64,000 nt of DNA, taken from contig JAUZOE010000018.1 in the NCBI GenBank assembly GCA_030706605.1, positions 1 through 64,000 of the forward strand, given 5' to 3'. The position numbers and the translations under genes were made by a program. Shown piece after piece: positions 1-64,000 of this stretch (position 1 is the first letter of the stretch; each line of letters opens with the position of its first letter). This DNA comes from Bacteroidota bacterium. Its GTDB lineage: Bacteria; Bacteroidota; Bacteroidia; Chitinophagales; Chitinophagaceae. The notes under the pieces were generated by a model that was not told the DNA's origin, did no database searches, and was given only the letters and a program-made list of their open reading frames with translations.

Positions 1-162
1 AAATAGGATGCGGAGCTGATTATTAAAACAGTCTCCTAAAAACCATTTTTAGTTTTTTAGGGATACAGATTAATTATTAAAAATATTATGTAATAACTTT
101 ACTCACATATTGAACCTCTCTTAGAACCCCTTTACATAGGATACATTTGTTAGCACCAGTTT

Positions 163-354
163 TTATTTTTTATTTTTTGTGTCAAGCTCAGTTATAAATT
201 CTTTGAGAGTGCTTTTGAGTTTGTCAGCACCAGAAATACTTTCCTGATAAACAATTATTCGATAATGCCTCAAATCAAAGGGGATGTCACTTAAATTTTG
301 AGTTAAAAGTATAAGATATGAGGCCTTAATCCATTGAATATACACTACCCTCAT
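163..354 (-). pseudogene. C-terminal fragment of a TIR-like/predicted nucleotide-binding protein
   Basis: This 63-residue frame reads like the last strand-helix unit of TIR-like or predicted nucleotide-binding domains: a hydrophobic strand (LILLTQN) followed by the phrase SDIPFDLRHYRIIVY and a short amphipathic helix. The PFDLRHxRxIxY pattern is common near the C-terminus of such domains, some of them effectors in phage-defence systems. The rest of the domain (about 100 residues or more) is absent. Its ATG overlaps the stop of the DUF4249 gene in an ATGA arrangement, so it could still be translated by coupling, but it is too short to be active. I treat it as a remnant. Family assignment is from memory of the motif and is moderately sure. 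Confidence 0.45.
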
Positions 355-1154
355 CGAATAATAACTGACTGTTTTTCAATGGTATTGGCACTAAAATATC
401 CCAGGGCATTATTGCTGATATTGCTGGTTGGGTTATCAGGTGTTGGCGACTGAAAACTATTTTGATCGGTAATACTACTGAGCGTGTTCAGGTAATTATA
501 TACATTCTCATCAATGCAATTCATTTGTATGGTTAGCGTATCTCCTTTATTAATATCGGTGCTGTCATTATACAGCGTATAGGTAATATACTTGCCATCG
601 GAAAGTCGGTCGTCAAATACAGATCCGACGCGGTTATTTTGAAATTGAGTTTGATTAAGGTATTCATTAAACTGGTAATAATTACTAACGTCCGGGGGAT
701 CCTGGAAATAGGTAATCGCATTGATTTTGTCATTGAACCTGTTAGAAGCCGCATAACCTATAGAATCCAGTTGTACCGGCTGTGGCATTGTAGAAGCGGA
801 GGTATATACCTTACCCTCTACCGACACATACAAAGAATAAAGGCGGCCCGGCCTGCCGGTAATGGTGTGAGTAGCATAGGTGCCGGGGCTGGTTTCGGTG
901 AGGGTGTCGGTGTTCCCGTTTCCGGCAATGATGACCAATGCACCCGATACAGGCGGAAAAGCATTGTCGGAGGTGTAATTAACGGTTTTGGAAATAGTAA
1001 CTATATATGGCCCCGGTTGGTTATTGACTTCGCCGGTAATCACTATCCGCGGAGTTACATTTTTCAGGTTTACCTGTATCACTTTTTTGCACCCTATACC
1101 TAACAGCAGTGCAACTGAAACTATAACCAGGTATTTTCTTTTAAGATATTGCAT
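351..1154 (-). CDS. DUF4249 family outer-membrane-associated lipoprotein
   Basis: A 267-residue lipoprotein of the DUF4249 family, which almost always sits directly after a TonB-dependent receptor and is thought to help it at the outer membrane. The N-terminus has a lipoprotein signal with Cys22 (LLGIGCKK). A beta-sandwich-like region follows, with the family phrase PRIVITGEVNNQPGPY near residue 35. The C-terminus has the usual NNALGYFSA segment, so the protein is complete. It begins 6 bases after the stop of the upstream receptor gene and is surely co-transcribed with it. The substrate of the pair cannot be told from sequence. Confidence 0.9.
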   Translation of the reverse strand: MQYLKRKYLVIVSVALLLGIGCKKVIQVNLKNVTPRIVITGEVNNQPGPYIVTISKTVNYTSDNAFPPVSGALVIIAGNGNTDTLTETSPGTYATHTITGRPGRLYSLYVSVEGKVYTSASTMPQPVQLDSIGYAASNRFNDKINAITYFQDPPDVSNYYQFNEYLNQTQFQNNRVGSVFDDRLSDGKYITYTLYNDSTDINKGDTLTIQMNCIDENVYNYLNTLSSITDQNSFQSPTPDNPTSNISNNALGYFSANTIEKQSVIIR

Positions 1155-1160
1155 GGGTGA

Positions 1161-3479
1161 TTAAAATTTAAAATTGTAGGTAACAGAAGGGATCAGCCTG
1201 AACAAAGAATACTGAACAGCCTGGGTTCTTTGAGGATTATCCGGATCGTCCTGGAACTGAACAAAATAGGGATTCTCCCTTGCATACAGATTGTAGATGG
1301 AGAATACCCAGCTATGATCATATTTGCCTCTTTTTTTTCCTTGTAGTATGGCGCTAACATCCATCCGGTTATAGGAAGGCAGGCGATAGCCGTTTCGTTC
1401 GGTATAATAAAACACCGTGTTACCATTTACGTTATACTTGCCCGAGGGCCAGGTGACCGCATTGCCGGTATTGTACACAAAATCGGCAGAAAACGTCCAT
1501 TTTGTATTAGGCTTATAAATGCCTACTACCGACAGGCTATGGGTTTCATCCTGCCGGGCAGGGAACCATGAATCATTATTAATGGCGGCAAATTTGCGCT
1601 CAGTACGCGAAAGCGTATAACTGATCCACCCGGTTAGTTTGCCCAATTTCTTTTTAGCATACAGTTCCAGTCCATAAGCCCTCCCGATTCCATATACCAA
1701 TTGCGATTCTACATTCTGGTTGGCAATAAGCTCTGCGCCGTTTTTATAATCAATCTGGTTTTGAAGGTATTTATAATAAATCTCTCCCGAAAATTCATAT
1801 TGATTGTTATTGGAACTTCTGTAATACCCGGCAGAAACCTGGTCAGAGAGTTCTGGCTTCACATTATTGCTGCTCGGAATCCACAGATCTGTCGGGTTGC
1901 TTCCTGTAGAGTTGGAAAGCAGGTGCAGGTATTGCACATTGCGCGAATAGGAAAACTTAAGCGAACTGACCCTGTTCAATTGATAAGTGGAGGCAAAGCG
2001 GGGCTGAAGACTGGTATAGCTTTTTACTAATTTTCCGGATGAATAAGTGGTGGTGTCAATGGTGTTCCCATTAGCATCGTAACGGTAAAAACTACCCGGT
2101 CCCGTTAATATAAATGAAGATAGCCTAAGGCCGTAATTGAATTTTATCTTATCAGATACATTCCATTCGTCAGAGAGATAGGCGGCCAGGTCCAGTGAAT
2201 ATTTATTTTGAATCGTTAATGAATTGAAACTTGAATTTTGAGAAGAGTTGAATACGCCGGGGGCAAAAATATGTTGGGTAGCATCGAACCCGAAATTAAC
2301 TTTATGTCCATTTCCCACATAGTACTGAAGATCTTCTTTTAAAGAAAAATCTTTTATTTTAGAAACGTCTGTAACCGAATTGTCCGATTGGGTAACACTG
2401 ATGTTGTAATTATAATTGCTGTAAATAAGCGATGTGTTTGAAAATAATTTACTGCTGAAGATGTGGTTGTAGCGTAGCGTGGTGGTGGTATTGCCCCATT
2501 GTATTCCAAAAAGCCCAAGAAAGCCCAGGTTGTCTTTGCCCAGATAAGCCGACAGGAAAAGTTTATCCTTAGGCCCCAATTGGTAGTTGGCCTTGGCATT
2601 GATGTCATAGAAATAAAGGATGCTGCGGTTTAAATTAGTGTCTTTGGAAAGCTTTACAAACAGATCGGCATAGGTGCGCCGGGCGCTTATCATAAAGGAG
2701 CCTTTGTCTTTTACAATAGGCCCTTCCACATTCAGGTGAGAAGCAATTAACCCAACTCCCCCGCTTACCTTATTTTCTTTATTATTACCATCATTCATTT
2801 TTATATCTAATAACGAAGACAAGCGTCCTCCATATTCTGCAGGCATATCGCCTTTGTAGAGAGTAACATCTTTGATTGCATCTGAATTAAAAGTAGAAAA
2901 AAAGCCAAGCAGATGAGAGGCATTATATACGGTGGCACCGTCTAAAAGAATCAGGTTCTGGTCTGCATTGCCTCCACGTACATAAAAACCTGCCTGCCCG
3001 TCGCCCCCCGATTTTACACCGGGTAACAACTGAATGGTTTTTAAAATATCTTTTTCTCCAAAAATGACGGGCACATTTTTTATTTCTTCTACTGATAAGG
3101 ATTGCACACCCGGCAAGGTTCTTAAAATACTATTTTTACTTCTTCCTGATATGGTGATTGCCTGTAGCATGGCTCCGCCAGGTTGTAAATTGATGTTTTT
3201 TATTATATCTTTTTTGAGCGAAATTTCCAGGGTATCATTAGTATAGCCCGAAAAGCTTATTACCAAAGTATAATTACCCTGTGGTGCTGTCAGCGAAAAA
3301 AAACCATAACCATTACTGATAGTTCCAAAGCCTTTTTGTTCCAATAAAATAATGCTGGCGCCTATTAATACTTCTCCCGTTTTCTGATCCTTAACTGTGC
3401 CACTGATGGTATGTTGCTTTTGTGCCATAGACACCATCCCACCCGTTAAAAAAGTAAGTAAGAAAATGATTTTAAGCAT
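1161..3479 (-). CDS. TonB-dependent receptor with carboxypeptidase-regulatory-like N-terminal domain
   Basis: A 772-residue outer-membrane TonB-dependent transporter. It has a signal peptide ending near MVSMAQ. A CarboxypepD_reg-like beta domain follows at about residues 22-105 (HTISGTVKDQKTGEVLIGAS). The plug is at about 115-235, with FYVRGGNADQNLILLDGA and PAEYGGRLSSLLDI. The rest is a long beta-barrel ending in aromatic Phe (VTYNFKF), as outer-membrane barrels do. The plug wording is that of receptors paired with DUF4249 partners rather than of SusC. It forms a two-gene operon with the DUF4249 lipoprotein. The ligand is unknown; no regulator is adjacent. Confidence 0.93.
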   Translation of the reverse strand: MLKIIFLLTFLTGGMVSMAQKQHTISGTVKDQKTGEVLIGASIILLEQKGFGTISNGYGFFSLTAPQGNYTLVISFSGYTNDTLEISLKKDIIKNINLQPGGAMLQAITISGRSKNSILRTLPGVQSLSVEEIKNVPVIFGEKDILKTIQLLPGVKSGGDGQAGFYVRGGNADQNLILLDGATVYNASHLLGFFSTFNSDAIKDVTLYKGDMPAEYGGRLSSLLDIKMNDGNNKENKVSGGVGLIASHLNVEGPIVKDKGSFMISARRTYADLFVKLSKDTNLNRSILYFYDINAKANYQLGPKDKLFLSAYLGKDNLGFLGLFGIQWGNTTTTLRYNHIFSSKLFSNTSLIYSNYNYNISVTQSDNSVTDVSKIKDFSLKEDLQYYVGNGHKVNFGFDATQHIFAPGVFNSSQNSSFNSLTIQNKYSLDLAAYLSDEWNVSDKIKFNYGLRLSSFILTGPGSFYRYDANGNTIDTTTYSSGKLVKSYTSLQPRFASTYQLNRVSSLKFSYSRNVQYLHLLSNSTGSNPTDLWIPSSNNVKPELSDQVSAGYYRSSNNNQYEFSGEIYYKYLQNQIDYKNGAELIANQNVESQLVYGIGRAYGLELYAKKKLGKLTGWISYTLSRTERKFAAINNDSWFPARQDETHSLSVVGIYKPNTKWTFSADFVYNTGNAVTWPSGKYNVNGNTVFYYTERNGYRLPSYNRMDVSAILQGKKRGKYDHSWVFSIYNLYARENPYFVQFQDDPDNPQRTQAVQYSLFRLIPSVTYNFKF

Positions 3480-4037
3480 TGGCCAATCAATTTAGAAAAA
3501 AGTGCTTAATTACACATGATGAATTAATAATTCCCTGAAAGAGAATTTCCTGTTTCAGTAATTTTATTTTTTGTAAAGATGGTGCACAACAGCAGAGAAA
3601 CCATGCCCCGAAATGGCAACAGGTTGTTCTTGTACAACCAGGGGCTGTTTTTACACATCCCTGATGGTTATTGTTTACTTGTTACCAATTTACTATTTTT
3701 TAAAATAGTAATGAGAAATGCAATACAGGCAAGGCTTATACCAATGCCTACATTGTTTTTCGTCGGCAATTTAGCAATCTATCAAACAGGTATAAAATTT
3801 TTGTTAAAAACCGGGCAGTGATAATAGCAATAGTTACAGCCTGGCACGATCAGCAAAACATTTCAGCCTTTTGCATTATAGAATGAATAAACTATTGGGC
3901 TATTACAATTTTGAAGTACATTAGATGCAGAAGATTTATACTGGCATTTTAACTTTACTGTAACCCTCTGAAGGGATCAAAATCTTGTTTTTATAGAATC
4001 TGAAAATTAAATAATAACATTAAAAGCAACAAGTATA
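3480..4037. other. Intergenic region between divergent genes
   Basis: Spacer of 558 bases between the TonB receptor (leftward) and the MBL hydrolase (rightward); it must carry both promoters. An open frame at 3579-3821 on the plus strand has no recognisable composition and is not called. A small perfect dyad, tactatttt-tt-aaaatagta, lies at 3691-3710 with no T-tract. Confidence 0.5.
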
Positions 4038-4754
4038 ATGCAGATATTAAAAGGCCTGTACCAGGTAGGAGGAGATATAAATGGAATCACCTTTGATCAA
4101 CCGGGTGCTTTATGGAATGATGGCAACTCCTATATTCTAAAGACTCCGGCAGGATTGATTATGTTTGATTGTGGTTGTGGAGATACTATGGAGCAGATTT
4201 TTGAGAACATGAGATATTGGGATCTATCCCCGGATGAAATTAAATATTGCTTACTCACCCACCCTCATTTTGACCATGCAGGTGGCGCTTATTTACTTAA
4301 AAAAAGAGGAGTAAAACTTCTTGCTATCGCAGAAACAGCAGAGGCAGTTGCCTCAGGAGATGAACGCTGCTGCGGTTACCTGTATCATAAAACTTTTCAA
4401 CCTGTAACGATTGACCAGGTGGTACAGGATAATGATGAGTTGAATTTATCAGGTACCAAAATAACAGTGATGCATTTGCCTGGCCACAGCCAGGGTTGTA
4501 CTGCTTATTCTTTTATGACCCCAGATCAAAAGCATGTAGTAGTGAGTGGTGATGTAATTGGCACTTTATTAAAAGGAGATTTTGGCTGGAGCGGATCCAT
4601 AGATTTTGATAAAAAAAGTTACATAGCGTCCTTACAAAAATTTGCAAAGGTAGATATGGACATGATGCTTCCCGGCCATGGAATGATCTATTTCCGCAAA
4701 CCCCGCTACCGGGTAGAGGAAGTTCTTAATGCTGCTTTAATGGAATGGAGATAA
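4038..4754 (+). CDS. MBL-fold metallo-hydrolase
   Basis: A 238-residue cytoplasmic metallo-beta-lactamase-fold hydrolase with a full metal-binding set: THPHFDHAGG (His75, His77, Asp79, His80), GHSQG (His150), SGDV (Asp172) and LPGHG (His214). This supports a two-metal hydrolase of the glyoxalase II/lactonase type. There is no signal peptide. The substrate cannot be predicted; a thioester, lactone or phosphodiester is possible. It stands alone, with the convergent EamA gene downstream. Confidence 0.88.
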   Translation: MQILKGLYQVGGDINGITFDQPGALWNDGNSYILKTPAGLIMFDCGCGDTMEQIFENMRYWDLSPDEIKYCLLTHPHFDHAGGAYLLKKRGVKLLAIAETAEAVASGDERCCGYLYHKTFQPVTIDQVVQDNDELNLSGTKITVMHLPGHSQGCTAYSFMTPDQKHVVVSGDVIGTLLKGDFGWSGSIDFDKKSYIASLQKFAKVDMDMMLPGHGMIYFRKPRYRVEEVLNAALMEWR

Positions 4755-4857
4755 TGGTGCCTGTTAATTTGCCCCTACAAAAAGAAGCTTTGTTCCTGGT
4801 GAGTGCTTGTAAGTGAAATTAGCTGCTAATGAAGGTTGTGTAAAGATTTCCTGTTTC

Positions 4858-5754
4858 TTAATGATTTTGAAAAAGTATAATGATAATTGAGCCTGCAATC
4901 ATTATAAAAGTGCCTATCAATTTTTTTTGAATATCCTGTTCTTTAAAAAACCGGTGCCCGAAGAATACACTAACAAGGGTAGAAAGTTGAAAGAGCGATA
5001 AAGCATATCCCACCTGCAAATGATCAAACGCATAATTGGTAGTGAACTGCATAGTACCGATACAAACAACGAGAAAAAAATATTTACTAAAATTGGCACT
5101 GGTTGATTTTATTATTTCTCTCTTCAAATCGAGCCGGTAAATGAATAAAAGCAGAAAAGAAAAAAGAGCACCAAACCAACACCAACTGATAAATGCATAA
5201 GTGACAGAAGAAGACAAAATAATCTTCTTAATAAATACTGCTTCAATAGCAGTCAGTATCATTGCCCATATCCGGTATTTTATTTCACTCTTTTTCAATA
5301 AAGCCCATGTGAACCTTTCCGGGGTAGTGTCCAGTACAAAATAGCTTCCATAAATAATTAAAAAAACGCCTATGATTCCACCTATGCCCGGTATTTCTTT
5401 CAGGAGAAAAATGGCAAGGACAATACTGATTAATGATTTATAGGAATTAATGGGGCCAAGCACTGAAAGGTCTCCCTTATGCAAAGCCTTTACCAAAAAA
5501 CCATTTCCTGTAGCGCCGGCAATTCCTGCCAAAATAGAATACACCCAAAACTGCAAGGGTAACACCTGGCGATGCAGTCCGATCAATATAAAAATGCAAA
5601 CAACGGATAATAGCAGGTATGTCAGGAAATTCACCACTAATGGGTGATTATTCTTTGCGGTTAACTTTTTTTGAAAAACGTTTCCCAAAGGGTTTGAAAG
5701 TATTCTTAATAAAACAGCTAATGATGTCAGGAAAGTCTCTATCAATAATGACAT
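4858..5754 (-). CDS. EamA/DMT-family transporter
   Basis: A 298-residue inner-membrane protein with about ten hydrophobic segments in two repeated halves, typical of the EamA drug/metabolite transporter superfamily. Family-like phrases include NPLGNVFQKKL near the N-terminus, LGPINSYKSLISIVLAIFLL around residues 94-116 and LFQLSTLVSVFFG in the second half. Length matches the family. The transported compound is not predictable. Monocistronic and convergent with the MBL gene. Confidence 0.85.
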   Translation of the reverse strand: MSLLIETFLTSLAVLLRILSNPLGNVFQKKLTAKNNHPLVVNFLTYLLLSVVCIFILIGLHRQVLPLQFWVYSILAGIAGATGNGFLVKALHKGDLSVLGPINSYKSLISIVLAIFLLKEIPGIGGIIGVFLIIYGSYFVLDTTPERFTWALLKKSEIKYRIWAMILTAIEAVFIKKIILSSSVTYAFISWCWFGALFSFLLLFIYRLDLKREIIKSTSANFSKYFFLVVCIGTMQFTTNYAFDHLQVGYALSLFQLSTLVSVFFGHRFFKEQDIQKKLIGTFIMIAGSIIIILFQNH

Positions 5755-6447
5755 TTTTTATTTATCATGACAAAAATAAACCGCTTCCTCCCATAATCAA
5801 ACTTTTGATAATTAAATTACAGCCAGAAAAGACAGACTCGTGTTTTGTCTATAATACTTTTTATTTGTTGCTCTATCCTTTCGCATATACTTATCTGTAA
5901 AAGGGAGGACGTAATTTTACGTTACCCTTGTCAGGCATTTTCTACTTTTAATTCATTCGCTTTCTACAAACTATAAATCCGCTTCTCTTTACTTTTGTAC
6001 CAGACTTAGAGATAATATCCAATATCCTAAAAATCCATTTTAAAATCTTTTGAGTCTACCTGGTAAGCATCATTAAGTTATTCATTAAAACCCTAATGAT
6101 TAAATGAAATGATAACTGAAAACACCTGGTGCTGCCGAAATGGATTAAGAAAACTACCAGCCGTTTATAACCTATGAAAACATTTACCGCTGGGACCCCA
6201 AACAAATTAAAAGAGTGATGGCCAAAAGCTGTCACTTTTTTATTATAAAACATTTGCCATGATTGAATACTCTTTAGTTTATTTTATAAAGGAGCGTAAA
6301 GGCTGATTGGCAAAAACGCCTGCAATATAGAATATTTACTACATCAATTTAGCCAATGCACTATACCTCTTACTGCACACATTGAGTAATTTTGAACGAC
6401 AGAATTTCAATAAGCCTAACCATCTTATAATATTTAAAAATAACCCT
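5755..6447. other. Intergenic region with no confident gene
   Basis: Nearly 700 AT-rich bases with no convincing gene. A short stop-to-stop plus-strand frame around 6142-6260 (about 36 codons, containing YENIYRWDPKQIKRVMAK) reads rather like protein but has no suitable start and may be a gene remnant. The frame at 6056-6253 on the minus strand looks like chance. Confidence 0.4.
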
Positions 6448-6732
6448 ATGAAAAACTTTATACCTAAGTGTTTTTTATTCATATTGTCAATCGTACTTAT
6501 TTCTTCTACATTATTTGCGCAGGGGCCCCGCAATCCGGGAAAAGATCCATACGATAGCAGTAATAATATTATATCAGCAATACCTGTAAACTTCATGCTT
6601 TCACCCAAAGATAATCCCGCAGTTTACCTTGCCGAAAAGCCAGAAGGAATTCAGATTAATAAAAATCGAAAACAAATAATAGTCCCCAAAAGTTTTTTTA
6701 TCGTTGAAGAACTAATGAAACAAAGAATCTAA
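6448..6732 (+). CDS. Small secreted protein, unknown function
   Basis: A 94-residue protein with a clear signal peptide (lysine, hydrophobic core ILSIVLISSTLFA, cleavage before Q). The ATG at 6448 is chosen over the in-frame one at 6382 because only then is the signal peptide N-terminal. The mature part is polar, with no known domain. The same frame stays open for 35 more codons after the TAA at 6730-6732, up to 6840, with protein-like content (ADFTVTDREEK). The stop may therefore be an in-frame nonsense change in a longer gene. Function not recognised. Confidence 0.55.
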   Translation: MKNFIPKCFLFILSIVLISSTLFAQGPRNPGKDPYDSSNNIISAIPVNFMLSPKDNPAVYLAEKPEGIQINKNRKQIIVPKSFFIVEELMKQRI

Positions 6733-6827
6733 AGAATTGCCGGTAAAGCAGATTTTACGGTTACGGACAGAGAAGAAAAAACAAATGGCTATCGGAACTT
6801 TTATACACCTTACACACCTGATTCAAA

Positions 6828-6953
6828 ATGCGCAAACTAAAAATATCGTCTATTCTTATTATGTTTATTCTTATTGCATTGATTATTACCAGTCTTATTC
6901 TGAATATTGCATTTTATAGAGAGATTCTCAAAAAACTTACTATGATAAAATAA
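6828..6953 (+). CDS. Putative 41-aa single-span membrane micro-protein
   Basis: A short ORF beginning at ATG 6828: a basic start (MRKLK), about 22 uninterrupted hydrophobic residues (ILIMFILIALIITSLILNI) and a basic tail (REILKKL). The layout matches a one-span inner-membrane micro-protein. Its start overlaps the end of the extended frame of the preceding secreted ORF (stop 6838-6840), so the two may be translationally coupled. No homologue is recognised; a chance hydrophobic ORF in AT-rich DNA is possible. Confidence 0.4.
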   Translation: MRKLKISSILIMFILIALIITSLILNIAFYREILKKLTMIK

Positions 6954-7053
6954 TCTTTCTACTCCTTTATCTGGTATATGGCAATCCGCTGACTACATTA
7001 ATAGCGATGAGGTTTTTTTTCGTGAATTTAATAAAAAACAAGTAATAATTTTT

Positions 7054-9117
7054 TTACCAAACCAACGCACGCAGGCTATCGGCTACATACATTTTATCAC
7101 CCGGAACCACATTGAATGCCTTGTAAAAAGCAGGCATATCTGAAAGGGGATTATTCACTCTATACATAGGCGCCGAATGCGGATCCGACAGCAAACGGCT
7201 TCTAATATTTTCCGGCCTCATTTTACTTCTCCATACTTCTGCATAAGCCATAAAGAACCGCTGATCGGGCGTTAAGCCACCAATTTTTTTATCTGACTTT
7301 CCTTCGTCCGTTTTTTTGAATGCCTCGTAGGCAATACTTATGCCGCCAATATCGGCGATATTTTCACCCTGGGTTAATTCTCCATTGATATGAAGCGAAT
7401 CTAATACAACCGACTTGTTATATTGCTTTACCACCAGGTCGGCTTTATGCCTGAAGTTTGCTGAATCGGCAGGCAACCACCAGTTTTTCAGATTCCCGTT
7501 GGCATCATACTGCTTACCCTGGTCATCAAAACCATGTGTCATTTCATGACCGATTACCACGCCTATTGCTCCATAGTTGATAGCGTCATCTCCATCTTTA
7601 TAAAAGAAAGGGGGCTGAAGAATACCCGCCGGAAAATTAATATCATTTGCGCGTGCGCTATAATAAGCGTTGATGGTAGGCGCTGTCATAAACCATTCTG
7701 ACCGGTCTACCGGTTTGCCAATTTTATTCATCATATAGCGATAAGCAAAATGCCCAGTATTTTTATAATTCTGAATAAGATTGTCTTTAGTGATTGTTAC
7801 TGAAGAATAATCTTTCCATTTGTCAGGATAGCCTATCTTCTTCCTGATGGCATTTAATTTTATAATCGCCTTTTGCTTGGTAGTATCGCTCATCCAACTT
7901 AGATGTTCTATCCTGTCTTTATAGGTTGCCTGGAGATTATTGACGAGGTTAAGAATTCTTTCTTTAGCCTCAGGAGGAAAATATTTTGCTACATATAATT
8001 GTCCTAAAGCATCACTCAATTGATTATCTACAAAAGCTACCATTCTTTTCCATCTTGGCTGTATTTTTTTTTGTCCTGTAAGCAATTTACCCATATTGAA
8101 ATTGGCATTTACAAAGCCGGTGCTTAGGTAAGGTGCATAATTATCAATCAAATGAAAGCGTAAATAATTTTTCCAGTCATTTAAAGGGACCGACACGAGG
8201 AGATTGCCAAGCGCTTTATAAAAATCCGGCTGGCCCACTACAACAGTATCCTGTTTTAGGTTTAAATAACCAGCCATTTGCTGCCAGTTAATATTAGGGG
8301 TTAATTGATTTAACTCTGCTAAAGTCATTTTATGATAATTGGCTTTAGGGTCTCTTAGTTCCACAGGACTTTTAGACGCGGCTGCAAGTGCATTTTCTAT
8401 CTTCATTACATCGGCTGCTTCTTTTTTTGCAAGTGCTATATCATCTCCAGACAAATGAAATATCTCAGCAATATACTGTACATAAGCATCCCTGATATTT
8501 ATTGTAGATGAGTCCTGTTTGGTATAATATTCTTTATTGGGCAAGCCTAAGCCATCCTGGTCGAAATGAGCGATGATTATATTGCTGTTTTCCTCATCCT
8601 GGCTTGCATTAAAATTGATTAAATGAGATGCATCTTTGACAAAGGATTTTTTAGGTCCAAACAAATCGTATTCTACAGCTACTTCGTGTAATACATCTTT
8701 GGGAGTCTGGATATCAGCAATGCGTTGCAAATCTTCTTTCAGGGGTGTGATTCCTTTTTGTTCAATCGCAGCTGAATCCATGGCACTGGTATATAGGTCT
8801 CCTACTTTTTGGGCATTGCTTCCTTTGGGAGCATTTAGATTTGCACAGGAATCCAGCAGAGATTTTAATTCCAATGTGGTATTCTGATAGAGAATGGCAA
8901 ATGAACTCCATCCCGATTCTGCGGCAGGTATTTCCGTATTTTTTATCCAGGTACCATTCACATAACTAAAGAAATCATTCTGTGGCTTCACGGACGAATC
9001 AATTCCATTTTTATCAAGTAAATCTTTAGAGGTAGCCTCATCAGTATTTTGATTACAGGAGAAAGTGGTAAGCAGAACACAAACCACAAAAACCGAAATT
9101 GCCATTTTTAATTTCAT
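7054..9117 (-). CDS. M13 family metallopeptidase (neprilysin/PepO-like), lipoprotein
   Basis: A 687-residue zinc endopeptidase of the M13 family. The zinc-binding HEMTH motif is near residue 524 (VVIGHEMTHGFDDQG) and the third-ligand motif ENIADIGG near residue 584. The N-terminal M13 cap domain follows a lipoprotein signal with Cys21 (LLTTFSCNQ). The start at 9117 is preferred over the longest frame (9321), because the extra 68 residues precede the signal peptide and run across the divergent promoter region. It probably degrades peptides in the periplasm or at the cell surface. It is divergent from the Tat-exported isomerase gene. Confidence 0.92.
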   Translation of the reverse strand: MKLKMAISVFVVCVLLTTFSCNQNTDEATSKDLLDKNGIDSSVKPQNDFFSYVNGTWIKNTEIPAAESGWSSFAILYQNTTLELKSLLDSCANLNAPKGSNAQKVGDLYTSAMDSAAIEQKGITPLKEDLQRIADIQTPKDVLHEVAVEYDLFGPKKSFVKDASHLINFNASQDEENSNIIIAHFDQDGLGLPNKEYYTKQDSSTINIRDAYVQYIAEIFHLSGDDIALAKKEAADVMKIENALAAASKSPVELRDPKANYHKMTLAELNQLTPNINWQQMAGYLNLKQDTVVVGQPDFYKALGNLLVSVPLNDWKNYLRFHLIDNYAPYLSTGFVNANFNMGKLLTGQKKIQPRWKRMVAFVDNQLSDALGQLYVAKYFPPEAKERILNLVNNLQATYKDRIEHLSWMSDTTKQKAIIKLNAIRKKIGYPDKWKDYSSVTITKDNLIQNYKNTGHFAYRYMMNKIGKPVDRSEWFMTAPTINAYYSARANDINFPAGILQPPFFYKDGDDAINYGAIGVVIGHEMTHGFDDQGKQYDANGNLKNWWLPADSANFRHKADLVVKQYNKSVVLDSLHINGELTQGENIADIGGISIAYEAFKKTDEGKSDKKIGGLTPDQRFFMAYAEVWRSKMRPENIRSRLLSDPHSAPMYRVNNPLSDMPAFYKAFNVVPGDKMYVADSLRALVW

Positions 9118-9229
9118 AACGATTTCAATAAAATGTTGAATAATTAAAGAGCATAACAAATTTAGTATTTCAGGGCCATTCGTATCATAAAAATGTTTCC
9201 TTATCTTACACACTCTAAAAAATAAGTTT

Positions 9230-10075
9230 ATGAACTCAAGGCGCCATTTTCTTAAATCCTCCGGGGCAATTGCTATTGGCTCAATATTATTGCCCCAACT
9301 CGCAAAATCTGCTAATCGCAAAACGATAAAAGATATAGGCCTGCAGCTATATACAGTTCGGGATGAAATGATGGTAGATAGTATTGGAACTTTAAAAAAA
9401 ATAGCCAGCCTTGGCTACAAGGAAATTGAGTCTGCAACAAGTGCTAAGGGATATTATTATGGACTTAAGCCTGCCGAGATGAAACAAATTTGTGCAGATC
9501 ATGGAATGACATTACGAAGCGGGCATGTTCGTTATGATGATAAGTGGCAGCAAACAATTGATGAAGCCGCAGAATCAGGCCAGGAATATCTTATTGTACC
9601 CACTATGCCAACCCGGGGCCAGACAGTTGATAATTACAAACGTGCTGCCGAAATTTTTAATAAAGCCGGCGAAGCCTGTAATAAATCAAATATTATTTTA
9701 GCCTATCATAATCATGATGCTGAATTTGAAAAGGACAATGGTAAAGTTTTATATGATGTATTGTTAGAAAATGCTAATCCCGAATTCGTTAAAATGGAAA
9801 TGGATCTTGGATGGGTAATCATGGCTGGTTTTGATCCCTTAGATTATTTTGCAAAATACCCCGGTCGCTTTCCACTCTGGCATCTTAAAGATATGAACAT
9901 GAAAGAAAGGCATAGCACAGAATTTGGAAAGGGCGCCCTGGATGTAAAGAAGATGATGCAGCATTCTAAACAATCCGGAATGAAATATTTTTTTGTAGAA
10001 CAGGAAGAGTATACCGGCACTGCCGATGAATGCCTTGAATACAATATAAAGTATCTCAATAATCTTAAATACTAA
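9230..10075 (+). CDS. Tat-exported sugar phosphate isomerase/epimerase-like TIM-barrel protein
   Basis: A 281-residue protein with a twin-arginine signal (SRRHFLKSSGAIAIGS) followed by an AP-endonuclease-2/xylose-isomerase-like TIM barrel (IGLQLYTVRDEM, SLGYKEIE, LAYHNHDAEF, FVKMEMDLGW, LWHLKDMN, MKYFFVEQEEYTG). The conserved His, Glu and Asp residues suggest a divalent-metal site. Such proteins are annotated as sugar isomerases/epimerases, but periplasmic substrates are mostly unknown. A paralogue with the same layout lies at 32033-32923. Monocistronic. Confidence 0.88.
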   Translation: MNSRRHFLKSSGAIAIGSILLPQLAKSANRKTIKDIGLQLYTVRDEMMVDSIGTLKKIASLGYKEIESATSAKGYYYGLKPAEMKQICADHGMTLRSGHVRYDDKWQQTIDEAAESGQEYLIVPTMPTRGQTVDNYKRAAEIFNKAGEACNKSNIILAYHNHDAEFEKDNGKVLYDVLLENANPEFVKMEMDLGWVIMAGFDPLDYFAKYPGRFPLWHLKDMNMKERHSTEFGKGALDVKKMMQHSKQSGMKYFFVEQEEYTGTADECLEYNIKYLNNLKY

Positions 10076-10216
10076 TATTACAATATATCTCCCCTACCCA
10101 CGGCTCATTTATTTAGTGTGGTTTTTATATTTCGTTGACTTATCCTGTTAGTAATTGTAAAATTAAAAGATGATAAGTTTACTAATGTTATCCACGCTAT
10201 AGAGGACACTTTATTT

Positions 10217-11194
10217 TTAATTAAACTTATATATTAATCCTGGTTCAAAATGACCGTAATAATAATTCAGGTTAAAAGTGACGGTATTCTTTTTTAGTTT
10301 GGCGTCTTTCAATTTCGAATATCGGTGGTAGTTATTAACAACTTCTCTGCCTGTTAAAATTCCTAATGCGGCACCTACCAGCACATCAGTTGCCCAGTGT
10401 TTATTTTCTGATATTCTGCTCAGCCCTATCATGGTTGCAGCGCTGTAGGCAATTATGGGCACAATGGGTTTGTCCCTGTATTCCATTGCAAAAACGGTAG
10501 CTGCGGCAAATGAAACCGTTGTGTGCCCGGAGGGGAAAGAACTATTAATTTTTTTAACGACGGAGGTGTTTGCTGTTTTTGAAAAAGGCCCTAAAAATTT
10601 AGGTTCCGCCTCAGTTCCTGCCGTATAATATGAAGGCCTGGTACGGCCCGATAGAAATTCAGTAACACCTCCTACTGCCGCCCCTGCTATATAAGCTTGT
10701 GTGGCAAGTAAAGTAGCTGTCTGCATTTTTTTATTGTTAAATATAAAACCATAGGCGCCAAAAGCGGCAAGCGTATAGCCTTCATAGGCGCCACCGAAGT
10801 CAGTAATGTACTTACTGACATTTACCAAACCAGGATGATTACCCCGAAGCTTTAGAGCTCCCTTTTGTATGGGCTCATCTGCAAATGACAAAGCACCTGT
10901 TACCAAAGCAAACTTCCCCAGGTTACCCCAATCTTTTCCTGTCGTGTGAAATGGTTTAGTAAAAGATTGCTTGATATCGCTACCTAATAAAATAAAATAG
11001 CTTTTAAAATTTATCTGTGTATTGTAATTATAAGCTTTCGGAGCAATATTATTTGTCTGCCCGCCTGCGCTATCAGTCTTAAAACTTAAACTGTCCAGTT
11101 TACTAATAAGTGAATCGGATTGTTGAGATAGAGTGACAGAAGGAAGTGATGCAATAAAAAAAAATAATAACCGAAATTTGAATTTCATTATCAC
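10217..11194 (-). CDS. PAP2-family phosphatase
   Basis: A 325-residue protein with a signal peptide and a C-terminal type 2 phosphatidic acid phosphatase domain. The three PAP2 signatures are visible: SGRTRPSYYTAG (C1), SFPSGHTTVSFA (C2) and SRISENKHWATD (C3, with the catalytic His). It likely dephosphorylates lipid phosphates or undecaprenyl pyrophosphate at the membrane. Start could be Met1 or Met3 (11188). The C-terminus ends in a beta-like stretch (YYYGHFEPGLIYKFN), so an outer-membrane location is possible. Confidence 0.88.
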   Translation of the reverse strand: MIMKFKFRLLFFFIASLPSVTLSQQSDSLISKLDSLSFKTDSAGGQTNNIAPKAYNYNTQINFKSYFILLGSDIKQSFTKPFHTTGKDWGNLGKFALVTGALSFADEPIQKGALKLRGNHPGLVNVSKYITDFGGAYEGYTLAAFGAYGFIFNNKKMQTATLLATQAYIAGAAVGGVTEFLSGRTRPSYYTAGTEAEPKFLGPFSKTANTSVVKKINSSFPSGHTTVSFAAATVFAMEYRDKPIVPIIAYSAATMIGLSRISENKHWATDVLVGAALGILTGREVVNNYHRYSKLKDAKLKKNTVTFNLNYYYGHFEPGLIYKFN

Positions 11195-11467
11195 CGGGTG
11201 CTTAAATTACTATTAGTTCTTTATGCAAGTAGATGCACAAATTAACAGTATGGTTTGCTTAAAGTAAAAATTAATTATAAAATTTAAAGACGTTTTGAAG
11301 TATAAAACCTGCGTACTTACCTATCTCAAAAATTTACAGTGATGTAATGTAACCCTCTTTTCGTGCAAGCATATAAAAAGTTTTGCTAACGTCTCGCCTG
11401 GGCCATATTATAAAAAACCCGGTATGAAAAGGATGTGTGCGGGGGATATTAGTTATAAGTCACGAAA

Positions 11468-11810
11468 TAAACTTCATTTAAAGATTGATAAGTTTTCTCC
11501 CTTTTCTGGATATTTAAATGGAGACAACAGATTATCATAGATATACAAATATCACAATTACTTTTGAAAGGTCTTCATCGAAAACTTTGGAAAGAAAATT
11601 TAATTTGTAACGATGTACAACTTGTCCCCACACGAAAATAAACTTACCTATCTCTGAAAAGACGCTGTGGCATTGCTTGCTCCTACCGGGTCTCTGCTCA
11701 AAGACTTGCCGCAAAGCAGGATACGGACTATCATCGAAAGAGTAATAAAAATGTTTTTCTTCGGTTGTAAGGTATATATTTGATACGCCCGTATTAGCCT
11801 GAAGAATCAA
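11468..11810 (-). pseudogene. Internally deleted remnant of a sterol-desaturase locus
   Basis: Two pieces of the intact locus are found here in the same order and strand. Bases 11468-11527 resemble the 3' flank at 26103-26162. Bases 11541-11681 resemble 27044-27185 within the gene. About 880 bases between them, including the whole catalytic part, are missing. The open frame 11535-11810 encodes KFIFVWGQVVHRYKLNFLSK, against KFIFVWKHVVHRYKSNFLSK in the intact protein. The N-terminal 45 codons of this frame do not match the intact gene. It is not functional; a diverged duplication followed by deletion is the simplest explanation. Confidence 0.8.
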
Positions 11811-11911
11811 AATTTTCCTGTTGGATATTCGCAGTTTTTTTACTGCAAAATTTTATCACGATGAAACGAATAGTTTTAGAATACTGAAACATTATTCGGG
11901 AAATCAGGTTT

Positions 11912-11929
11912 GATTTCGTCATAGAAATC
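11912..11929. promoter_or_regulatory. Short dyad upstream of the XRE-cupin regulator
   Basis: Perfect 6-base dyad GATTTC-N6-GAAATC, 55 bases before the regulator's ATG. The place fits an autoregulatory operator for a dimeric XRE protein, but six-base dyads are common by chance. Confidence 0.2.
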
Positions 11930-11983
11930 GAAAGAAGTAAATTGAAAATCAATGCAGGTACATTAATTTTACCAAAAAAATCT

Positions 11984-12574
11984 ATGCAGGACGATTTATT
12001 GATACAGGTATCCAGTGCTATCAGGGAGCTACGCAAACAAAAAAATATTACTATACAGGAACTGGCTGACAAAGCCAATGTGAGTAAAGGATTGATTTCG
12101 CAGGTTGAAAATAACCGCACCGTGCCATCGCTACCAGTATTTATGAATATAGTGAAATCACTTGGCATGGACCTGACTGATTTTTTTAAAGATATCCCTA
12201 CTGGTAATAATGGCCAAAAGGTTATTATAAAACGTGCTCAAGACTATCAGCATTTTGAAAAAGAACACGCAAAAGGATTTAATTACAAGCGGATTCTTAC
12301 CTGCACCGTTAATGACCATCCGGTTGATATTGTTTTGCTGGAATTAAAAAAAGGCGCTAAACGAAATAAGTCTGTAAAAACGGATGCTTTCGAATATAAA
12401 TACATCATTCGTGGAAAAATCGAACATCTTATAGATAATGAGACATACATTTTAGAAGAAGGCGATTCTATTTTCTTTGATGGGCGAATGGGACATAACC
12501 CATCCAATGTTGGAGAAGATGATGCGCTTCTTTTAGTGGTTTATTTTTTTAATACCAACGACCGAAAAGTATAA
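11984..12574 (+). CDS. XRE-family transcriptional regulator with C-terminal cupin sensor
   Basis: A 196-residue cytoplasmic regulator. Residues about 8-62 form a Cro/C1-type helix-turn-helix (TIQELADKANVSKGLISQVE). Residues about 110-190 form a cupin (EYKYIIRGKIEHLI, LEEGDSIFFDG, HNPSNVGEDD), likely the ligand-sensing part. The ATG at 11984 is preferred to the TTG at 11942 because the HTH then starts at the family's normal distance. Similar HTH-cupin proteins control local catabolic genes. Its position just upstream of, and co-directional with, the SusCD-phosphonate genes makes it their probable regulator (inference). Confidence 0.88.
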   Translation: MQDDLLIQVSSAIRELRKQKNITIQELADKANVSKGLISQVENNRTVPSLPVFMNIVKSLGMDLTDFFKDIPTGNNGQKVIIKRAQDYQHFEKEHAKGFNYKRILTCTVNDHPVDIVLLELKKGAKRNKSVKTDAFEYKYIIRGKIEHLIDNETYILEEGDSIFFDGRMGHNPSNVGEDDALLLVVYFFNTNDRKV

Positions 12575-12751
12575 TTTCCAATTCTTGCCTCCCTCGATTT
12601 CCTTTCTATAGAAATACTCATTGTTTACAAATGCTAAAGTATTTCAAGTTGCAAAAAAAGCAACCGAAGTCAATACGATCCCTCGTTAGCACTGAATTCA
12701 TGGACTTCTAGTATCAAATTCTACGCAATCGTTTGTGTAAAATTATTGTTA

Positions 12752-12786
12752 TTTGTGAAATAATTAAGAAATTTATTTTAAGTTTG
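12752..12786 (+). promoter_or_regulatory. Bacteroidota-type promoter for the susC-like gene
   Basis: TTTG at 12752-12755 and TAAGTTTG at 12779-12786 match the Bacteroidota -33 TTTG and -7 TAnnTTTG boxes, with 23 bases between. Transcription would begin about 60 bases before the SusC start at 12856. Based on pattern only. Confidence 0.45.
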
Positions 12787-12855
12787 CTTTAACATTAATT
12801 TAGTCTACCTAAACAACATTCATTATTAACTCTCATACCTAAAACTTAACTATTT

Positions 12856-15800
12856 ATGAAGTCTACTATTCATTATGTGCCCTCCGCCATCCTGACTTTT
12901 CTGTTTGTAGTATTTGGGGTATTTTCCGCTTTGGCCCAATCTAATACAATCCAGGGAAAGGTTATTGATGCAAGTACTAAGTCTCCCCTGGCCGGAGTAA
13001 GTATTACTATAAAAAATTCCAATGTTGGAACAACTACTGATGCAAATGGAAATTTTTCTTTGAATGTCCCAAACAACAGTAGAATCGTTGCAACTTTTGT
13101 AGGTTATGATCCTGTTGAAATTAATTCTTCTCAAAGAAATATTACTATTCAACTTACTTCTTCTACACAACAACTGAATGAAGTGGTAGTAACGGCAACA
13201 GGTATTAAAAAAGAAGCCAAACGGTTAGGATATGCTATTCAGACAATCGACGCCGCCGGCTTAACAAAAGCCAGGGAAGCAAATCCAATGAACTCATTAA
13301 AGGGTAACGCTGCAGGTCTTGAGATTAATATCAATTCTGAAATAGGACACTCCCCTGATGTAATTATCCGTGGGGAAAACGGCTCTAACGATCGTCCCAT
13401 ATTTGTTGTAGATGGTGTGCCGATTAGCTCTGATACTTACAATATAAATCCTGATGACATAGAAACGTTCACAGTTCTGAAGGGACCTAATGCAGCGGCA
13501 TTATACGGATTCCAGGGAAAGAACGGTGCAATAATCATTACTACTAAAAAAGGCAGCAGGGATAAAAGGGGTTGGCAGGTAACCTTTAACTCGAGCACAC
13601 AAATTAATAAGGGGTTTATTGCTTTACCCAAATACAATGACCTATACGGACCGGGTGATAATGGTAAATACGCTTTCGGAGGCGGTGGTTCCAGCTCTGC
13701 GTCTTATTTTGGGAACGGGGCAGTTGGGGTTGGTATTAATGACTACGATTATGATGTATGGGGACCCCAATTTAGGGGACAATTATTGCCTCAATATGAT
13801 GGCGTTTATGATCCAACGCAAACTTACACAACAACCTTTGCCGATGGAAGTACTTACCAGGGCCACGTAGCACCTACGCCCTGGACAGCCAGGGGCAAGG
13901 ATAACCTGAAAAAATTTATCCAGGCAGGTCTTATTCAGTCTAACAGTGTTTCTGTTGGTTCGTCAACTGAAAAAACTGATTTCCGACTTTCTGTAGGAAA
14001 TACCTATCAAAAAGGAATTGTTCCAAACACCCGATTAAATAATGGAAACGTTACTATAAGCCTTGGTGAAAGGTTTACTAAAAAATTATCATTAACCTCT
14101 TACTTTAACTACAGCAGGCAATCTACACCTAATGTTCCTGATGTCAATTATGGTCCTAACAGTATTATCTACAACATGATTCTTTGGGGCGGAGCAGACT
14201 GGAATGTAGATGATCCTAATATACGCAATTACTGGCAACCGGGAAAGGTAGGCCTTCAACAAAATTATGAAGAGTATTACAGGTATAACAATCCATGGTT
14301 TATGTCGTATGAATGGTTAAGAGGCCATTACCAAAATAACGAATATGGCTACTTGTCCCTGAATTATAAGTTGAATGATAATATTGATTTTCAGTTCAGG
14401 CCCAGCATGACCGCATATGACATGTTCAATTCAGAAAAAATGCCTTATTCTGCAGACGTTTATGGCAGAGAACTTCACCAGGGTGATTACAGGGAAGATC
14501 GCAGAGCACTCTTTGAATCTAACATAGACGCACAAGTGAGGTATCATAAAGAAAACATCCTGGGATTTTTAGATGTGCAGGCTTTAGGTGGCGCAACTTC
14601 CAGAAATTTAAGTTTTAATTCTGATTTCACTTCTACTAATTATTTGAATACTCCGGGGATCTATTCTTTTTCTAATTCATTAGGCGCTTTAACAGGAACT
14701 AGCTTTCACTCAAGCATGTTGGTATTAAGCGCTTATTATTCTGTGGATCTTGGTTATAAATCTTATATCACCGCAAACGTAACAGGTCGCGTTGATAAAT
14801 CATCGGCCTTGCCCACGAACACAAATAGTTATTACTACCCATCATTCAACCTGGCAACGGTGGTTTCAGAATATGTACACTTACCAAAAGTAATATCATT
14901 TCTGAAACTAAGAGGGTCTTATGCTCAGAGCAAAGATGGCGGCACCTCTCCTCTCTTTTCTCCAAGCGTACAGGGTACTCCTTCAAGTCGCTATGGCTAT
15001 ACATGGAATTCCCCTTATGGTGGACCTGCTTACCAGTTTTCTCAAACCTATTCTTTGACCCCAACATATAATGGTTCAAACAGTGCAAGATACAGTGACC
15101 AAACCGTTAGTCCTACTATCTATACTGCTGACAGAAAAGCTACTGAATTCGGGGCAGATATCCGTTTCTTTAATAATAAATTGGCACTTGACGTAACCCA
15201 CTACCATTACAAAAATACAGGTATAGTGAACCAGGGAACTTCGGCCGCCTCAGGATACTCTTCATACCTTACTAACGGTAACGTATATACTAATGATGGA
15301 TGGGAAGCTGTATTAAGTGCACGCGCTATTTCCCATCCTGATGGATTTAGCTGGAATGTTACTGCTAATTTTTCTACATATGTCAGAAAATGGGTGAATA
15401 ATGCTAACCCCAATAAATATGAATTTAATGGCAAGAGAGTTGATCTTGTATACGGGAATGCTTTTGTAAGAACTCCCGATGGAAAGATGGTTATTGATGC
15501 TGCCTCAGGTGTATATACACGTTTTTCCGACTTAGGCGTTTCGGCACAAAAAGTTTTTGGACATGCCGATCCCAACTGGCAATGGGGACTTATTAATATG
15601 ATAAGCTATAAAAAGTTTTCCCTGCATTTTCAGTTTGACGGACTAGTTGGTGGCGTAATGGAAGATTATGTAAGAAAGAAAACACTGCAGGGAGGTCGCC
15701 ATATCGAATCGGCAACCGGCGCTTTTGGTGCTGCAAGGCCAAGTGACGAAGCTAATGTTGCTGCATATACAGGAAATGGAGTTAATTTAACAGGCGCTCC

Positions 15801-16170
15801 TATCATTCTTGACCCTATTACGGGGGTGATTACCAATTTTAAAGACCTGACTGAAACTCAGAATACCACTAAGAGCCAGGTTCAACCCTTTGTTACAAGA
15901 ATGTCATCTGTTCCTGATTTAGATGTAATTAAAAAGACCTATGCTAAATTAAGAGAAGTCACATTTACGTATAACCTTCCCGAAGGATTGTTTGGTGCCA
16001 GATCTTTCATCCGTGATGCGAGCGTATCAGTGGTTGGAAGAAACTTGTTGTACTTCTTCCCGAATCGCTATAAAGACCTGGACGTAGATCAATACACCCA
16101 GGACGGTGGCTCCGGATTACAGACACCTACAACCCGTAATTATGGTTTTAACATCAATCTTACTTTCTAA
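12856..16170 (+). CDS. SusC/RagA-type TonB-linked outer membrane transporter
   Basis: A 1104-residue SusC-family outer-membrane transporter. A signal peptide ends near FSALAQ. A CarboxypepD_reg-like domain lies at about residues 32-110. The plug, about 115-235, carries the SusC signature TVLKGPNAAALYGFQGKNGA. A long beta-barrel ends in Phe (NINLTF). SusC proteins import bulky ligands captured by a SusD lid lipoprotein, powered by TonB. The partner SusD gene follows 19 bases later. Downstream genes are phosphonate-catabolic rather than glycoside hydrolases, so the ligand is probably an aminophosphonate-bearing molecule (inference). Confidence 0.95.
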   Translation: MKSTIHYVPSAILTFLFVVFGVFSALAQSNTIQGKVIDASTKSPLAGVSITIKNSNVGTTTDANGNFSLNVPNNSRIVATFVGYDPVEINSSQRNITIQLTSSTQQLNEVVVTATGIKKEAKRLGYAIQTIDAAGLTKAREANPMNSLKGNAAGLEININSEIGHSPDVIIRGENGSNDRPIFVVDGVPISSDTYNINPDDIETFTVLKGPNAAALYGFQGKNGAIIITTKKGSRDKRGWQVTFNSSTQINKGFIALPKYNDLYGPGDNGKYAFGGGGSSSASYFGNGAVGVGINDYDYDVWGPQFRGQLLPQYDGVYDPTQTYTTTFADGSTYQGHVAPTPWTARGKDNLKKFIQAGLIQSNSVSVGSSTEKTDFRLSVGNTYQKGIVPNTRLNNGNVTISLGERFTKKLSLTSYFNYSRQSTPNVPDVNYGPNSIIYNMILWGGADWNVDDPNIRNYWQPGKVGLQQNYEEYYRYNNPWFMSYEWLRGHYQNNEYGYLSLNYKLNDNIDFQFRPSMTAYDMFNSEKMPYSADVYGRELHQGDYREDRRALFESNIDAQVRYHKENILGFLDVQALGGATSRNLSFNSDFTSTNYLNTPGIYSFSNSLGALTGTSFHSSMLVLSAYYSVDLGYKSYITANVTGRVDKSSALPTNTNSYYYPSFNLATVVSEYVHLPKVISFLKLRGSYAQSKDGGTSPLFSPSVQGTPSSRYGYTWNSPYGGPAYQFSQTYSLTPTYNGSNSARYSDQTVSPTIYTADRKATEFGADIRFFNNKLALDVTHYHYKNTGIVNQGTSAASGYSSYLTNGNVYTNDGWEAVLSARAISHPDGFSWNVTANFSTYVRKWVNNANPNKYEFNGKRVDLVYGNAFVRTPDGKMVIDAASGVYTRFSDLGVSAQKVFGHADPNWQWGLINMISYKKFSLHFQFDGLVGGVMEDYVRKKTLQGGRHIESATGAFGAARPSDEANVAAYTGNGVNLTGAPIILDPITGVITNFKDLTETQNTTKSQVQPFVTRMSSVPDLDVIKKTYAKLREVTFTYNLPEGLFGARSFIRDASVSVVGRNLLYFFPNRYKDLDVDQYTQDGGSGLQTPTTRNYGFNINLTF

Positions 16171-16189
16171 TCCTTTTAAGAAATAAATT

Positions 16190-17809
16190 ATGAAACAGTT
16201 TAAAAATATATTCTTCATCTTTTTAGGTGCCTCAATAATGATTTCCTGTAATAAAAAGATTGTGGAAAAGCAGGCTGATCCGAACAACCCTACAAGTGTT
16301 CCTCCCAATTTAATTTTAGAGACTATATTAACCGATATTGCCGGCACGGGAAGTGCGGGTAATTTGGGAGGTATTAACTCATGGGATAATGTGAGTACCT
16401 GGAACCAATACCATTGTCAGAATTATGATTATTACGGAAATAATATCTATTCCTGGGCTGGTGGTTCATTTGACCCATACCTGGTATTAAAAAATGTAGT
16501 TCAGATGGAAAAAGAAGCTACTACAAGAGGCGCAGACGCAGTAAACTCATTTGAAGCAGTAGGAAGATTTATCCGGGCTTACTATTATTATAACCTTACT
16601 TCCTTGTTTGGTGATGTACCTTTAGACGAAGCGCTTAAAGCCCCGGTCATCTCATCACCGTCCTACACTCCGCAGGAACAGGTGTTTAAATATGTGTTGA
16701 ATGAATTAGATACTGCTAATACGGAATTGAGGACATTAATTCAAAATAACGATAACGCATTATCATCTGCGCGGGATATATATTACGGGGGTGACCTTAC
16801 CAAATGGCAAAAACTGGTAAATTCATTTAAACTTAGGGTACTAATTAGTTTAAGTAACAAATCTTCAGATGCCGTACTTAATGTTCCTGCGCAGTTTTCA
16901 GCTATAATAGGCAATCCGGCCCAATATCCCATATTTGCTAGCAAGAATGATGATCTTGCATATGTTTACAATCCAGGGGACGCAAACACTTTCAGTACTT
17001 ATCCATTCAATCCAAGTAATTTTGGATCTATCGCCGCTCGTTTTAATATGGCGGCAACTTATGTTAGCGCATTGACAACTATAAGCGATCCCAGGGTATT
17101 CGCAACTTGTGAACCTGCTGGTGCCCTTTGGGGAAGTAATCCTAATCCATGTCAATTTAATTATTTCGTTGGAGCAAGCACCGGTGAGCCTGTTCAAAGT
17201 ATGTATGGCAATGCCGCCTCAGGATTATATTCATTTATTAACAGGAACAGGTATTATTCCAACTTTACCGGTGAGCCGGATGTTTTGGTAGGGTACAAAG
17301 AAATGCTTTTTAATATTGCTGAGGGTATTGAACGCGGCTGGGCTACAGGTAATGCAGAAACATTTTATAAATCTGGCATAACTGAATCAATGGCATTCTA
17401 TGGTATTGATGTTAGTCAAACCAATTTTACTGCTTACTTTCTTCCTCCGGGCGCTAATTCAGTCAGCCAGGTTGCACCCTATCCATATAGTTTTAATTTT
17501 TCAAATTATTACTCACAACCAGCAGTGCAACTCTCTTCAACTCCAGCTACGGCTATTAACCAGATAGTGATGCAGAAATACCTGGCCATGTTTGAAAATT
17601 CGGGTTATGAAGCCTATTATAACTGGCGCAGAACCGGGGTACCTGCTTTTCAAGGTGGAGCCGGCGTAGGCAACAATGGAGTAATTCCCTTGAGATGGGC
17701 ATATCCTGTTACGGAACAGAGCCAAAATGAAAAGAATTGGAGTGCTGCGGTCTCCGCCCAACAATTTTCTGCAGATGACCTTAATCAAAAGATGTGGCTT
17801 TTAAAATAA
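16190..17809 (+). CDS. SusD/RagB-family nutrient-binding outer membrane lipoprotein
   Basis: A 539-residue surface lipoprotein, with a lipoprotein signal and Cys20 (SIMISCNKK). Family phrases are DPNNPTSVPPNLILE near residue 30, FEAVGRFIRAYYYYNLTSLFGDVP around residues 120-145 (helical TPR-like core) and ENSGYEAYYNWRRTGVP near the C-terminus. It looks closest to the SusD-like_2 branch. It would form the ligand-capturing lid on the SusC channel encoded just upstream. A 322-base spacer with a strong hairpin separates it from phnA. Confidence 0.93.
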   Translation: MKQFKNIFFIFLGASIMISCNKKIVEKQADPNNPTSVPPNLILETILTDIAGTGSAGNLGGINSWDNVSTWNQYHCQNYDYYGNNIYSWAGGSFDPYLVLKNVVQMEKEATTRGADAVNSFEAVGRFIRAYYYYNLTSLFGDVPLDEALKAPVISSPSYTPQEQVFKYVLNELDTANTELRTLIQNNDNALSSARDIYYGGDLTKWQKLVNSFKLRVLISLSNKSSDAVLNVPAQFSAIIGNPAQYPIFASKNDDLAYVYNPGDANTFSTYPFNPSNFGSIAARFNMAATYVSALTTISDPRVFATCEPAGALWGSNPNPCQFNYFVGASTGEPVQSMYGNAASGLYSFINRNRYYSNFTGEPDVLVGYKEMLFNIAEGIERGWATGNAETFYKSGITESMAFYGIDVSQTNFTAYFLPPGANSVSQVAPYPYSFNFSNYYSQPAVQLSSTPATAINQIVMQKYLAMFENSGYEAYYNWRRTGVPAFQGGAGVGNNGVIPLRWAYPVTEQSQNEKNWSAAVSAQQFSADDLNQKMWLLK

Positions 17810-17851
17810 TTTATCACCTGATCCAGGTTTTTTAGGAGTAATTAAAAAAGA

Positions 17852-18030
17852 GGTTGGGATGAAAGGGTAAAAGAAGAACAGGTTCCTTTATCCAACCTTG
17901 AAAAATACAGGAATATCATGATAAACCATTTAGTCAAGAATTAAAAATAGAAGATGATTTCTTAAATATTGCTGGCAAAACATGGAATAATCAGCTAATC
18001 AAACAGGCTTTATTTCATGTTTATAAATAA
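17852..18030 (+). pseudogene. Possible frameshifted gene remnant
   Basis: Two overlapping stop-free frames in the spacer after the susD-like gene read like protein. One frame contains WDERVKEEQVPLSNLEKY (17855-17908). The next contains KIEDDFLNIAGKTWNNQLIK and runs to the TAA at 18028-18030. A single frameshift near 17905 would join them. No start codon or family is recognised. This may be the tail of a lost gene of the locus, or chance. Confidence 0.25.
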
Positions 18031-18065
18031 TCAAACAATAGTAACTGTATTGTTTGATTATTTAT
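18023..18065 (+). terminator. Strong AT-rich hairpin between susD-like gene and phnA
   Basis: Perfect 18-base inverted repeat (18023-18040 with 18048-18065) and a 7-base loop (gtaactg), followed by a run of seven T at 18071-18077. It looks like an intrinsic terminator or attenuator placed 66 bases before the phnA start. It could make catabolic-gene expression lower than, or separate from, susCD expression. Confidence 0.65.
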
Positions 18066-18131
18066 CAGCAATTTTTTTAACTTTTCCCGAAAGGTAATCT
18101 TCCAAACTTTCCTTAACCCATAAGAAATAAA

Positions 18132-19385
18132 ATGAACACAATTTCAACAAATGAATTTTCTGCAAACGGAAAAACCTATCATCCTTCATCCAAACCAATT
18201 GTAGCGATCTGCATTGATGGCTCGGCAGATGAATACCTCGATACTACCATGGCGCATGACCGAATGCCTAATTTAAAAAAGATGGCCGTAAAAGGCTATC
18301 GCGGCATGGTTCGCGGTGCGTTGCCTTCTTTTACCAATGTAAATAATTCTTCTATAGTTACGGGCGTTGCACCTGCTGTGCATGGCATTAGCGGTAATTT
18401 CTTTTATGATGTGGCCAAAGATGAGGAAGTGATGATGAATTCTTCTGAATATTTAAGGGCGGAAACAATATTAGCGGCAGCGGCAAATGCGGGAAGGAAA
18501 GTGGCTTTTGTTACAGCAAAGGAAAAATTAAGAGATATCCTTTCGTATAAAATGAAAGGCATTGCCATCTCGGCGGAAAAAGCTAACCAGGCAAAAACAG
18601 AAACGCATGGCATTGATAATGTGGAAGAAATAGTGGGGCATAAAACACCGGCAATTTATAGCGCCGATGCCAGCTTATTTGTTCTACGGGCAGGCGTGGC
18701 TTTTATTGAAAAAGGATTGGCCGATTTTCTTTATCTGTCGCTGACCGATTATATGCAGCACACGTATTCGCCGGAGGCCGAAGAATCCCTCGCTTTTTAT
18801 GCTGCTATTGATGCAGAGATTGGAAAACTATTAGCGCTGGGTGCTGTAGTTGGCGCTACTGCCGATCACGGTATGAATGCAAAGGTAAAATCCGATGGCA
18901 CTCCCAATGTATTGTTTATCGAAGACATGCTGGAAGAAAAATTTGGTGATAGTTTCAGGGTTATTTGTCCTATTACGGATCCTTATGTTAAACATCACGG
19001 AGCTTTAGGTTCTTATGTAGTGGTCCATGTAAATGATAAAACAAAGATCAACGAAATAAAAAACTGGCTGGCGCTACAGCCAGGCATTACCGAAGTATAT
19101 GATAAAGCCACTGCTGTTCGTGTATTGGAGCAGCCGGAAGACCGCACCGGCGATTTAGTAATTCTATCCGGAAGGGATGTAGTACTAGGTCGCCGCCCGC
19201 GGTATCACGATCTGTCTGCATTGGATGGAACCCTTCGTTCGCATGGAGGGCGTTATGAAGAAATGGTGCCGATGGTTATATCTCATCCTTTAAATGCAGT
19301 TTATAAAATGAAAGCTGCCGCCGACCCAAGGAATTTTGACATATTTGATTTTACGATAAATGGGACGAGGGGAAATAACGAATAA
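18132..19385 (+). CDS. phnA: Phosphonoacetate hydrolase
   Basis: A 417-residue alkaline-phosphatase-superfamily enzyme that splits phosphonoacetate into acetate and phosphate. Family features are AICIDGSADEYL (metal Asp29), ALPSFTNVNNSSIVTG (Thr68, the nucleophile position of characterised PhnA), APAVHGISGNFFYD, TADHGMN (Asp-His metal pair) and a C-terminal LRSHGGRYEEMVP (metal His). Length fits PhnA. It is cytoplasmic, with no signal peptide. It is the last step of the PhnW-PhnY-PhnA route, and all three genes are in this cluster. This is not the unrelated alkylphosphonate-operon protein once also named PhnA. Confidence 0.92.
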   Translation: MNTISTNEFSANGKTYHPSSKPIVAICIDGSADEYLDTTMAHDRMPNLKKMAVKGYRGMVRGALPSFTNVNNSSIVTGVAPAVHGISGNFFYDVAKDEEVMMNSSEYLRAETILAAAANAGRKVAFVTAKEKLRDILSYKMKGIAISAEKANQAKTETHGIDNVEEIVGHKTPAIYSADASLFVLRAGVAFIEKGLADFLYLSLTDYMQHTYSPEAEESLAFYAAIDAEIGKLLALGAVVGATADHGMNAKVKSDGTPNVLFIEDMLEEKFGDSFRVICPITDPYVKHHGALGSYVVVHVNDKTKINEIKNWLALQPGITEVYDKATAVRVLEQPEDRTGDLVILSGRDVVLGRRPRYHDLSALDGTLRSHGGRYEEMVPMVISHPLNAVYKMKAAADPRNFDIFDFTINGTRGNNE

Positions 19386-19520
19386 AAAATGATCAATAAA
19401 AAATGAAGAAGTTTGGAAAGACAGGATGCTATTATCTGTAAGATTGTATAATCTGAAAATATAGCGATCAGTAAACAAAAAAATATAAAATATTCTTAAA
19501 ATATTAAATGAATTAATCCT

Positions 19521-20987
19521 ATGGAAAATTCTGAAATCTTAACAGTGGAGGCACAAGGAAACGGCGTTGCTGTTATGAATCTTTCTAGTTATGTAGCAGG
19601 GGGAAAAATTAAATCCGATAAACTATTGGAAGTTCGCAGCCCTTACGATAATCGTTTAGTCGGCACCGTTACACAGGCTAATTCTTCACATGTTCAGCAA
19701 GCCATTGAAGCTGCATTGAAAAGTAAAACTCCCTTAACAAGATATGAACGCTACTCTATCCTGGAAAAAGCAAGAAATCTCTTTTTGAACCGTAAAGAAG
19801 AATTTGCCCAAATCATCAGCGCCGAATCGGGGTTGGCAATCAGGGAAGCCAGGTACGAGACTGGTCGGGCGCAGGATGTATTTCTTTTTGCAGCTATCGA
19901 AACTTTACATGATGATGGCGAGGTATTTTCATGCGATATTACCCCTCACGGTAAAGCAAGAAAAATATTTACGCTGCGCGAACCACTACCCCTTGCAGTT
20001 TGCATTACTCCATTCAATCACCCGCTTAACCAGGTAATTCATAAGATATTACCTGCCATTGCAGTGGGTACTCCGGTAATTTTAAAACCTTCGGAAAAAA
20101 CACCGCTTACAGCCATTAAACTGGTAGAATTATTATACGAAGCTGGCTTGCCGCATTATATGCTTAGTGTTTTGCTGGGACCTACCAACGAAATTGCAGA
20201 GCCACTGGTAAAAGATCCGCGCGTGTCCATAGTTTCTTTTACAGGAAGCGTTGCTGTAGGAAAACTTATTGCTACCGCCGCCGGATACAAAAAAGTAATA
20301 TTGGAATTGGGTGGCAACGACCCTTTGATAATAATGGAAGATGCTGATATGGATAAAGCCGTATTCCTTGCTGCAGAAGGCGCTTTTCGCAATAGCGGGC
20401 AGCGTTGTACTGCTGTAAAAAGAATTTTAGTCCACGAAAAAATAAAGGATGAATTCATTAAAAAATTTGTAGAGAAGGCCAAAGAATATATATGCGGTGA
20501 CCCATCAGATCCGAAAACTATGGTGGGAACTGTAATAGATGAACCCGCTGCCGAATACCTGGAAAATGTGGTAAAAAAATCTGTGGAAAAGGGAGCAAAA
20601 GTAATTCTTGGCGGTAAACGTAAAGGAGCTTTAATGGAATCGACAGTGATAATAGACGTTCCCCGCGATGCAGATATGGTTGTTCATGAATCCTTTGGCC
20701 CGTTGGCTCCCATTATGAGTTTCAAAGATATAGATGATGCAATTAAGTTAAGTAATTCCACAGCTTACGGCCTGTCATCAGGCATAGTTACCAATAATAT
20801 GGAATATGCTTTAAAGTTTGTAAAAGAATTAAATGTGGGAACCGTAAATATTAATGAAGTCCCTGGTTATCGTATTGAGAGATCTCCTTTCGGCGGTATT
20901 AAAGATTCCGGTTTGGGCATAAAAGAAGGTGTGATAGAAGCAATGAAATGTTTTTCGTATGTGAAGACTTTTTCGCTCCCATGGTAG
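19521..20987 (+). CDS. phnY: Phosphonoacetaldehyde dehydrogenase
   Basis: A 488-residue NAD(P)-dependent aldehyde dehydrogenase. ALDH hallmarks are FNHPLNQVIHKILPAI, LKPSEKTPLTA, FTGSVAVGK, LELGGNDPLI (catalytic Glu), NSGQRCTAVKR (catalytic Cys) and a C-terminal RSPFGGIKDSGLG. The family alone does not fix the substrate. Its place between phnA and phnW makes oxidation of phosphonoacetaldehyde to phosphonoacetate the clear choice. The gap of 135 bases after phnA holds no terminator that I can see. Confidence 0.88.
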   Translation: MENSEILTVEAQGNGVAVMNLSSYVAGGKIKSDKLLEVRSPYDNRLVGTVTQANSSHVQQAIEAALKSKTPLTRYERYSILEKARNLFLNRKEEFAQIISAESGLAIREARYETGRAQDVFLFAAIETLHDDGEVFSCDITPHGKARKIFTLREPLPLAVCITPFNHPLNQVIHKILPAIAVGTPVILKPSEKTPLTAIKLVELLYEAGLPHYMLSVLLGPTNEIAEPLVKDPRVSIVSFTGSVAVGKLIATAAGYKKVILELGGNDPLIIMEDADMDKAVFLAAEGAFRNSGQRCTAVKRILVHEKIKDEFIKKFVEKAKEYICGDPSDPKTMVGTVIDEPAAEYLENVVKKSVEKGAKVILGGKRKGALMESTVIIDVPRDADMVVHESFGPLAPIMSFKDIDDAIKLSNSTAYGLSSGIVTNNMEYALKFVKELNVGTVNINEVPGYRIERSPFGGIKDSGLGIKEGVIEAMKCFSYVKTFSLPW

Positions 20988-21074
20988 AAGAAATAATGGG
21001 CAATCTGTAATCGGGTAATGAGGAATCCTATTTTAATTTTTGAACTTAATAATTCGCCATTCAAGCTATTCACA

Positions 21075-22157
21075 ATGAAAATTAAATTCCTTTTATTTTT
21101 CTCTCTCATTTGGGGCAGTAGCTATGCACAGCAACACAAAACAAAAAAAGAAATCATTGTTTTAATGGATGGCTATCGGTGGCAGGAACTTTTCCGTGGC
21201 GCCGATTCAGCTTTGTTATTTAGCAAAAAATATAATTCACAGGATTCAACGTGGCGGGTACAAAAGTATTGGGCAGCAGATGAAAAAACCCGCAGAGAAA
21301 AACTAATGCCTTTTGTATGGAATCATATTGTAAAAGAGGGACAGATTTATGGTAATCGTGATTTGGGAAATTTCGTAAACGTAAAAAACAAATATTGGTT
21401 TTCTGAACCTGGCCGCAGCGAAACATTTTGTGGTTATTATGATCCGATGATTAACTCAAACGATAAGATTAATAATCCCAACGGAAATGTTTTGGAATTT
21501 ATTAATATGCAAAAAGGATATAAAGGTAAAGTAGTAACATTCTCTTCGTGGGATGCAGTAGCATGGATACTGAATAGGGAAAGAAATGGGATGTTGATTA
21601 ATATTTATGGAGAGGATGTGAAAGGGCCAAACCTTACTCCGTTGCAAAAAGAGGCGAATGCCATGCAACATTATGAGGCGGATATTTTTGGGCAGGGAGA
21701 GCGGCCCGATGCCAATACTTTTTCTTTGGCAAATGCTTATATAAAGGCCAGCGATCCAAATGTGGTCTATATTGATTTTGGAGACACCGATGAATTTGGC
21801 CATGAAGGCAGGTATGATATGTACTTAGACAATGCGCATAAAATAGATGCCATGATAAGAGATCTCTGGAATTACCTGCAGCAGAATCCTTTCTATAAAA
21901 ATCAAACAACTTTAATGATATTTCCGGATCATGGCCGGGGTAATGGTGATGAATGGACGAGTCATGGTTCCAAAATAGCACATTCTAATGAAACGTATTT
22001 GATGGTATTAGGTCCGGATACGCCTGCCTTGGGAGAGGTGAAAACACAAGAACAAATTTACCAGGATCAAATTGCACAAACCATTGCAAACCTTTTGGGT
22101 TTTCATTTTACTGCAAATCATCCTGTGGCTGCATCAGTTAAAAATACGATGAAATAG
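21075..22157 (+). CDS. Secreted alkaline-phosphatase-superfamily protein
   Basis: A 360-residue protein of the alkaline phosphatase/sulfatase superfamily, with a signal peptide (MKIKFLLFFSLIWGSSYAQ). The ATG at 21075 is chosen over 21018 because it puts the signal at the N-terminus. Putative metal ligands are VLMDGYRWQE (Asp), FGDTDEFGHEGR (Asp, His) and FPDHGRGNGDEW (Asp, His), plus a late SHGSKIAHSNE. The nucleophile may lie in RSETFCGYYDP. Being exported and within the phn cluster, it may release phosphonate headgroups from a larger ester in the periplasm (inference). It follows phnY by 87 bases. Confidence 0.8.
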   Translation: MKIKFLLFFSLIWGSSYAQQHKTKKEIIVLMDGYRWQELFRGADSALLFSKKYNSQDSTWRVQKYWAADEKTRREKLMPFVWNHIVKEGQIYGNRDLGNFVNVKNKYWFSEPGRSETFCGYYDPMINSNDKINNPNGNVLEFINMQKGYKGKVVTFSSWDAVAWILNRERNGMLINIYGEDVKGPNLTPLQKEANAMQHYEADIFGQGERPDANTFSLANAYIKASDPNVVYIDFGDTDEFGHEGRYDMYLDNAHKIDAMIRDLWNYLQQNPFYKNQTTLMIFPDHGRGNGDEWTSHGSKIAHSNETYLMVLGPDTPALGEVKTQEQIYQDQIAQTIANLLGFHFTANHPVAASVKNTMK

Positions 22158-22291
22158 GGTTTAAGGTGTTGGATTAACCTGTCTGTAAATAACTCTGCCT
22201 AAAAGCCATGCAAGCTTTTAACGCAGATTCTTATTTTCTTATTTCAATTTATTGCCGGGGATAGGCTTTATTTTAAAATAAAAATGTCGCA

Positions 22292-23527
22292 ATGGAAATT
22301 AAAAAATTGGGAAAAGCAGATGTGGTAGTAATTGGTGGAGGCATCTTTGGTTGCGCCATTGCTTATTATTATACAAAAAATAATCCCGGTAAGAAAATAA
22401 TCGTGCTGGAAAGAAATGAATTGTGTAATTCAGCGACCAGTCGGGCAGCGGCATTGATGACGATTGTGCGTTCCAAACGATCGTATATTCCTTTATCGCT
22501 TGAAACTTATAAGGCGGTGGCTGATATGGAGAAGCAGTTAGGTGAATCATTGGATATGAGAACAGTAGGCATGCTTCATGTAGCAGCAAGTGATGCCAGG
22601 ATGAAAGACCTTGAAGAATTAATGGAGATTGCGAAAGAATTTAAACAACCGGCTCATTATATTTCTAATGAGAAAGCTCATAGAATGTGCCCATGGTTAA
22701 AAACAGATGAAGCAATAAAGATTGGATTCATTCCCAATGAAGCATATTGTGATCCTTATCTTTTAGGAACTTTTTATGCACGCTGTGCCAAAATGCAGGG
22801 TGCCGATATAAGGCAGGGAGTAGAAGTGAAAGAGCTGATCATGGAGGAGAATAACGCAATAGGGGTAAATACAGTAAGCGGAAATATCTATGCAGATAAA
22901 GTAATAATTGCTTCAGGGGCATGGGCGCCCATCTTAGCAGCACAGGCGGGTATTGGTCTGCCTATGGCCCCAGTACGAAGCCAGTATTGGATTACCGAAA
23001 AGTCGGGTATTTTTCCCGTCGATTCTCCAATGGTTTTGCTTCCGGATGCCCAGGCATATGCAAGGCCAGAAGGAGGGAGCCTTTTATTCGGAATTCGCGA
23101 ATCAAATTCTTTCAGCGTATCGCCAAAAGATATCCCTTCAGATATAAGCCATTTTTCTTTTAGCCCCGACCGTGGTGCGGCCGATCTGAGCGAAGTAATT
23201 GATCAATTAGCCCGCTTTTTTCCTAAGGTTTATGATATTGGGTTGAAATATTATATAGCAGGATTTTCGGGTTATACTCCCGACGGCAACTTGTCTATGG
23301 GTATAGTGCCGGGAATAACTAATTTGTTATTCGCCACAGGATGTGTCGGCGCAGGAATATCTGTGTCAGGCGGTGTGGGGCGTGCGTTTGCAGAGATGGC
23401 TGAAGGCAGGCATAATCCTTTTGATTTTTCTGATTTCGATATTCAACGTTATGGGAAAATTGATCCCTTTGGCAATGAATGGCTACAAAAATGCGCATAT
23501 GCAAGATCAAAGAAAGTGAGTGGGTAG
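22292..23527 (+). CDS. FAD-dependent oxidoreductase (DAO family), probable aminophosphonate oxidase
   Basis: A 411-residue flavoprotein of the D-amino acid oxidase/glycine oxidase fold. The Rossmann motif VVVIGGGIFGCAIAYYYTK is at residues about 10-28, followed by an Arg/Ser-rich FAD loop (SATSRAAALMTIVRS) and a C-terminal ATGCVGAGISVSGGVGRAFA. It is cytoplasmic. DAO-type oxidoreductases recur in 2-aminoethylphosphonate clusters, where members act on N-methylated or free aminoethylphosphonate to give phosphonoacetaldehyde. That is the best guess here, feeding PhnY in parallel with PhnW. A sarcosine- or glycine-like substrate cannot be excluded. Confidence 0.8.
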   Translation: MEIKKLGKADVVVIGGGIFGCAIAYYYTKNNPGKKIIVLERNELCNSATSRAAALMTIVRSKRSYIPLSLETYKAVADMEKQLGESLDMRTVGMLHVAASDARMKDLEELMEIAKEFKQPAHYISNEKAHRMCPWLKTDEAIKIGFIPNEAYCDPYLLGTFYARCAKMQGADIRQGVEVKELIMEENNAIGVNTVSGNIYADKVIIASGAWAPILAAQAGIGLPMAPVRSQYWITEKSGIFPVDSPMVLLPDAQAYARPEGGSLLFGIRESNSFSVSPKDIPSDISHFSFSPDRGAADLSEVIDQLARFFPKVYDIGLKYYIAGFSGYTPDGNLSMGIVPGITNLLFATGCVGAGISVSGGVGRAFAEMAEGRHNPFDFSDFDIQRYGKIDPFGNEWLQKCAYARSKKVSG

Positions 23528-23581
23528 ATAGGCAATGGCGATTAAACAATAAGCCACTAAAAAAATTAAACCATCAAATAA

Positions 23582-24898
23582 ATGAGCTTTCTAACTAATC
23601 AACTCAAAACATCGAAGACTTTTTTTATCGCATGGTGCATGATTGCAGCGTTTGGAACCTATTTCTCTATGTATGCTTTTCGCAAGCCATTCAATAACGG
23701 AACATACAGCGGCTATTACCTTTGGGGGCTTGATTATAAAGTAATATTAATCATTTTCAAAGTTTTGGGGTATATGCTTTCAAAGTTCATAGGTATCAAG
23801 ATTATTTCAGAACTAAAACCATCACAAAGAATAAAATTAGTTATCAGCCTTATTGTTTTTTCATTAATATCTTTATTCCTTTTTGGCCTCGTACCTTATC
23901 CATATAATTTTATTTGTATGTTCTTTAGCTCGTTACCACTCGGTATGGTATGGGGCATTGTATTTAGTTTTTTAGAGGGCCGGCGATTAACCGAAATGCT
24001 CTCCTTTGGCTTGTGCTTCAGCCTTATCGTTGCTTCCGGTATTTTAAAAACTATTTATTTCGAGGTTCAGTCAGTTTTTCCAATGTCTGAATTCTGGATG
24101 CCTTTTGTTATCGGGTTGATTTTTTTGCCTGTTTTCTGTTTTTTTGTGTGGATGCTTTCAGTAATTCCGGCGCCTACAGAAGAAGATAAACTTGTTCGCA
24201 CAGAGCGTGTACCAATGACCCGTAAAGATAAAATGAAGGTGATTCGTGAATATGGTTTTGGGCTTGTATGTATTGTACTTACATATGCCATGCTAACGAT
24301 GCTACGCGATTTCAGGGATAATTTCTCTGTTGAAATTTGGACAGAAATTGATAAAGGATTTAGCGATTCTGTATTCTCTCAAACGGAACTTATTATTGGA
24401 GTAGTTGTATTGGCCATTATCAGTAGTATTTCATTGATACGAAATAACGTTAAAGGGTTCAGGGTTACTTTTCTCACCATGATCATCGGCGCTCTAATTA
24501 CGGGCCTTAGTACCTTATTATTCCATCTTCATATTTTGACACCATTTTATTGGATGCTCTTTATCGGCATGGGGATGTTTCTTGCTTATACTCCAGTACA
24601 AGTTGTGTTGTTTGAACGAATGTTTGGAGTGTTTAAAACAAAAGGCAATGCAGGATTTTTTATGTACATGTGCGATTCTATTGGTTATCTTGGCAGCGTA
24701 GGCTTGCTTTTGTATAAAGAATTTTATATGAAAAATATCAGTTGGGCAAATGTGATGATAAAATTCAGCTATCTTCTTACAGGTATATCTGTTTTACTAC
24801 TTATTATGAGTTTATTGTTTTTTAATCGTAAACTTCGAATAAAAAACACCGCTACAAAAAATTTAGAAAAATTTCAACTATTAAATCAATTAACATGA
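23582..24898 (+). CDS. DUF5690-family MFS-like transporter
   Basis: A 438-residue integral membrane protein with about 12 hydrophobic segments, of the DUF5690 branch of the major facilitator superfamily. Recognisable are GTYFSMYAFRKPFNNGTY near the N-terminus and LPLGMVWGIVFSFLEGRR at about 120. The stop overlaps the phnW start in an ATGA junction, so the two are translated together. This placement suggests it carries 2-aminoethylphosphonate or a related headgroup across the inner membrane, in place of the ABC importers used by Proteobacteria (inference). Confidence 0.85.
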   Translation: MSFLTNQLKTSKTFFIAWCMIAAFGTYFSMYAFRKPFNNGTYSGYYLWGLDYKVILIIFKVLGYMLSKFIGIKIISELKPSQRIKLVISLIVFSLISLFLFGLVPYPYNFICMFFSSLPLGMVWGIVFSFLEGRRLTEMLSFGLCFSLIVASGILKTIYFEVQSVFPMSEFWMPFVIGLIFLPVFCFFVWMLSVIPAPTEEDKLVRTERVPMTRKDKMKVIREYGFGLVCIVLTYAMLTMLRDFRDNFSVEIWTEIDKGFSDSVFSQTELIIGVVVLAIISSISLIRNNVKGFRVTFLTMIIGALITGLSTLLFHLHILTPFYWMLFIGMGMFLAYTPVQVVLFERMFGVFKTKGNAGFFMYMCDSIGYLGSVGLLLYKEFYMKNISWANVMIKFSYLLTGISVLLLIMSLLFFNRKLRIKNTATKNLEKFQLLNQLT

Positions 24899-25983
24899 TT
24901 CAAAAAAAATTATTATTTACACCCGGCCCACTCACTACTTCAGTTACAGTAAAACAAACCATGATGCAGGATGTTGGTTCCAGGGATTATGAATTTATCC
25001 GGACGGTTAAAGAAATACAAAATGAATTATTAAAGCTTGCACATGTTTCCAGGGAAGATGGTTATGAAACCGTGCTGATGCAAGGTTCAGGCACATTTGG
25101 GATAGAAAGTGTCATCAGCAGTGTAATCGGAGATAATGATGTTTTGCTTATTTTGTCAAATGGTGCTTATGGCGAAAGAATAGCCAAAATGGCCATCATT
25201 CACAAACTCAATCATCATGTGGTTCGTTTTGAGGAAGATGAAATTGTAACAGCGGAGGCCACAGAAAATTTTTTAAAGGATCATCCGGAAGTAACGCATA
25301 TTGTCTGTATTCACAGTGAAACAACGACCGGGCTTTTCAATCCCATTACAGAGATCGGCGCTGTTTGCAAAAAGCATAATAAAGTTTTTATTGTAGATGC
25401 CATGAGCAGTTTTGGCGGTGTGGAGATGGATATGAAAAAAATGGGCATTGATTTTTTAGTTTCATCTTCTAACAAATGTATTGAAGGCGTTCCAGGGTTT
25501 GCATTTGTTATATGCAAAAAAACGGAATTGGAAAAAGCCAAGGGACAGGCAAGAAGTTTAAGCCTTGGGTTGTATGATCAATGGGCAGGTTTGGTAGCCA
25601 ATGGCCAATTCCGGTTTACGCCGCCAACATTGAGCATTATGGCTTTCCGCCAGGCGTTAAAAGAATTAGAAGAAGAAGGCGGTGTGCCGGCAAGAGAAAA
25701 ACGATATAAAGAAAATAAATCTGTTTTAGATAAAGGCATGTCAGAACTGGGATTTAAACAATACCTACGGCCTGAAATTCAGGGGCATATTATCACTTCT
25801 TTTCTTTATCCTGATGATCCTGATTTCAATTTTGAGCAATTTTATGATAAATTAAATAACCGGGGATTTGTAATTTATCCTGGGAAGCTTGGAAAAACAG
25901 ATGCATTTCGCATTGGCAATATCGGGCAGATATTTCCTGAAGATGTAAAAGCATTGATAGCTGTAATAAAAGATGTGATGTAA
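24895..25983 (+). CDS. phnW: 2-aminoethylphosphonate--pyruvate transaminase
   Basis: A 362-residue PLP-dependent class V aminotransferase that converts 2-aminoethylphosphonate and pyruvate into phosphonoacetaldehyde and alanine. Visible are LLFTPGPLTTS at the start, MQDVGSRDYEF, VLMQGSGTFGIES, IVDAMSSFGG (Asp168 to the PLP ring) and SSSNKCIEGVPGFAFV (PLP Lys194, the numbering of the characterised enzyme). Length agrees with PhnW. It is the last gene of the cluster and is coupled by a 4-base overlap to the transporter gene. There is no phnX, so the product must go through PhnY and PhnA. Confidence 0.94.
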   Translation: MIQKKLLFTPGPLTTSVTVKQTMMQDVGSRDYEFIRTVKEIQNELLKLAHVSREDGYETVLMQGSGTFGIESVISSVIGDNDVLLILSNGAYGERIAKMAIIHKLNHHVVRFEEDEIVTAEATENFLKDHPEVTHIVCIHSETTTGLFNPITEIGAVCKKHNKVFIVDAMSSFGGVEMDMKKMGIDFLVSSSNKCIEGVPGFAFVICKKTELEKAKGQARSLSLGLYDQWAGLVANGQFRFTPPTLSIMAFRQALKELEEEGGVPAREKRYKENKSVLDKGMSELGFKQYLRPEIQGHIITSFLYPDDPDFNFEQFYDKLNNRGFVIYPGKLGKTDAFRIGNIGQIFPEDVKALIAVIKDVM

Positions 25984-26230
25984 TAAAAAAGTAAAATAAA
26001 AGACATTTTACCAGGCTGATTTTGTTTCTACTCGCCATGGTTCTATTCCACACGAACCAATTCCTTGTATAACGGAAGATGAGATTCAAAAAACCAGCTA
26101 ATTAAACTTCATTTAAGGATTGATGACTTTTCTCCTTTTCCCAGATAGTTAAAAGGAGCCAAGGTAGTATCGTAAGATAATATTTATTCAGGAATAGCGA
26201 GTGCAGACACACTCCAGAAACGGGGAATGA

Positions 26231-27466
26231 CTATGTTTTCATGGATCCTTCTCTGAAGTTTCCAAACGATCTTAACCCTGTTTTCCAAACGCCAAAATTC
26301 AGAAACCTGCGGCTGGTCTCTCCCAATTTTGGATGTTCTTTCAAAAAACTACTTCTTACAACAGATGCAGTTTTTTGCCTGCTCTCAGGGCTCCATCCGG
26401 GGGGCATAAACAAATAAAGCAATTTATTTTTCAGCCCTTTGGCACTTTTCACATCTTTTATCAATAGGATGCATTCCCCAAAATAGAAATCAACAAAGTT
26501 GGTAACATCCATTTCTCGGGTAATCCCGTATTCAATTTTAACTTCCTTTCTTTCTGGTTGCAATGTTCCGAAAAGCCAGTCCCAAAAAGGAATCAAAACG
26601 CAAAAATTAGTATCTATATACAAAGGATTTTTGCCGTGGTGTACCCTGTGGTGCGATGGAGTAATCACCATGTGTTGCAACAGGCCAAACCTGCCGTTCT
26701 TAAAAGAACGTTCTCCCGTATGAATAAAGGTGCCCCAGGTTCCGTCTATCACCAGTATAACCAGTACCATGGCTGGTTTTACGCCCAGCATCATGAGTAT
26801 AGGAACCTGGATAAGGGCGGTATAATACCCTTCTGCAAAAAAGTGTACCCAGGCTACAGTAAGGTTCATTTCGGAGGGTGCATGATGGGGTGAATGCAGA
26901 CACCATAAAATCCGAATCCTGTGTGCTGTGTAATGCCAAACCCAATAAGATAATTCCCAGATAAAATAAGCGTAAATCCACCAATACCACTGATTCCCTA
27001 TAGAAAAGAGTGCATATTTTTCAAAGTAGGGCATCCAGAGTGCATATACAAATATCACAATTACTTTTGACAGGTATTCATTGAAAATTTTGGAAAGAAA
27101 ATTTGATTTGTAACGATGTACCACATGCTTCCAAACAAAAATAAACTTAGCTACACCTGAATAAGATGCTGTGTTATTGCTTGCTTTAGATTGCTTGTTA
27201 AGTTTTCTATATTCCCCGATAATAAGCCTGGTCAGTTCCAACAATATGAAAAAAGTAGTGGCCATTGATAGTAAGGCAAGGACACTTTTATAATATGCCT
27301 TCTTCATGAGAGGAGTAACCAATTTATCAACATAACCTTTACCCATAAGGCTTGTCCATACAGATGTTGAAAACCCTTCTACCAGCCCATAAAGAATAGT
27401 GGCAGCAACTAAAATGAAAACAGCATTTTCCAGGTATTTGTAATATTTACCTATGGGAATCTTCAT
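26231..27466 (-). CDS. Sterol desaturase/fatty acid hydroxylase family membrane protein
   Basis: A 411-residue integral membrane di-iron enzyme. The histidine motifs of the family are all present: WHYTAHR, LHSPHHAPSE and SHHRVHHGKNP, with ALIQVPILMMLG between them. About four to five membrane spans lie in the first 300 residues. The C-terminal 80 residues are soluble. Relatives hydroxylate or cleave lipids, such as alkylglycerol monooxygenase-like proteins; the substrate here is unknown. A deleted, diverged copy of this locus lies at 11468-11681. Monocistronic, convergent with phnW. Confidence 0.9.
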   Translation of the reverse strand: MKIPIGKYYKYLENAVFILVAATILYGLVEGFSTSVWTSLMGKGYVDKLVTPLMKKAYYKSVLALLSMATTFFILLELTRLIIGEYRKLNKQSKASNNTASYSGVAKFIFVWKHVVHRYKSNFLSKIFNEYLSKVIVIFVYALWMPYFEKYALFSIGNQWYWWIYAYFIWELSYWVWHYTAHRIRILWCLHSPHHAPSEMNLTVAWVHFFAEGYYTALIQVPILMMLGVKPAMVLVILVIDGTWGTFIHTGERSFKNGRFGLLQHMVITPSHHRVHHGKNPLYIDTNFCVLIPFWDWLFGTLQPERKEVKIEYGITREMDVTNFVDFYFGECILLIKDVKSAKGLKNKLLYLFMPPGWSPESRQKTASVVRSSFLKEHPKLGETSRRFLNFGVWKTGLRSFGNFREGSMKT

Positions 27467-27707
27467 ATCAATGTTGAGAAATTAAAATTCGCAAGTATTT
27501 AGTTTAGTACCGAAGATAGCGATTTACAAGAAGTGGTTTAAAATGTTTTTCGGCTTAGAGATAGGTTATCCAAATCTTTTTATAGAAAGTAAAAGTTTTA
27601 GCTATTTATTATACGAATTGGTTTCATTTGATGATACCTGACAGGAGCAAAGATGCAAAGAAAATAATTCGCGTATCTTTTTCTTATATCTCTTTATGTG
27701 AAAATGA

Positions 27708-28823
27708 TTAATTGGTTCTTTCGGTAGCAGATTTACTTTCTACACCATTGGTTTTTTCTTGCTTCTGTTGTACAAATGCATTGGCTGCAAATAATGTTTG
27801 TGTAGGATACGCAAATTCAATATTTTCTTTTTCAAATGCCTGCAATATTTCCAGGTAAATTTTTTGCTGTGTATCCATGTACATATTGTAATCGGGGGTT
27901 TCTATAAAATAAACTGTTTCAAAATTCATACTGAAATCACCGAATGCTGAAAAATGGCTCCGGTCGAAGGTTGCATTTTCCGCAGCATCGATTGTTGCTT
28001 TGATGATTCCCGGTATTTTCTTCATTTGCTCTGCAGTAGTCTGATAGATTACGCCAATACTAAACACTATCCTGCGCCGCATCATTTTCTTATAATTATG
28101 TACTCTCGAGTCCGTAAGGTCTTTATTAGAACAAACAATCTGTTCCCCGCTAATAGAACGGATCCTGGTCGTCTTTATACCAATATATTCAACGGCTCCG
28201 ATTGTTTTATCGTCAACTATGATGAAGTCATCTATTTCAAAAGGCCGGTCAAAAAAGATTACAAAATAACTGAAGAAATCTCCGAGCACTGCCTGGGCTG
28301 CCAGGGCAATGGCGATACCACCTATACCAAGGCCCGTAATAATGGTGGTAACATTATATCCGAGATTATTTATCAGGAATACAAGGCCCAATATCCACAC
28401 AACACCTTTTAAAATGATAACGAGGCTACGCGCTTGTTTTTTCTTTACATCGCTATTTTCCTGCTTGTCAAGGAAAGTGAAAATAGCATATTGAATAGCA
28501 GAATTTAACAGGCCTAAAATAAAATAAGTAATGATAAATAATTTGGCGACCTGTATGATATGCGTGGTACGGGTATTAAAAGTGAGATAATCAAACGCAC
28601 CGAAAATGGCTGCAAAATATAGAAAAGGTATTACCGACTTTTCAATGGCCAATACAATAAAATCATCAAAAGTGATAACTGTTTCAAGAGACCACTTTTT
28701 TAATTTCTTCATTATGGGGCCTTTCAAAATTTTAATCAGGGCAAATGATACCACAATAATTCCAAACGCTATTGCCCAATCGCTAAAAGGGTTTCCAAAT
28801 AAAATTCTATCCCAAAAATTCAT
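27708..28823 (-). CDS. MscS-family mechanosensitive ion channel
   Basis: A 371-residue inner-membrane channel with about five N-terminal membrane segments. The MscS pore/beta domain is recognisable by GLGIGGIAIALAAQAVLGDFFSYFVIFFDRP near residues 168-200 (reported in two parts: GLGIGGIAIALAAQ and LGDFFSYFVIFFDRPFEIDD). The beta domain has IIVDDKTIGAVEYIGIKTT. The C-terminal cage domain has MYMDTQQKIYLEILQAFEKE and IEFAYPTQTL. It releases solutes on osmotic downshock. Monocistronic. Confidence 0.92.
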   Translation of the reverse strand: MNFWDRILFGNPFSDWAIAFGIIVVSFALIKILKGPIMKKLKKWSLETVITFDDFIVLAIEKSVIPFLYFAAIFGAFDYLTFNTRTTHIIQVAKLFIITYFILGLLNSAIQYAIFTFLDKQENSDVKKKQARSLVIILKGVVWILGLVFLINNLGYNVTTIITGLGIGGIAIALAAQAVLGDFFSYFVIFFDRPFEIDDFIIVDDKTIGAVEYIGIKTTRIRSISGEQIVCSNKDLTDSRVHNYKKMMRRRIVFSIGVIYQTTAEQMKKIPGIIKATIDAAENATFDRSHFSAFGDFSMNFETVYFIETPDYNMYMDTQQKIYLEILQAFEKENIEFAYPTQTLFAANAFVQQKQEKTNGVESKSATERTN

Positions 28824-29051
28824 AACTCAGTTTTAAATAAAAAAAATAAAAAAAAATATTTTGCCCGTATTAGTTGTTACGTCAAAATTTGCTGTTCCGG
28901 CTTAATGTAAGAATTTTTATGCCTAATACCATATTTTTTACATTTTAATAACATTCATCCTGAAATGAAAAAAAGTATAGTGAGTATCTCTATACTTTTA
29001 TAACAGCCTGATAAGTAGCCGAAGTTGTAGCGAAAGAACCTAAATTTTGCA

Positions 29052-29603
29052 TCAGGACTTACCCCTGAAATTAAATCCCTTTTCTTTTAAAGCTTTTTGT
29101 AATACCGGTATAGCAGTTTTTCCAATTCCGTGAAATTGGAGAATCTCCGCTTCAGTATACTTAGCCATATCCTGCAATGTTTTGATACCATTATTCTGCA
29201 ATGCCTGCCTGGCCAGCGCCGAAAGCCCTGGAAGGAAATCTGTTTCTTTTTCATCCTGTTGCCTTACCCGGAATTTTACCATTCGTGCAATTAAATTCAA
29301 TGGCATTGCCTTATCCAGCGGAAACTGCACAGAACCCCTACCCTGTTTATATCTGGATAATTCTTTTGCAAATGCAATATGCCCTGAAGGAGTCGCATAA
29401 AAACCAATGTGGTTTTTATACCCGGCAAAATAAATAATTACCCGACCCTTGTACCTAAAAGCAGGCATGCCATAGCTGATGGTTTCCTCAGCGCCGGGTG
29501 CAGCTTTTTTAACAGTCAGGCGTACCTGCTCTAAAATCTTTTGAACATCTTCGGGGAACACGGCAATGTAAGCATCTATATTAGATGGTTTGACGGCTTT
29601 CAT
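29052..29603 (-). CDS. DUF1801 domain protein with C-terminal helix-hairpin-helix
   Basis: A 183-residue cytoplasmic protein. Residues about 10-115 form a DUF1801 (YdhG-like) domain, with AAPGAEETISYGMPAF and GFYATPSGHIAFAKE. Residues about 130-180 look like the helix-hairpin-helix of RNA polymerase alpha C-termini or DNA-repair proteins (LPGLSALARQALQNNGIKT, LQFHGIGKTAIPVLQKAL). The second part suggests nucleic acid binding, but the function of the whole is unknown. It ends 23 bases after the VOC protein gene, so the two probably share a transcript. Confidence 0.85.
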   Translation of the reverse strand: MKAVKPSNIDAYIAVFPEDVQKILEQVRLTVKKAAPGAEETISYGMPAFRYKGRVIIYFAGYKNHIGFYATPSGHIAFAKELSRYKQGRGSVQFPLDKAMPLNLIARMVKFRVRQQDEKETDFLPGLSALARQALQNNGIKTLQDMAKYTEAEILQFHGIGKTAIPVLQKALKEKGFNFRGKS

Positions 29604-29626
29604 ATAAGATCATTTAAACAGATTGT

Positions 29627-30460
29627 TTAAGCATTCTCAAGTTCTTCAATATTAAATTTTACCGATTTCATCACCACATCCATTACTCTTTTGCCTTTTA
29701 CCGGGTCGCTCATCAATTTGCCAAGTATTGCGGGAACAATTTGCCAGGACACACCAAATTTGTCTTTCAACCACCCGCATTGCGATTCCTTACCACCTTC
29801 GGTAAGTTTATTCCAGTAATAGTCTATTTCTTCCTGGTTATCGCAAGGCACTACAACCGATAGGCCTTCATTAAAAGTAAATGCATGTGGGCCAGAACTT
29901 TCCATCGCAGCAAATGACTGCCCGTTCAGTGTGAAACGGGCATGCTTAATATGGCCTTCTATATCCGGTTCTCCTTTTTCATAGCGGCTGATCATTTCCA
30001 CTTTACTATTCCTGAATATAGAAGTGTAAAAATTAATAGCTTCTTCGGCTTTTCCGCTTTGCTGCTGTGTGAACATAAATGAAGGAACAATTTTTTGTTC
30101 GTTACCAGGGCTCATCATTAGCTGCCAGTTTACCCCGAATTTATCCTGGCACCAGCCGTATTTTTCATTCCACGGATATTTATCAAGGGGCATCATTACG
30201 CTACCATCGGCAGACAAGTGTTTCCATTTATTTTCAATATCTTTCGCTGAATCACAAAACACAAAAAAGGATATAGAGGGATTTATTTTGAATTGCGGGC
30301 CACCATTCAATCCCATAAATTGTATTCCTTCCAACTCAAACATCACTACTATTGGGTTCTCAGAAATAATCTTTGAATTTTCGAATACTGAAGAATAATA
30401 TGTGGCTGCCTCTCTAGCTTTACCATCAAACCACAAGCAGGGATAAAGTTTACCTTTCAT
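29627..30460 (-). CDS. VOC-family protein with two PhnB-like domains
   Basis: A 277-residue cytoplasmic protein with two tandem vicinal-oxygen-chelate domains of the PhnB/3-demethylubiquinone methyltransferase-like type: about 1-130 (LYPCLWFDGKAREAATYYSS, WCQDKFGVNWQL) and about 135-270 (IVPSFMFTQQQSGKAEEAIN, WLKDKFGVSWQIVP). The repeated KFGVxWQ phrase shows the duplication. The ATG at 30460 is preferred over 30496 because the family starts just before YPCLWF. Function is unknown; despite the family name it has no proven phosphonate role and lies outside the phn cluster. Confidence 0.85.
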   Translation of the reverse strand: MKGKLYPCLWFDGKAREAATYYSSVFENSKIISENPIVVMFELEGIQFMGLNGGPQFKINPSISFFVFCDSAKDIENKWKHLSADGSVMMPLDKYPWNEKYGWCQDKFGVNWQLMMSPGNEQKIVPSFMFTQQQSGKAEEAINFYTSIFRNSKVEMISRYEKGEPDIEGHIKHARFTLNGQSFAAMESSGPHAFTFNEGLSVVVPCDNQEEIDYYWNKLTEGGKESQCGWLKDKFGVSWQIVPAILGKLMSDPVKGKRVMDVVMKSVKFNIEELENA

Positions 30461-30958
30461 TGATTTTACATTTAGTTTTTGTAAAAGTAATTTCAAAAAT
30501 CTTTATAGAAAAGGGAGTATTATGACATTCTTCGGGGTGTTTGCGACATCCATTGGATTGTACAGGCCTGGGGCCGTCAACAACTTTTAGAAAGTTGCCA
30601 TACCTTTCTAAGGAACTAATTCGATGTAAGTTGTGCCTCCCTATCTTTCAAAAGATACGGGTTCCATTTTTAAACAAAAACACCGGAAGCACTTTCGGGA
30701 TAGGTAGTCTCCTTCTGCGACTTATACTGTAGTAATTTTTATCGCTTGATGATTAACTGCCTTCTGATATTTTATCCCGCAGGGCTTAACTGAATATAAC
30801 AAGTTCCTTTTAGTATATAATTCTAACCAGACAGAAGAATATCATTTAATCCTTTTGATGCAAAAAAATGAATCGTTTTAAAATGATTCCTCTATTTAAT
30901 ATATCTTCAAAATATATTCACTTCTAATGCAATTTATCATCTGCTAAAAATTCATTTA
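30461..30958. other. Intergenic region with two short dyads
   Basis: About 500 bases between divergent genes. It contains two perfect 7-base dyads: caacttt-tag-aaagttg (30581-30597) and tatcttt-ca-aaagata (30642-30657). The surrounding DNA is less AT-rich than the usual spacers here. The open frame 30541-30732 on the plus strand has no protein-like character. It may be a degraded repeat element. Confidence 0.35.
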
Positions 30959-31612
30959 ATGAAAAAATATGTTTTCATCTTATGCTTTATTATTTCACTG
31001 CTACATCCCTTATTTTCACAAACGAACGGAGTTAAAACGGATGCCAATAAACGCTTAAACGATAGTATTGCCGGAGCACGAAAAGACAGTATTAAATTTG
31101 CAAAGCTTATGAGTATTGCATATTACCCCCTGATCAAAGCTGGCCCTTTTTCCGGTGTACTACCCGTTGAAGGAGTAGATGAAATGCCTGACCCCAACAA
31201 AGAATATAAACTACTATTTGAGTTTACTCTTGTAGAGAAAGATACCTCTCACGAAAAACTTAATCCGGGACTTGTGGAAATAGCAAGGATTCTCAATTTA
31301 CATGCAGCTTCAGGAATACCCATTTCGCATATTCACCCGGTTATAGTAGTCCATGGTGGCTCAGCACTTCACTCCATAGAGAATAATGAAGCCTATATAA
31401 GTAAGTACAAAAAAGACAATCCAAATATTAAACTTATCCAGGACCTCATGCAAAATGGTGCTAAATTTATTGCCTGCGGACAAGCAATGCATTTTTGGGA
31501 CTTAAATAAGGCTGATCTATATCCCGGAGTAAAAGTTTCCTTAACAGCACAAACGGTACTATCCAATTACTCTGAGCAGGGCTACGTATGGTACAAAATA
31601 AATGAAGAATAA
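30959..31612 (+). CDS. Secreted DsrE-family-like protein
   Basis: A 217-residue exported protein with a signal peptide (KKYVFILCFIISLLHPLFSQ). The C-terminal 130 residues resemble the DsrE/DsrF-like fold: YKLLFEFTLVEKD, LVEIARILNLHAASGI, IHPVIVVHGGSAL, LIQDLMQNGAKFIACGQAM. The Cys in FIACGQAM takes the place of the family's conserved cysteine. Periplasmic DsrE-like proteins are of unknown function; some may bind sulfur or haem compounds. The gene is followed closely by remnants of a DUF1624-type gene. Confidence 0.72.
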   Translation: MKKYVFILCFIISLLHPLFSQTNGVKTDANKRLNDSIAGARKDSIKFAKLMSIAYYPLIKAGPFSGVLPVEGVDEMPDPNKEYKLLFEFTLVEKDTSHEKLNPGLVEIARILNLHAASGIPISHIHPVIVVHGGSALHSIENNEAYISKYKKDNPNIKLIQDLMQNGAKFIACGQAMHFWDLNKADLYPGVKVSLTAQTVLSNYSEQGYVWYKINEE

Positions 31613-31796
31613 TTTTTTAAAGGTATTGCACATAGCTGCTATTTATACCGATATTCATCCCGATGGTGATGAGCCATGGAAATTTATTAGATTTGAAAAC
31701 GGAGTACACATAAGTCCACGTAAAATAATTAATGAAATTAACCTGGTATATGGAGCAAGCTATACATCTCCAAAAATAGAAGGATTGAATCAATAG
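31602..31796 (+). CDS. Doubtful 64-aa ORF overlapping the DsrE-like gene end
   Basis: The ATG lies inside the last codons of the preceding gene. The peptide (AAIYTDIHPDGDEPWKF, IINEINLVYGASYTSP) is polar and protein-like, but no family is recognised. It overlaps the start of the truncated acyltransferase frame. It may be debris from the event that removed most of that gene. Low confidence. Confidence 0.25.
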   Translation: MKNNFLKVLHIAAIYTDIHPDGDEPWKFIRFENGVHISPRKIINEINLVYGASYTSPKIEGLNQ

Positions 31797-31975
31797 ACAT
31801 TCTTCGTGGTATGGCAATGGCAATAATGCCGCTTGATCATACGCCGGATTATTGCCATACTTCCGGCAACCCGCTTGACCTTGCCACCACAACACCCTCC
31901 CTGTTTTTTACCAGGTGGATCACTCATTTTTGCGCTCCTGTTTTTGTATTTCTTTCGGGCACTTCCATTTACTAA
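31733..31975 (+). pseudogene. Truncated DUF1624/heparan-alpha-glucosaminide N-acetyltransferase-like gene
   Basis: An 80-codon frame from ATG 31733. It carries the exact N-terminal signature of DUF1624-type membrane acyltransferases: RIESIDILRGMAMAIMPLDH, then FFTRWITHFCAPVFVFLSGT. Family members are about 350-400 residues with ten or so membrane spans; this one stops after the second. The stop codon lies within the left arm of a perfect 21-base inverted repeat (31967-32011). So a deletion seems to have removed the rest and left a hairpin. A DUF5009-like relative lies intact at 58438-59577. Confidence 0.75.
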
Positions 31976-32011
31976 TACGGCAAAGTTTTGAACTTTGCCG
32001 TATTAGTAAAT
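31967..32011. terminator. Perfect 21-bp hairpin between convergent genes
   Basis: Arms 31967-31987 and 31991-32011 are exact reverse complements around a three-base loop (ttg). The hairpin includes the stop of the truncated acyltransferase and ends 22 bases before the stop of the leftward isomerase gene. It could act as a two-way terminator, although T-tracts are weak on both sides. Confidence 0.6.
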
Positions 32012-32032
32012 ATCGTTAACAGGCCTGCCTTA

Positions 32033-32923
32033 TCACTCAGCCAGTTTCTTTACGTAACCAAAGCTTTTCGCAATGGCTTCGTATACGGGCAACTTTGTCT
32101 GGTCCTGTTCTACAAAGAAATACTTCATACCAGATTCTTTTTTATACTTAAAGAGTTCTTTAAAATTGATGATCCCGGTTCCTACGGGTGCAAAAAATTG
32201 TGGGCCGGCAGTGGTATAAGACGGAGGTTGTTTCGAAGCCATATCTTTTAGATGCCACATTTTTATCCTTCCCGGATTCTCCTTAATAATTTTAATCGGG
32301 TCATGGCCTGCTCTAACTACCCAGTAAACATCCATTTCAAAATTCACCAATGAAGGATCGGTTTCTTTTAAAAGCACATCATACCCCATCTTTCCACCAC
32401 CCCAGTCTTTGAACTCGAAATCATGATTATGGTAAGCCAGTTTTAACCCGGCGCTTTTTGCTATTGCCCCTGCCCTATTAAATTTAGCAGCCAGTTTTTT
32501 ATAATCATCCAGGCTGGTGCGCATATTATCGGACAGGAATGGGATTACAAAAAATTCATGCCCCATTTCTCCCGCAACGGCTATAGTTTTTTTCAGATCG
32601 TCTTCATCACCCTTTATCAGATAACTGTCGATTCCATAATGGCCACTGGGCGTTTTAAGATTATTCTTTTTGAGAATTGCTAAAAATTCCGTGGGCGTTT
32701 TCCCGAAAAACTTTCCATTACCATATCCAAATAATTCTACCGTGTTGTAACCGATCCCGGCAACTTTGGCGATAGTCCCTTCAACATCCTTTACTATCTC
32801 GCTACGAACGGTATATAATTGCAAACCAATTGGCTGACCAGGTTTAAGCCAGCGGTTTTTCATCAGAAATAAACCGGAAGTAGCAAGTGAAGTTTGTTTA
32901 ATAAATGTTCTGCGTGTTGGCAT
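32033..32923 (-). CDS. Tat-exported sugar phosphate isomerase/epimerase-like TIM-barrel protein
   Basis: A 296-residue protein with a twin-arginine signal (TRRTFIKQTSLATSGLF). The TIM barrel shows IGLQLYTVRSEI, GIGYNTVELFGYG, LAYHNHDFEFKD, LVNFEMDVYWVVRAGHDP, MWHLKDM and MKYFFVEQDQTK. The start at 32923 is chosen so that the Tat motif is N-terminal; the longer frame from 32959 adds 12 residues. It is a paralogue of the protein at 9230-10075. The likely role is isomerisation or epimerisation of a sugar or polyol in the periplasm, but the substrate is unknown. Confidence 0.87.
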   Translation of the reverse strand: MPTRRTFIKQTSLATSGLFLMKNRWLKPGQPIGLQLYTVRSEIVKDVEGTIAKVAGIGYNTVELFGYGNGKFFGKTPTEFLAILKKNNLKTPSGHYGIDSYLIKGDEDDLKKTIAVAGEMGHEFFVIPFLSDNMRTSLDDYKKLAAKFNRAGAIAKSAGLKLAYHNHDFEFKDWGGGKMGYDVLLKETDPSLVNFEMDVYWVVRAGHDPIKIIKENPGRIKMWHLKDMASKQPPSYTTAGPQFFAPVGTGIINFKELFKYKKESGMKYFFVEQDQTKLPVYEAIAKSFGYVKKLAE

Positions 32924-33378
32924 AGAAAATTGTTTGTGTGAAGATATTGAAATTTCCATTTCGATTGGTAGAGAATAAACTGGAGATTGATATTATTCTT
33001 CCACGGACGGTTTACTGAAATAATTGAAAAGATTAAGGCAGAAAATATGGTTCTTCATGTGCAAAGAACAATAAAAGGTAGTTCTTTAGATTGACTTTTA
33101 TATCTTCAATCTCAATCTTTCAAAAGCGTCTAAAACCCGTCAACTTGCTGCTGTTATGTTTACCGATATTGTCGGGTACACTGCATTAATGGCAATGATG
33201 AACAAAATGCTTTTACCATACAAAGATTGAAAGTGTGTTGAATAAGATAACTCCATTAAAAGGAGATCAATAAGTATTATTTTTGGCGAAATGTGCTCCC
33301 CCAGTAAACTGTTTCAAATTTGATACCTTTATTCCATCTTCAAAACGATAATTACTCTGGTTAGAAAAAGTATCTACA
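32924..33378. other. Intergenic region with a cyclase remnant
   Basis: A spacer of 455 bases between a leftward and a rightward gene. Apart from the adenylate-cyclase fragment at 33131-33240 it shows no gene. Confidence 0.5.
33131..33240 (+). pseudogene. N-terminal fragment of a class III adenylate/guanylate cyclase
   Basis: The frame reads KTRQLAAVMFTDIVGYTALM, the start of a class III nucleotide cyclase catalytic domain including the metal-binding Asp. A +1 shift then continues with NDEQNAFTIQRLKV, which matches the next family segment, before a stop. Both a frameshift and loss of the remaining catalytic domain are evident. Cyclase-TPR proteins are common in these bacteria, and the TPR regulator just downstream may be a former neighbour. 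Confidence 0.65.
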
Positions 33379-35052
33379 ATGAAAAACCTTTCACTGGATA
33401 ATGCAAATAAGTCACTTTTGGCAGCTAATTGGGAAGCGGCAAGATACATTCTCGAAAATGCATTGAAAGAAAATCCCTCTGCTGAAGTTTATGAAGCTAT
33501 GGCAAAAGCATGTTGGTGGCTGAATGATGCGCCGGCAGTATTTGAAACCAGAAGTAAAGCCTACCAGTTATTTTTGGAAAAAGACGACAGGTTGGGCGCC
33601 TCTCGCAATGCATGCTGGTTAGGGGTCGATTATCTCGAGTTTAACAACGAATTTGCTATTGCCAGCGGCTGGTTTCAACGAGCCGAGAGCCTGGTAAAAG
33701 GACTTGAAAATACAGCAGAATATTCCCTAATATTAATGCTGAAAGCAAGACTTGCATTTTTTGTTGAAAAAAATAATGAGCTTGCCTTACAGCTTGCCGA
33801 AGAAAGTTTACATCTCAGCCAATCGCTCAATAATATTGAGGGTGTTATGATTTCAAAAGCTTTCATCGGGTTTATATGGGTGACTGAAGGAAAGATTTCG
33901 AAAGGAATGAAATTACTTGATGAAGCCACACTACTAGCTACGACGGCTGCTTCGCTTGACTATAATCTTGTTACAGTTAGCTGTTGCTTTTTAATTGATG
34001 CATGTTCAAGGGTTCGGGATTATGAAAGAGCGGGCCAATGGTGTAAGCAGGTAAAGGAAATTTCTATAAAAAGGAATCACAAATCCATGTTCGCGAACTG
34101 CCGCAACCTCTACGCCTCCTTACTTATTTGCAAAGGAGATTGGAAAGAAGCGGAAGAGGAATTGACGGCGGCTGCAAAAGAATTAAAAGAATATCGGCCA
34201 ATTGCAGTGAGCAGTTCAACGGTGCGCCTTGCCGACCTTAAGCGGAGACAGGGCAAATGGGAAGAAGCGATCACCTTATTTGATGAAGTGCCTTCGCATT
34301 CTTTAAAACCATTAAGTTGCGCTGATCTTGCTTACGATAAAGGAGAATATGAAATGGCGGAAAACCTTGCAGAAAGACATTTACGAAAAATACCCCTGAG
34401 TACCCCGATTGAAAGAATTACCGGCCTTGAATTGTTGATGCGTATTTATATTAAACGAAACAAAACGGAAGAAGCGCTAACACTCCTGAACGAATTAAAA
34501 AAAACTTCCGGTTTAATTAATACCTCACCAGTGAAGGCGGCAGCTTTGAGTGCTGAAGGAATTTATGAGTATGCTACAAAAAATTATGTGACTGCCAGGC
34601 ATTGCCTTGAGGATGCAGTTGACCTATACGACAAGGTAATATTGCCTTTTGAAGCATCCCGATCAAGATTGGTACTGGCGGAAGTCTTAATGAATCTGCG
34701 CCAATATTCGCAGGCGGAATCAGAACTTAATATTGCTATAAATACATTTAGGGACCTGGGCGCTGAAAAAGATCTGGCAAAAGCAAAATATATTTTGAAG
34801 AACCTGTATAATGAAAAAATAAAGCCGGGCGCGAGAGATCACATTTATGAATTTACAGGGCGTGAGTTAGAAATATTACGTTTAATTGCTGAAGGTAAGA
34901 GCAATGAAGAAATGGCCGGACGACTTTTTCTCAGTGTGCGAACAGTCGAAAAGCATATCTCAAATCTCTACCAAAAAATGGGCGTCTCCGGTAAATCTGC
35001 CAGGGCATTTATTGTTTCCTACGCCATCAGGCATAACCTGGTTGATTCCTGA
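33379..35052 (+). CDS. TPR-repeat LuxR-type transcriptional regulator
   Basis: A 557-residue cytoplasmic protein. Residues 1 to about 470 are helical repeats of TPR type (alternating A/E/L-rich helix pairs such as NWEAARYILENALKENP and DYERAGQWCKQVKEIS). Residues about 485-557 form a GerE/LuxR helix-turn-helix (FTGRELEILRLIAEGKSNEE, LSVRTVEKHISNLYQKMGV). It resembles one-component regulators whose repeats sense a protein or small ligand. There is no receiver domain. Targets are unknown; the flavin monooxygenase gene downstream is a candidate. Confidence 0.9.
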   Translation: MKNLSLDNANKSLLAANWEAARYILENALKENPSAEVYEAMAKACWWLNDAPAVFETRSKAYQLFLEKDDRLGASRNACWLGVDYLEFNNEFAIASGWFQRAESLVKGLENTAEYSLILMLKARLAFFVEKNNELALQLAEESLHLSQSLNNIEGVMISKAFIGFIWVTEGKISKGMKLLDEATLLATTAASLDYNLVTVSCCFLIDACSRVRDYERAGQWCKQVKEISIKRNHKSMFANCRNLYASLLICKGDWKEAEEELTAAAKELKEYRPIAVSSSTVRLADLKRRQGKWEEAITLFDEVPSHSLKPLSCADLAYDKGEYEMAENLAERHLRKIPLSTPIERITGLELLMRIYIKRNKTEEALTLLNELKKTSGLINTSPVKAAALSAEGIYEYATKNYVTARHCLEDAVDLYDKVILPFEASRSRLVLAEVLMNLRQYSQAESELNIAINTFRDLGAEKDLAKAKYILKNLYNEKIKPGARDHIYEFTGRELEILRLIAEGKSNEEMAGRLFLSVRTVEKHISNLYQKMGVSGKSARAFIVSYAIRHNLVDS

Positions 35053-35190
35053 TTTCCATATTATCTGCTTTCATTTCACAAAACTTACGTGTACCCTACT
35101 ATAAATTGCGTGGTACCACTGTTTTTTTATGTTTTCACTTCTACTATTTTTACGATGATCATTTTAGCTTATCAATTAAAATAATTTATT

Positions 35191-36267
35191 ATGGAAAATA
35201 ATATAGCTGCTGAATATTACAAAGTAATAATTATAGGTGCTGGCCAGGCTGGTCTCAGTATGGGGTATCATCTTTCTCAAAAAGGAATTTCTTTTCTTAT
35301 TCTTGAAGCTAATAAAAAAGTTGGTGACTCATGGAGGAAACGCTGGGATTCCCTTCATCTCTTTACCCCTGCTCAATATGACGGGTTGCCGGGAATGCCC
35401 TTCCCGGCAAAGAAACATTCTTATCCCTCCAAGGATGAATTTGCAGATTACCTGGAAGAATATGCGATTAATTTCAAATTTCCAATAAGAACAAACACTT
35501 ACGTAAATAGTTTGTCAAGAGAGGGGAAACAATTTATTATAGATACAAGCGACCAAAAGTTTAAAGCTGATAATGTTGTGGTAGCTATGAATGATTGCCA
35601 GTTCCAACGTTTACCCACATTTGCAAAAGATCTCGATCCTGAAATTTTACAAATCTGTTCCAGTAAATATAAAAATCCGTCGCAGTTGAAAGAGGGGAAT
35701 GTATTAGTAATAGGCGCCGGAAATTCTGGTTGTGAAATCGCATTGGAAGTTTCTAAAACTCATAAGACTTGGCTGGCAGGTAGAGACACCGGTCATATTC
35801 CTTTTCATATAAAAAGTAAAGTAGGACAATTGATGGCTCCGGTTGTTTTACGTCTCCTGTTCCACCGCATCTTTACCATCAATACATTTATTGGAAGAAA
35901 AGTAAGATTGAAAGCCCTTAACCAGGGAGGGCCCTTGATTCGTATAAAACCAAAAGAAGTAATCGAAGCCGGCATCATTCGTATTCCAAAAGTAACGGGC
36001 GTAATAGAAGGCTTGCCCGTGCTGCAAAATAAAGAAGTGCTGGAGGTAAAGAATATTATCTGGTGTACCGGTTATTATCCACGATTTTCCTGGATTGATC
36101 TTCCTGTATTTAAAAATGGGCAGCCTATTCAAAACCGTGGTATTGTGGATAATGAGCCAGGGTTATATTTCCTGGGGTTACATTTTTTATATGCCATGTC
36201 TTCAGGAATGATCCAGGGTGTGGATAGAGATGCACAATTTATCGCAAAAGCAATAGCAAAAACATAA
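35191..36267 (+). CDS. Flavin-containing monooxygenase-like oxidoreductase
   Basis: A 358-residue flavoprotein with two dinucleotide-binding motifs: FAD (VIIIGAGQAGLSMGYHL, residues about 11-27) and NADPH (VLVIGAGNSGCEIALEV, about 170-186). The substrate-side phrase is SWRKRWDSLHLFTPAQYDGL. Length and layout agree with YhiN/CzcO-like or flavin-containing monooxygenases, which hydroxylate soft nucleophiles or oxidise ketones. The substrate is unknown. It lies 138 bases after the LuxR-type regulator on the same strand. Confidence 0.87.
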   Translation: MENNIAAEYYKVIIIGAGQAGLSMGYHLSQKGISFLILEANKKVGDSWRKRWDSLHLFTPAQYDGLPGMPFPAKKHSYPSKDEFADYLEEYAINFKFPIRTNTYVNSLSREGKQFIIDTSDQKFKADNVVVAMNDCQFQRLPTFAKDLDPEILQICSSKYKNPSQLKEGNVLVIGAGNSGCEIALEVSKTHKTWLAGRDTGHIPFHIKSKVGQLMAPVVLRLLFHRIFTINTFIGRKVRLKALNQGGPLIRIKPKEVIEAGIIRIPKVTGVIEGLPVLQNKEVLEVKNIIWCTGYYPRFSWIDLPVFKNGQPIQNRGIVDNEPGLYFLGLHFLYAMSSGMIQGVDRDAQFIAKAIAKT

Positions 36268-36316
36268 CACTCCCCATGTTTACAATACAGTCTTTCTGAA
36301 TTAGTAAAATAGCGAG

Positions 36317-36472
36317 ATGATTGACAAAAAGCCAATACCCGGATATAGACGAGTACGAGGCACAAAATGTTTTTTTGTCCCTGCCGAAACTTTCCCGGAA
36401 ACACATTGGATTTTTAAAGATAAAGCTCTTGAACTCAGAAAAACATATAACCTTATCGACACTTTGAAATGA
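36317..36472 (+). CDS. Putative 51-aa basic protein
   Basis: A short ORF from ATG 36317 with a weak purine-rich site (gcgag) just ahead of the start. The peptide is basic and aromatic-rich (IPGYRRVRGTKCFFVPAETF, THWIFKDKALELRKTYNLID) and looks like a folded small protein rather than noise. No family recognised. It sits between the monooxygenase and the hydrolase genes on the same strand. Confidence 0.4.
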   Translation: MIDKKPIPGYRRVRGTKCFFVPAETFPETHWIFKDKALELRKTYNLIDTLK

Positions 36473-36562
36473 TATTTCGGATCATTTAATTTTATCAAAT
36501 AACAGTTAATCATTTTAGAGTAAAATAAAAATAAAACTACTTTTGCTGCACATTATCAGATT

Positions 36563-37984
36563 ATGAAAGCAGGCCATTTCATTGAGTTAGCACTACTATT
36601 CTTTTACCCTATTTCATGCGCCGGTAATACAGATAGAGTAAATTCAGCAAGTAATAATATAGATACCACACTTATAGTAAAGACCTCTGTAGCCGATACC
36701 TTTACAACGGGAAAAGTAATTACACAGGTTTCTTGCCTTGGAGATGCAACGGAAACTTATGCTCTTTATCTCCCCGAAAACAGCAATAACGAAGCATTGC
36801 CCGTTATTTATTTTTTCGATCCACATGGCGATGGCGAGCTTCCTTTAAATAAATACAAAGCATTAGCAGATCGGTATCATTATATTTTGATCGGGAGCAA
36901 TAAATCAAAAAATGGAAACAATTTCACAGATGGGGATCGCACCTGGAATCTCTTATCTGATGATTTAAAGGCCCGCCTGAGCATTAATGAAAACCGCCTT
37001 TATACCTGTGGGTTTTCAGGCGGCGCCAAGGTAGCCACTTATCTCGCATTACACCACCCGGAGATAAAAGGAGTGATAGCCAATGGCGCCGGACTGCCTG
37101 ATATAATGAATGCCGGTAATTTTAATTTTAGCTATACTGCTATTGCCGGTGAGGGAGATATGAATATGACTGACCTGGTTGCCATTACCAGCGGTCTCGA
37201 TAAAACAAAGACAAGGCACCGGATTATTTTTTTTGACGGCATACATGAATGGGCGCCTGAAAATACTATGAATATTGCCTTCGAAGGATTCAATTTAGAT
37301 GCAATGCAAGAAAATTTAATTTCCCGGAACGATACATTGATTCATCATTTCATTACTGAAAACAAAAAAAGAATTGCTGATTACGTAAATGCCCATCAAT
37401 TTTTAAAAGCACAGGAAGTCTGTAAATATTCTATCAGTATGCTGGATGATGTTTCTGCTGAAGTGGATTGGTTCAATAAAAAAGAAGTTTTCCTTACCGG
37501 CAATGCTATTTATCAAAAGCAAGCCCTTGCAGCACAAAATTTATTGCAGAAAGAGCAACATATTAAAGAGACTTATCAACAACAGTTTCAGCAGGGTGAT
37601 ATGAATTACTGGACCCAAACAATTGCAGATGTAAAATCAAAAGCGAAAGCGCCTACGCCTGAGGGGGCCATGTACCAGCGTTTAGAAGCTTATTTGTCGC
37701 TGGCATTTTATTCTATCAGCAACCAGCTTATTAATGGACAACAAAATAAAGAAGCACAACATTTTGTAACGCTATATAAAATGGTAGATGCTACTAACAG
37801 TGAGGCCTGGTATTTCTCTGCAATTCTTAATGCCCGAAACAATGATAGCAAAGCAGCCACCAATGATTTACTCAACGCAATTGCACTTGGCTTTAGAGAT
37901 AAAACCCGTTTGATGCAGCAAGTTGAATTTAAAAATCAAAACGCACCGATTAACCTGGGGGAAATTGAAAACAAAATAAAATAA
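36563..37984 (+). CDS. Alpha/beta-hydrolase-like lipoprotein
   Basis: A 473-residue exported protein with a lipobox (YPISCAGN, Cys19). Residues about 60-250 resemble an esterase-type alpha/beta hydrolase: LPVIYFFDPHGDGELPLN, LYTCGFSGGAKVATYLALHH with the nucleophile elbow GFSGG (Ser152), and a possible catalytic His in FFDGIHEWAPEN. The C-terminal 200 residues are helical and TPR-like. The substrate is unknown; an ester at the cell surface is likely. Confidence 0.75.
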   Translation: MKAGHFIELALLFFYPISCAGNTDRVNSASNNIDTTLIVKTSVADTFTTGKVITQVSCLGDATETYALYLPENSNNEALPVIYFFDPHGDGELPLNKYKALADRYHYILIGSNKSKNGNNFTDGDRTWNLLSDDLKARLSINENRLYTCGFSGGAKVATYLALHHPEIKGVIANGAGLPDIMNAGNFNFSYTAIAGEGDMNMTDLVAITSGLDKTKTRHRIIFFDGIHEWAPENTMNIAFEGFNLDAMQENLISRNDTLIHHFITENKKRIADYVNAHQFLKAQEVCKYSISMLDDVSAEVDWFNKKEVFLTGNAIYQKQALAAQNLLQKEQHIKETYQQQFQQGDMNYWTQTIADVKSKAKAPTPEGAMYQRLEAYLSLAFYSISNQLINGQQNKEAQHFVTLYKMVDATNSEAWYFSAILNARNNDSKAATNDLLNAIALGFRDKTRLMQQVEFKNQNAPINLGEIENKIK

Positions 37985-38192
37985 ATAAAAAGGCCTCAAT
38001 TATTGTTTGCAGTACTAAAGGCAATAAAATTCATTTACTTTTAAATGTAAAAATCTGGTATGAGTAGGTTATTTTTAATTTCAGGCCTTGTATATCCTCA
38101 AAAAGTAAGGTTGTCAGGAAAAGTCTGATACAAGCTAAAAAAGTTGCTAATACCCGGTATAAATGCCAATATATTAACTCAATTAAAAAGGT

Positions 38193-39890
38193 ATGAAAAA
38201 GAAATATTTTGCTACCCTGATGGGTTTAATCACATTTTTATTCATATGGTTTTATGCAGGCAGTCAGAAAAAGAAAATAGTTGAGAGCAAAGATAAAAGG
38301 CCAAATATTGTTTTGATTCTTGCAGATGACTTAGGATATTCAGATATAGGTTGTTATGGAGGAGAGATTCATACCCCTAACCTGGATTATCTTGCATCGA
38401 ATGGATTAAGATTTACAAGGTTTTACAATACTTCCCGGTGTTGCCCTACACGCGCATCTTTGCTTACAGGACTATATAATCAACAGGCAGGTATAGGAGA
38501 AATGACAACAGACAGAAGTGAGCCTGGTTACCGTGGATATCTTACTGAGAATACAGTCACCCTTGCCGAAGTATTAAAATCAGCAGGGTATCACACAGCT
38601 ATGTCAGGCAAATGGCACGTATCAAATACTATAGAACAGCCGACAAAAGAAGATCAATTAAAATGGCTGAATCATCAGGCATATCATCCCTTCTTCTCAC
38701 CAGTCGAACAATACCCAATAAATCGGGGTTTTGAAAAATATTATGGAAATATTTTTGGTGTGGTTGATTATTTTGACCCTTTTAGTTTGGTAAACGGATC
38801 TACACCAGTAGAATCAGTTCCCAAAAATTACTATCATACTGATGCAATCAATGACACGGCTGTTAGTTACATAAAACAATTTAGCAAAGAAGACAAACCA
38901 TTCTTTCTGTATGTTGCTGAAACGGCGCCCCACTGGCCTTTAATGGCTTTGCCTGAAGACATAAAAAAATATAAAGATACTTACAAAGTGGGATGGGAGG
39001 CCATACGTGAAGCAAGATATAATCGGATGATAGAAAAAGGTATCATTGATCCGAAAGATGCTCCATTATCTCCAAGAATAGAGCAGGAATTAAGTTGGAA
39101 AAATAATCCTGATAAAGAATGGGATGCGAGAGCAATGGCAGTCCATGCCGCCATGGTCGACAGAATGGACCAGGGAATTGGCAGGATTATTAATGCTTTA
39201 AAGCAAACAGGCAAACTTGATAATACTGTTATTTTATTTTTAAGTGATAATGGTGCCAGCCCGGAAAATTGTATGCAATATGGTCCTGGATTTGACCGTC
39301 CCGGAGAAACAAGAGATGGACTAAAAATATCTTATCCGGTAAATAAGGAGGTACTACCTGGGCCTGAAACCACATTTGCTTCAATAGGTGAACGATGGGC
39401 TAACGTTGCGAATACTCCTTATCGTTATGCGAAGGCTCAATCTTATGAAGGTGGTATTCATACACCGATGATTGCCTTCTGGCCTGAAAAAATAAAAGCC
39501 AAAGGCAAACTGAATAACCATCTGGGACATGTTATGGATTTTATGGCTACGTTTATTGAAATTGCTAAGACGGCTTACCCCAAAACCTACCAGGGTCATC
39601 TTATCACACCTACTTCGGGTATTAGTTTATTACCTGTCTTTGAAGGAAAAGAACAGAAGGTACATGACACCTTATTTAACGAACATTTCAGAGCAAGGTA
39701 CATAAGGGATAATGAATGGAAACTGGTGTCTCTTTCAGGAGATACCACCTGGCATTTATACAGAATTAATAAAGATCAAACTGAGTTGAATGATTTGTCT
39801 GCTAAATATCCTGACGTCGTAAAAGTACTTTCAGAAAAATGGAGGCAATGGGCCAATATTCACCAGGTATTCCCAAAGCCAGGGAAATAA
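38193..39890 (+). CDS. Secreted arylsulfatase-type sulfatase
   Basis: A 565-residue sulfatase with an N-terminal signal or anchor (LMGLITFLFIWFYAGS). The formylglycine signature SRCCPTRASLLTG is present, with Cys83 as the residue to be converted. Metal site parts are NIVLILADDLGYSDIG and FLSDNGASPEN, and SGKWHVS carries the family Lys and His. It hydrolyses sulfate esters, probably on a glycan; family S1. A maturation enzyme is not in this window. The alpha-galactosidase gene follows 22 bases later, so both likely act on the same sulfated galactoside. Confidence 0.9.
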   Translation: MKKKYFATLMGLITFLFIWFYAGSQKKKIVESKDKRPNIVLILADDLGYSDIGCYGGEIHTPNLDYLASNGLRFTRFYNTSRCCPTRASLLTGLYNQQAGIGEMTTDRSEPGYRGYLTENTVTLAEVLKSAGYHTAMSGKWHVSNTIEQPTKEDQLKWLNHQAYHPFFSPVEQYPINRGFEKYYGNIFGVVDYFDPFSLVNGSTPVESVPKNYYHTDAINDTAVSYIKQFSKEDKPFFLYVAETAPHWPLMALPEDIKKYKDTYKVGWEAIREARYNRMIEKGIIDPKDAPLSPRIEQELSWKNNPDKEWDARAMAVHAAMVDRMDQGIGRIINALKQTGKLDNTVILFLSDNGASPENCMQYGPGFDRPGETRDGLKISYPVNKEVLPGPETTFASIGERWANVANTPYRYAKAQSYEGGIHTPMIAFWPEKIKAKGKLNNHLGHVMDFMATFIEIAKTAYPKTYQGHLITPTSGISLLPVFEGKEQKVHDTLFNEHFRARYIRDNEWKLVSLSGDTTWHLYRINKDQTELNDLSAKYPDVVKVLSEKWRQWANIHQVFPKPGK

Positions 39891-39912
39891 TAATTTAAAA
39901 AGGAAAATAATC

Positions 39913-42159
39913 ATGAAAAAATTAATCCCTTTTGCTGATACTTTTTTGTCGGTAATAAATTTTCAAAAAGTTCAAAATAATTGGAACTACAAAAAATCTA
40001 AGAGCATTATTACTAAGAGGATAGCTGTTCTATTTCTGATTGTACTATTTAGTTGCTTAGGGAATATTTCAGCTCAAAATTATTATCGCTTAAACGGTAA
40101 TGATATGATCCTTGACAATGGAAAAGTAATTAGAAATATAAAGCTTTCACAGGATAGCATTTATTCTTATAAATTCTCAATAGATGAAAAAGAAAAAAAC
40201 TTTATTGGGAAAAGTAGGGAATTTTCATTTTTTTTAAATGATAAAAATATTGACGGTTTCAGCGGATGGAAATTATTATCGACAAAAGAAATCAAAGATG
40301 ACCATTCAGGGAAAGGCCTGAGTATTAAAATTAAAGGAACAAAAGAGTGGAATAATATAACACTTGAGCTAAATTATTTGCTATACCCTGATCTTGCATT
40401 AGTCAGGAAATGGATCAATATAATTAATACGGGTAAGAATGAGGTCAAAATTGAAGCATTAAATGTAGAGGATTTGGAAACAAAACTTTCGGATACTCAT
40501 TCAGTGGTTTATGAGAATTATGGCAGGATGAAACACCTCGGGCGATTTGTCGGGAATTGGGATGACCCCGTTGTAGTGGTTCATGACGCCAGTGCGAGGC
40601 GGGGAATTGCTTTGGGTAATGAAGCCCCGGGAGTTGTAAAGCGAACCGCATTCCATACGAAAGATAGGAATGTTGAAATAGGACTAACTCATCCCGGGCA
40701 AAGTTACCCTTTCCGAAAATGGCTGAAGCCTTCTGAAAGTTGGGAAAGCCCTAAAACTTTTATTAGCCTGTATAAAAATTCGGATAATGGCTTTGAAGAA
40801 ATTAATAATACCATCAATGAATTTGTTGTCAAATACATGCAGCCGAGAATCATTAAGTTAAAAGATAAACCAGGTTTTGTATATAATACCTGGTATCCGT
40901 TTCGATCGTCCGTTAATGATTCTCTTATCCGAAAAGTTGCCAAAGCAGCATCAGAATGCGGCATACAGGAATTTATAATTGATGACGGATGGCAGGTGAA
41001 TGAAAATTCAAAACCCAATGACTCTGGCTGGGGGCATAATTATGGTGATTGGCTGGTTGATAAAAATAAATTTCCTAACGGAATAAAACCGGTTTTTGAT
41101 TACATCCATTCTCTTGGAATGAAACCCGGGTTATGGATAAGTGTTGCTACCGCAACAGGAGACTCAAAAGTATTTAAAGAGCATCCCGAATGGTTTACAG
41201 TGAATAAGTTTAACAAACATGGAAACCTGCATACTGCTACCCCAAACCAGGTTTATACGGCCTGCCTGGCAACCGGCTGGTTTGATTATATCAAAAATAA
41301 AATTCTCAAATATGTGAATGACTATGGATTAGCTTATGTGAAGCTTGATTTATCTGTTGTAGCAAGTGCTTATGTAAATGATGATAACATATCAGGCTGC
41401 TATGCTTTAAACCATCCTTTTCATAAAGATCATAATGAGTCATTTTTAGCTATTTATGAACGTCTTTCAAAATTAATAGATGAATTACATGAACAGGCTC
41501 CCGGCCTGTTTGTAGACTACACTTTTGAGACAGCTGGCAGACTTCAATTAATGGATTACGCAATTGCTGAACATGCCGAAGGAAATTGGTTGTCAAACTT
41601 TGAAGACTCTTTTCCATTAGGAGAACTACGTGTAAGGCAAATGGCCTGGTGGCGCTCGCCTGCTTTGCCTGCAAGTTCGCTTGTAATCGGGAATTTATCG
41701 ATGGATAGGAAGAATTTTGATTTTTCTTTAAAATCATTAATAGGGACCCTTCCAATTGTATTAGGTGACCCCCGTAAATTATCAGCAGAAGAAAGGGTTG
41801 GATTAAAAAAATGGTCATTATGGATGCAAGAGATGCAGAAAAAATATAACTATATGAACTATCGAAAAGATTTGCCTGGATTCGGAGAGCCACAGGAAGG
41901 AGCTTATGATGGTTGGATGAGAATAAATTTTGAAAATAAAACCGGTGGAATTTTTGGCATTTTTCGCCAGGGTGCATTAGAGGATTCACGCCAGGTATTT
42001 CTTGATGATCTTATACCGGATTCAAATTATGTTATCAAACTTGCTCCTGATGGACAAGAAGTTTATAAGGCAACCGGTAAAGAAATTATGGAAAAAGGAT
42101 TCCAGGTAAAGATGGATAGCTTATACCAAGGTAAAATTTTCGAAGTCGGACCGGAATGA
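39913..42159 (+). CDS. GH36-type alpha-galactosidase, secreted
   Basis: A 748-residue glycoside hydrolase of family GH36 (melibiase). The signal segment lies at residues about 36-55 (RIAVLFLIVLFSCLGNISAQ), so the true start may be an internal codon. A beta-rich N-terminal domain is followed by the TIM barrel, with FVYNTWYPFRSS, EFIIDDGWQVN, LGMKPGLWIS and YVKLDLSV, where the Asp of KLD is the likely nucleophile. It removes alpha-linked galactose or a related sugar. It pairs with the sulfatase upstream. Confidence 0.88.
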   Translation: MKKLIPFADTFLSVINFQKVQNNWNYKKSKSIITKRIAVLFLIVLFSCLGNISAQNYYRLNGNDMILDNGKVIRNIKLSQDSIYSYKFSIDEKEKNFIGKSREFSFFLNDKNIDGFSGWKLLSTKEIKDDHSGKGLSIKIKGTKEWNNITLELNYLLYPDLALVRKWINIINTGKNEVKIEALNVEDLETKLSDTHSVVYENYGRMKHLGRFVGNWDDPVVVVHDASARRGIALGNEAPGVVKRTAFHTKDRNVEIGLTHPGQSYPFRKWLKPSESWESPKTFISLYKNSDNGFEEINNTINEFVVKYMQPRIIKLKDKPGFVYNTWYPFRSSVNDSLIRKVAKAASECGIQEFIIDDGWQVNENSKPNDSGWGHNYGDWLVDKNKFPNGIKPVFDYIHSLGMKPGLWISVATATGDSKVFKEHPEWFTVNKFNKHGNLHTATPNQVYTACLATGWFDYIKNKILKYVNDYGLAYVKLDLSVVASAYVNDDNISGCYALNHPFHKDHNESFLAIYERLSKLIDELHEQAPGLFVDYTFETAGRLQLMDYAIAEHAEGNWLSNFEDSFPLGELRVRQMAWWRSPALPASSLVIGNLSMDRKNFDFSLKSLIGTLPIVLGDPRKLSAEERVGLKKWSLWMQEMQKKYNYMNYRKDLPGFGEPQEGAYDGWMRINFENKTGGIFGIFRQGALEDSRQVFLDDLIPDSNYVIKLAPDGQEVYKATGKEIMEKGFQVKMDSLYQGKIFEVGPE

Positions 42160-42195
42160 TTCATTATATTTTGATTCAGCCGGTTTAAAGTACCC

Positions 42196-44649
42196 CTATT
42201 CATGAGAGATATTGCCATTACCCGCTGGCATTAGCCAAACTTCTGCTATCTGCACTCCTCTTCCACTACCACCTCGCCCGGGGGGCCTGTTCCATCTAAG
42301 TCTTAATTCCCCTGTCTTTGTTGCTTCTTCTGGAATATCATATTCTAGAGGCTGAAAGTTCATATTTTTAGGTTGCATGGATTGAATTTCAAATTTATTA
42401 TTTGCTATCAATCTTATATCAGTCTTCGATTCTGGTCCATAAATAACTTTGAGGCGATAATGGATATTTTTATCCAAATCCGGATAAAACATTTCCAAGG
42501 GATAGTCATGCAAAGTTTCTGCATATGTATATGATGAGATACGGGCTATATAATTCCTTTGTACTACCATGCCCGATAAAGGGGCCCTTTGAAATGCAGG
42601 ATCTTCAGTATAAACTGAACCCTGGACAAGATGAGGTTCTGTCCCCTGCTTACCCAAATCATCATAGAAACCACCTGCCCCCGGATTACTCCAGTTTAAT
42701 ATATTATTGATCTCGCGCAAACGATCCTTCTCATTTGTGAGCGCCATGATTTCAGAAAAACGTTTAAGCAACCAGGGCGCATTATTTAAAGGAAAATCAA
42801 TTAGGTCCAGGTTGGCTCCGCGACGTACTGCAATTGCCTTATAGCGGGGTACACTCAATTGCATATGGATGCTTTGAAAGAGCGCTTCGGCAAGTTCGAA
42901 AACGCGGGCACGGGTATCTTCTGAAGGCAACATATCTGGTTTTGCCAGTGCAGCATCAGCTTTTGTTATAGCTACTAAACTTCCTATCAGGGGAGCCCGT
43001 CCCAGAAATTCTAAAGCCTTTTCTTCCTGCGCCGTTTCCTCTATAAGCCTGTTACGATCAGTGGCATCATAGTAAGCCCGGTAAAGAGCTTCCTGGAATC
43101 TCCAATTGTGTAGCATTGATGGTGTAGCTGAATGTTCCAGTTCCTGAAATTGTAATAATGTAGTTTGTACCCCCTGGTTATTTATGAGAGGCCCTCTCCA
43201 ATTACGTTCTAAACTTAACAATCCCTGGGCAAAAGGTTCTTCAACATTAGTACCTATAAAATATCTGCTATACTCACGAAGAATGTCCGTAACATTTTCA
43301 TCGGGGTCCCAACCCAATCCACTCCAGATGAATTTATTCACATCATCATTACAACCTTCAGAATAAGTAAGAAATCCATATGCTGCATAAGGTTGCAATC
43401 TTTTAAATATTGCTGATTCATCCACAGGACGGGGATTTATAGGCTCCCGGTTTAGTGTTGCCACATAGGCAAAATCCCAATTGGGTACCGGGTACTGTGC
43501 CCAGGCTGAGTGAGTGATGTCCGGGTAAAATCGTATTTTATATCTCTTGGGTATCTTAGCACGAAAATTTTCAATAGTTTCACTTTGTTGCGGACCAAAG
43601 ACAACTCCTTCCAACCAATCAGGTTCTGCTTTCATGATATCATAAAATTCATTCATCCACTCCGAATTAAACCCTTGCGGCGACATCCACATTTTGGCTC
43701 CGGGATGCAAATTTTTCAATTGTTCAGCTTGTTTTTGAAGCATTGGGAACAAATCTTTCGGCGCAGTATGCCCCGGATCTCCCCCGGGAACAAATACAGC
43801 ATCTACCCTTGGTAACTGACGAAGCACATCGCCCCAATCTTTTAATGCCTTATTTACGGTAGCTTTATTTCCATAGTCCTTTTCCATAGCAGGATACCAA
43901 ACCCAACACTCTATTCCGTACTCTTTTGCTAAGCGGGACATTTCGATCATCATTTTCATAGGAGCCAACGGAAAGTGAGGACTATCCCTATCATCATCAG
44001 AAACGGGGGGAATCAATTCAATTGCATTTGTGCCGAATACGACAAGGTCGCGAATATATTGCTCCCACATGGGAACCGACCATCCATCATATGCATTCGT
44101 TTTTGGACGATACCCTAATTGATGACCTCTCAAAGCATAACGTGGTGCAGATGATAAATCAATTTTATGAGAAAGTGAAACTGTATCCCTGGAGTAGTCC
44201 ATCAATCGAAGAAGTCTGCCCGCACCGAAAAGTACCCCACGGGCATCATTACCTGCAACTACTATTACCCCTGATTCAAGAGTAACAATCCGGTAACCTT
44301 CAGCCTTGTCATTACCGTCATCCTTAAGTTTTTCTGCAAGTGTAGGAAAAGAATGAATTAAATTTTTACGTTGTCCTAAAACTATTCCTATAGTGCCTTT
44401 TTCAGGCAGTTTAATTGAAACAGGCCAACGTACACGACATCGCTTTTCAACTTCATCGAGTAACATTTCTGACGCTTTCATTTCAGGACCACTCATTCCC
44501 GGAGCAAGGGTAAGAACGGCGGAAGAAAGATTAATTCCTGAAAACTGGGAAGAGGGAGTACCTGGTTCGTGAACATTCGTTTGTGCAAAAGCAAACCCGA
44601 AACCAAAACATGAAATCATAATAATGATGCTGAATTTTATTCTGGTCAT
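42196..44649 (-). CDS. Secreted GH67N-like putative glycoside hydrolase
   Basis: An 817-residue exported protein with a signal peptide (IIIMISCFGFGFAFAQ). Residues about 35-165 resemble the N-terminal alpha/beta domain of GH67/GH20 enzymes (MKASEMLLDEVEKRCRVRWP, GVIVVAGNDARGVLFGAGRL). A TIM-barrel-like part follows (RYALRGHQLGYRPKTNAYDG, WEQYIRDLVVFGTNAIELIP, CWVWYPAMEKDYG, VDAVFVPGGDPGHT). Catalytic residues are not identified. Hexuronide or N-acetylhexosaminide cleavage is plausible. It is 124 bases downstream of an MFS transporter gene, probably one transcript. Confidence 0.65.
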   Translation of the reverse strand: MTRIKFSIIIMISCFGFGFAFAQTNVHEPGTPSSQFSGINLSSAVLTLAPGMSGPEMKASEMLLDEVEKRCRVRWPVSIKLPEKGTIGIVLGQRKNLIHSFPTLAEKLKDDGNDKAEGYRIVTLESGVIVVAGNDARGVLFGAGRLLRLMDYSRDTVSLSHKIDLSSAPRYALRGHQLGYRPKTNAYDGWSVPMWEQYIRDLVVFGTNAIELIPPVSDDDRDSPHFPLAPMKMMIEMSRLAKEYGIECWVWYPAMEKDYGNKATVNKALKDWGDVLRQLPRVDAVFVPGGDPGHTAPKDLFPMLQKQAEQLKNLHPGAKMWMSPQGFNSEWMNEFYDIMKAEPDWLEGVVFGPQQSETIENFRAKIPKRYKIRFYPDITHSAWAQYPVPNWDFAYVATLNREPINPRPVDESAIFKRLQPYAAYGFLTYSEGCNDDVNKFIWSGLGWDPDENVTDILREYSRYFIGTNVEEPFAQGLLSLERNWRGPLINNQGVQTTLLQFQELEHSATPSMLHNWRFQEALYRAYYDATDRNRLIEETAQEEKALEFLGRAPLIGSLVAITKADAALAKPDMLPSEDTRARVFELAEALFQSIHMQLSVPRYKAIAVRRGANLDLIDFPLNNAPWLLKRFSEIMALTNEKDRLREINNILNWSNPGAGGFYDDLGKQGTEPHLVQGSVYTEDPAFQRAPLSGMVVQRNYIARISSYTYAETLHDYPLEMFYPDLDKNIHYRLKVIYGPESKTDIRLIANNKFEIQSMQPKNMNFQPLEYDIPEEATKTGELRLRWNRPPGRGGSGRGVQIAEVWLMPAGNGNISHE

Positions 44650-44773
44650 AATCCTATATTGTTATAAGTGAATAAATCGCAGGTATATAAGGATATATTT
44701 TTCACCTCTGTCCATAATGCGGGCATTCATAGATTATCGCTGAATTCAGATTTAGCAAAATTGCTATTTAATA

Positions 44774-46018
44774 TCAATCATCAGCAGTTTTGTTGATATA
44801 TTTAGGACGAAGCACCCCAAGCAATAAGACAATTGCGGCCAGTACTACTATACTCAGAATGGCAAAATCTTTTCCTAAAGAACCAGAATCAGCAGCTTCG
44901 CCTAACAAGGTCGTTATGAATGCACCGGACGATATCCCTACCAGGTTCATTAAACCATAACCTGTAGCACGGTGGCGTGGCGATGCAAACTGGCACAAAA
45001 TCGGCATATTATTCACATCAAAAATACCGAATCCTAATCCAAATCCGATTGCACCGATAATAATAGGTACAATACTACCTCCCAAACCGAGAAGTAATAA
45101 GGATGGAATAGTCAAACCCAAACCAATTGAACTGGTATACATTCTTCCGCGTAAGTTGCGCTGAACCCATCTGTCGGAAATGTACCCACCTAGTACTACG
45201 CCTATCAATGAAGAAAGTGACAAGGTTATAGTTGCTAATGGACCTGCATAATCCATTTTGATATGTAACGTGGAAGATATCAAGGTAGGTAACCAGTTCT
45301 TAGCTGCCCATCCCGGGAAACTGGGTGCTGCAAAATAAAATAAGATTACCCAAAAAGAAACACTTCGCAATAAGGTTCCCATTCCTTTTATAGCAGTAGA
45401 AAACTCCTGGAGAAAAGTTCCTTCAACGTGTTTTTCATTTTCATCATTTCGTTTTTCTTTTAAAAAGAGTATTAAAATCAGGCTGTAAATGATGCCAATA
45501 AGCCCAAAACCATGGAAAGTAGTTTGCCAGGTAAAGTTCGTTGCAGACATAGATCCAAACCCGCCAAATGCCTGGCCGAGGTAAATTCCGGTCATGTGAA
45601 TCCCTACCGCCAATGATCGGGTTTTCCCCTGGTGGTAATCTACAATCAGAGCCAGCCCAGCAGGCATATAAAATGCTTCGCTAACTCCCATGATACCCCG
45701 TAAAATATAGAGTTGATTGAAACTGGTTGCATATCCCATCAATAAAGTAACAGCAGACCAAACAAAAAGACTGCCAACGATCAACATTTTTCGATTAATC
45801 CTGTCTGCAATTAACCCCGACACAGGACTCATAAAAGCATATATCCACAAAAAAATTGCCATCAATCTGCCGAAGTTGGCAGCACTATCCAATTCGGCAA
45901 AGTTGACCATCATGGATTGTTTCATAGTAGCAAGCATCTGTCGATCGAGGTAATTCAAAAATGCCACACCCCATAAAAGTGAAACAACTACCCAAGGGTA
46001 AATTTTCTTATTCTTCAT
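44774..46018 (-). CDS. MFS transporter (anion:cation symporter-like)
   Basis: A 414-residue inner-membrane transporter with 12 predicted spans. The phrase LNYLDRQMLATM near the N-terminus and PVSGLIADRINRKMLIVG in loop 2-3 are typical of the ACS branch, which takes up hexuronates and sugar acids. The second half has GGYISDRWVQRNLRGRM. Adjacent to the GH67N-like gene on the same strand, it would import the released sugar acid. No regulator is nearby. Confidence 0.88.
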   Translation of the reverse strand: MKNKKIYPWVVVSLLWGVAFLNYLDRQMLATMKQSMMVNFAELDSAANFGRLMAIFLWIYAFMSPVSGLIADRINRKMLIVGSLFVWSAVTLLMGYATSFNQLYILRGIMGVSEAFYMPAGLALIVDYHQGKTRSLAVGIHMTGIYLGQAFGGFGSMSATNFTWQTTFHGFGLIGIIYSLILILFLKEKRNDENEKHVEGTFLQEFSTAIKGMGTLLRSVSFWVILFYFAAPSFPGWAAKNWLPTLISSTLHIKMDYAGPLATITLSLSSLIGVVLGGYISDRWVQRNLRGRMYTSSIGLGLTIPSLLLLGLGGSIVPIIIGAIGFGLGFGIFDVNNMPILCQFASPRHRATGYGLMNLVGISSGAFITTLLGEAADSGSLGKDFAILSIVVLAAIVLLLGVLRPKYINKTADD

Positions 46019-46508
46019 GTATACTACTATTTATAAATTAATTATCAAGTTTAGCAATCGGTAAAATCAGGATACTCAATATACTAATCAAACTCAGGTA
46101 TAAATTTGTTTCCCTTTTTAAGTATCTGTTATTAATAATTGGTAATTTTTTGAATCCTTTTCTATCGTAAATAAGCACTTTGACTTTGTCGAAGATAATT
46201 TTTTTCTTTCACCTTTAACATTATGGCCGCACAAAATATTTAAAATCTGCCAGAGTGATTTAAAGGCATAGATGTCATCCGTATTCTATTTGATTTATTC
46301 CCAGATTTAATTAAGGCGCATAGCCCTATCCGTTATTAAAAATTACAGATTCTCTCCGTTTCAATTTCGCTTCATAAAATAATTATAAACATTTGCCCTG
46401 AAATAATCTTAAATGATTCTTCAAAAGGCTACAATGCAAAGTCATTTTTTTATAAATGAAATATTTTGCCCATACTAAACTGAATCAAGCTCGGTATCAA
46501 CAAACCAA
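46019..46508. other. Intergenic region without visible gene
   Basis: About 490 AT-rich bases upstream of the MFS gene and downstream of the cupin gene. No gene, repeat or convincing hairpin seen. It must hold the promoter of the leftward MFS-GH operon. Confidence 0.5.
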
Positions 46509-47006
46509 TCACCGGGCTAATCGATTAATAATATCAGAGTGTTGCGGAAAAGAAGATAACAGTTGGGCTTTATGGGCCATTTCAAAATCGGAAAAATCAA
46601 AACCGGGCGCAACCGTGCAACCTACAAGACTAAACGAACTCCCGGTAGCGGGTTCGGCTGCAAACCATACTGTTGCCGGAATTACAAACTGGAATGTTTC
46701 TCCGACCGCTATATTCTGCCCTAGTTTTATACAATAATAATTTCCATCATTTTCTATTACATGAATGAGCAAAGTTTGCCCTGCATAAAAGTGCCAGCAT
46801 TCATCACTTTTGATTCTGTGAAACAGGGAACATTCTCCCTGCATTAATAAATAATAGATAGCCGTAGAAAAATTCCGTTCACCGCTAAAACGATCAGGCA
46901 ATGCATTTTTCAGGATACGCTCATTAGCGCGATAGGTCTCTTTAAAAAAACCTCCTTCAGGGTGAGGTTGTAAACTCAAATGATTGATTAAATAGTCTGC
47001 ATTCAT
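46509..47006 (-). CDS. Cupin, DUF985 family
   Basis: A 165-residue cytoplasmic cupin of the DUF985 (cupin_5) family: LQPHPEGGFFKETYRA at the start, STAIYYLLMQGECSLFHRIK in the core with a possible metal His, DECWHFYAGQ and APGFDFSDFEMA near the end. Length matches. Function in bacteria is not established; relatives may bind sugar nucleotides. Monocistronic. Confidence 0.87.
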   Translation of the reverse strand: MNADYLINHLSLQPHPEGGFFKETYRANERILKNALPDRFSGERNFSTAIYYLLMQGECSLFHRIKSDECWHFYAGQTLLIHVIENDGNYYCIKLGQNIAVGETFQFVIPATVWFAAEPATGSSFSLVGCTVAPGFDFSDFEMAHKAQLLSSFPQHSDIINRLAR

Positions 47007-47159
47007 TAATTACTTTTTTTCTATCTTCATAAGGTTTCCACATCCTAAATATTGCCATCTCGCAAAGGTATTCCTGCAACTCACCTGTGCACCGAATATA
47101 AATAAAATACTAAATCTTCAATTTAGCATTTTACCAAAACAAGAAAATAGGGCAATAGT

Positions 47160-47735
47160 TTATAATTCAATTTTTGCGCCCATAATTTTTAAAAATTCTC
47201 TAATGAAATTCGGATGTGCAGGCCAGGCAGGAGAGGTAACCAGGTTGCCATCTACAAAAGCTGCATCTACCGGAATTGACTGGAACTCTCCTCCTGCTAT
47301 TGTTACTTCGGGACCAACTGCTGGATAAGCGGTTAACTTTCTTCCTTTCACAACACCAGCGGCAGTCAAAATTTGTATACCATGACAGATTGCAGCTACT
47401 GGTTTATTAGTTGTGAAAAAATGTTTTACTATTTCAATTATTTTATTATTCAATCTCAAATATTCAGGTGCTCTCCCTCCTGCAATTACTAATCCATCAT
47501 AGTTATTTACATCTACATCAGCAAAGCTATAATTCAATGCGAAATTATGACCTGGCTTTTCTGTGTAGGTTTGGTCGCCCTCAAAGTCGTGTATGGCAGT
47601 TTTAATAACATCCCCTTTTTTCTTGTCAGGACAAACGGCATGAACTTCGTATCCAACCATCTCAAGCATTTGAAACGGAACCATTGTTTCATAATCCTCT
47701 GTGAAGTCTCCGGTTAATAATAATACTTTTTTCAT
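47160..47735 (-). CDS. DJ-1/PfpI family protein
   Basis: A 191-residue class I glutamine-amidotransferase-like protein of the DJ-1/PfpI superfamily. The nucleophile-elbow cysteine is Cys117 in [10 protein letters not shown], with Glu13 positioned nearby. [14 protein letters not shown] is typical of the family. Members act as glyoxalases, deglycases, chaperones or peptidases; the exact activity is uncertain. Confidence 0.9.
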
Positions 47736-48365
47736 TGTTAAAAATTTATGGTTAAAAATTATTTATTACGCTTAATTACCAATATTGTATTGCTAAACAC
47801 AGTTTTAAATAAATCCTGCTGTAGCTTTTTAACTTTAGTTACCTAAGATAGCTAATTATTTGTAGTCAACTCATTTTTAGTAATTATATAATCGTTGAGC
47901 GATATGTATTGGCGTACCTGTTTTTATTCAAAAAAGAAGGCCTCAAATATTTCTTTCACTTTTCCCTCACCTTAGCAATGCCCTTAACAGACATTCCCAA
48001 TGAATAATATATTGTCTTTTGAGGGGGGAGAACATTCGCCAGGAAGAAGAAAATTCCCCAGAATAAATACACTCGTTGAAATTATTCTACATATATGTTT
48101 AACTTATAAGTTTTTTATATAAACATCTAATAACTATTAATTATCCTTACAAAATTCATATTCAATAACACTGAATTCCCTTATTCAGATTTGTTCAATG
48201 AGATCATAATCACCTAATTACATTATATTTTATTCATAAAAATAAAAAATTAAGTAATTTATTATTCATGATGACTTGTGTAAATACATTTCAAAATCAA
48301 TAATTTTTGGCTTAATATTTGTTTAAGTTTATTTAAAATTATTTAAACATTTAAAACTTACGATC
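47736..48365. other. Intergenic region between divergent genes
   Basis: About 630 very AT-rich bases between the DJ-1 gene and the fasciclin gene, which should carry both promoters. No gene or repeat is supported. The last 150 bases are almost pure A/T. Confidence 0.5.
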
Positions 48366-49319
48366 ATGTCAACAAAAACCTTCTATCATTCTAAATTTCC
48401 AATTATTGCTGGAGCACTATTTATTTTATTTTCTTTTTCTTCCTGCAAAAAAAATCATTCCAATCCTCCCCCGGTTTCAGGAAACATAACAGCTATAGTT
48501 TCTAATACCCCGGAATTTAGTATTCTTAAAGCGGCAGTAGTAAAGGCAGGATTAACCGCTACACTTTCTGGCAAGGGACCGTTTACTGTTTTTGCTCCAA
48601 ACAATGACGCCTTCATGGCTTCAGGAATTACGCTTGCATCCATCAATAGTCTTTCTGCAGATGACCTTAAAGCAATTTTACTTTATCATACAATTGGGGC
48701 AAGCGTAAAAGCGATGGATGTCCCTGCAGGTCCAAATGCTGCGGTCGCAACCGTAGGTGGCGATTCTGTGTTTTTAACTAAAAACTTGAATGGAGTTTTC
48801 GTTAATGGGGTTCCTGTAGTAAAAGCAGATATTATCGCTACAAATGGAATTATACATGTTATATCACGTGTATTAATGCCTCCTCCTGGGAATATAGTAG
48901 AGGTAGCTCAAAGCGATTCTACATTCTCTTACCTGGTAGCAGCAGTTTTACGCGCCAGTCAGGGCAATACCAACGTAGCTCAGGTACTTAGCAGCAATGG
49001 CCCTTTTACCGTATTTGCTCCTACTAATAATGCATTTAGAAATGCAGGCTTTGCCACCATTAATGACATCAATAATGCAGATCCTAATACATTGGCAACT
49101 ATTCTTACTTACCATGTAATATCCGGAAGAATATTTTCTTCAGATCTTTCTGATGGTGCCCAGCCGACAACTTTAAATGGCGGCCAGGTAACCATAGGAT
49201 TAATAAATGGTGCCACTGTAAAAGGAAGCAGTAATACTACACTATCAAATATTATCAATACCAACATAGTTGCTACCAATGGTGTAGTGCATGTAATAGA
49301 CCAGGTATTACTCCCTTAG
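48366..49319 (+). CDS. Fasciclin (FAS1) double-domain lipoprotein
   Basis: A 317-residue surface or periplasmic lipoprotein with a lipobox (FSFSSCKKN, Cys27). It has two FAS1 domains at about 40-175 and 180-317. Each shows the H1 motif GPFTVFAPxNxAF and the H2-like region ending in TNGIIHVISRVL or TNGVVHVIDQVL. FAS1 proteins mediate adhesion or polymer binding. Followed by a strong terminator. Confidence 0.93.
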   Translation: MSTKTFYHSKFPIIAGALFILFSFSSCKKNHSNPPPVSGNITAIVSNTPEFSILKAAVVKAGLTATLSGKGPFTVFAPNNDAFMASGITLASINSLSADDLKAILLYHTIGASVKAMDVPAGPNAAVATVGGDSVFLTKNLNGVFVNGVPVVKADIIATNGIIHVISRVLMPPPGNIVEVAQSDSTFSYLVAAVLRASQGNTNVAQVLSSNGPFTVFAPTNNAFRNAGFATINDINNADPNTLATILTYHVISGRIFSSDLSDGAQPTTLNGGQVTIGLINGATVKGSSNTTLSNIINTNIVATNGVVHVIDQVLLP

Positions 49320-49334
49320 AAAACCATATACTAT

Positions 49335-49382
49335 AAAAAGAAAGTGCTGTTTATTCAATTGAATAAACAGCACTTTCTTTTT
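49335..49382 (+). terminator. Intrinsic terminator, perfect palindrome
   Basis: A gap-free palindrome: 49335-49358 pairs fully with 49359-49382, and the T-run continues to 49386. This is the intrinsic terminator of the fasciclin gene. Confidence 0.85.
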
Positions 49383-49560
49383 TTTTCCATATTATCCAGG
49401 ATAACTCCAGTTGATTTCTATTATAAAAACAACTCAAAGGGAGGAGCATACGACTTCCATAAATGGATGAGAATGCGCCTGATCCCGAATAGCTCTTATC
49501 AAGGAATTATGCCCATTATATAATAAGCCTGAAAAAAATTCTCTAGATTTTTACAAAAAA

Positions 49561-49597
49561 TTAGCGACTGACACTATCATAGTATGCCAGCCGCTAA
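49561..49597 (-). terminator. Probable terminator of the PepSY-like gene
   Basis: An imperfect hairpin (ttagcgactg...cagccgctaa) directly after the stop of the leftward gene. Read on the minus strand it is followed by a T-rich stretch (revcomp of the A-run at 49553-49558). Confidence 0.5.
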
Positions 49598-49609
49598 TGC
49601 ATCAAAATA

Positions 49610-50518
49610 TTACCAGAACCTAAACGTAATCGATCTTACAAAATTTCCGGAAGCATCAAACTCAACTGCATATTTCGTTCCGTTCGCATCTATACAAACC
49701 ACGTAGGCGGACAAGGATCCATTTTTGGAAATAGAAAAAGCCTGCTCAAAAACATAGTTCGGATAGGTGTTAGTCAGGTAATCCTGTATGGTTGATGGCA
49801 ATGCACTTTGTGTTACCACAGCCACAGCTCTTGCTCCTCCCTGGTTTTCGTTCAATTGAACCCTTCGAATGAATGTCCCTGTTGAATCAAAGAGTGTGGC
49901 AAAAGAACCGTTATCAATGCTGAATACCGCGTAATCACTATTAAGGGTTTTAAACGCCCTTATTAAAGTATCCTGGGGATAATTTGTATTGAAATAAGAT
50001 AAGATATCAGGGGGGAGCGAAGAAAGCTGAACTGTATCTTTATTCATACCATCCCGGTTACTGAAGCAACCACCTTCGCGCCAACCTTTTCCATCCATAT
50101 CATGTCCATCCCGCTGCTCCAGTACCTTTACAAAATTACCTGAAGCATCAAATTTTAAACCTACCGGATTTCCATTGTATGATATAATTACAACATATCC
50201 CTGGATGTTTCCTGAAGTATCCTGTTCCGAAAAAGACTTAGTGAATGTATAACCCGCATAATTTGTCGTTAAATAATCAGCGATCGTTGAAGGAAGTGCG
50301 GAAAAAGCAAGGGTGTCCAGGTGGTTCTTCCTTGCACTGGTGCCTATTACATAGATTGAATCATTGGTGGTGGGGTTTACACCTACTGCGACTATGGAGG
50401 AAGCAGCAACGGGTGTTGGATTAACAACAGAATTTTCTTTTTTGCATGATGCTAATATAGTAAGGAAAGACAGCGTAAGTAAAATATTGATATACCTGCT
50501 GTTTTTTTTAGTTTTCAT
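49610..50518 (-). CDS. Lipoprotein with three PepSY-like (DUF2874) repeats
   Basis: A 302-residue lipoprotein (ILASCKKEN, Cys25). It has three repeats, each with a LPSTI/PPDI helix, a TNY-type turn and strands with a YxVxF-type end: SALPSTIADYLTTNYAGY, SLPPDILSYFNTNYPQD and SALPSTIQDYLTNTYPNY. This is the pattern of the PepSY-like BLIP-type family common in Bacteroidota. Function unknown; probably binds a partner protein or peptide in the periplasm. Confidence 0.87.
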   Translation of the reverse strand: MKTKKNSRYINILLTLSFLTILASCKKENSVVNPTPVAASSIVAVGVNPTTNDSIYVIGTSARKNHLDTLAFSALPSTIADYLTTNYAGYTFTKSFSEQDTSGNIQGYVVIISYNGNPVGLKFDASGNFVKVLEQRDGHDMDGKGWREGGCFSNRDGMNKDTVQLSSLPPDILSYFNTNYPQDTLIRAFKTLNSDYAVFSIDNGSFATLFDSTGTFIRRVQLNENQGGARAVAVVTQSALPSTIQDYLTNTYPNYVFEQAFSISKNGSLSAYVVCIDANGTKYAVEFDASGNFVRSITFRFW

Positions 50519-50863
50519 TTAATAATATTTAGAAGGTTATAAAATGTGTGAATAAATAATAGGGGTTAAATTTTTAGAATTGCTCCATGAATTGATTTTT
50601 ATGAAATAATTTATTTATGACTAACTGATTATAAAGATGTTGGCCTAAACTGGAACGTTGGGTAAAAAAGATTAAAATATTGTTAATGGCTTTTTAATAC
50701 CAAGAATACCTGCTTTTACTCTCCAGCCGATCTTCAATGCCAGGAGAATAGAGTCTTACTTTTGGAGGTTTGGTATTGGCACTGTAAAAATTTATAGTTA
50801 TATCTAACAAAATAAAGGCCGTATATAACGACCTTTATAACTTTATTAAATATTGGCTTGTTT
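50519..50863. other. Intergenic region
   Basis: About 345 bases upstream of the PepSY-like gene and downstream of the small secreted protein gene. It contains the terminator at 50812-50838 and no supported ORF. Confidence 0.5.
50812..50838 (-). terminator. Hairpin after the small secreted protein gene
   Basis: An 11-base stem (ataaaggccgt with acgacctttat, one G-U pair) around a 5-base loop, 25 bases after the stop of the leftward gene. Confidence 0.55.
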
Positions 50864-51262
50864 TTAATGTCCAATCAATACACCTAACAAAACACCTGCT
50901 ATTCCTCCTACCACCAGGCCTTTGCCAAATGCTCCTGACTTTTGTTGTCTTTCATGTTCAGCTTCATTTGTTCTCCTGGCTCTTTCATATCTGCTGAGCG
51001 AACGGTCATTTCTATATCCATTTATTCTTTGATCGTATTGTTGATTACGATCATAAGCTCCCTGTCGGTTACGGTCATCATCACGGCCTCTATTGTTATT
51101 GTAGGCATAATCAGTTGACTGATGTTGATTATTATTATACCCGCGATCATTTGTTTGATTTACCTGGTAACGATCCTGACTGTTGTAGCTGTTGTCCCTG
51201 TTTTGGGCCGATGCGGCATTAAAGGATAGTGCTGCTATTAATATTATCATTAACTTTTTCAT
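50864..51262 (-). CDS. Small secreted Asn/Arg/Gln-rich protein with glycine-zipper tail
   Basis: A 132-residue protein with a signal peptide (IILIAALSFNAASAQ). The mature part is a low-complexity stretch rich in Asn, Gln, Asp, Tyr and Arg (about 20-85), then a basic helix (LSRYERARRTNEAEHERQQK). It ends in a hydrophobic glycine-rich segment (GLVVGGIAGVLLGVLIG) that could insert in a membrane. Likely envelope-associated; function unknown. It lies just downstream of another small secreted protein gene with a similar basic helix. Confidence 0.7.
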   Translation of the reverse strand: MKKLMIILIAALSFNAASAQNRDNSYNSQDRYQVNQTNDRGYNNNQHQSTDYAYNNNRGRDDDRNRQGAYDRNQQYDQRINGYRNDRSLSRYERARRTNEAEHERQQKSGAFGKGLVVGGIAGVLLGVLIGH

Positions 51263-51304
51263 TGTTTTAATTTTAATTGATTAAATAATTGGGTGATAAA
51301 TGAT

Positions 51305-51697
51305 CTACCATTTATGCGAATCATGACCTGATGTTTTTTTCTGACTGCTTGCATACTGGTATTCCATCTTGCTTATTTTGTTTTTCCGTTCAATTTGCAA
51401 CCACTGAATTTGCTTTGCTTTTTCCCATCTGTTTAAACGCCTGTTGTTTTTTACGGAAGCAATTTTTTGATCAAATTCATGGTTGATCTTTTCCATCTTT
51501 ACTTGCTTTTCTTTATATGGAAAGTAGTTTTCATTGTAAGCGATGCCATTTTTTTTGTCAAAGCTGGAATGTTGATCATAATTTTTGCTTACTTTATTAT
51601 TGTCATTCCAGACAATGTTTTTCTCGTTATGAGATTGCGCAGAAGCGAAACTGATAGCAGCGGCTGCAAACAAAGTCATTGTAAAAATCTTTTTCAT
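51305..51697 (-). CDS. Small secreted charged protein
   Basis: A 130-residue exported protein. The ATG at 51697 is chosen over 51724 so that the signal peptide (KKIFTMTLFAAAAISFASAQ) is N-terminal. The mature part is highly charged, with a coiled-coil-prone basic helix (NRRLNRWEKAKQIQWLQIER) that recalls the helix of the next gene. Gap to the next gene is 42 bases, so they likely form an operon. No known function. Confidence 0.7.
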   Translation of the reverse strand: MKKIFTMTLFAAAAISFASAQSHNEKNIVWNDNNKVSKNYDQHSSFDKKNGIAYNENYFPYKEKQVKMEKINHEFDQKIASVKNNRRLNRWEKAKQIQWLQIERKNKISKMEYQYASSQKKTSGHDSHKW

Positions 51698-52088
51698 AAT
51701 TGTATATTTTAAAAAGTGAATCAATGTATATAAGATGGTTTACAGAGAACTTCGTTTAAAATAAGGAATGCCTTTACGTCGCGGGATATACGCTATTGGT
51801 CGCATAATTTGAATATAGCCTTGCGAGGCCTGAGTTATTGACAGAAAATTTAGGAAAACAAGCAGGTAATATTTTACTGTTTATCGGATAATCACGAATT
51901 GGTCAATTTTATTACTATTATATAATGCTGAAAGCAGTGTTTAACTGATGATAAATATTTCCCAGCCAAGCTAATATGCTTTACTTTAAGGCCTCAAGGA
52001 GAGAAATGATCTGGAGAAGGATTGTTTTACTATAAAAAAAGGAGCATTCTTACTGAATGCTCCTTTCCAATTTTTTGTTTATAAATCA
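51698..52088. other. Intergenic region
   Basis: About 390 bases upstream of the secreted-protein pair. Only the terminator of the M1 peptidase gene (52038-52066) is recognisable. Confidence 0.5.
52038..52066 (-). terminator. Intrinsic terminator of the M1 peptidase gene
   Basis: A perfect 12-base stem (aaaggagcattc with gaatgctccttt) around a 5-base loop. On the minus strand it is followed by a run of T (A-run at 52034-52040 on plus). Confidence 0.85.
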
Positions 52089-54683
52089 TTATTTAAAATC
52101 TTCATCTTTTAAACCACTGTTTATTTTTACATCTGTAACTTTTAAAGGAATATCAACCTGCGATGAAATGGTTTGGGAATAAGGAACTTTAATCCCGTTT
52201 ACTTCCCTGTAATCCGAATAGGTTGTGGAAAGGCCTCCGCCTGAAATGGTTTCTTTCTTCAGCATTAAACCAGTGCTTACATCAAAGTATTCTTTAACTG
52301 CACTTCCTGATTTGGAAGTAGCAGTTACGGCATAAGCATCAGCATCATCCACTTTCACTATCATCGAATCTAATGACAATTGGTAATTACCATTTAAAAA
52401 CAAGGCTTCAGGAAAAGGCATTGCCTGCTCTTTGAGACTTTCCCGGGCTTCATCACTAACCTTCTGCTGCTGTCCCATTGCTTCTATGCTGATACTGTCG
52501 CCATTCATTAACACTTTTTGGATCACCATATTAGAAGCAGTTAATGTAATCGTCAAAAGAAAATGATCAGGAGTTTTATACTTATTTACCATTTCAATTT
52601 CTTGTCCCTGCACCTCTCCTTTTGCAGTGAGAATAAAATCTTTGACATTTTCTATTTTACCTTTCCCGCCAATTACTTTCAGGTAATTATCAATCACATT
52701 TGAGGCGGTCAATCCTTGTGGTACTGGTTTCAAAGGCTCAGTTGTGTATGTATTATTTGAGGGGTCTATATCCGGAAAATCATGATCAGGATCGATAGTA
52801 ATTTTTTTAATGACCGAGGTAGATGGATATTCAAATGTCCATTCACCGCCACGTTGCCATATTTCTACAGGAAGTTCAATTGAATCAGTTTGGCCATTTT
52901 CCTGTTCAATTTTCATAGGCACCGGCAGTACCATCTGGTCATTATTAACAATAGTAATCAGCGCGCCTTTTGAAGGATCATTGTCAACGTATTTTATGTC
53001 AGTAACGCCCTGGTCAAGTTTTGAATTGGTAAAAAACCAGCCTCTCCAGAAATAAGAAAGGTCTTCGCCGCTCACATTTTCCATCGTTCTGAAAAAATCC
53101 CATGGAGTTGGATGTTTAAAAGCCCATCGGTCAATATAAATCCTGAGAGCTGAATCGAAACGCTCTTTACCCAGGATTTGATTACGTAAAATGTCCAGTC
53201 CGTCACTCGGCTTTTGATAGGCTGCTACACCTAAAAAGTTTTGCTGTGTCACCTCAGGAATAGTCATGATCGGATCTGCATCCTTTTTAAACATGTAAGG
53301 AGCAGATTCCTCAACGTCATTTTTTTTGTAGAATTCTCCATTGTTGAAAACCTTTGTATCAACACCGTTGATAAAAGTGTTAAATCCTTCATCCATCCAT
53401 GGATATTTTCGTTCGTTGGAACCAACGATCATCGGGAACCAGTTGTGGCCAAACTCATGATTGGTTACACCCCACAGACCACCTCCGCTGCTTTTATAAG
53501 AACAGAAAACAATGCCTGGGTATTCCATTCCGCCAACGATTCCCGCAACATTGGTTGCCGAAGGATAGGTAAACTCATACCATTCTTTGGAATATAATTC
53601 TATAGCACCTTTTACAAATTCTGTTGATCTTTTCCATGCCTGGGCTTTTGAACTTTCAACAGGATAAACAGATTGAGCCAAAGCTTTTTTGCCACTTGGT
53701 AAATTGATGCGTGCCGCATCCCATATAAATGCTTTTGAGGCAGCCCAGGCTACATCGCGTGTATTGTTACAAACAAAATGCCAGGTAAGCGTCGATTTAT
53801 TGGGGTGATACGAATTTCCATTCAGATCGTCAGCACTTATAATCGTAACGGTTTTATCACTCTTTTTTGCCTGAGCCAGCCGGTTTCTCACAGTAGAGGT
53901 TAAACATTCTGCAGGATTTTGCAAAGCACCAGAACCAACAACAATAAGATTGGAAGGAGCGGTAATAGTGTAATCGATATTTCCGTATTCAAGATAGAAC
54001 TCTCCGGCGCCGAGATAAGGCAGCGTATTCCATCCTTCAATATCATCAAACACACACATCCGTGGGAACCATTGTGCTATTTCATAAATCCGGCCATTCT
54101 TTGTATCCAGTCGTCCCATACGGTCGGTACCATATTTCGGGACAGAAAAAGCATAATTAATTTTTAGTTGTAAAGTTCCGGTTTTGGCAGCCAGAGGTTT
54201 TGGCAGCCACACCTGCATACGTGTATCAGAAATTATGTATTTGGCCTTTGTAACTTTTCCGTTCATGATCACTTCCACTGAATTTAATTCATCTCCATGC
54301 GTAAACTCACGATTAGCCCAGCGCCCGCCCGTAATTAAACTGGTTGCCTGGGCACGGCTGTCTTCCCGGTAAATATTCTGATCGAGCTGAAGCCATAAGA
54401 ATTTTAAAGGTTCAGGGCTGTTGTTTTTATAAGTAATGACTACAGAACCTGAAAGTCGCTTTTGAGCTGTATCAAGAGAAACAACAATTTTGTAATCTGC
54501 CCTGTTTTGCCAGTATGCCGGGCCGGGTCGCCCGCTGGCGCTCCGATATTCATTACCATTAGAAGGATAAAAAAACGGTGCAAAAGCTTTGTGTTGGTCG
54601 TAATGCGAGTCGCTGTCTGACTGGGAGAAAGCGGTACTTACAGCCATCATCATCAAAAATGTTACAATAAATAGTCTTTTCAT
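52089..54683 (-). CDS. M1 family metallopeptidase, secreted
   Basis: An 864-residue exported zinc aminopeptidase. It has a signal peptide ([18 protein letters not shown]). The N-terminal beta domain is about 55-270. The catalytic domain has GGMEYPG (GAMEN-like, substrate N-terminus binding) and HEFGHNW with zinc ligands His409, His413 and Glu432 (YPWMDEGF). A C-terminal extension from about 640 is unlike the catalytic core ([16 protein letters not shown] at the end). It degrades peptides in the periplasm. Monocistronic. Confidence 0.92.
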
Positions 54684-54930
54684 ATACGTATTTTAAAATG
54701 TTGAAATTATAAGATTTTAAAAGTTTTGAGCTCTATTTTTATAAAAGCAGTTATTTTTTAACTAAATAACAGCAATTTTTAACTAAATAGGATAAATGTT
54801 TATAAGTCACAGAAACAAATATGGTGGTTTAAGTCCAGGAGAAAAGAAACCGCCTGGGAAAAACACACCAACTGTGACTAAGTTTGATTAATTTATTTTC
54901 TCATCAAATTAGTAAAATTTAAACCCCAAT

Positions 54931-55500
54931 TCATACCCTTATCCAACCACGGAAACCCCTGGCGGCATAGTAAGATTCTGCACCGTTGTGATACACAAAG
55001 ACAGTATTGTAGCGGCGATCACAAAAAAGCGCACCACCAATTTTTCGTATATTAGAAGGTGTTACTATCCAACTCGATGTTTTCGTATCGAAGTTTCCAA
55101 GTTGTTGCAACTCCCGGTATTGTTCTTCTGTTAAAAGTTCAATTCCTATAGCTGCAGCCATATCCATAGCACTATCTGCTGGTTTAAATTCTTTCCTTGC
55201 CTCCAGTGCTTTACGATCGTAACAAAGACTTCTTCTACCCTTTGGGCTTTCCGCTGAACAATCATAAAAAATGTACTCTCCCGTCTTTTGATCCTGGCCA
55301 ACAACATCCGGTTCACCGCCGGTGCTTTCCATTTCATTGAGCGACCAAAGTTTCCCTGTTTTAGTTTTCAGCCTGACTTCTACTTTAGCCCATTCAATAT
55401 TTTTATGGCGGGTCCTGTTTTTTTCAAAACGGATTTTTAAAGCATTGAGTAATGCTTCGCTTTGTTCTCGTGACAACTTCTTTTTTGATACGTTTGACAT
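54931..55500 (-). CDS. DUF4256 family protein
   Basis: A 189-residue cytoplasmic protein matching DUF4256: LSREQSEALLNALKIRFEKN, LWSLNEMESTGGEPDVVG, YDCSAESPKGRRSLCYDR, FCDRRYNTVFVYHNGAESYY. Function unknown. It is the last gene of the five-gene ArsR cassette and begins 30 bases after the YdeI-like gene. Confidence 0.9.
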   Translation of the reverse strand: MSNVSKKKLSREQSEALLNALKIRFEKNRTRHKNIEWAKVEVRLKTKTGKLWSLNEMESTGGEPDVVGQDQKTGEYIFYDCSAESPKGRRSLCYDRKALEARKEFKPADSAMDMAAAIGIELLTEEQYRELQQLGNFDTKTSSWIVTPSNIRKIGGALFCDRRYNTVFVYHNGAESYYAARGFRGWIRV

Positions 55501-55530
55501 AGTTTTATTTTAAAAGAATAGATAGCCCCT

Positions 55531-56109
55531 CTAATCATTCAATCCCTTTCCATTGAGAATTTGAGGTATATATTTTTCAATCCTTGACTCTCGGGTTTTG
55601 GATTGTTTGGGTTGAGAAAAATAAAAGAGGTAGGCCCTTTGTCGTCCCGGGGTTAATGTATTAAATGCTTTTTTTAAAGCGGGGTTTTCATTTAATTTAT
55701 TTTTAAATTCTCCAGGTATTTTAAACTCTGAAGTCTTTTTAAGCTTCACTTTCAAACCGGCTTTTTCCACTTCTATCGCTTCATAAATGTAGGCTTGCAG
55801 AACAGGTGCTATCTTCACTATTTGCCGGGCATTAGTAAACCGAACCTGGCGTGCCGCCTGCACATTCTCCGTTTGTTGGATGAGAATACCATCGGGATCA
55901 TTTAACAATGAACCTTTGAAAAAAAGAACCGCGCAGTATTCTTTAAATCCATGTATTAATATTATGTTTTTCCCTTCAAAGCTATAACAAGGGTGCATCC
56001 ACTTCATTTCTTCGCTGAGCCCGCAGCGGAGAATGATCTTTCTCAATTGCTCATATTCTTTTTTCCACTTTGTGTCTTTTTCAAAAAATAAATCAACCTT
56101 AGGATTCAT
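55531..56109 (-). CDS. YdeI/OmpD-associated-type protein (DUF1801 + OmdA)
   Basis: A 192-residue cytoplasmic protein. An N-terminal DUF1801-like part (WKKEYEQLRKIILRCGLSEE, CYSFEGKNIILIHGFKEYCA) is joined to a C-terminal bacteriocin-protection/OmdA-like part (IPGEFKNKLNENPALKKAFN, TPGRQRAYLFYFSQPKQSKT). This is the usual YdeI layout; the biochemical role is unsettled. Part of the ArsR cassette, 41 bases after the DoxX gene. Confidence 0.88.
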   Translation of the reverse strand: MNPKVDLFFEKDTKWKKEYEQLRKIILRCGLSEEMKWMHPCYSFEGKNIILIHGFKEYCAVLFFKGSLLNDPDGILIQQTENVQAARQVRFTNARQIVKIAPVLQAYIYEAIEVEKAGLKVKLKKTSEFKIPGEFKNKLNENPALKKAFNTLTPGRQRAYLFYFSQPKQSKTRESRIEKYIPQILNGKGLND

Positions 56110-56150
56110 GCTATTCTTTTAATGATACGCTGAAATAAAGTTATGAATGG

Positions 56151-56543
56151 TTATTGATTAACTGAAATTAGTTTTCTATTCGCTGGCCTGTAAAACCACG
56201 ATACCAAAGTCAGTATCAAAAGTAATAACGAAGGAAGTATTGCGGTGATCGAATCACCTACCGCAATATGCGAAAATATTGCCCCCGACATCACAAAGAA
56301 AAAGCCTGCATAAGCCCATTCCTTTAGTAAAGGAAATTTAGGAACTAGAACAGCTACCACTCCCAGGATTTTCCAAATTCCAAGTATGGTTAGCAAATAG
56401 ACAGGATAGCCCAAATGGGTAATCATATCTAAGCCACCTTGTCCTGTTTTACCTTTGAATAATTGTACTAGTCCGGTTGATACCATTCCTAATACAAGCC
56501 AGGCAGTAGTTATCCAATAGATAATTTTATTTCTTTTTGTCAT
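56151..56543 (-). CDS. DoxX-family membrane protein
   Basis: A 130-residue inner-membrane protein with four hydrophobic segments; DoxX-like phrases are YPVYLLTILGIWKILGVVAV and FPLLKEWAYAGFFFVMSGAI. Often found next to AHSA1-domain proteins and ArsR regulators. Its role is uncertain; a quinone- or thiol-related redox task is suspected. It starts 6 bases after the SRPBCC gene's stop. Confidence 0.87.
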   Translation of the reverse strand: MTKRNKIIYWITTAWLVLGMVSTGLVQLFKGKTGQGGLDMITHLGYPVYLLTILGIWKILGVVAVLVPKFPLLKEWAYAGFFFVMSGAIFSHIAVGDSITAILPSLLLLILTLVSWFYRPANRKLISVNQ

Positions 56544-56549
56544 GATACA

Positions 56550-57017
56550 TTATTTCAATTTGCTCACGATGTCTTGCAATCGGTTATGAGCCATATTGAT
56601 GCCCCAAGCAAATGGTAACTTCAACACCTGGTCTCTTTGTGCAACAGATTCATATATTACGTGCATATTGAGCTTACTGGTGTCATCAGAGAGTTTTTCA
56701 AATTCATACACCTCAAGCTGAACGCCAAAAGGGGTATTCTCCATTTCAAATGTGCGTGTGATTTTTTCATTCGGGATAAACTCATGAATTACGCCGTTAG
56801 CCCGAAATACCACATTTCCTTTGGGATCGGCTGTTTCAATTTGATAGCTGCCGTGCTTTTTACTTTCGAGCTTTACCACTTTCGTTCCCATCCATTGCTC
56901 AACAAGATCAGGCTTAACATACGCTTGAAACAATAAATCCGCCGGCAGATCAAATTCTCTTGTGATCATCATGTCCTGTTTGCCGTCTTCGGCATTTACT
57001 TTTGTTTTTTGCTCCAT
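56550..57017 (-). CDS. SRPBCC/AHSA1-domain protein
   Basis: A 155-residue START-like/AHSA1 domain protein (MITREFDLPADLLFQAYVKP, PDLVEQWMGTKVVKLESKKH, ANGVIHEFIPNEKITRTFEM, ending AHNRLQDIVSKL). Such proteins bind hydrophobic ligands in a helix-grip cavity. Its start is one base after the ArsR gene's stop, so the pair is translated together. Its ligand might be the signal that the regulator reports on (inference). Confidence 0.9.
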   Translation of the reverse strand: MEQKTKVNAEDGKQDMMITREFDLPADLLFQAYVKPDLVEQWMGTKVVKLESKKHGSYQIETADPKGNVVFRANGVIHEFIPNEKITRTFEMENTPFGVQLEVYEFEKLSDDTSKLNMHVIYESVAQRDQVLKLPFAWGINMAHNRLQDIVSKLK

Positions 57018-57018
57018 G

Positions 57019-57339
57019 TTATTTGTTTTTATATTTTTTCATGATGTTTTCTAATTTATTAAATCTATCATCCCACATCTTGCGAAACGGTTCAATAAAG
57101 TCTGCTATTTCTTTCATCTTTTGGGGATTTAAGTGATAGTACATTTCTCTGCCGTTTTGCTCTTGTTTAAGCAATTCGCATTCGGTGAGTATTTGCAGGT
57201 GTTTTGAAACGGTTGGCCTTGCTGTATCGAAGTTGGAAGCTATTGCACCTGCCGTCATTGATTGTGCGGCAACCAATAGAAGTATGGCCCTTCTTGTCGG
57301 GTCAGCTATGGCTTGAAAAACATCTCGTCTTAAATTCAT
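57019..57339 (-). CDS. ArsR-family winged-helix transcriptional regulator
   Basis: A 106-residue dimeric repressor-type protein. It has an N-terminal [20 protein letters not shown] helix and a winged helix ([20 protein letters not shown] at residues about 28-47). There is no metal-binding cysteine pair, so it is of the SdpR/AHSA1-linked kind and not a metal sensor. It heads the cassette ArsR-SRPBCC-DoxX-YdeI-DUF4256. Its start codon lies inside the end of a large palindrome (57339-57388), the likely autoregulatory operator. Confidence 0.92.
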
Positions 57340-57388
57340 TGCGTAGCTATTTAACTACAAATATATATGTAGTTAAATAGCTACGCAA
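57339..57388. promoter_or_regulatory. Large palindrome at the ArsR gene start, probable operator
   Basis: Arms 57339-57359 and 57368-57388 are perfect 21-base reverse complements, with an 8-base A/T spacer. Each arm itself holds an imperfect dyad of GTAG-N8-CTAC form (gtagttaaatagctac), so two operator sites could be present. The left arm touches the ATG of the arsR-like gene. The expected role is operator binding by the encoded repressor; an RNA hairpin covering the start codon is the alternative. Confidence 0.6.
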
Positions 57389-57488
57389 ATTTTTCTATAA
57401 TTTTCAATCCCGGCAGGTCTTTCCTGATTACGATATTATTATAGGACCTGTAACACTGAATTGCCGGAGGCAAGCAGGTACCCGACTT

Positions 57489-58082
57489 TCATTTAAAAAT
57501 TTTAAAATTTAAAACAAATTTTTTCTTTTGGATTAATGATCGCCAATCAATAAATAAAAGACCAAAAAGGAGAAGCAGGGAAAGGAAAACGCCTATTACC
57601 GATTGGAACGAATATACTCCCTGCAATATGATTTCCGTATTTTCTGACGCATACTTGCCTACATGCAATGCAATTGAATCGCTGGTAAATTTGCCAATAA
57701 AAAATGCCGGTATAATATAAATGGCTTTTAACCTGGCTATTCCGCTTGCCAGGAACAAAGGCGTGGTGGGAAGCGGTAATAAAGAATAAGCCAGTACCAG
57801 TAGCTGGCCTTTCCATTTATTTTCTTTCATTTTATTTCCCAGAAACTGAACATCTTCAGTTTTTGAAACCTTCAAAAATCTATCTGCCAGCAGCGGAATG
57901 TATAAGGTAAGGATATACCTGCCTAAAACAGAACCCACAACGCCTATCTCTATGACATACCATATATTTAAATGGAAAGCTAATTGCAGGAACAACATAA
58001 TGGAAAATGCAGGCAGAAAGGGAAATGGAACTATATCAAACAATAACGCGCCTATAAAAACCAATACATATTGCCACCACAT
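57489..58082 (-). CDS. VTT/DedA-like membrane protein
   Basis: A 197-residue inner-membrane protein with five or so hydrophobic segments. It resembles the VTT (SNARE-associated/DedA) family by GALLFDIVPFPFLPAFSIML at the start, VIEIGVVGSVLGRYILTLYI and YSLLPLPTTPLFLASGIAR. DedA-type proteins flip lipids such as undecaprenyl phosphate; direct evidence for this member is lacking. Confidence 0.78.
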   Translation of the reverse strand: MWWQYVLVFIGALLFDIVPFPFLPAFSIMLFLQLAFHLNIWYVIEIGVVGSVLGRYILTLYIPLLADRFLKVSKTEDVQFLGNKMKENKWKGQLLVLAYSLLPLPTTPLFLASGIARLKAIYIIPAFFIGKFTSDSIALHVGKYASENTEIILQGVYSFQSVIGVFLSLLLLFGLLFIDWRSLIQKKKFVLNFKIFK

Positions 58083-58437
58083 TTTTGAATGATTTACAAA
58101 TTAACTGCTAAGAAAAGAGAAACATAACAACTGTGTTGTTTAACTTTTCAGAATCGAGTCTGCAATATAGAAATGTTTGAAACATCCAACAATTATTTCC
58201 TCCCCCCACTCCTATCTGTACTTCCACCTATTTTTGAGTACAGAACACACGACTGTAAAGATTCAAATTACGATTATAAAAAATATTTCTTTTTAAAAGT
58301 ATAACTACGATTATTTGCAGATTTTGATGGATATTTATCAGCAAAAAAAATCTAAAGAATAATCGCATATATCCTTATTGAAATTGTTCCGGAAAAAGTA
58401 GAGAATAATATAACGACCAAAACATTAAAAAGCCAAT
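58083..58437. other. Intergenic region
   Basis: About 355 bases between the VTT gene and the divergent acyltransferase gene. No ORF, repeat or hairpin stands out; both promoters must be here. Confidence 0.5.
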
Positions 58438-59577
58438 ATGCTAAAGAGTTTAAAAAAAATCATTCATATTATTGACCCAAAAAATTCCCCGGCAATTACA
58501 GGAAGGATACTTTCTGTAGATGCACTGCGTGGATTTGATATGCTTTGGATAACCGGTGGAGCAGCCATCTTTATTACTTTGAATGATGTTGTTCACAGCC
58601 ACATTACAGAAACTCTGGCAGCAAATATGGAACATGTTCCATGGCAGGGTTTCCATTTTCTTGATATTATAATGCCGCTTTTCCTGTTTGTTACAGGTGT
58701 TTCCATGCCTTTATCGTTTAAAAAAAGAATGCAGAAGCCACAAGGCTCAACCCTGGTAGGACATATTTTAAAAAGAGTGGTGATATTATGGATATTGGGT
58801 ATGATTGCACAAGGTAACCTGCTGACCTATGATTGGAGTCAGATTGCTTTTTTCTCCAATACTTTACAGGCCATTGCGGTAGGGTATTTAGTAGCGTCTT
58901 TATTTATTTTAAACTTTTCTGTGTTCGCCCAGTTTCTTTGGACGCTTGCATTATTGCTAATTAATTTCATTGTCCTTTATTATATTCCTGTTCCCGGAGT
59001 CGGGCACGCTGTTTTAGAGCCTCAACAAAATCTTCCACTGTATATTGATAAGCTTATACTAGGCAGCCACCAGGATGGCACCAATTATACATGGATATTG
59101 ACTAGCATTGGTTTTGCGGCAACCGTTATGACAGGTGTCTTTTCCTCGTATATACTTCAGTGTGGTATCTCTCAGTTGGGTAAATTAAAAACATTGTTTA
59201 TTACAGGGCTTGCATTAGTTGCAGCAGGCTTGCTGCTCAACCCCGTACAACTCATTATTAAACATGTATGGACCACTTCATTCACTTTATTTTCCAGCGG
59301 GCTTTGTTTTTTATTGCTGGCATTTTTTTACCTGGTAGTTGATTATTGGAAATACCAGCGATGGGCCATGTTTTTTATTGTTGTTGGCAGCAACTCTATA
59401 CTTGCCTATATGATAGGAGACCTGCATTGTTTTAGTGAAATTGCCGGAGTATTTCTGGTAGGAACGAAACGATTTTTGGGCGACTGGTATCCTTTTGTTT
59501 TATCAATAGGCTCGTATGCTGTTTTCTGGTTACTGTTTTATTTCCTTTACAAGAGAAAGATATTTATTAAGGTATAA
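58438..59577 (+). CDS. DUF5009/heparan-alpha-glucosaminide N-acetyltransferase-like membrane protein
   Basis: A 379-residue inner-membrane protein with about ten spans. It starts with the family phrase RILSVDALRGFDMLWITGGA and HFLDIIMPLFLFVTGVSMPL. It ends with YMIGDLHCFSEIAGVFLVGT. Members transfer acetyl groups to glycans or glucosamine across the membrane. The likely active His is in the loop around IITE/HSHITE, but this is not settled. Complete, unlike the related fragment at 31733-31975. Confidence 0.88.
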   Translation: MLKSLKKIIHIIDPKNSPAITGRILSVDALRGFDMLWITGGAAIFITLNDVVHSHITETLAANMEHVPWQGFHFLDIIMPLFLFVTGVSMPLSFKKRMQKPQGSTLVGHILKRVVILWILGMIAQGNLLTYDWSQIAFFSNTLQAIAVGYLVASLFILNFSVFAQFLWTLALLLINFIVLYYIPVPGVGHAVLEPQQNLPLYIDKLILGSHQDGTNYTWILTSIGFAATVMTGVFSSYILQCGISQLGKLKTLFITGLALVAAGLLLNPVQLIIKHVWTTSFTLFSSGLCFLLLAFFYLVVDYWKYQRWAMFFIVVGSNSILAYMIGDLHCFSEIAGVFLVGTKRFLGDWYPFVLSIGSYAVFWLLFYFLYKRKIFIKV

Positions 59578-59715
59578 ATACACTTATTAGGTATAAGCCA
59601 ACCAATTTATTGTACTGTTGAAACAGGCTAAAATAATAGGCGAATAGAAAAAAAATCGTTTTTCGAATTATTTTTTAAAAAGTTCAGGTATATCGAACAT
59701 CTGATTAAAAATGGT

Positions 59716-60267
59716 TCACGGATTTTCTACTGTTTTATCCTGGGCAAGTTCCGCATCATCAGGTGTAGAATTCATGTCCCGATCAAGTGTATATAATGCT
59801 TCTCCTTTTGCATTGTTCCCGCCCGCCACTTTTATTTTATCCAGTATATTAATGATCATGGTTTCTTCTTCTGTTTGTTCTTTTACAAACCATTGCATGA
59901 AATTCCATGTAGCCCAATCAGATTCTTCAAAACTCATTTTTACAATTTTGTAAATACTTATTGTATTGTCTACCTCATGACTAAATGCTTTTTGAAAACA
60001 ATCCTGGATATTGTCAGGATTAGGAGGAGGCATTGGTATGGCCTCTACACTAATAGTAGCACCACGTTCCAGTACATATTCCAGAATTTTCATCATATGA
60101 TTTCGTTCTTCATGGGCATGACGAAAAAGAAAATTGGCAAATCCGTCATATCCTTGAGCGCGGGCCCAACATCCATAGGAAAGATATATCTGGGAAGCAT
60201 GTGCTTCTTTAGTCATTTGATTATTCAGCGCTTTGGAAAGCGTTTTACTTAACCTGTTTGTATTCAT
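59716..60267 (-). CDS. Ferritin (bacterial non-haem)
   Basis: A 183-residue iron-storage ferritin. Ferroxidase-centre residues are visible: a Glu in KEAHASQIYLSYG, the pair in FRHAHEERNHMMK (Glu and His), a Glu in FEESDWATWNFMQ, and Glu/Gln in EEETMI. It builds a 24-subunit cage that stores iron. Regulation is probably by iron or oxidative stress, but no box was identified. Confidence 0.92.
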   Translation of the reverse strand: MNTNRLSKTLSKALNNQMTKEAHASQIYLSYGCWARAQGYDGFANFLFRHAHEERNHMMKILEYVLERGATISVEAIPMPPPNPDNIQDCFQKAFSHEVDNTISIYKIVKMSFEESDWATWNFMQWFVKEQTEEETMIINILDKIKVAGGNNAKGEALYTLDRDMNSTPDDAELAQDKTVENP

Positions 60268-60502
60268 GGCGGCAATAGTTTTTAATTAATAAGATCAAAA
60301 TGATCCAATCTTAGTTAAGTGGGAACAAAAACAGTTCCAATCTCAGAAAAGAAATTTTCATAATAATAATGACACGCATGAGATCAGCAAAAGATAAAAT
60401 TTAAATTCATTTGCTTTAAGAAAAAAATACCCGGAAAAATAAGATGAAGAAATAAATTACCGTTTTATAAAAAAAGTAATTTTACCGGAGTAGGAGAAAA
60501 TG

Positions 60503-60628
60503 CTAATTGATTGCGTAAAGAAATAATAAACCTAAAATTTCTAAAATGGTACAGATAATAATTCCTTTTAAAGCTGATTTTTCTTCAGTTTTTCTTGAGG
60601 CTAATTGTTCTTCACTAGATTCTTTCAT
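60503..60628 (-). CDS. Putative 41-aa single-span membrane micro-protein
   Basis: A short ORF with an acidic/basic head (MKESSEEQLASRKTEEKSAL) and one hydrophobic segment (GIIICTILEILGLLFLYAIN). The amphiphilic N-terminus plus one span is a common micro-protein layout. It lies between ferritin and lpxK on the same strand. No family recognised. Confidence 0.5.
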   Translation of the reverse strand: MKESSEEQLASRKTEEKSALKGIIICTILEILGLLFLYAIN

Positions 60629-60710
60629 CTTTAATCAATTTATTTAGGGCTCAAAATTAATACAAAATGTGATAAAAAATGTCACAGAAACTAAATAAAT
60701 AAAAAATATT

Positions 60711-61784
60711 TTAATCCTGCTTAATCCTATCCGTCAAATCAAAACTTTCCACAAAACTATTCACGTCATTAGCGAATTGAGTTTCGCCATCAAATAAAAA
60801 TTGATGAGCCATTGGCAAAACATAAATAGGTAGTTGATCCAATTCTTTTTCAAATTTTGCAAGACGAACCCCATCCTTTTCAGTAGTAAGAATCATCTTA
60901 TTTTTATGCTCTATTTTTGAAAAATGTTTTTTTATTTCATTAAGGTCATCTGTATTAAAAATATGATGATCCCTGTATAAAAGCAATTCATAGGTTGCTA
61001 CATTATCAGTCAATAATTCCTTAATAGGACCAGGGTCAGCAATTCCGCAAACCAGTAATACATGACTTTCAGGATCAAAGATTCTTTTTTCTTTAGAAAA
61101 TAAATGACGGGGTTCAGAATATGCTATTTGGGTAAAAAAAACCTTTTGATACGGCAATGGATTAATTTCATTGATAATCTCATTTTTTTCATCATCATCC
61201 AAATGAGGTTTGCATTTGGTAACTATGATTACCTGGGCTCTTTTACTACTAGCCCTCACATCTCTCAAATCACCTGCAGGTAGTAAGAAATCTCTTGTAA
61301 ATAGATTCTGATAGCTGGTAAGCAAAATATTCAGACCCGCTCTTACTTCTCTGTGCTGAAAGGCATCATCAAGAATAATAACCTGCGTTTCAGGCTTTTC
61401 ATATAGCAATTGAGGAATCCCAATGACCCGTTCTTCTGCAACGGCCACCGTTATCCAGGGAAATTTTTCATGAATCTGCATAGGCTCATCACCAATGTCA
61501 ATTGCCGTTGTATTTTCATCAGCAATAGCAAATCCTTTTGTTTTTCTTTTGTACCCGCGGCTAAGGGTAGCCGGTTTATATTTACCGTCGAATAATCCTA
61601 AAATATATTCTGTCATTGGTGTTTTGCCGGTACCACCTACAGCAAGATTGCCTACACATATCACCGGGAAATTAAAAGTCGCTGATCGTAAAATCTTCTT
61701 ATCAAACATTAAATTCCTTAGCCGGATAATGCAGCCATACATAATTGAAAAAGGAAATAAAATAAACCGGAAACTTTTTAACAT
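60711..61784 (-). CDS. lpxK: Tetraacyldisaccharide 4'-kinase
   Basis: A 357-residue inner-membrane-associated kinase that phosphorylates the lipid A precursor disaccharide at position 4'. The Walker A motif is at residues about 50-56 (VGGTGKTP), with NFPVICVGNLAVG just before. An N-terminal hydrophobic helix (FILFPFSIMYGCIIRLRNL) attaches it to the membrane. VIILDDAFQHREVRAGLNIL carries the Walker-B-like and DD/HR residues. Length fits LpxK. The gap of 95 bases from the cyclo-ligase gene suggests a looser link. Confidence 0.95.
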   Translation of the reverse strand: MLKSFRFILFPFSIMYGCIIRLRNLMFDKKILRSATFNFPVICVGNLAVGGTGKTPMTEYILGLFDGKYKPATLSRGYKRKTKGFAIADENTTAIDIGDEPMQIHEKFPWITVAVAEERVIGIPQLLYEKPETQVIILDDAFQHREVRAGLNILLTSYQNLFTRDFLLPAGDLRDVRASSKRAQVIIVTKCKPHLDDDEKNEIINEINPLPYQKVFFTQIAYSEPRHLFSKEKRIFDPESHVLLVCGIADPGPIKELLTDNVATYELLLYRDHHIFNTDDLNEIKKHFSKIEHKNKMILTTEKDGVRLAKFEKELDQLPIYVLPMAHQFLFDGETQFANDVNSFVESFDLTDRIKQD

Positions 61785-61879
61785 GTTGGTATTTAATATT
61801 TTTACACTGTTCGTGAAGATACGAATCGTGTAAGTTCTCTTGGTAGAAAAATCAATAATAGCACGTTCTGTAATTATGA

Positions 61880-62449
61880 CTAAAAAATAAATACCTGTTC
61901 AGGAGTAACACAATAGTTTAATGGAATATCAAATGAATTAATATCTTCTATTTCATCAACAGGATCAAAAAAACTTAGCCCCACAGTGATCACATCCTTC
62001 CGGCACCGACAAAGAAATTTATCGTAATACCCTTTACCATAGCCAACCCTGTGACCTTTTTTATCAAATGTCAATAAGGGCACAAGCACCAGGTCAATTT
62101 CATTTTCCCTGACTTTATTTCCATCCTTTGGTTCGCTAATGCCATAAGCATTATTGACTATTTCAATGGATTCATCAAAATGAAAATGGTCCATATTTCC
62201 TGTATGAATATCTATTTTGGGAACCACCACTTTCAACTCCGGGTTTTTAAATTGTAAGTAACGAACAATTTTTGAAGTATCTGCTTCTCCCAGTTTTAAT
62301 GAAGCCAGGTAAGTATGAATGCAATTAATAAACGGTAACGGGATCTTTTGAAAATTAACTAATACCAGGTCATTCAACTTATCCAGTTGATGAACTGATA
62401 TTGCTTTTCGTTTTTCTTTGTAAATATTTCTTAACTGCTTTTTGTTCAT
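61880..62449 (-). CDS. 5-formyltetrahydrofolate cyclo-ligase
   Basis: A 189-residue enzyme that turns 5-formyl-THF into 5,10-methenyl-THF with ATP. The family motif GYGKGYYDKFL is at residues about 136-146, and the substrate-side phrase LVPLLTFDKKGHRVGYG precedes it. Early Lys/Arg residues (KKQLRNIYKEKRKAI) match the ATP site. It overlaps bioD by four bases (ATGA) and so is co-translated with it. Confidence 0.93.
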   Translation of the reverse strand: MNKKQLRNIYKEKRKAISVHQLDKLNDLVLVNFQKIPLPFINCIHTYLASLKLGEADTSKIVRYLQFKNPELKVVVPKIDIHTGNMDHFHFDESIEIVNNAYGISEPKDGNKVRENEIDLVLVPLLTFDKKGHRVGYGKGYYDKFLCRCRKDVITVGLSFFDPVDEIEDINSFDIPLNYCVTPEQVFIF

Positions 62450-63075
62450 AAAATTTTTTTCAAAAAGGCACCTATCCTGGCAGCTTCCGCACGAATGGTT
62501 TCTTTAGAAATAACCGGCAGGTGTTTCACAGAAGCAATAACGGGGAACCCGCTCCACTCTCCTATTTCTTTCTCATAATTCAAATATTCTTCTGTAAAAA
62601 TCCATCCTGCCACATCAATCTTTTCCTTTTTCAGAACTGCAGCAGTAAGCAAAGAATGATTAATACTTCCTAATTCATTCTTACTTACGATAATCACCCT
62701 GGCCCCCAGTTTTTTTATAAGATCAATCCCCAGTTCTTTTTTGTTTAAAGGAACCAACAATCCTCCTGCTCCTTCAATAACCAGGCGGTTTTTTGTTTTG
62801 GGTAAATGAGTAATGATCTTTTTTACTTTAATTTCCTTTTGCTCTGCCGCTGCCGATATGTGCGGAGAAGCTGGCATTTTTAATTTATACAATTCCGGGT
62901 GAATGACTGATTTCGTATTGGACAACAATTTACTGACAGATAAAGAATCTGTACCATCCTCATAACCTGCCTGCACGGGTTTCCAATAGTCTGCCTGCAA
63001 AGCTTCGGTTACTATCGCAGCAATCAGCGTCTTTCCTACATCCGTACCTGTGCCCGTTATAAAAACCGGTTTCAT
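62446..63075 (-). CDS. bioD: Dethiobiotin synthase
   Basis: A 209-residue ATP-dependent enzyme that closes the ureido ring of biotin. The P-loop FITGTGTDVGKTLIA is at residues about 5-19, YWKPVQAGYEDGTDS carries the substrate Lys, and LVIEGAGGLLVPLNK the glycine-rich loop. Followed by a 4-base overlap with the cyclo-ligase gene. Other biotin genes are not in the window. Confidence 0.95.
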   Translation of the reverse strand: MKPVFITGTGTDVGKTLIAAIVTEALQADYWKPVQAGYEDGTDSLSVSKLLSNTKSVIHPELYKLKMPASPHISAAAEQKEIKVKKIITHLPKTKNRLVIEGAGGLLVPLNKKELGIDLIKKLGARVIIVSKNELGSINHSLLTAAVLKKEKIDVAGWIFTEEYLNYEKEIGEWSGFPVIASVKHLPVISKETIRAEAARIGAFLKKIL

Positions 63076-63122
63076 ATGATTAATTTATGATAAAAAAAGC
63101 TGGCAAAAATTATTAAAAACAG

Positions 63123-63662
63123 CTAACTGTTTACAAAAATAGAGAAAATGGTAGTTCCGTAATTGCGCATTGTTTTAAACAGTAATTCTTTTTCATAATT
63201 ATTGGCCGGCGTATGTTCCAGGATAAACCAGCCGTTTTTTTTCAATAATTTCCGTTCTCTGATTATTTTCGGCAGATCATCTATATTTTTAAGTGCGTAA
63301 GGAGGACCGGCAAATACCAGGTCATACGTTTCGGTACAATTTTCCAAAAACCAGAACACATCTTTTTTGATAACAGTACAATTTTCAATTTTGAGTTCTG
63401 CAATTTTACTCTTGATAAATTCATACATTTTCGGATCTTTTTCTATCAAAGTCAGATCCGAAGCTCCCCGGGATGCCAGCTCGTAACTGATGCTTCCTGT
63501 GCCGCCAAAAATATCAAGGGTTTTTATTCCGGGAATGGAAATATTATTTTCAATAATGTTAAACAATCCTTCTTTGGCAATATCCGTGGTAGGCCGCGTA
63601 TACGGCATTTTTGAAGGAGGGTTTATTTTTCGGCCACCATATTTTCCGGTAATTATTCGCAT
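63123..63662 (-). CDS. rsmD: 16S rRNA (guanine(966)-N2)-methyltransferase-like RsmD
   Basis: A 179-residue SAM-dependent methyltransferase of the RsmD family (MRIITGKYGGRKINPPSK, RPTTDIAKEGLFNI, LDIFGGTGSISYELASRGA). The expected catalytic motif DPPY reads GPPY (Gly119, Pro120, Pro121, Tyr122), which needs only a GAT to GGT change. All other motifs and length are normal. It may be an inactive or altered enzyme, or a sequencing error. Its start overlaps the end of the DUF3822 gene. Confidence 0.9.
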   Translation of the reverse strand: MRIITGKYGGRKINPPSKMPYTRPTTDIAKEGLFNIIENNISIPGIKTLDIFGGTGSISYELASRGASDLTLIEKDPKMYEFIKSKIAELKIENCTVIKKDVFWFLENCTETYDLVFAGPPYALKNIDDLPKIIRERKLLKKNGWFILEHTPANNYEKELLFKTMRNYGTTIFSIFVNS

Positions 63663-64000
63663 GAATCGAGTGCAAAAAGATGGCTAAAATAATGAGCGGG
63701 ATGTTGCGTTATTTCTTCGCTGTAATTCTTATCTACAGGTAATGTTGTCAACTCAATTGTCTCAAAATATTTATAGATCTCAGCAAAGAGAAGAGAATTT
63801 TTCTCAAGCAATCCACTGATTTCCAAATCAATATTTTCGACCTCAAATTGCTTACAAATATTCAATAGAATATAAGTAATGTCTTCTGCCGTACGATAAT
63901 TAAAACTATTAATAAGCTGATGTTTTCCCTCTTTAATTAATGAAACCACCATTTTTTTTGAATAAAAAATAATATGCAATTTATTCTTTTCAGAAGGTGC
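63653..64000 (-). CDS. DUF3822 family protein, C-terminal part (cut by window end)
   Basis: The C-terminal region of a DUF3822 protein (FNYRTAEDITYILLNICKQF, LSIxxSGLLEKNSLL-type core, PAHYFSHLFALDSCE end). The frame stays open to the window edge (residues before the TTG at 63979 read APSEKNKLHIIFY), so the gene is partial. DUF3822 genes usually precede rsmD in Bacteroidota, as here. Actin-like ATPase fold is proposed for the family; function unknown. Confidence 0.75.
   Translation of the reverse strand, partial: APSEKNKLHIIFYSKKMVVSLIKEGKHQLINSFNYRTAEDITYILLNICKQFEVENIDLEISGLLEKNSLLFAEIYKYFETIELTTLPVDKNYSEEITQHPAHYFSHLFALDSCE

Follow-up and report, generated by a model that had tools for sequence, protein, structure and literature searches.

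A SusC–SusD outer-membrane importer stands at the head of a run of phosphonate-degrading genes in the window (the whole 64,000-nucleotide stretch of DNA that was analysed) and very probably serves aminophosphonates. Judged from its sequence, the locus is a recombinant, in which a resident SusCD pair has been joined to a PhnA–PhnY–AP2–PbfC–DUF5690–PhnW cassette. Nine co-directional genes lie on the + strand between positions 11984 and 25983, where the first-pass annotation had placed them, in the order XRE-cupin, SusC, SusD, PhnA, PhnY, AP2 (alkaline-phosphatase superfamily), PbfC-like FAD oxidoreductase, DUF5690 and PhnW. The intergenic spacing ranges from a 4 bp overlap to 322 bp. Curated TIGR models with cut-offs and Pfam domain matches were used to identify the nine proteins, and they uphold both the gene set and the families that had been proposed.

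The XRE-cupin protein (11984–12574; PF01381 and PF07883) has an ATG start, with a TTG at 11942 as a possible alternative, and its relatives, which are 57–67% identical, adjoin many PhnA loci. It would be the regulator of the locus. Matches to the Bacteroidota promoter pattern number two in the whole window, compared with 4.87 expected by chance, and neither lies within the locus. The TonB-dependent transporter SusC (12856–16170) scores 451.2 bits with TIGR04056 (cut-off 368.25) and is followed after 19 bp by a SusD-like surface lipoprotein (16190–17809; PF12771, 215 bits) with a lipobox-like Cys20 recognized by eye. This tandem arrangement is that of a Sus-like pair.

The three enzymes of the hydrolytic 2-aminoethylphosphonate (AEP) route are clustered, and each scores above its curated cut-off: phosphonoacetate hydrolase PhnA (18132–19385; TIGR02335, 489.8 against 407.55 bits), phosphonoacetaldehyde dehydrogenase PhnY (19521–20987; TIGR03250, 662.8 against 635.65 bits) and AEP:pyruvate transaminase PhnW (24895–25983; TIGR02326, 487 against 400.8 bits). 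PhnA also matches the solved PhnA structure 1ei6 (E = 1.9e-110). These scores support the predicted PhnWYA route of the first-pass annotation. The lack of phnX, C–P lyase and phosphonate importer genes extends from the locus to the entire genome, in which the best PhnX score is 46.5 bits (cut-off 220) and neither PhnJ nor the phosphonate-binding protein PF12974 was found. Searched against 72,556 plasmid records, the PF01266 (FAD DAO) protein (22292–23527) is closest to a protein of Azospirillum sp. B510 (40.8%) that adjoins phnW, in a comparison that included neither PbfB nor PbfD. PbfC has been characterized from this organism (PMC10590968), and the window protein is predicted to convert N-methyl-AEP to phosphonoacetaldehyde. 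Phosphonate synthesis by the organism itself was rejected as a source, as no PepM scores above the cut-off (76 compared with 319.55 bits).

Next to phn genes, a SusCD pair could be a chance neighbour that serves an unrelated glycan or peptide. SusC genes are common, with one or more in 5/40 random 20 kb regions, and the nearest solved SusC is BT_2264, which we take to be peptide-associated. Across the phylum Bacteroidota, however, 20 of the 54 usable PhnA loci have a SusC in PhnA's own gene run. This linkage was found in two families and is therefore not a peculiarity of one strain, as the first-pass annotation had allowed it might be. The locus also occurs in culturable environmental species, among them Chitinophaga niastensis, Segetibacter koreensis, Ilyomonas limi and Limnovirga soli. 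PhnA does not need SusC, since no SusC at all is present at 28 of the 54 loci; in the phylum sample, the five PhnA loci that come from outside the family all lack it. SusC counts for 24 PhnA genomes, limited to 22 scored candidates per genome, were left out of the comparison.

In a first tree, 19 SusCs, all near PhnA, formed a clade, in a sample with only 16 other SusCs (ten from the same genome and six from random regions). A wider search and tree added many SusCs from PhnA-less genomes that fall within this clade, and the idea of a single phosphonate-only SusC clade was therefore dropped. The two closest relatives of the window SusC (85% and 82%) belong to genus mates without PhnA. Behind their SusCD pairs are genes for a Phn-HD oxygenase, a PhnX-like hydrolase and a PbfD-type oxidase. 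As the same importer is accompanied by different aminophosphonate enzymes in its relatives, phosphonate-bearing molecules are probably its food, and with two degradative sets behind it, it is unlikely to serve an unrelated glycan. With this second set, the recurrence relative to random regions and the gene remnant following SusD described below, we reject a chance neighbourhood as highly improbable.

Within Chitinophagaceae, 98 of 394 genomes carry a SusC of the window type. When loci were chosen by SusC similarity alone, a phosphonate catabolic gene was present at 29 of 40 and absent at 11. Conversely, of 100 Phn-HD genes in the family, 56 have a SusC of the window type within 12 kb; such a SusC is missing from 26/100 Phn-HD genomes, and 18 genomes carry it but neither Phn-HD nor PhnA.

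In the 322 bp that separate SusD from PhnA, the final 30 codons survive of a Phn-HD (phosphonate HD-domain oxygenase) gene that is otherwise lost (17849–17938, + strand). The remnant is 80% identical over 30 residues to the genome's own Phn-HD on contig C48 (E = 5.9e-16, 56.6 bits), while the best score from 200 shuffled gaps was 21.6 bits. Contig C48 breaks off some 500 bp upstream of this intact gene. The resident type of SusCD partners the Phn-HD/PhnX-like/PbfD-type set in close relatives, and in trees SusC comes from one system and DUF5690 and AP2 from the other. Like the gene families and their recurrence, the recombinant origin is established from sequence. The first-pass annotation had the gene set and the SusCD–phn link right; it overlooked the remnant, the other partner set of this SusCD in its closest relatives and the recombination itself.

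The window has a further candidate for handling the cargo in AP2 (PF01676, 29.6 bits; PF01663, 26.8 bits; also alignment and fold matches). The gene and its signal-like N-terminus (by eye) agree with the secreted alkaline-phosphatase-superfamily protein described before. The start is probably at 21075 (gene 21075–22157) and not at 21018, as listed for the open reading frame, because Met20 of the latter is invariant among 11 aligned sequences. D51, D258, H262, D304, H305 and H316 are likewise invariant in the 11 sequences, and presumably form the two metal sites. The presumed nucleophile at position 134 is a Ser in the window, but of 34 AP2 proteins 27 have Asn or His there. The AP2 model has a pLDDT of 72.8, falling below 50 in the loop containing position 134.

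Phosphodiesterase-type genes are found in 18/20 SusC-bearing PhnA runs compared with 12/34 other PhnA loci, and fucosidase genes join the loci of Mucilaginibacter; a PF01120 gene occurs in only some relatives' loci, for example L096. Both features favour an ester or conjugate as the cargo, such as a phosphonolipid or, in Mucilaginibacter, a phosphonoglycan. The earlier suggestion of a cargo larger than free AEP fits these genes, from which we infer the nature of the substrate. SusCD may instead provide a high-affinity outer-membrane route for free small aminophosphonates (AEP, N-methyl-AEP or hydroxy-AEP), with no ester involved and a different role for AP2. The cytoplasmic enzymes all belong to families that act on free compounds, no phosphodiesterase-type gene was found in the remaining two of the 20 runs, and the substitutions at position 134 make catalysis by AP2 doubtful in the relatives. 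We nevertheless regard free import as unlikely given the 18 runs that do have such a gene. GDPD, phospholipase C or fucosidase genes at the loci fit it poorly, and porins commonly let small compounds such as free AEP through.

A more general diet of phosphodiesters (phospholipid headgroups and glycerophosphodiesters), of which phosphonate analogues would be only a part, would resemble PusCD of Flavobacterium (PMC8115612). Five loci selected by SusC similarity (L268, L271, L284, L297 and L300) indeed hold phosphocholine phospholipase C, GDPD or PF04185 genes and no phosphonate gene. This reading is improbable in view of the phosphonate genes at 29/40 SusC-selected loci and of the breakdown enzymes in the window, which belong to phosphonate-specific families.

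DUF5690 (23582–24898; PF18943, 499.3 bits) is a candidate inner-membrane importer. Its model (pLDDT 91.6) has an MFS fold: the top fold matches are all MFS transporters, the best being SLC37A4 of the organophosphate antiporter type (E = 1.3e-07, TM scores 0.65/0.73, 15% identity), with galactonate, melibiose, sialin and choline transporters close behind. The gene is present in 17/20 SusC-bearing PhnA runs against 9/34 other PhnA loci, and at 4/33 PhnA loci outside the phylum, where it is not accompanied by SusC. The word DUF5690 is absent from the papers searched, which are open-licence literature and leave out most subscription papers.

Overall we propose an envelope-spanning aminophosphonate utilization locus, in which the imported substrate, the hydrolytic role of AP2, passage through DUF5690 and regulation are inferred; as a whole, with a conjugate as cargo, we consider this scheme reasonably likely. 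SusD would capture, and SusC import across the outer membrane, an AEP-bearing conjugate (a lipid-, glycerol- or sugar-type ester). Exported hydrolases such as AP2 would cleave it in the periplasm, and the AEP or N-methyl-AEP set free would enter the cytoplasm through DUF5690 in the inner membrane. There, PhnW would turn AEP, or the PbfC-like enzyme N-methyl-AEP, into phosphonoacetaldehyde, which PhnY would oxidize to phosphonoacetate and PhnA would convert in turn to phosphate and acetate.

Parts of this arrangement are familiar. PhnW, PhnY, PhnA and a PF01266 enzyme are clustered in PhnWYA clusters with PbfC/PbfD as they are here, but SusCD, AP2 and DUF5690, all present in the window, are not mentioned in the available parts of PMC10590968 and PMC12366243; in these parts the former lacks the terms 'SusC' and 'Bacteroid' and the latter 'TonB'. 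In Flavobacterium, the SusCD-like PusCD pair similarly adjoins phosphoesterase genes and serves phosphorus acquisition, although it is described for phosphate starvation and phosphodiesters (PMC8115612, PMC8812569; 'phosphonate' appears twice and 'phnA' never in the available text of PMC8115612). Polysaccharide utilization loci also have a SusC–SusD pair heading a catabolic run. No glycoside hydrolase or other glycan-degrading enzyme is among the nine proteins here, so the locus is not classed with them. AepXVW, AepP, AepSTU, PhnCDE and PhnSTUV resemble the window as phn-linked, dedicated uptake of AEP-type compounds, but are ABC transporters or facilitators and not an outer-membrane SusCD; phosphonate uptake as described so far in the portions seen of these papers is of this kind and concerns small free compounds (PMC8316502, PMC10574752). 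While SusCD for phosphorus is already known from PusCD, no SusCD tied to phosphonate catabolism was found in the available text of the open-licence literature (including PMC8115612, PMC12366243, PMC10590968, PMC8812569, PMC4642753, PMC8316502 and PMC10574752, with most subscription papers outside its coverage); PMC11892949 names both SusCD and aminoethylphosphonate.

It is an evenly balanced possibility that the window represents a widespread class in Bacteroidota, built like polysaccharide loci. One module of SusCD, phosphodiesterase and DUF5690 would take up intact phosphonolipid or phosphonoglycan pieces, and cassette exchange would swap the C–P-breaking sets behind it (PhnW/PbfC–PhnY–PhnA or PbfD-type/PhnX-like/Phn-HD), the window being a natural swap that keeps a fossil of the replaced set. 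Such exchange would allow the cargo of an importer to be deduced from what its partner sets have in common. A SusCD route would explain how Bacteroidota gain access to phosphonates that form part of lipids and surface glycans, and it offers a functional lead for DUF5690 and for the large SusC group of Chitinophagaceae.

The locus occupies 11984-25983 of the window (+ strand), on contig C10; the genome (4.27 Mb) comprises 71 contigs. As the first-pass annotation had described, it holds nine genes in the order XRE-cupin regulator, SusC, SusD, PhnA, PhnY, AP2 (an alkaline-phosphatase-superfamily protein), FAD oxidoreductase, DUF5690 and PhnW. PhnA, PhnY, PhnW and SusC exceed the curated cut-offs of their profile models. 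Among 72,556 plasmid records, the top match of the FAD oxidoreductase is an Azospirillum sp. B510 protein (40.8%) that adjoins phnW; this organism is the source of the characterized PbfC, which converts N-methyl-AEP (AEP, 2-aminoethylphosphonate) to phosphonoacetaldehyde (PMC10590968). The claimed absence of phnX, C-P lyase and a phosphonate ABC importer holds genome-wide, where no PhnX over cut-off, PhnJ or PF12974 binding protein was found, nor PepM over cut-off; 11 SusC proteins exceed theirs. No promoter was found at the locus. A fatty acid hydroxylase family protein follows PhnW on the opposite strand, and a single protein at 29052-29603 (- strand) combines DUF1801 with a region matching the C-terminal domain of the RNA polymerase alpha subunit. 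Upstream of the locus, a PAP2-family phosphatase (10217-11194, - strand) weakly matches (35% over 67 residues) the PAP2 at the ends of some loci with Phn-HD, the phosphonate HD-domain oxygenase.

The juxtaposition of susC-susD and phn genes recurs in two Bacteroidota families. PhnA over the cut-off occurs in 31 of 394 Chitinophagaceae genomes (the family) and in eight of the 395 genomes of a phylum sample; five of these eight lie outside the family, with no SusCD in the 10 to 20 kb examined around each PhnA. We compared the PhnA neighbourhoods of 30 family loci, the five extra-family loci and the best 80 of at least 568 relatives in named genomes, giving with the window 116 loci (98 with distinct PhnA). 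Sixty-five belong to the Bacteroidota phylum, 54 of them usable with at least 8 kb upstream. SusC lies in the PhnA run (same-strand genes with gaps <1 kb) at 20/54, which is no population estimate because the loci are related and were chosen by PhnA similarity. Anywhere in the locus, SusC is present at 26 and absent from 28 of the 54, and it occurs at 0/33 non-Bacteroidota loci. Named cases are Chitinophaga niastensis, Segetibacter koreensis, Limnovirga soli, Ilyomonas limi, Pedobacter nyackensis, P. panaciterrae and several Mucilaginibacter. As a control, SusC was found in 5/40 regions of 20 kb drawn at random from 20 PhnA genomes, three region pairs overlapping and SusC being called by a BLAST panel there versus clustering in the PhnA loci.

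The window's SusCD is part of a second phosphonate system. Searching its SusC against the 394 family genomes gave 107 matches in 98 genomes. The closest come from two genus mates (85% and 82%), and PhnA over the cut-off is absent from all nine other listed genomes of the genus. Twenty matches reach at least 65%, two near PhnA (the window and genome G361) and nine near Phn-HD. From the first 51 matches 40 SusC-selected loci were fetched, omitting the window, the PhnA loci of genomes G361, G070, G272 and G223, and also G252, G035, G301, G377, G112 and G122. By BLAST, 29 of the 40 contain a phosphonate catabolic gene: Phn-HD is present in 26, a PhnX-like gene in 21 and TIGR03364 in 21, accompanied by DUF5690 (22), AP2 (21) and a PF04185-type protein (16). 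The other 11, some on short contigs, show none. A complete arrangement, exemplified by genus mate G045, runs SusC-SusD-AP2-Phn-HD-PhnX-like-DUF5690-TIGR03364. Representatives score 219.3 bits for Phn-HD (cut-off 214.6), 409.3 and 422 bits for TIGR03364 (285.1) and 185.7 bits for PhnX-like, below its cut-off of 218.9. PbfD1 carries the TIGR03364 annotation, and a PhnW-free AEP route using PbfD2 and PhnX has been proposed (PMC10590968); cleavage of hydroxylated phosphonates is the activity of PhnZ-type HD enzymes (PMC10574752).

The reverse search (E up to 1e-30, 384 genomes) found Phn-HD in 100 genomes, 22 over the cut-off. Window-type SusC lies within 12 kb of 56 of the 100 genes; for the remainder it is on another contig (16), further away on the same contig (2) or absent (26). 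Per genome, 74 have both, 24 SusC only (possibly too high a count, SusC being drawn from 394 genomes versus 384) and 26 Phn-HD only, an odds ratio of 31 uncorrected for kinship. One window-type SusC (48%; genome G205, contig C749, 2587-5784) carries an in-frame TAA and is perhaps a decayed copy.

A Phn-HD remnant persists in the window itself. Positions 17849-17938, 39 bp behind SusD, code for 30 residues that match the C-terminal end of the Phn-HD encoded elsewhere in this genome at 80% identity (E 5.9e-16; 56.6 bits, against 21.6 for the best of 200 shuffled gaps). That intact gene, followed by a second DUF5690, lies on contig C48 (locus L304, 5500-16001), which terminates about 500 bp upstream of it; a second SusCD perhaps precedes it. 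It is 74% and 69% identical to the Phn-HDs of the two genus mates, which sit inside their SusCD runs. On trees, the window's SusC falls in a 16-row set of 14 SusC-selected and two PhnA loci (support 100), whereas its DUF5690 (17 rows, 100/99) and AP2 (eight rows, 100/100) group with PhnA loci only. From this split, a PhnA-PhnY-AP2-PbfC-DUF5690-PhnW cassette appears to have been added to a resident SusCD; we infer from AP2 and DUF5690, the sole two on trees, that all six genes may have arrived jointly. Another mixture occurs in G361 and G338 (loci L043 and L044), with Phn-HD-type AP2 and DUF5690, then PhnA-PhnY-PhnW-PbfC. The PhnA label requires nine changes on the SusC tree. SusCD was recruited at least twice, because four Mucilaginibacter loci have a separate SusC lineage and the SusD tested there is of PF07980 type. 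Loci L062-L069 (family genomes G365, G386, G013, G382, G333, G127, G278, G249) hold a paralogue resembling PhnA, scoring 153-199 bits against TIGR02335 and matching the PhnA of the window at 28-31%; the G249 copy, on contig C9, has SusC, SusD, DUF5690 and Phn-HD nearby, perhaps a third C-P set.

The presumed metal-site residues of AP2 are conserved in the alignment, and its fold matches are to the AP superfamily with modest TM scores of about 0.35-0.5. The presumed nucleophile position is Asn or His in 27/34 AP2 proteins and Ser in the window's. DUF5690 has an MFS fold; among its matches the glucose-6-phosphate transporter ranks first and other MFS families come close behind. Relatives (35-43%) near PhnA loci without any SusCD in Planctomycetia and Verrucomicrobia MAGs (L129, L141, L150, L157) support a phosphonate role of its own for DUF5690.

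SusCD pairs for phosphorus (PusCD of Flavobacterium; PMC8115612, PMC8812569) and PhnWYA with PbfC are already known. The union of SusCD with phosphonate catabolism, its spread and the cassette exchange were not found in the openly licensed literature searched.

Since two different C-P breakdown sets are exchanged behind one importer type, delivery of aminophosphonates is the best explanation of its function; this is surer than whether they arrive free or conjugated. A phosphodiesterase-type gene (AP2, PF04185, GDPD, phospholipase C, ENPP-like or calcineurin-like by BLAST, anywhere in the locus) accompanies 18/20 SusC-bearing PhnA runs versus 12/34 others (p 0.00015), and DUF5690 17/20 versus 9/34 (p 4.8e-05), the loci being non-independent in both comparisons. 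In some genomes the neighbours of window-type SusC include GDPD proteins and a phospholipase C specific for phosphocholine (727.8 bits, cut-off 580.25). Four Mucilaginibacter loci (L090, L096, L099, L101) place an alpha-L-fucosidase family gene (PF01120 in the one tested) between SusCD and phnA, which hints at a phosphonoglycan containing fucose; by BLAST, fucosidase-type genes occur in 5/20 SusC-bearing runs versus 0/34 others. Together, the phosphodiesterase-type, phospholipase C, GDPD and fucosidase genes point to ester-linked headgroups or glycans. A predatory bacterium with a sphingophosphonolipid bearing a 1-hydroxy-2-aminoethylphosphonate headgroup is cited in PMC4642753; the activity of Phn-HD enzymes on hydroxylated compounds of this kind would make phosphonolipids a fitting cargo.
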